A stretch of 16,734 nt of DNA from assembly GCA_014523665.1 (NCBI GenBank), contig JAATVR010000329.1, positions 1 through 16,734 of the forward strand. The letters run 5' to 3'. Position 1 is the stretch's first letter. Each line of letters opens with the position of its first letter. The notes under the pieces were generated by a model. The model was not told the DNA's origin. It saw nothing but the letters and a program-made list of their open reading frames with translations, and ran no database searches. A program made the translations under genes and the position numbers. Of this stretch, positions 1 to 16,734 are shown piece after piece. The DNA is from Nitrososphaerales archaeon TH526 (GTDB lineage: Archaea > Thermoproteota > Nitrososphaeria > Nitrososphaerales > Nitrososphaeraceae).

Positions 1-447
1 TATGGTGACATCAGTGTCCTATCTGCGGTCAGTACAACTTTTGGATGTTTCATAAAATGTTATTACGCCGATCCCTAAGCATATGCATTTCACTGGGATA
101 GATATTAAGTTTTTTAATTTTGTTTGAATTTGTGAAAAAAAATTCCATTTAGCCGGTCCAAGTCAGTTAAAGAAAGGAACGCAGTTTTAACGATTCCACG
201 CATATTTTCACTAAGCGGCTCAACATTCGTGTTACCGGGCGTGAACTTACTACTAGCCAACTTCTTCTGGCGTGAGATATTGTTCTCGATTGTTGAGGTA
301 TGACTGACGGTAGGTGTCACAATACTCGGTCAACCAAATAAGTTAAGAGTTATTGGTGTAATATCGATTCTTAGTCTAAATTTGAGGGGCAATTAAGTCC
401 ATGTTCAATTTCCGCCTCACTTCTGCGGCTCTTCTACAAACTGGCTT
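1..447. other. Intergenic / no convincing gene
   Basis: AT-rich stretch with no recognisable gene. The only frame of note runs on the minus strand from a GTG at 320 to a stop at 114 (68 codons). Its product is polar and lysine/asparagine-rich with no motif, and it has no clear TATA box or ribosome binding site, so I do not call it a gene. The stretch may hold the 3' flank of the membrane-protein gene at 448-828 and the end of something lying outside the window. Confidence 0.4.
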
Positions 448-828
448 TTAATGTAAACGTCTTAAAGTTGAAAAGTTCTCTTTGAGTCCAAGCAGTTTGA
501 ACTTGTACTTTTCCTTATAGAGCTTTGTATAGAATTCTGCATAGCTCGCAGCTGCTTGGTATGTAGCAAAGGTTACCCTCAACTCTGGAATTACTGTCCT
601 AATTCCATTTTGATCAAACGTTTCAAGGAAATAACGCTTGGGTAACCTTTTTGCCTGTTTCAAAACAAAGTATATCGTAATCAAAAGAAAAATAACAGCA
701 GATATGAAAACAACTACAGCACCAAATTCCTTGCTAAAGGTCAAAACATGAGCTATGAAATTCTCACTAATCCACTTGTATAAAAGATCGATGCTCTTAA
801 AAAACAGGCTAACAATAGCTTCATACAT
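448..828 (-). CDS. Small single-pass membrane protein, unknown function
   Basis: A 126-residue protein that I do not recognise. A strongly hydrophobic segment at about residues 35-56 (VVVFISAVIFLLITIYFVL) is preceded by an amphipathic region at 1-30. It is followed by a basic stretch (KQAKRLPKR), so the roughly 65-residue C-terminal domain is probably cytoplasmic. That domain is rich in aromatic and basic residues (YAEFYTKLYKEKYKFK) and shows no catalytic motif. The ATG at 828 is supported by a GAGGT ribosome binding site four bases upstream and a TATA-like element (CCTATTATAG on the minus strand, about 867-878). This spacing predicts a short leader of roughly 20 nt. It is on the same strand as eL40 but about 260 bp away, so co-transcription is uncertain. 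It could be a membrane anchor or a small signalling protein. Confidence 0.65.
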   Translation of the reverse strand: MYEAIVSLFFKSIDLLYKWISENFIAHVLTFSKEFGAVVVFISAVIFLLITIYFVLKQAKRLPKRYFLETFDQNGIRTVIPELRVTFATYQAAASYAEFYTKLYKEKYKFKLLGLKENFSTLRRLH

Positions 829-866
829 TTACCTCATGGCCTTCCTTACTGTTTCTAACCCGTCCC

Positions 867-878
867 TACTATAATAGG
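867..878 (-). promoter_or_regulatory. TATA-like promoter element of the small membrane-protein gene
   Basis: The minus-strand sequence CCTATTATAGTA is centred about 45 bp upstream of the ATG at 828. A start site about 25 bp downstream would give a leader of about 20 nt carrying the GAGGT ribosome binding site. It is assigned from sequence resemblance and spacing only. Confidence 0.4.
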
Positions 879-1088
879 GTAGCTATCAAAGCATGAAGGG
901 CGGTTCTCAAACACATCGTTTAGAATATCGGTATCATGCCAAGAAGAGTATATCTAGAGGTGGGGGAGTAAAATTTGCATAAATCTAATGCAAGTGAAGA
1001 ATGTTGCAACTACTTTTTGTTGACCAGAAGTAGCGCATGGAACAAGATCGCTTTGAAAGTTTATCCATCTACGATGAGGCAACCGTCC

Positions 1089-1256
1089 CTATTTCTTCGC
1101 GCCAAGTGTTCTGTTTTTCAATCTAAGCTGGCGTCCCCTACATTTCCTACATCGTTCTGCAGATATGGGGTTCCTTCCGCCGCATTTGAAACACACCTTA
1201 AAGAAAAGCCTTCGCTGCTGTGCGATTTGTTTTTTAGTCGCGTCCGTGATGGGCAT
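1089..1256 (-). CDS. rpl40e: Large-subunit ribosomal protein eL40 (L40e)
   Basis: A 55-residue, very basic protein starting MPITDATKKQIAQQRRLFFK and ending NRTLGAKK. It is a component of the archaeal large ribosomal subunit. The hallmark is a four-cysteine zinc ribbon, CxxC at residues 22-25 (VCFKCG) and CxxC at 36-39 (CRKC), separated by a short loop with the family-typical N-P (GRNPISAERC). Length, N-terminal MPIxD and the basic C-terminus all fit archaeal L40e, and the ATG at 1256 gives exactly the family start; an in-frame TAG lies upstream. The gene is easy to miss because it is short and a longer meaningless frame (975-1286, plus) covers it. It is a housekeeping gene, so expression should be constitutive. 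The context (a membrane protein, then an unknown gene family) is not a ribosomal operon. Confidence 0.93.
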   Translation of the reverse strand: MPITDATKKQIAQQRRLFFKVCFKCGGRNPISAERCRKCRGRQLRLKNRTLGAKK

Positions 1257-1308
1257 GATTTGATCCAATTTGTGGATCGTCGATAATTTCTAGGTTTCCT
1301 TTCACAAG

Positions 1309-1320
1309 GAGGCTTGCCTC
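1309..1320. promoter_or_regulatory. Small dyad upstream of eL40
   Basis: GAGGC-TT-GCCTC is a perfect 5-bp inverted repeat about 53 bp upstream of the eL40 start. A TATA-like element (GATTATATGCC on the minus strand, about 1325-1335) lies just upstream of it, so the dyad would sit around the transcription start or in the leader. It could be an operator or a leader hairpin, but a dyad this short can occur by chance. Confidence 0.25.
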
Positions 1321-1541
1321 TAATGGCATATAATCACATTCCCAAACTAACAATTCTGAATCGTCCATTCCTTGGAGTCAAGAATATTGGAGTCGAACCT
1401 TCTGGCTTTCATTCTGGCTTTGTGCATGAAATGACATCTTTCTTGCATCGTTTGTTTTCACGATTCGCAGTTCCAAGCAAGGCGAACTGTTATCCTTTTT
1501 TTATGTATTGTGATACAATGGGAGTGAAAACAGAACGCGAC

Positions 1542-2147
1542 CTAATTCGCTAATTCGATAGAATAATCGACTGAGATCCTCGTCCTGCCCGATGAGCATG
1601 ATGCAGTTGAATACATTGCGAGTGATCTGTTGGCTGGTTCAAGCATGATCCAATACCCGTCAGATGCACACTTAATTATGCCGCTATTTAGGCCAAGCAA
1701 GTTAAATGGAGGTACCGACACTTCAAATACATTTGATCTGAATCTGAAATCTTCTACTCTTAATTTTATATCGAATAGATTTATGGTCAAGCGAACGATT
1801 GCGACCGAGTCCATTTTCCACTTCGCAGTTGACTGTATTTCTTCTTCAGTTCGACCATCCTCGGGAATAGTCGCCAAGTAATTAATTAGAGGCATGAAAA
1901 TAACCGTACCTTCCTCAATCCTTAACTTCCTCCTGGGAACAACTTGTGTCTTTTCGAAAGTCTGACAGAGAAAGAGGATCTTATCTCCTTGGTTTAATTT
2001 GGCGTATTCACCAGTCATGTCAACTGCAGGGTTCTTGCTCCTTTCAATTCCCAGCAACCACTTCCACCAGCAGATGGACCACTCCAAGTATGACTTCCCA
2101 TAGGGACGAGACTTTGGATGAAATATTCGGATGGGCTCGACTGGCAT
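1542..2147 (-). CDS. WWxW-motif family protein A, unknown function, no signal peptide
   Basis: A 201-residue protein, one of four related products on this strand. The N-terminal motif at residues 16-32 (YGKSYLEWSICWWKWLL) matches the GxSxxEWxxxWWxW signature of the neighbours at 2864-3511 and 4948-5724. It is followed by a hydrophobic strand with a proline (VIFMPLINY, 82-90), equivalent to SILIPIIND in the neighbour. The C-terminal signature ASDGYWIMLEP (161-171) is also shared. From memory, this architecture is typical of widespread uncharacterised, usually secreted, bacterial and archaeal proteins; I know no assigned function. There is no signal peptide here, unlike the 4948-5724 product, so it would be cytoplasmic. 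The GTFGG and RxCTVP elements usual in the family are degenerate (QTFEKT, RRKLRIEE), so this copy has diverged furthest of the three clear members. A TATA-like CTAAATAGC lies about 30 bp upstream. Confidence 0.75.
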   Translation of the reverse strand: MPVEPIRIFHPKSRPYGKSYLEWSICWWKWLLGIERSKNPAVDMTGEYAKLNQGDKILFLCQTFEKTQVVPRRKLRIEEGTVIFMPLINYLATIPEDGRTEEEIQSTAKWKMDSVAIVRLTINLFDIKLRVEDFRFRSNVFEVSVPPFNLLGLNSGIIKCASDGYWIMLEPANRSLAMYSTASCSSGRTRISVDYSIELAN

Positions 2148-2863
2148 ACTTTTCCATAGTACGTACTAGAATCTGCTATTTAGGTGAGATCCCAATCAGA
2201 AACATGTGAACAGAGAATCAAAAGTAACAAAATCGCATTAGTACGCGAACATACAAACTCCACTTGATGCATGGGTACGATGTTATTACACAAAAAATTC
2301 GGCAGTCCTCATTTGAGGATAATTTTTTACACTCTAAAGCTTATTAGTTAGTTGTCCAGAAATAAACGTATGAAAAAATTGATATCTTTAGTCTGCGAGG
2401 TAGTAAAGGGCAATATTTCTTTTGCCGTTAATGGGGTCGATATCACTGGTGGCCACAATTAAGCGAGGATGATGAGGATGAACACAGAATAAAAACGGAA
2501 ACTGGATAGTTATCGGATCTGGTTCTGGTTCAGTCTCAACGATAATGCATTATTTTATGCCAAATATGTTTCTACCCCTGCTGGAGTTTTCATATAAGAT
2601 ATTACCGGAAAGAATTATCTGGACCTTCGAAGTTTGTCATGAACCTCATGCGCTTTCTGATCAGAGAAGAGGCTAACTATAATAGCGGCATAAACAATTG
2701 AAGTAGATAATATTGTTGGGGCATAAGGCTCCTGCGGGATTGCCTTGACGTCTAAGTTCAGAGTAGTATATAACAGGATCAATATTGTCTTGAGATTTGA
2801 CAGGTATTACCGTGGTACGATTATGTTTCCATCGAATATCGATCAAACTTAAAGAGTCATAAA
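2148..2863. other. 716-bp gap without an intact gene
   Basis: No frame with a recognisable product is present on either strand. A plus-strand stretch at about 2482-2673 stays open for some 60 codons and contains a glycine/serine-rich run (WIVIGSGSGSVSTIM). It lacks a good start, promoter or ribosome binding site and I cannot match it to a family. No trace of the WWxW motif (a rc TGGTGGAAGTGG-like string) is found here, so I see no evidence of a lost paralog. The region probably holds promoter elements of the 1542-2147 gene at its left end, plus decayed DNA. Confidence 0.4.
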
Positions 2864-3511
2864 TTATTCGATTACGATATGATAAGTGACTCCCGTCTTA
2901 AACCTCCCATTTTCACCTTGATAGCCGTCACATTGAACGTCATCATAGAAAGACTTCTCACCTCGAATTACTATGGTATGCCTACCTGCCGATAGGGGTT
3001 TGAGAAAGAGCCAATAGCCATCAGAGATGGCTTGCGTATCCTGAATACCTCCTTCCCTAGATTTACTGAGTGGTACCACCAACGCAAATAGATTGGATTG
3101 AACACGATAATATAGTATGTCCTCTACATGCACATTATCAATACTGGCTTCAATTAGGGAGGTCGTATCAATGTCGTCTTTTGCGTATGAGCGAAGCTCC
3201 GCTTCATTCTTAAGATGACTGAATTCTGCATAAGAAATTAAATCATTTATAATTGGAATAAGTATAGATCTTCCTTTGGGAATAGTACAATCGCGTTCGG
3301 CATTACCTCCGAATGTGCCTGCCAGAAACCAAACATTTGCAATGGTCTGATTCTTACCGGCCAGAGCCCCAGTGTGGTCTGAAGCTGGAGAGATCCCTTC
3401 CGGTTCCGCGTAACACCACTTCCACCACAACTCAGCCCATTTTTCCCACGTACTACCGATCGGGCTCGACTTTCGAACGTGTAACATATTCTCAGGGTAT
3501 GGCTCGATCAT
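2864..3511 (-). CDS. WWxW-motif family protein B, unknown function, no signal peptide
   Basis: A 215-residue protein and the most canonical member of the local family. Features in order: SSPIGSTWEKWAELWWKW (residues 15-32); an HTGALAGKNQ segment (46-55); VWFLAGTFGG (60-69); RDCTIPKGRSILIPIIND (73-90); and ISDGYWLFLKPLSAGRHTI (162-180), ending in a beta-strand-like VTYHIVIE. The WFLAGTFGG...CTIPKG...PI(I/L)N pattern is what I recall from widespread uncharacterised, mostly exported proteins; the biochemical role is unknown. Aromatic clusters and strand-like segments suggest a beta-rich domain that might bind a ligand or surface, which is inference. This copy starts directly without a signal peptide. 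An AT-rich TATA-like element (CCTTATTTTGC on the minus strand, 3534-3544) is about 27 bp upstream of the ATG at 3511, so a leaderless transcript is likely. Confidence 0.8.
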   Translation of the reverse strand: MIEPYPENMLHVRKSSPIGSTWEKWAELWWKWCYAEPEGISPASDHTGALAGKNQTIANVWFLAGTFGGNAERDCTIPKGRSILIPIINDLISYAEFSHLKNEAELRSYAKDDIDTTSLIEASIDNVHVEDILYYRVQSNLFALVVPLSKSREGGIQDTQAISDGYWLFLKPLSAGRHTIVIRGEKSFYDDVQCDGYQGENGRFKTGVTYHIVIE

Positions 3512-3531
3512 ATCTAAGAAATTTCAGTAAT

Positions 3532-3544
3532 GAGCAAAATAAGG
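3532..3544 (-). promoter_or_regulatory. TATA-like element of the 2864-3511 gene
   Basis: The minus-strand sequence CCTTATTTTGCTC is centred about 27 bp upstream of the ATG at 3511. This spacing fits an archaeal TATA box driving a leaderless mRNA. The assignment rests on sequence and spacing only. Confidence 0.4.
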
Positions 3545-3665
3545 GGGTACTGAAACCCAACGTAAGCGATTTTGACGACCCCATCAAGAATCTCTATTAT
3601 AATCTGACAAAATAGTTCATAAAAACAGATAACCTTTTCGAGTCAGGTATCGCCTATGTCTCAGT

Positions 3666-4481
3666 TTATACCTTTGTGCCGGCCTTAAACTGGTCTAAAT
3701 GATACTCTTCTTCACTCCATGTCGGAACTGTAATGGATTCATATATTCTAGCAATGGACTGTTTCGTACTTTCAGCGGGTTTGACTATAAAGTCGTACAT
3801 TGAATCGCTAAAATAATTGCCTCGTCCATATCCACCATACTGCAAACGATACTTGCCTTCACTCAAACTTTTTATCATTAATGCGTTTGCAGCGGTAAAG
3901 GTGGGATATGTCCCGGGTTTGATTGGCATCTCCAAGTGTTCCCTCAGCGGACTATTTTGCGTGACAGTCATTTCAAAAGAAGGCGTCTCAACATAGCACA
4001 GCTTTTGATCCAGATTAGTGTCCTTCACCTTATCGCCTTCTATCTTCTGAACTCGACACCAGCTCGGGCCACCTTCATTCAGATCCCTCCTGCATATATA
4101 TTGACAATCAGCAATTGATTCCAGCTTCCTATTGTCCTGATAATAAACTTCTCCAACGCTGTAGAACGAGCTTCTCGCTGGGACAAATATAGGTGTATCA
4201 TCAAATATGACGTCCCCCCGAAAGATATTCCTACTCCTTGCCCTATTCTGAAAGGGTTCAGCTTGTTTCCTTATGCCAGTCTCGCGATCATAAATATAGC
4301 TTAAATTTCCATGCACATAACAGATTTCGTGCCTATTTCCTCGAAATATAGGAGAAGAAGAATGTAGCCACATTAACCACTCACGTAGGAAATCGCCATA
4401 CGTCATTCCCCTAAAAGATTCATTTTCTTTCAAAATATTATTTTCGATAGAATTACCCACACCAATAGGCTCCTCGACCAA
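3666..4481 (-). CDS. Divergent relative of the WWxW family, cysteine-rich insert, unknown function
   Basis: A 271-residue protein that appears to be a remote member of the adjacent family. YGDFLREWLMWLHSSSP (residues 28-44) matches YGxSxxEWxxWWxW, but the tryptophan pair is reduced. TPIFVPARSSFYSVGE (96-111) lines up with SILIPIINDLISYAE of the neighbour. IKSLSEGKYRLQYGG (203-217) followed by MYDFIVK lines up with LKPLSPGNHVLHY...VTYKLVVK. Between these lies a unique insert with cysteines at C126, C130, C142 and C162, which could form disulfides or bind metal. No signal peptide is visible. The annotated start is a TTG at 4481 with an in-frame TGA just upstream; a GTG at residue 8 and an ATG at residue 26 (GMTYGDF) are alternatives. 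Homology to the neighbours is inferred from motif order and shared position, not from overall identity. Confidence 0.65.
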   Translation of the reverse strand: MVEEPIGVGNSIENNILKENESFRGMTYGDFLREWLMWLHSSSPIFRGNRHEICYVHGNLSYIYDRETGIRKQAEPFQNRARSRNIFRGDVIFDDTPIFVPARSSFYSVGEVYYQDNRKLESIADCQYICRRDLNEGGPSWCRVQKIEGDKVKDTNLDQKLCYVETPSFEMTVTQNSPLREHLEMPIKPGTYPTFTAANALMIKSLSEGKYRLQYGGYGRGNYFSDSMYDFIVKPAESTKQSIARIYESITVPTWSEEEYHLDQFKAGTKV

Positions 4482-4947
4482 TTCTAATCATGTCATTTCA
4501 TGCGCAGTTTAAAAATATTTCTGATCCTAGACTGAATTGTATTTTCCAATTCTTTTCCACTGATACCTCTTTCATTGTACATTTAACACTTCGGAATATG
4601 TAAATTCTAGTACCATAAATACTCCAATCTTATTTAATTTGAATGGATTCATGAAGGTATTACACTTTCAATAGATCGGGTAAACTATTGACCAAAGCTG
4701 CATACGAAGTCAATAGCTTTCAAAATTGCAGCCAATAACTCACTAGTTAACCATTATGAACAGTCACATCAGTCGTATTAACTGGGAGGTTCATTGCCTA
4801 TTACGATACAGTGGAAAAAAAGAACATCAATCAAACTCACAAAGGACAAGCACCATCCAACGATAAAAGCATGCTTATCGGTTCAGTAATGCTCTGCTTC
4901 TATTTTATTTGAGTAAGACAGAATGGATTCAATAATCAAAGCCGCTG
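4482..4947. other. 466-bp gap without an intact gene
   Basis: An AT-rich gap between two minus-strand genes of the WWxW cluster. Only short frames occur, such as a 36-codon frame beginning ATGAACAGTCAC near 4756, none with a recognisable product. I find no hairpin strong enough to call a terminator. The right end would hold the 3' flank of the 4948-5724 gene and the left end the promoter of the 3666-4481 gene. Confidence 0.4.
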
Positions 4948-5724
4948 CTATTTTACGACAAGCTTGTATGTGACGTCCTGTATATACCCCTCGGTGTTGG
5001 CCGCTCCAACTGCGGCAGGCGGAATTTGATAGCCTGTGGTGTAATGTAGAACATGGTTTCCCGGGGAAAGAGGCTTAAGCACAAGATACCAACCATCCGC
5101 AACAGCCAAAAATGGTGTGTGCGGTGATTCATTCCAGATATTGTTATCAGGTAACGTTATGTTGAAGGGTGTAGAAGTAACTCTATCTTTTTCTTCATTA
5201 GTTAAATTCAATGGCTTCCCGTCCAGAGTAATGTCAAATTCAACAGGAAATTCATTACTCTTTCTCACAATTTCAGTGATTTTATCAACCGTTTTTGGCT
5301 GAGCTCTAGGATCTCCATAGTCCATTAATCCATTATCAATCCCGATCATTATAGCTTTATCTTGAGGGACTTCACAAGTTGCTTCTGCAGCCGGTTGACC
5401 CTTTTCCTTCAACACAAAGGGAACAAAAAAGATAGGACTTGAAGCATTTTGTAAATATGAACAATCCACGGGAACATATCCAGCTATAGTTTCAAAATTA
5501 TGATTATTCTGTTTTGGGACAGTCAGATACCATTGCCACCACTTTTGGGTCCATTCTTGAAACGACGTACCGTATGGAGATGATTTAACTGAAAAGACAT
5601 AGGGATCTGTTTCCTGGGCTTTGACATTATTCACATATGGAATCATGAATAAAGATATGAGGGCGACCGAAGATATACCGATTGATAAATTCGCAAATTT
5701 GGCTGCCTTATAGTCCATTTGCAT
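4948..5724 (-). CDS. Secreted WWxW-motif family protein C, unknown function
   Basis: A 258-residue protein and the only member of the local family with an export signal. After a basic N-terminus (DYKAAKF), a hydrophobic core (residues 12-31, LSIGISSVALISLFMIPY) is followed by a likely signal peptidase site after VKA (34-36). The mature part opens with SSPYGTSFQEWTQKWWQWYL (48-67), the family's tryptophan motif. AIMIGIDNGLMDYG (124-137) corresponds to the ILIPIIND region, and ADGWYLVLKPLSPGNH (209-224) is the shared C-terminal signature. The end (YIQDVTYKLVVK) looks like a closing beta strand. It should act outside the cytoplasmic membrane; no PEFG-type or other surface anchor is visible. The gene is divergent from 5836-7215, with a TTTAAA in the shared promoter; that element sits about 20-25 bp from the ATG at 5724 (or 5718), so the mRNA is probably leaderless. 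Confidence 0.8.
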   Translation of the reverse strand: MQMDYKAAKFANLSIGISSVALISLFMIPYVNNVKAQETDPYVFSVKSSPYGTSFQEWTQKWWQWYLTVPKQNNHNFETIAGYVPVDCSYLQNASSPIFFVPFVLKEKGQPAAEATCEVPQDKAIMIGIDNGLMDYGDPRAQPKTVDKITEIVRKSNEFPVEFDITLDGKPLNLTNEEKDRVTSTPFNITLPDNNIWNESPHTPFLAVADGWYLVLKPLSPGNHVLHYTTGYQIPPAAVGAANTEGYIQDVTYKLVVK

Positions 5725-5735
5725 ATTTCAAGAAA

Positions 5736-5753
5736 CTAAGATTTAAACTTAAT
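5736..5753. promoter_or_regulatory. Shared TATA region of two divergent genes
   Basis: A palindromic TTTAAA at 5742-5747 lies between the minus-strand secreted protein (start 5724) and the plus-strand membrane protein (start 5836). Read either way it resembles an archaeal TATA box (TTTAAATCTT on minus, TTTAAACTTA on plus). It would place the minus-strand start site at or near the ATG, and the plus-strand start near 5772 with a leader of about 60 nt. Confidence 0.45.
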
Positions 5754-5835
5754 AGAGCTCTCCTTGAGACTTAATACATTTATTTATCTTCAAAGCAATA
5801 ATGTGACCTATACCATCAGCATAATCGGCGATAGA

Positions 5836-7215
5836 ATGACAACCCAAGATACAATAAATTTACAAACGAAAACTATTACGGCTTTAATCCTGACTGCAGT
5901 GGTAATAATTCTCTTAGTATTTGATGGGATTATACCCCATCTTCCTATTTATGATCTCAAAGCACAAAATTCCTTACCAATTCATTTTTACTTTGTTATT
6001 CAGGGCTTAACATGTGTGATTTGCCAAATCCTTTACTTAAAGATAATCAGGACTGGTTACGTTGTCAGTTCTAGCGTAGGCAGTTTTAGAAGTTCCAATA
6101 TTACATATCTTAGCGTATCAGCGATTCAATACACCATAATTGCCCTCCTCATATTCATTGTTTTACAAACAGAATTTTTGAACGAATATAATTCCATAGT
6201 GGTATCAATTTCAATTCTTTTGAGTATTTTCCTTTCTGTAAGCCTTACAGGTATGCTTGCATTTCGATTCGTGATTTGGCTTAGGCATGGACGTGATATG
6301 ATTATTTTCTCATATGCGATTTCCATGATTTTGATTACTTTAAGTTCGTTATTTCTCGCAGTCTCTATATTATCAGAAATCGGTAATAATCAAAGTGTTA
6401 TAGATTCATCAAGAATCTCTGCTTCCACTCAAAATATAGCAAATTTTTCATTCAAAGAATTACAGGAGTATTTCTCGGCGATATCATTTGTTTCTCTTTG
6501 GTTAGCTTCTGTACTCCTCTTAAGTCAGACTAGGAAAAAATGGAGAACCATAAAATTCTGGTTGCTTGTTACTGTTCCCCTTGCCTATTATTTTGGAGCC
6601 TTTCAACTGATTGTGTCATATATAATTAATCAGTACGACATTCTAAATCAAATTCAGAACTATACACTTGACCTTATAAATTCAATTTTGACTAGACCAA
6701 TTGGTGGGATTCTATTTGGCATTGCATTTTGGACGATTGCAAGAAATATCGGGAACGAGAACATTAAATATTTTATGATGTTGTCCGCCTTTGGAATAAT
6801 GTTACTTTCAATTTCGAACGTTGATACTGGAATATTTATGCTTCCTTATCCTCCATTTGGTCTTGTTACTCTATCATTTTTGGGTATTTCGTCTTATCTT
6901 CTGTTAGTTGGGATATACAGCTCCGCGATTTCAGTCTCGTTAGATCATAAGATAAGATCCTCAATTCAGAATTCTGTAGAACATGAATTAAGGTTTGTCT
7001 CGAAAATAGGGACTTCGCAGATGGAACAAGACATCCAACAGAGAGTTAAGTATCTAACAAGAAAAGTAGCTGACAATATGGAAACAGAAAGCGGAGTCAT
7101 AGTACCGATGAAGGATGAGGAAGTAGACAGATACATAAAGCTCGTAATTGAGGAAAAAGAGAGGTTATCCAGGAAAGAGAATGAGCCCTCTGATAATGAA
7201 ATGTCCTCATCATAG
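5836..7215 (+). CDS. Polytopic membrane protein with cytoplasmic coiled-coil tail, unknown function
   Basis: About 459 residues from the ATG at 5836. A TTG at 5764 would add 24 residues, but it sits only about 17 bp from the TATA box and is unlikely; a GTG at 5803 is another option. About ten hydrophobic segments are visible. They include ALILTAVVIILLVF, FYFVIQGLTCVICQI, a repeated SVSAIQYTIIALLIFIVLQ-type helix, MIIFSYAISMILITLSSLFL, WLLVTVPLAYYFGAFQLI, and a final pair around IGGILFGIAFWTIAR and LSFLGISSYLLLVGIYSSAI. A hydrophilic loop rich in serine and asparagine separates helices five and six. After the last helix comes a soluble tail of roughly 95 residues (SLDHKIRSSIQNSVEHELRF onward) with heptad-like character and many charges, suggesting a coiled coil or signalling tail. 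I know no named family; no kinase, transporter or enzyme motif is visible. A broken paralog follows directly downstream. Confidence 0.75.
   Translation: MTTQDTINLQTKTITALILTAVVIILLVFDGIIPHLPIYDLKAQNSLPIHFYFVIQGLTCVICQILYLKIIRTGYVVSSSVGSFRSSNITYLSVSAIQYTIIALLIFIVLQTEFLNEYNSIVVSISILLSIFLSVSLTGMLAFRFVIWLRHGRDMIIFSYAISMILITLSSLFLAVSILSEIGNNQSVIDSSRISASTQNIANFSFKELQEYFSAISFVSLWLASVLLLSQTRKKWRTIKFWLLVTVPLAYYFGAFQLIVSYIINQYDILNQIQNYTLDLINSILTRPIGGILFGIAFWTIARNIGNENIKYFMMLSAFGIMLLSISNVDTGIFMLPYPPFGLVTLSFLGISSYLLLVGIYSSAISVSLDHKIRSSIQNSVEHELRFVSKIGTSQMEQDIQQRVKYLTRKVADNMETESGVIVPMKDEEVDRYIKLVIEEKERLSRKENEPSDNEMSSS
6828..6884 (+). repeat. 57-bp perfect direct repeat, copy 1 (inside intact membrane gene)
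   Basis: This segment encodes the loop and start of the last helix (GIFMLPYPPFGLVTLSFLG). It is identical base for base to 7635-7691, although sequence on both sides of each copy has diverged considerably. The repeat spacing is 807 bp. Confidence 0.95.
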
Positions 7216-7366
7216 CAATCCCTGTGGCAGACCTTGACCCCAATGGATCCAATTCTGGAGGCAGCAGTGTTATGCAGACTAGTCATACCAGAGGCTGCCA
7301 ATCCTGATGATAGACGTAGTACATTTTGTTATCAATCAGATAGTATAAGCCCAAAGAAAATACAAT

Positions 7367-7993
7367 ATGGAGTTACTGAATACTACGAAAAAATTGACAT
7401 ATCTCCACTGTAGCAAGCTGCACACATTTGAACCCATTTTGAGTTTCGACATGGTAAACGCGATTCAGGATAACGTGTTCAATGTTATGAACTCCGTACT
7501 AACACGATCAATTGGCGGAGTTCTTTTTGGAATCGCGTTCTGAAGACTTCTAGAACTCTAAAGGATGAGAAAATCAAATACTATTTGAGGTTATCCTCTT
7601 TCGGCAAGCTGCTCTCAGTCTTTAATGGTGACAGTGGAATATTTATGCTTCCTTATCCTCCATTTGGTCTTGTTACTCTATCATTTTTGGGAATTTCTCG
7701 CACCTTCTTCTAGTTGTTATCTATAGATCTGCAATCTCCGTATCATTGGACCATAAGGTGAGTTCATCGATCCACAATTCTGTAGAAAATGAATTAAGAT
7801 TTGTTTCCAAAATCAGAAGTGCACAAATTCAACAGGAGATTGAAAGCAGGGTTAAGAGAACCACAAAAAAATTGTCCGCAGAGTTAGAGGAAAAAAGTGG
7901 GCCAAAGGTTTCATTGGAGGGAAAGGAATTAGAGGACCATATAAGTTCGGTTTGAAAGAGAAAGAACGGATTTCAGATGAAGGAGGGAAGGGA
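7367..7993 (+). pseudogene. Broken tandem copy of the C-terminal half of the upstream membrane protein
   Basis: Homology begins near LLNTTKKL (compare LLSQTRKKW in the intact gene), then FEPILSFDMVNAIQDN matches FQLIVSY...DILNQIQN after a deletion. NSVLTRSIGGVLFGIAF matches NSILTRPIGGILFGIAF and is cut by a TGA at the position of the intact W. The frame then shifts, continues through KDEKIKYYLRLSSFGK and GIFMLPYPPFGLVTLSFLG, hits another frameshift after GIS, and resumes as the tail SVSLDHKVSSSIHNSVENEL up to a premature TGA at 7953-7955. A further +1 shift gives LKEKERISDEGGK, matching IEEKERLSRKEN. The first six helices have no counterpart. The open piece at 7746-7955 is only the tail and is not an independent gene. 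I infer tandem duplication followed by decay. Confidence 0.88.
7635..7691 (+). repeat. 57-bp perfect direct repeat, copy 2 (inside pseudogene)
   Basis: Identical to 6828-6884. It lies between two disabling lesions of the pseudogene, so protein-level selection alone is a poor explanation for its perfect conservation; recent recombination or gene conversion is more plausible. Confidence 0.95.
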
Positions 7994-8041
7994 ATAGTAG
8001 GGCTTTCAATTTGGATTTTTCTAATATTTCAACCCATTTCC

Positions 8042-8049
8042 TTAATTTG
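8042..8049 (+). promoter_or_regulatory. TATA-like element of the Dyp peroxidase gene
   Basis: TTAATTTG is centred about 27 bp upstream of the GTG at 8073. The spacing fits a leaderless archaeal transcript beginning at the GTG, and so supports that start over the ATG at 8112. Confidence 0.4.
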
Positions 8050-8072
8050 AAAGTATTGATATTTGATCAAGA

Positions 8073-9422
8073 GTGGAGTTTATAAATCAAGACCAGTTAG
8101 AAAGATTGCTAATGTACGAAGGTCTTCAACAAGGTATCTACCACCTTCCCGGAAACGAACCGGGAAGTTCATTTGCAATTGTATTTCTTAGAGCCGCTTA
8201 TGACCACGATTCAGCAAGAATCAGAAATACTCTCTCTGCTCTATGGCGTAAGTATTTGAATTTGCAAGAGGGAGTTGTAGATGGCCTAAACGTTAACGCA
8301 AGGCACCTCTATAGTGGAAATCTTACTGTTCTTATGGGCTATGGGCCTAAGATATTTGAATTTGACGGTGTCAGGAAAACAAAGCCGAATTGCTTAGCTG
8401 ATCAGTGGTTGTTCCGAGAGCCTACGATAGGTGGCGGATCCGTGCTAGGTGAAGCTGGCTTAAAATATGCAGAAGATGTTACTCAAAACGAAATTGCAAA
8501 TGACCATGTTATTGTTCAATTTATAGGAGATAGCCAGCTTGCAACCCATAGGGCAGTGGTAGAAACTTGGAAAGCTCTTAGGAAGCTTGAGATGGATTCA
8601 TCTAATGCTCCGCTTGTCATGAGATCATTTTATATGGGATTTAACCGCCCTGATAAACGCAGTTGGTTAGGATTTCATGATGGAGTTTCGAATATTGAAA
8701 GCTCCGAGCGTTCTTCCGCGATAATGATAGATAGGGACAGAGTGAATCCGGGAGACAACTGGACTCAAAATGGAACCTATATGGCTTTTCTGAGAATATC
8801 AATAGATTTGGATGCATGGGAACAGATTCCAGTAAAGCAACAGGAAAGATTGGTTGGTAGAATAAAGTCTACTGGCTGTCCGATAGTTCGAATTGATGAG
8901 AATGACAACAATGTCCCTGCAGAGGGCTGTCCAGTTGAGGGTACATATGAGATTCTGGATGATGGAAATAAATCATTCCGTGCTTATCCAGTAGATCGGC
9001 TTCAGAATAATTTCACCTCCAAATCAGATACGATAATTGGGAATAGTCATATTGCACGTATGCTAAAGAACTACGATAATACTAGTGAGAGAATGGTTTC
9101 GAATCCTATATTTAGGCAGAGTTACGAGTTTATTGAACAAATTGTAAATTATCCCTATTTTCGTGTGGGATTAAATTTTGTAAGCTTTCAGAGTGATACA
9201 GAACGGTTATATAAGATTCTAGAATATGGTTTGGGAAGGTCAAATTTTGGCGGAGATCCTGAAAATCCTGTTCCAGGTAGCAGTAGAATGCTTTTCGTCC
9301 GCGGCTGTGGTCTATTCTTTGTTCCGCCATTTTACGAAGGGCAAGACTTTCCTGGAGAAGAGATCTTCGCCTCGGAGGATACTGATCCGGATTATGCGAA
9401 GAGGCCCATTCGTTATATGTAA
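8073..9422 (+). CDS. Dyp-type haem peroxidase
   Basis: 449 residues. Dyp-type peroxidases use haem and hydrogen peroxide to oxidise dyes, phenolics, Mn(II) or other substrates. The family signature GxxDG is present as GFHDGVSN (residues 200-207) with the catalytic aspartate at D203. The proximal haem-ligand histidine is probably H326 in NSHIAR, in the place of the usual AHIRxxNPR. R348 (IFRQSYEF) is a candidate for the conserved distal arginine. YMAFLRISIDLDAWEQIP followed by QQERLVGRIKSTG (256-268) is the usual central region, and VGLNFVSFQSDTE near 365-377 is the typical C-terminal haem-domain strand. No Tat or Sec signal is seen, so it should be cytoplasmic. The acidic tail could in principle be an encapsulin targeting sequence, but no encapsulin gene is in the window. 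The GTG start is supported by a TATA element about 27 bp upstream. The preferred substrate cannot be read from sequence. Confidence 0.92.
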   Translation: MEFINQDQLERLLMYEGLQQGIYHLPGNEPGSSFAIVFLRAAYDHDSARIRNTLSALWRKYLNLQEGVVDGLNVNARHLYSGNLTVLMGYGPKIFEFDGVRKTKPNCLADQWLFREPTIGGGSVLGEAGLKYAEDVTQNEIANDHVIVQFIGDSQLATHRAVVETWKALRKLEMDSSNAPLVMRSFYMGFNRPDKRSWLGFHDGVSNIESSERSSAIMIDRDRVNPGDNWTQNGTYMAFLRISIDLDAWEQIPVKQQERLVGRIKSTGCPIVRIDENDNNVPAEGCPVEGTYEILDDGNKSFRAYPVDRLQNNFTSKSDTIIGNSHIARMLKNYDNTSERMVSNPIFRQSYEFIEQIVNYPYFRVGLNFVSFQSDTERLYKILEYGLGRSNFGGDPENPVPGSSRMLFVRGCGLFFVPPFYEGQDFPGEEIFASEDTDPDYAKRPIRYM

Positions 9423-9650
9423 TGCGTTTTACGTTGTACGTTGAATGTGTGAATAGTGGGGATTGTTTTTCCCAGATTGTCATAATGTCATGGAACTCAT
9501 AACTAACAGAAGCAAATGGTTTGCCAGAACAATTTTAAGAATTGCAAATCATCTAGGCCATTCGTTTTGTTGTGTAAGAGAAAAGTTTATGTGAAATGCT
9601 TAAAGATAACGAAATGAAACAGATTTAATGCAATTTCTTTGATACAAAGT
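9423..9650. other. Gap downstream of the Dyp peroxidase
   Basis: Just after the peroxidase stop, two near-repeats (TTTTACGTTGTACGTTG) occur around 9427-9443, then a G/T-rich stretch ending in a T-run (GATTGTTTTTCCC, about 9461-9473), which could act as an archaeal T-rich terminator. No gene-like frame longer than about 33 codons has any support. Confidence 0.35.
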
Positions 9651-10472
9651 CAAAAAAGGTTGGGATGGTTAAAGGATTATCCAACAATAAATGATTATGG
9701 TCTCAAGAGATGAAGCAAAGACTATTGTCAGAACTGAGTTCAACTAGCCTACAAGTGTTAGTGGAATCAAAATGAGTGCTACACACCCCCAGTAGAACTT
9801 CGAGTAAAAAATGCACTTCCCACACAGCTCGATAATCGAAGATAATATATTCCCGCCAAGGACCAGGGTCAACTACGCAGCTGTTCTGGGAATGTGGCTG
9901 TTAATATGTATGAATATATGAGCAAACGAGGGAAAAGCAGTTACGTGGAACTATTAAGATTCTTTATTCATAAAAACAATGCGTTGGCTCCTTCATCTAA
10001 TAGGGGACACTGGTACATATATTCAGAGCGCATTGGACGCTTTAGTGGTTTATAGTGCTCCTCCAGAAGAATACTATCCTTATGAAGTATCAAAATTTGA
10101 CTATACGCCTGATGTAATTAACGCTGGATTTGCTCGATCCTTCCAGGTCATCGAATACTTTCGGTAAGATTAAGGGATTCCATCGAATGAACAGATAATC
10201 GCTCGAATGAAAGAGTACATAGTAAAGGGCTTTTGCCTCGGAATGGGTTTCATGGTATTTGACTCGTTCGAGGAGGTAGATGGTAAGGCGGTTTTGTTTC
10301 CTATCCTAAATCAACCGAATCGGTGCAAGGTAGTCACGCTGTTACTATAGTTGGATATGATGAGAAAAAGGGAAAAGCTGGAGCATTTCAATTCAAGAAC
10401 TCATGGGGAATACCGATGAAGTAACTTGTAAGGCAAGAAAACGCTGATGCAGTTCTGACAGATGATCCCACG
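9651..10472 (+). pseudogene. Papain-family (C1A) cysteine protease, multiply disrupted
   Basis: Pieces of a C1A peptidase appear in order across several frames. LGWLKDYPTINDYG near 9655-9700 corresponds to the family's GWxPDxPDxRDY opening. LPTQLDNRR, a TAA stop, then IPAKDQGQLRSCSGN carries the catalytic cysteine codon at 9882-9884; the Q of DQGQ is the oxyanion-hole glutamine. SALDALVVYSAPPEEYYPYE is within the open piece 9979-10167. Past two stops come GIPSNEQIIARMKEYIVKG and GFCLGMGFMVFDSFEE. GSHAVTIVGYDE holds the catalytic histidine and FQFKNSWGI the catalytic asparagine. At least three in-frame stops and several frameshifts separate these, so no active enzyme can be made. All catalytic residues survive, which suggests inactivation began with stops and indels. 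The open piece at 9979-10167 should not be annotated as a gene on its own. Confidence 0.88.
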
Positions 10473-11290
10473 CTTGAGTTCCCATCGATCTTGTTAAACT
10501 AAGAATAGTATTAGAGAAGGAGAATAAGACTTTTTGTGGAGATTCATGTGAAGTTTCAGCATTACCTCAGGGTGCTGTTACATTCACTATCCCCGACATG
10601 AATGGAAATATGGTACAATAATATGAATATACTCCTGGTGTCGTGAATTGGTGAGTGAATGTTGCTCCCGTGTTCAGTACCCCGGAATCAAACTGACCCT
10701 ATGGACCAGTAGTGAAATCACCTGAAGTTATTGTATGTGAACTGGTAACCCCGAGATACGCGGGGACGACCTTTCATTGCCGCCAATAGCTTCAATCTCG
10801 GGATTTATAACTGGCTCTTCATAGAATGTTGGGGCTTAATTATAGGTGGATATGTTCGGATTTTATTTTTTAAATGATAGAAAATCCCTGCACCTCCTTT
10901 CCCAATGATTGTGTATCCTATTGTGGGTAATACGTAGCATTTCAGACTCGCCGTTTAATATCTAACATAAGGACCGAATGCAATTGTTATTAGTTTGTCA
11001 AAGGATTTGTCAGTGGTATGCGCATTTGCGACATGCAGATCAGATCCTTGTTCGTACATCGATTTAGGTCACTGATATCTAGGAATGACCATCCACTCGG
11101 TAATCCAGCATTGGGTACATACGGTATCCACGCTACAGTCGAGAAGATTCATGAAATCGAACTCACTATGATGGTAATCAGAGTATTAGAATGTCCAAGG
11201 CATCATCTCAATAAATATGAAAATTAAATCTTGAGAACTAAGGATTCCTAGCCCTTCGTTTAATTGTTCCTCTATAACAGTAAAGGGAGG
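10473..11290. other. Decayed / non-coding stretch
   Basis: At about 10483-10620 a plus-strand frame is open (IDLVKLRIVLEKENKTF, then ALPQGAVTFTIPDMNGNM). It then meets TAA and TGA stops with continuing protein-like sequence (YEYTPGVVNW) between them. This looks like a degraded beta-sandwich-type domain, perhaps a C-terminal extension of the protease or a separate dead gene; I cannot name it. Further right only a 69-codon frame (11018-11227, plus) is open; it has no motif, promoter or homology that I recognise and I do not call it. A hairpin element at 10744-10771 is listed separately. Confidence 0.45.
10744..10771. repeat. Solitary 28-nt CRISPR-repeat-like hairpin
   Basis: CCCCG (10749-10753) and CGGGG (10761-10765) form a 5-bp GC stem around a 7-nt loop, flanked by GGT on the left and ACC on the right. 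Size and base pattern resemble type I-E CRISPR repeats. There is no second copy at spacer distance and no cas gene, so it is not an array. CCCGAGAT (10750-10757) can alternatively pair with ATCTCGGG (10795-10802). Confidence 0.4.
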
Positions 11291-12391
11291 CTAAGCCCGT
11301 CTCCTGGCTGTTCCCGTTGCGGATTTGATCTGTAACCCTACGCCCGCCCAACCACTAGCCACAGCTTTTTGTTCAGGGCTACCCTTTCCGAACAAACTTC
11401 CTGCAACGCTATATGTTAGCTTGGCAGCATCCTGGAAAGTAGAGTTCTCTCTCAAGCGATCTCGAAGTGTAACATACCATATCATTCCTGCCTTCTCCCA
11501 CGCTTTTCCGCCGATTTCAGTCGCGGTCAAGTAAAATGCACGATTAGGAATTCCCGAGTTTATGTGTACCCCTCCGTTATCACTTGTGGTTTTTACATAG
11601 TCCTTCATATGTCCTGGCTGAGGATCTTTTCCAATAACAGGATCGTCATATGCGCTCCCTGGTTCTTTCATGGATCGAAGCGCTGCTCCCTTTACCTTCT
11701 TCTTAAAAAGACCAGCGCCAATGAGCCAATCAGCTTTGTCCGCTTCTTGCTTCAGTACGTATTGCTTTACCAACGAGCCAAGAACGTCAGAGAAGCTTTC
11801 GTTCAGAGCACCTGGCTGGCCCTGGTATTCGAGAGCTGCCTCGTACTGAGTTATACCATGTGCAAGTTCGTGTCCTATCACGTCAAGTGATATTGTGAAA
11901 CGGTTGAACATCTCCCCATCACCGTCACCATAAACCATCTGATTACCATTCCAAAATGCATTGTTATAGTCCTCCCCATAATGCACCGTGGAATCGAGTT
12001 TCATTCCTTTATTATCTATTGATCTCCTTTCGAAAATTTTTGTGAAGAAATCGTATGTATTTCCAGAATAGTCGTAAGCTTCATTCACCGAGGCTCCGCC
12101 TTTTCGTGTGGACCCCTCTCCTCGAACCAGCTTGCCCGGAAGATTCTCTGCATTTTCCGCACTATAGATGCTCCTGTGAAGCTTATCTGAAGTGGAAAAC
12201 ATTGTAAACAAGCCCCCAACAATATTTCTTCGACCTCTAAGTTGTTCAGTTACAATTAGATTCTGCCATGCCTTTCGTTTCTGTTCATCGGATCCGTTTT
12301 CAACAATACGCTTGTTCACGTACTCTGGTAGTATGAAGCAAATGTGATTGTTACTTCTATAGGGTAAACTTCCCTTTTTATGTAAATGCAT
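11291..12391 (-). CDS. Protealysin-like M4 zinc metallopeptidase
   Basis: A 366-residue thermolysin-family (M4) protease of the protealysin type. Residues 1-55 form a short propeptide; CFILPEYVNKRIVENGSDEQ (18-37) matches the protealysin propeptide pattern (CxxPPxxxxxIAxNG...). The catalytic motif is HELAH (H174, E175, H178) in VIGHELAHGITQYEAALEYQ. The third zinc ligand is E198 in GALNESFSDVLG. The transition-state histidine is H276 in NGGVHINSGIPNRAF. The C-terminus AVASGWAGVGL is typical. No signal peptide is present, so it is expected to act inside the cell or leave by a non-classical route, as reported for protealysin-like enzymes. A TATA-like AATATACTTAAGC (12411-12423, minus) is about 26 bp upstream of the ATG at 12391, so the mRNA is probably leaderless and transcribed independently of the inhibitor-like gene upstream. 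Transfer from bacteria is plausible. Confidence 0.93.
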   Translation of the reverse strand: MHLHKKGSLPYRSNNHICFILPEYVNKRIVENGSDEQKRKAWQNLIVTEQLRGRRNIVGGLFTMFSTSDKLHRSIYSAENAENLPGKLVRGEGSTRKGGASVNEAYDYSGNTYDFFTKIFERRSIDNKGMKLDSTVHYGEDYNNAFWNGNQMVYGDGDGEMFNRFTISLDVIGHELAHGITQYEAALEYQGQPGALNESFSDVLGSLVKQYVLKQEADKADWLIGAGLFKKKVKGAALRSMKEPGSAYDDPVIGKDPQPGHMKDYVKTTSDNGGVHINSGIPNRAFYLTATEIGGKAWEKAGMIWYVTLRDRLRENSTFQDAAKLTYSVAGSLFGKGSPEQKAVASGWAGVGLQIKSATGTARRRA

Positions 12392-12410
12392 GCTCAGCTA
12401 ACAGAACAGA

Positions 12411-12423
12411 GCTTAAGTATATT
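12411..12423 (-). promoter_or_regulatory. TATA box of the M4 peptidase gene
   Basis: The minus-strand sequence AATATACTTAAGC is centred about 26 bp upstream of the ATG at 12391. It fits an archaeal TATA box with transcription starting at or next to the ATG. Confidence 0.5.
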
Positions 12424-12660
12424 ACTATTACTAATCCCCCCATATATTGTAGAAGTATCCTAGTGCGGGAAAACCCACCTCGTTATATCGATTGATAATT
12501 CATTGGGTTGAAATTAGACACTTAATACCATTAGGATTCATTCCAAAAGATGTATCCGCATGGCCAAGACACAAATCAATCTTAAGAAAAATCGCCGTAG
12601 ACCGACATTTTGATTCGAAGGAACTGCTATGATGGAGGGCAGAAAAATTGGTATGTTAAC

Positions 12661-12921
12661 TTAGCCTATTGCAAGAGAATAACGGAAAATATAGTAGAGA
12701 TTTATCACCTGTGAGATATGGGAATGGGATTCGTAGTAATCAATGATATATGATGTAAGCAGCAAAATGACTGCATTTATTCTGTCCCTTCTAAAGCTCC
12801 ATATAGATTTGGTCTGGGATTGAGGATCTACTAATTCGTTACTTTGAATAGATTGATTTTCCGCAATAAAATATTGGTATAATAGTGTTGAAAATTGGCA
12901 TTTTGAAGCCAGCATGTCCAT
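12661..12921 (-). CDS. Hypothetical protein, uncertain
   Basis: An 86-codon frame between the inhibitor-like gene and the M4 peptidase, on their strand. The product is rich in S, I, Y and Q, with one hydrophobic stretch at about residues 50-62 (AVILLLTSYIIDYY). I recognise no motif or family. The ATG at 12921 lacks a convincing ribosome binding site or TATA box. Its position in a protease-inhibitor locus is the only reason to keep it on the list; it may be a chance frame in an otherwise non-coding 605-bp gap (12392-12996). Confidence 0.25.
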   Translation of the reverse strand: MDMLASKCQFSTLLYQYFIAENQSIQSNELVDPQSQTKSIWSFRRDRINAVILLLTSYIIDYYESHSHISQVINLYYIFRYSLAIG

Positions 12922-12996
12922 TCAAGCGTAATTCACCATTGAGTAAACAGAATGGCATTACGAACTGAGCCAACATTCACAAAAGCCTGTAGAGAC

Positions 12997-13326
12997 TCAT
13001 TCCTTTACCTTGGATAAAGAGCTAATCAATTGCCTGAGCTCCTTAGTCATGGCAAGATCGGTGCACATCACGGAATGTTTTTTTTCTCCATCTTCAACTG
13101 TGATATTGTAAATGTAATAATCAGCCGCACCCTTCTGGTTTGCTGAATTTGATTTCAATGAAGATAACTTAAAGAATTCAGAATGCGTCAGAAGTTCCTT
13201 CAGTTCAATGGCCTGTGACTTTGTAAGCTTGTCAGTGTCGATAGTACGAGAAGAGACCGAGCCCAGTATCCCTCCGCTGCGTTCCAAATTTATCTTCAAG
13301 TTTGTTTCTACCTGTTCTACGTTCAA
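12997..13326 (-). CDS. Emfourin-like inhibitor of M4 peptidases
   Basis: A 109-residue protein resembling emfourin, the small protein that inhibits protealysin in Serratia and is encoded next to M4 peptidases in many bacteria. Visible family-like features: INLERSGGILGSVSSRTID (residues 12-30), matching the xxxERSGGFAG opening; LLTHSEFFKL (45-54), matching LLxxAxFF; and DYYIYNITVEDGEKKHSVMC (69-88), matching DxxxYxLxVxxGxxxHxV. A final helix (ELRQLISSLSKV) completes the pattern. Identification rests on this order of motifs plus a same-strand M4 peptidase of exactly the right subtype about 600 bp downstream. The likely role is to hold the protease inactive in the cytoplasm. The start is a TTG at 13326 with an in-frame TAG directly before it; the TTG at residue 10 (NLKINLERSGG) is an alternative. 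In Serratia the inhibitor follows the protease, whereas here it comes first. Confidence 0.8.
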   Translation of the reverse strand: MNVEQVETNLKINLERSGGILGSVSSRTIDTDKLTKSQAIELKELLTHSEFFKLSSLKSNSANQKGAADYYIYNITVEDGEKKHSVMCTDLAMTKELRQLISSLSKVKE

Positions 13327-13411
13327 CTAGGACTTCTCTTTTTTGGTTACGGGAAGAGATTACGATTACCAAAGTCGCCAGACAAAGGCAGGTCCCATGA
13401 TTATCCAATGT

Positions 13412-13453
13412 ATTTAGCATAATAAACGATATCTTGAGAGTGATATGCTAAAT
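13412..13453. promoter_or_regulatory. 10-bp perfect inverted repeat in a divergent promoter region
   Basis: ATTTAGCATA (13412-13421) is mirrored by TATGCTAAAT (13444-13453), with 22 bp between the arms, so their centres are 32 bp apart (about three helical turns). It lies between the inhibitor-like gene (start 13326, minus) and the 128-aa gene (start 13504, plus), overlapping TATA-like sequence (CGTTTATTATGC on minus, 13417-13428). It is a candidate operator for a dimeric regulator acting on one or both genes. Confidence 0.5.
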
Positions 13454-13503
13454 TTTCTTCTTAATGTTAGGAAAGCGAAGTGTGCAAGGCGAGCCATTAT
13501 TAA

Positions 13504-13890
13504 ATGGAGGTAGCAGCGCACATATCGGTCTATTATGGTAATTTTCCAGTAACAGTCTTATCTCCTGATTGCCTCAAAATATTCGCGTTGGATTACTTTG
13601 AAATAGACAGGCTGATCGAGGACTTGCCAAAATTGTATTCATGTTCCTGCGCTAGCAGTTGGTTTAAGGTAGAAAGTCAGTTTAAACCAACAAGAGACGA
13701 ATTCAGGATCAAAGTAGTGGAATTCATGAACCACTTCGAATTTACATTATCTACTTTCCCCAACTCCACCGAAAGTGAAAAACTCAAAAAACGCGCTAGA
13801 GAAATGTTGCAGAAGGAGGCCACACTTGTTCTCAAAGGTGACAATAAAGAGGTTGAAAAAAGATACAATTATTTTGTGAATTCTAGGTGA
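13504..13890 (+). CDS. Hypothetical protein, 128 aa
   Basis: I do not recognise this protein. It is soluble, with no signal peptide or membrane helix. The N-terminal half is strand-like (AAHISVYYGNFPVTVLSP) followed by FEIDRLIEDLPKLY and a CSCASSW cluster (cysteines at 47 and 49). The C-terminal half is strongly helical and charged (SEKLKKRAREMLQKEATLVL and EVEKRYNYFV), suggesting a helical hairpin or coiled coil. The ATG at 13504 is the first in frame. The gene is divergent from the emfourin-like inhibitor and shares the intergenic region with the 13412-13453 inverted repeat, so joint regulation is possible. It could be an autoregulator or an unrelated protein; no DNA-binding motif is evident. 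Confidence 0.6.
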   Translation: MEVAAHISVYYGNFPVTVLSPDCLKIFALDYFEIDRLIEDLPKLYSCSCASSWFKVESQFKPTRDEFRIKVVEFMNHFEFTLSTFPNSTESEKLKKRAREMLQKEATLVLKGDNKEVEKRYNYFVNSR

Positions 13891-14075
13891 TTTGTGTTCC
13901 AGTTTATTTAGATAAAGTCATCAGAATTTGTCAGCGTTCCAAAATCTTGTTCACGTTAGAGTTTTCTGATTACCTTGCCATATTGCCTAAGAATCAATAA
14001 ATGGGCAGCCTCTTAAAACAAAACTTAGCGGAAAGGATTTATGATGCACAGAGCGAATTAGGCTAGGGAAAATCA
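13891..14075. promoter_or_regulatory. Promoter region of the aldolase/phosphatase gene
   Basis: 185-bp intergenic segment. GGATTTATGATG at about 14035-14046 resembles an archaeal TATA box about 35 bp upstream of the ATG at 14076, which would leave a leader of roughly 8-10 nt. A TTTATTT/AATAAA-rich stretch near 13900-14000 holds no gene. Confidence 0.35.
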
Positions 14076-15197
14076 ATGAAAGTAACTGTATCAGCTATAA
14101 AAGCAGATATCGGGGCGATAGGGGGTCATACAAGACCAAGTGATGAACTTTTAAACTCGGTTAAGGAGTTTGTCAAGAAAAATTCCAAAGATCTCCTTAT
14201 TGATCTGTACATAGGATACACGGGTGACGATATTCATCTCATAATGAGTCATACTCGTGGGGTGGAAGACGAGAAGATTCACAAATTAGCATGGGATGCG
14301 TTTACGACTGGCACCAAGATAGCAAAGGAACAGGGATTGTACGGGGCAGGTCAAGATCTCTTAAAAGATGCGTTCTCAGGCAATGTCAAAGGCATGGGGC
14401 CTGGAGTAGCAGAAATTGAAATGGAAGAAAGGCCAAGTGAAGTATTTAGCGTATATGCCGCCGACAAGACAGAACCAGGAGCATTTAACTTCCCACTGTG
14501 GCGCGCCTTTGTGGATGCTGGAAGTAATACAGGATTGTTGATAAATGAAAAACTAGCCGCCGGTGTCACCTTTCGAATTATGGACGTGATGTCAGGAAAA
14601 TTAGCTAGTCTAAAGATGTGGGAGGATAAGGCAGAGCTGGAAGCCGCCCTCATGTACCCCGGAAGGTTTGTAGTTCACTCAGTAGTGTCTTCTGAAGGAG
14701 AAGGCGGTGAAGTAATTGTATCTGCTTCTACCGATAGATTGCACAATATTGCAGGAACATATGTAGGTAAAGATGATCCAATTATGATAGTTCGAACTCA
14801 GAAGGATTTCCCCGCTACAGAAGAAATGGGGAGTGCATTCAATAATCCACACTTTGTTGCGGGAGATACTCGAGGTAGTCATCACATGCCGCTAATGCCT
14901 GTTAAACTGAATTCGGCAGCTTCTATTAACTACTCTCTGCCAATAGTATCCTGCCTGGTATTTAGTATGCGCAATGGTAAATTGACTGGTCCTCATGACG
15001 GATTCGGTACTGCAGATTGGGAATTGCAGCGAATATGGGCCGCTGAGCGTGCAATGATAATGCGTAACCAAGGATTTATCCATCCTGCCACACTAGTTCC
15101 AGATGAGCTGGAGTACAACAAAGGTTATGAAGCAAGGATGAAAAAGCTTAACGAAAAATTCAAGGACATCCAGAAGGTAGTACGCAAGACCAAATAA
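14076..15197 (+). CDS. fbp: Bifunctional fructose-1,6-bisphosphate aldolase/phosphatase (archaeal type V)
   Basis: 373 residues, the family's full length. The enzyme joins dihydroxyacetone phosphate and glyceraldehyde 3-phosphate to fructose 1,6-bisphosphate and dephosphorylates it to fructose 6-phosphate, making gluconeogenesis unidirectional. Known active-site positions are in place: D11 and H18 for Mg2+ binding (KADIGAIGGHTRPS), and Y229 with Schiff-base K232 (TYVGKDDP), at the same numbers as I recall for the crenarchaeal enzymes. Other family blocks are GYTGDDIHLIMSHTRG (47-62), GAGQDLLKDAFSGN (90-103), PSEVFSVYAADKTEPGAFN (120-138) and DGFGTADWELQRIWAAERAM. The ATG at 14076 gives the expected MKVTVSAIKADIG start. 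It is followed in the same direction by the triosephosphate isomerase gene about 185 bp on, which supplies the two triose substrates, so the two probably serve the same gluconeogenic pathway in a CO2-fixing archaeon. Confidence 0.97.
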   Translation: MKVTVSAIKADIGAIGGHTRPSDELLNSVKEFVKKNSKDLLIDLYIGYTGDDIHLIMSHTRGVEDEKIHKLAWDAFTTGTKIAKEQGLYGAGQDLLKDAFSGNVKGMGPGVAEIEMEERPSEVFSVYAADKTEPGAFNFPLWRAFVDAGSNTGLLINEKLAAGVTFRIMDVMSGKLASLKMWEDKAELEAALMYPGRFVVHSVVSSEGEGGEVIVSASTDRLHNIAGTYVGKDDPIMIVRTQKDFPATEEMGSAFNNPHFVAGDTRGSHHMPLMPVKLNSAASINYSLPIVSCLVFSMRNGKLTGPHDGFGTADWELQRIWAAERAMIMRNQGFIHPATLVPDELEYNKGYEARMKKLNEKFKDIQKVVRKTK

Positions 15198-15211
15198 CAA
15201 AAAATTACGAA

Positions 15212-15343
15212 ATGAAAGAAATTTGCCCGATATATGAAAGACTTACAATAGACTTAGCAACAGTGAGCTTTACTGCACACCCGAAAGAAGTCCTCCCTCC
15301 ATTTAGAATGGATAACCTCTGCACAAAAATAACAGAGTATTGA
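15212..15343 (+). CDS. Possible 43-aa small protein between fbp and tpiA
   Basis: A frame of 43 codons from an ATG 15 bp after the aldolase/phosphatase stop. It begins MKEICPIYERLTIDLATVSF and ends DNLCTKITEY before a TGA at 15341-15343. It is in the same reading frame as the downstream triosephosphate isomerase, with TGA and 13 sense codons between its end and the TTG start at 15383. There is no recognisable motif; two cysteines are far apart. The close spacing to the upstream gene argues for co-transcription, but a chance frame in a spacer is equally possible. Confidence 0.3.
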   Translation: MKEICPIYERLTIDLATVSFTAHPKEVLPPFRMDNLCTKITEY

Positions 15344-15382
15344 CAAATTGGAAAAGCTTGGCTCTCAATCAATAGCAAAGAA

Positions 15383-16078
15383 TTGAACTTCTGTAGCTCA
15401 CCACTTATTATCAATTTCAAGAACTATCTTGAGATCGCTGGGGAAAAGGGTCTGGAACTTTCGAAAGTATCGGAACAAGTCAGCAATGACACGGGGGTTG
15501 ATATCATTATCTCACCTCCCCAACCGGCACTTAGTCAAGTCTGCGCGACGGTAAAGACTCCCGTATTAAGTCAACACGTCGATTTTTCAAAACCTGGATC
15601 AACGACTGGATTCATGGTTCCTGAAATTGTTAAATCGTATGGTGCTGTCGGTTCACTGATAAACCACAGCGAGCATAGGATTGATAGCATAGATTCTATA
15701 AGAGAACTGGTGAGCATTTTAAAAAACCTACAAATGGTCTCAATTGTCTGTGTTAGAACGCCGGAGGAAGCAGGAACTATTGCGAATTTTAATCCTGATT
15801 TCATAGCCATTGAGCCGCCTGAACTAATTGGCTCTGGGAAAGCCGTTTCTACCGAAAACCCGTCTATTATTACAAAATCAATTTCTGCCGTCGTAGAAAG
15901 GTCAGACAGCAGTAAAGTGATATGTGGGGCTGGGATCGTTGATAAAGCTGACGTTGAAAGCGCGCTAAGATTGGGCGCCAAGGGGGTCCTTGTAGCCAGC
16001 GGGATAATAAAAGCCAAGTCATGGTATAACAAAATTCATGAACTTGCATCAGGATTTAAGGCTCAGAGCACTAGGTAA
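15383..16078 (+). CDS. tpiA: Triosephosphate isomerase (archaeal type)
   Basis: 231 residues, the short TIM-barrel form typical of archaea (about 220-230, against about 250 in bacteria). It interconverts dihydroxyacetone phosphate and glyceraldehyde 3-phosphate in the cytoplasm. Substrate-binding N11 and K13 lie in IINFKNY; catalytic H95 is in INHSEHR; catalytic E144 is in IEPPELIGSG, the archaeal form of loop 6; and the phosphate-binding strands CGAGIVDKADVESAL and GAKGVLVASGI follow. The start is a TTG at 15383, giving ten residues before N11, which is slightly longer than usual; no ATG lies between the upstream in-frame TGA (15341) and N11, so a non-ATG start is required. It follows the aldolase/phosphatase gene in the same direction and probably shares its transcript. 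A T-rich tract after the stop may end transcription. Confidence 0.96.
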   Translation: MNFCSSPLIINFKNYLEIAGEKGLELSKVSEQVSNDTGVDIIISPPQPALSQVCATVKTPVLSQHVDFSKPGSTTGFMVPEIVKSYGAVGSLINHSEHRIDSIDSIRELVSILKNLQMVSIVCVRTPEEAGTIANFNPDFIAIEPPELIGSGKAVSTENPSIITKSISAVVERSDSSKVICGAGIVDKADVESALRLGAKGVLVASGIIKAKSWYNKIHELASGFKAQSTR

Positions 16079-16107
16079 AACTTCCCATCAAGGTTAAACT
16101 ATATTTT

Positions 16108-16117
16108 TACACTAAAA
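16108..16117 (+). terminator. T-rich tract after tpiA, possible terminator
   Basis: ATATTTTTAC lies about 30 bp after the tpiA stop. Archaeal transcription commonly ends at T-runs without a hairpin, so this is a weak candidate. The remaining stretch to 16325 holds no gene-like frame. Confidence 0.3.
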
Positions 16118-16325
16118 AACGACTGCCAGAGTGATCAATGGCCTCTAGCGTCGCGGTGATGTTGATTATCCACAATATTGAAATCTAGCGAATATTAATT
16201 CAGACGTGGGCAAATCAGCTAGACTACAATAAAAATACAGTAAGAAGTTTGCTATTAAAATAAAAACAGGGGGAATTTTAGTTCGCGTTTGATATTAAAT
16301 TGAAGAGTTACTTTACTATCTTTGC

Positions 16326-16350
16326 AAGCGAAGCGAAGCCAAGCGAAGCT
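16326..16350. repeat. Tandem pentamer repeat (AAGCG-type)
   Basis: Five consecutive 5-bp units, AAGCG, AAGCG, AAGCC, AAGCG, AAGCT, lie two bases beyond the stop codon of the winged-helix gene. It is in the 3' flank of that gene (read there as CTTCG-type units) and also downstream of tpiA. It may be a simple slippage repeat or a dispersed element. Confidence 0.8.
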
Positions 16351-16352
16351 AA

Positions 16353-16628
16353 CTAAACTCCGATCTGTTTTGCGAGCTTTACTACCTTTTTACCGTCGAC
16401 GGTGAGCTTGTTGTAAACCCTGTTCTTTTCCACCTTTCTCTGAACAAGACCAATCTTTTCAGCTCTTACCAATAGCTTGTGTCCATATCCGTAGGCGCCC
16501 AGCTTGTTAAGGAGTTCCCTTGTTGGGTAATCAGAGTTTCCTATTGTTTTCAATAGTCTAACGATTGCCCTCTCTTTTACCAGGATCCTGAGTAACTGGA
16601 CCTGTTTCATATTTATGGTATTGGCCAT
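16353..16628 (-). CDS. Winged-helix DNA-binding protein
   Basis: 91 residues with a helix-turn-helix of winged-helix type. The N-terminal helix (KQVQLLRILVKERAIVRLLKTI) is followed by NSDYPTRELLNKLGAYGYGH as the helix-turn-helix, then VRAEKIGLVQRKVEKNRVYNKLTVDGKKV, where the strand-turn-strand forms the wing; the final helix is KKVVKLAKQIG. This order (helix, HTH, EKIGLVxRxxxxxxxYxLTxxGxxV) is typical of small archaeal MarR/PadR-like regulators. There is no ligand domain, so it may act as a simple repressor or chromatin-type protein. It is convergent with tpiA. The ATG at 16628 is supported by a clear TATA box (TTTATATA on minus, 16669-16676). The target cannot be read from sequence. Confidence 0.82.
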   Translation of the reverse strand: MANTINMKQVQLLRILVKERAIVRLLKTIGNSDYPTRELLNKLGAYGYGHKLLVRAEKIGLVQRKVEKNRVYNKLTVDGKKVVKLAKQIGV

Positions 16629-16668
16629 CTATCTAATCAACCGTTACTATAGATTGGCAACATGGTAG

Positions 16669-16676
16669 TATATAAA
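16669..16676 (-). promoter_or_regulatory. TATA box of the winged-helix gene
   Basis: TTTATATA on the minus strand is a near-consensus archaeal TATA box about 44 bp upstream of the ATG at 16628. It predicts a transcription start near 16645 and a leader of about 15-20 nt. Confidence 0.6.
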
Positions 16677-16734
16677 CCATTCGATCGTATTAGCGAGTTT
16701 TAGAATAAAAAAAGGCAAATATTAAATATTTTAA

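Follow-up and report, generated by a model that had tools for sequence, protein, structure and literature searches.

A Nitrososphaerales archaeon encodes a protealysin-like metalloprotease of family M4, probably made as a precursor, together with its likely inhibitor of the emfourin family, a putative enzyme and lock whose amounts could be set independently of one another. This reading, taken as a whole, is assigned a probability of roughly 0.7. The pair is not the first of its kind in archaea; the new part is an apparently derived gene order, present in a single genus, in which the inhibitor is reversed to a position upstream of the protease and spaced away from it. The locus lies in a stretch of 16,734 nucleotides, the whole of which was analysed (hereafter the window), and comprises the following features:

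11291..12391, minus strand: M4 metallopeptidase (366 aa) of the protealysin type, an N-terminal part of which aligns to 2vqx (assigned by PF02868, PF01447, 2vqx_A and the catalytic residues).
12392..12996, minus strand: 605-bp spacer separating the two genes, with low conservation (identity 0.61 over 12996–12450).
12414..12429, minus strand: block identical in four loci that includes ATATA at −31 relative to the ATG, a putative archaeal promoter element serving the protease.
12997..13299, minus strand: emfourin-family inhibitor gene, probable extent 100 aa from a TTG start (assigned by PF20242, the fold match to 6zyg and a TTG common to 4/4 loci).
13300..13460, minus strand: region upstream of the inhibitor, identity about 0.7, possibly holding a promoter of its own.
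13504..13890, plus strand: divergent 128-aa open reading frame, a conserved neighbour of the pair in the genus, with no Pfam family over cut-off and 74–94% identity in L039 (partial), L095 and L096.

An earlier note on this DNA had placed both open reading frames on the minus strand, at positions that hold, and had described the larger one as an M4 peptidase with all its catalytic residues. Indeed, the 366-aa product contains the catalytic and C-terminal domains of the family (PF02868, E 3.3e-56; PF01447, E 2.5e-32; NCBIfam matches lie only far under cut-off), the HExxH motif, the glutamate acting as third ligand and the catalytic histidine, and its residues H174, E175, H178, E198, D202 and H276 are invariant in all 38 aligned proteins, as well as in 17 of 17 in another alignment. 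The proposed protealysin type was likewise borne out by the closest solved relative, 2vqx_A (E 2.4e-116), which we take to be the protealysin precursor (the search output says metalloproteinase), and which aligns over query residues 20–352, including FILPEY/VIPPYM. The protealysin propeptide profile (PLN_propep, PF16485) matches weakly, at E 0.0011 and 19.2 bits, below its cut-off of 28.1. Inspection of the N-terminus by eye suggests that the protease lacks a signal peptide, and in the five M4 proteins scanned with Pfam no additional domain passed the cut-off.

The smaller open reading frame, originally called as 109 aa (12997–13326, minus strand), had been proposed as an emfourin that a profile search should recognize. 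PF20242 (Emfourin) matched it at E 2.8e-20, scoring 73 bits where the cut-off is 27 and covering positions 1–90 of 91 in the profile, while NCBIfam gave no match. The fold proposed for it stands more modestly. Foldseek returned the Serratia emfourin 6zyg as best match to the predicted model (E 4.1e-4, probability 1.00) and as the sole PDB match at E ≤ 0.001, but with a second structure aligner Mago proteins outranked it. Next after emfourin in the Foldseek ranking came the Streptomyces subtilisin and TAMP inhibitor and sermetstatin, both of the SSI family (6i0i, E 0.016; 4hx3, E 0.14), a likeness of fold only, with E above 0.01 and no SSI match in the Pfam scan. Sermetstatin was solved, according to its entry title, with snapalysin, which is a metalloprotease. 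For the inhibitor, the TTG at 13299 is the probable start codon, giving 100 aa, since three of the genus's four loci have an in-frame TAG closely preceding the gene, no earlier start codon than this TTG is common to all four, the six listed database relatives (76–97% identity) measure 100 aa in four cases and 96 and 109 aa in one each, and in the model of the longer version pLDDT is below 50 at residues 1–6.

How regularly the two families occur together was surveyed in 400 genomes of the class by profile searches with PF20242 (E ≤ 0.001) and PF02868, and in a family census of 70 genomes. PF20242 matches occur in 29 of the 400. Short stand-alone emfourins, in open frames of 95–128 aa, account for 17 of these (20 genes), the remaining 12 having matches in longer frames only (≥ 160 aa). 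M4 genes number 18, in 15 genomes, and all 15 also carry a short emfourin, which is thus found in 15/15 genomes with M4 versus 2/385 others (Fisher p 2e-25, with no correction for relatedness). One of those two, G118, has a 19th protease cut by the contig end, of which the last 42 residues are visible and which precedes its emfourin in the usual order, which leaves G132 as the one genome where a short emfourin occurs and M4 shows no trace. For 17 of the 18 M4 genes the emfourin is close by on the same strand, and for the last, in G137, it lies on another contig; the family census gave the same picture, with an emfourin close by for 11/11 M4 genes in 8 genomes. Genetic linkage of the emfourin and M4 families is therefore strong. 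Identities of the proteases and of the emfourins correlate with r 0.84 over 136 locus pairs, but as these are not independent of each other no conclusion is based on the correlation.

No third family recurs across most pairs when neighbouring open reading frames of at least 80 aa are clustered. A membrane-protein family close to M4 in four loci and another with a WW[KQ]W motif, close to M4 in five, were considered for this role and set aside, since with 37 and 27 matches, respectively, in the window's genome their proximity says little. In genus g20, four loci have a set of neighbours in common that is particular to them. A link to anti-phage defence was also dropped (0/5 proteins matched defence models at E ≤ 0.01), and plasmid records held no match to the emfourin of locus L045. 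Elsewhere in the window, three related WW[KQ]W-motif proteins (1542–2147, 2864–3511 and 4948–5724, minus strand) accompany a divergent 483-aa protein with many hydrophobic stretches (5764–7215, plus strand), of whose family further pieces in stop-bearing frames, probably a decayed second copy, lie at 7355–7988. These two families, with 27 and 37 matches, often share contigs in the genome, and of the four window proteins, the three scanned show no Pfam family above cut-off. A protein with a DyP-type peroxidase C-terminal domain (PF20628, E 1.3e-22) occupies 8073–9422.

The usual arrangement in the class is contiguous and protease-first, with the emfourin directly downstream of 13 of the 18 M4 genes across gaps of 0–236 bp. 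This order is absent from the window locus, where the inhibitor lies upstream of the protease on the same strand, 605 bp away, as the earlier note had it with an inverted order and a gap of about 600 bp. Four M4 genes have the inhibitor in this upstream position, at distances of 605, 620, 633 and 634 bp, and all belong to the window's genus: the window itself, contig C188 of the same genome (locus L039), G202 and G277. Two further genomes of the genus among those searched, G232 and G353, had neither emfourin nor M4 detected. A tree of 17 M4 proteins unites the four reversed loci in one clade (100/99), which is joined to the protease-first locus L057 (99/99), and the other 13 pairs are all protease-first; the reversed order is on this account derived, provided that the root does not fall within the genus. 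The emfourin tree, with 8/14 inner branches open, speaks neither for nor against this. A tblastn search of the four reversed loci found no convincing remnant of an emfourin after the protease or of a protease before the emfourin. A swap of partners, suggested by the contrast between 71% and 37% identity with L057, was rejected because L049 and L040 show the same contrast (69% and 35%).

Within the genus, the block of emfourin, 13504 open reading frame, FBPase and TIM is syntenic in G202 and G277. Between the window and C188 the emfourins differ by a dS of 0.11, far below the 0.44 of the proteases, a contrast that points to recombination or gene conversion across the inhibitor gene, so that inhibitor and protease may have partly different histories. 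C188 may also represent a second strain, since a single copy was found of the FBPase gene flanking the window's pair. A weak emfourin match elsewhere in the same genome (G000:C595:1113-1307), in a frame with two TGA stops, is perhaps a decayed copy.

Conservation across the four reversed loci is uneven, with a mean pairwise identity of 0.88 in the emfourin gene, 0.61 in the spacer and 0.79 in the 60 bp immediately preceding the M4 ATG. This last region contains a TATA-like block at −31/−32 common to 4/4 loci, and ATATA at −31 fits an archaeal TATA box serving a nearly leaderless transcript. The protease thus probably has a separate promoter of its own. The sequence upstream of the inhibitor is conserved as well, but in the four loci it shows no clear TATA-like box near the start, so that, of the earlier suggestion of one promoter per gene, the protease's promoter is probable and the inhibitor's possible. 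A known RNA in the spacer was considered and discarded, as Rfam had no match in the window, spacer included. Both genes appear to be kept by selection, given pairwise dN/dS values in the genus of 0.07–0.11 for M4 and 0.10–0.20 for emfourin (Nei-Gojobori, no significance test). That the dosage of inhibitor and protease is set separately, as had also been proposed, is plausible.

The bacterial counterpart of this pair is known from Serratia, in whose operon the protease gene comes first. In the available part of PMC9505478, the protealysin and emfourin genes of Serratia form one operon (the notation pln-m4in, for Serratia proteamaculans, implies protease first), emfourin binds protealysin 1:1 at the active-site region, and when the inhibitor is lost, viable cells are fewer and FtsZ is less abundant. 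The window's locus resembles pln-m4in in having a protealysin-type M4 gene with an emfourin-family gene nearby on the same strand, 2vqx being the best sequence match of the protease and 6zyg ranking first for the inhibitor in Foldseek. Unlike pln-m4in, it has the inhibitor upstream, 605 bp apart, and a TATA-like block belonging to the protease. The contiguous pairs of the class (for example L044, L047, L050 and L057, as well as L040 in the window's own genome) consist of the same two families, with M4 42–71% and emfourin 24–39% identical to those of the window, and differ from it in being protease-first, with gaps of 0–236 bp and likely one transcript.

Taken together with this background, the preferred reading is as follows. 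The protease would be made in the cytoplasm as a precursor, kept inactive by a short N-terminal piece, and by homology emfourin would bind the active-site region of any protease that has matured, so that proteolysis would begin only once dilution or degradation of the inhibitor, or an excess of enzyme, releases it. The inhibitor gene would have reached its place upstream of the protease in the genus's ancestor, at a distance of about 0.6 kb and with a promoter before the protease. Such a separate promoter may let the cell vary the amount and the timing of inhibitor and enzyme separately, and levels of lock and enzyme would then be independent rather than fixed by one transcript. Cytoplasmic location, precursor function, inhibition and separate regulation are all predicted here from gene and protein sequences and from the Serratia precedent.

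A different role for the same two proteins would be that of toxin and immunity, in which the protease is exported against competitors or hosts, for instance by a phage-tail-like injection machine, and emfourin protects the producer. Such a function was proposed for protealysin by the Serratia authors (in the available part of PMC9505478). The window's genome does contain a phage-tail-sheath gene (G000:C375:4108-4602; PF04984, E 6.3e-14), possibly part of an injection machine and found also in G277 and G324, and G132 has an emfourin next to a protein with an HExxH domain that in other proteins is combined with WXG100-type domains. However, a tail sheath occurs in only 3/17 genomes with short emfourins, the Pfam scan of five M4 proteins showed nothing beyond the M4 domains over cut-off, and no third family accompanies most pairs among neighbours that were clustered rather than annotated singly; this interpretation appears unlikely.

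It is also conceivable that the reversed genes are no longer partners and that their closeness is a relic, the emfourin, now separately controlled, guarding against other M4-type proteases, whether the cell's own paralogues or foreign. A third pair, in contiguous order, is indeed present in the same genome (C348), emfourins without a linked M4 exist in G137, where the M4 gene is on another contig, and in G132, where none was found, and the emfourins of the window and C188 are closer to each other than are the proteases. Against this, linkage has been kept in 4/4 reversed loci despite a diverged spacer, and dN/dS is low in both genes, so that loss of partnership seems improbable. Very improbable, finally, is an error of binning that brought the pair in from a bacterium or a second strain. 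The assembly (G000; 4.9 Mb, 833 contigs, completeness 96.63) has a contamination of 5.26%, and the single FBPase copy would agree with C188 being a second strain, but the window carries FBPase_3 (E 3.1e-150), an archaeal-type family, and synteny of the block around the emfourin in two other genomes of the genus points to the window's pair, if not necessarily C188, as belonging to it.

The preferred reading of a cytoplasmic lock and enzyme concerns M4, and a single genome points beyond this family. In G132 (L056:4789-6719) the orphan emfourin (E 1.7e-12) is divergent from a gene for a 504-aa protein with four peptidoglycan-binding stretches (PG_binding_1) and an N-terminal HEFYH...NYDEY domain; the HExxH and DEY residues of this domain do not vary among 17 aligned homologues. 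Homologues of this domain carry PF06013 or PF25547 (P0244–P0246), presumably WXG100-type families, or PF00691 (P0257), presumably OmpA, a modular pattern that looks toxin-like. Among 300 genomes of the order, 12 matched the 504-aa protein, with the HExxH part in G132 only and the other matches covering peptidoglycan-binding repeats only, so that this lead rests on one genome. The HExxH part had no PDB match at E ≤ 0.001 (best 0.026), and plasmid records held no match to the domain. It is thus a possibility, from this one case, that emfourins also guard against proteases outside M4. The broader proposition, in which archaeal emfourins form a movable anti-metalloprotease lock, uncoupled from M4 and expressed on its own in the window's genus and in G137 and reused in G132 as immunity to an unrelated HExxH toxin-like protease, is rather doubtful. 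Longer archaeal proteins of 155–403 aa with an emfourin-like domain (L059–L071 and L048:7642-8175) mostly show an N-terminal hydrophobic stretch by eye, and 5/10 scanned exceed the Pfam cut-off; no M4 was found in the stretches that carry them except L048, where the longer gene is convergent to an M4-emfourin pair.

The suggestion that an intracellular pair in an archaeon would be a notable extension of the bacterial system does not hold as a matter of novelty. Archaeal homologues are already named "protealysin inhibitor emfourin" in NCBI records, and Methanosarcina acetivorans, used as a control genome, has matches to both families somewhere in its genome. Protealysin-like proteases in "certain archaea" were stated as early as 2019 in the available part of PMC6778150. 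Among the matches listed by a search with subscription journals mostly outside it, no title or abstract opening reports an archaeal protealysin-emfourin pair, and the available part of PMC8213781 makes no mention of protealysin.

For the class as a whole, the census argues that emfourin is required for cells to tolerate an M4 enzyme, since among the 400 genomes searched none in which M4 was found lacked a short emfourin. The reversed and contiguous loci offer a natural comparison, in which the same two genes would be expressed in an uncoupled or a coupled manner. The wider question that they raise is whether emfourins lock metalloproteases outside family M4.
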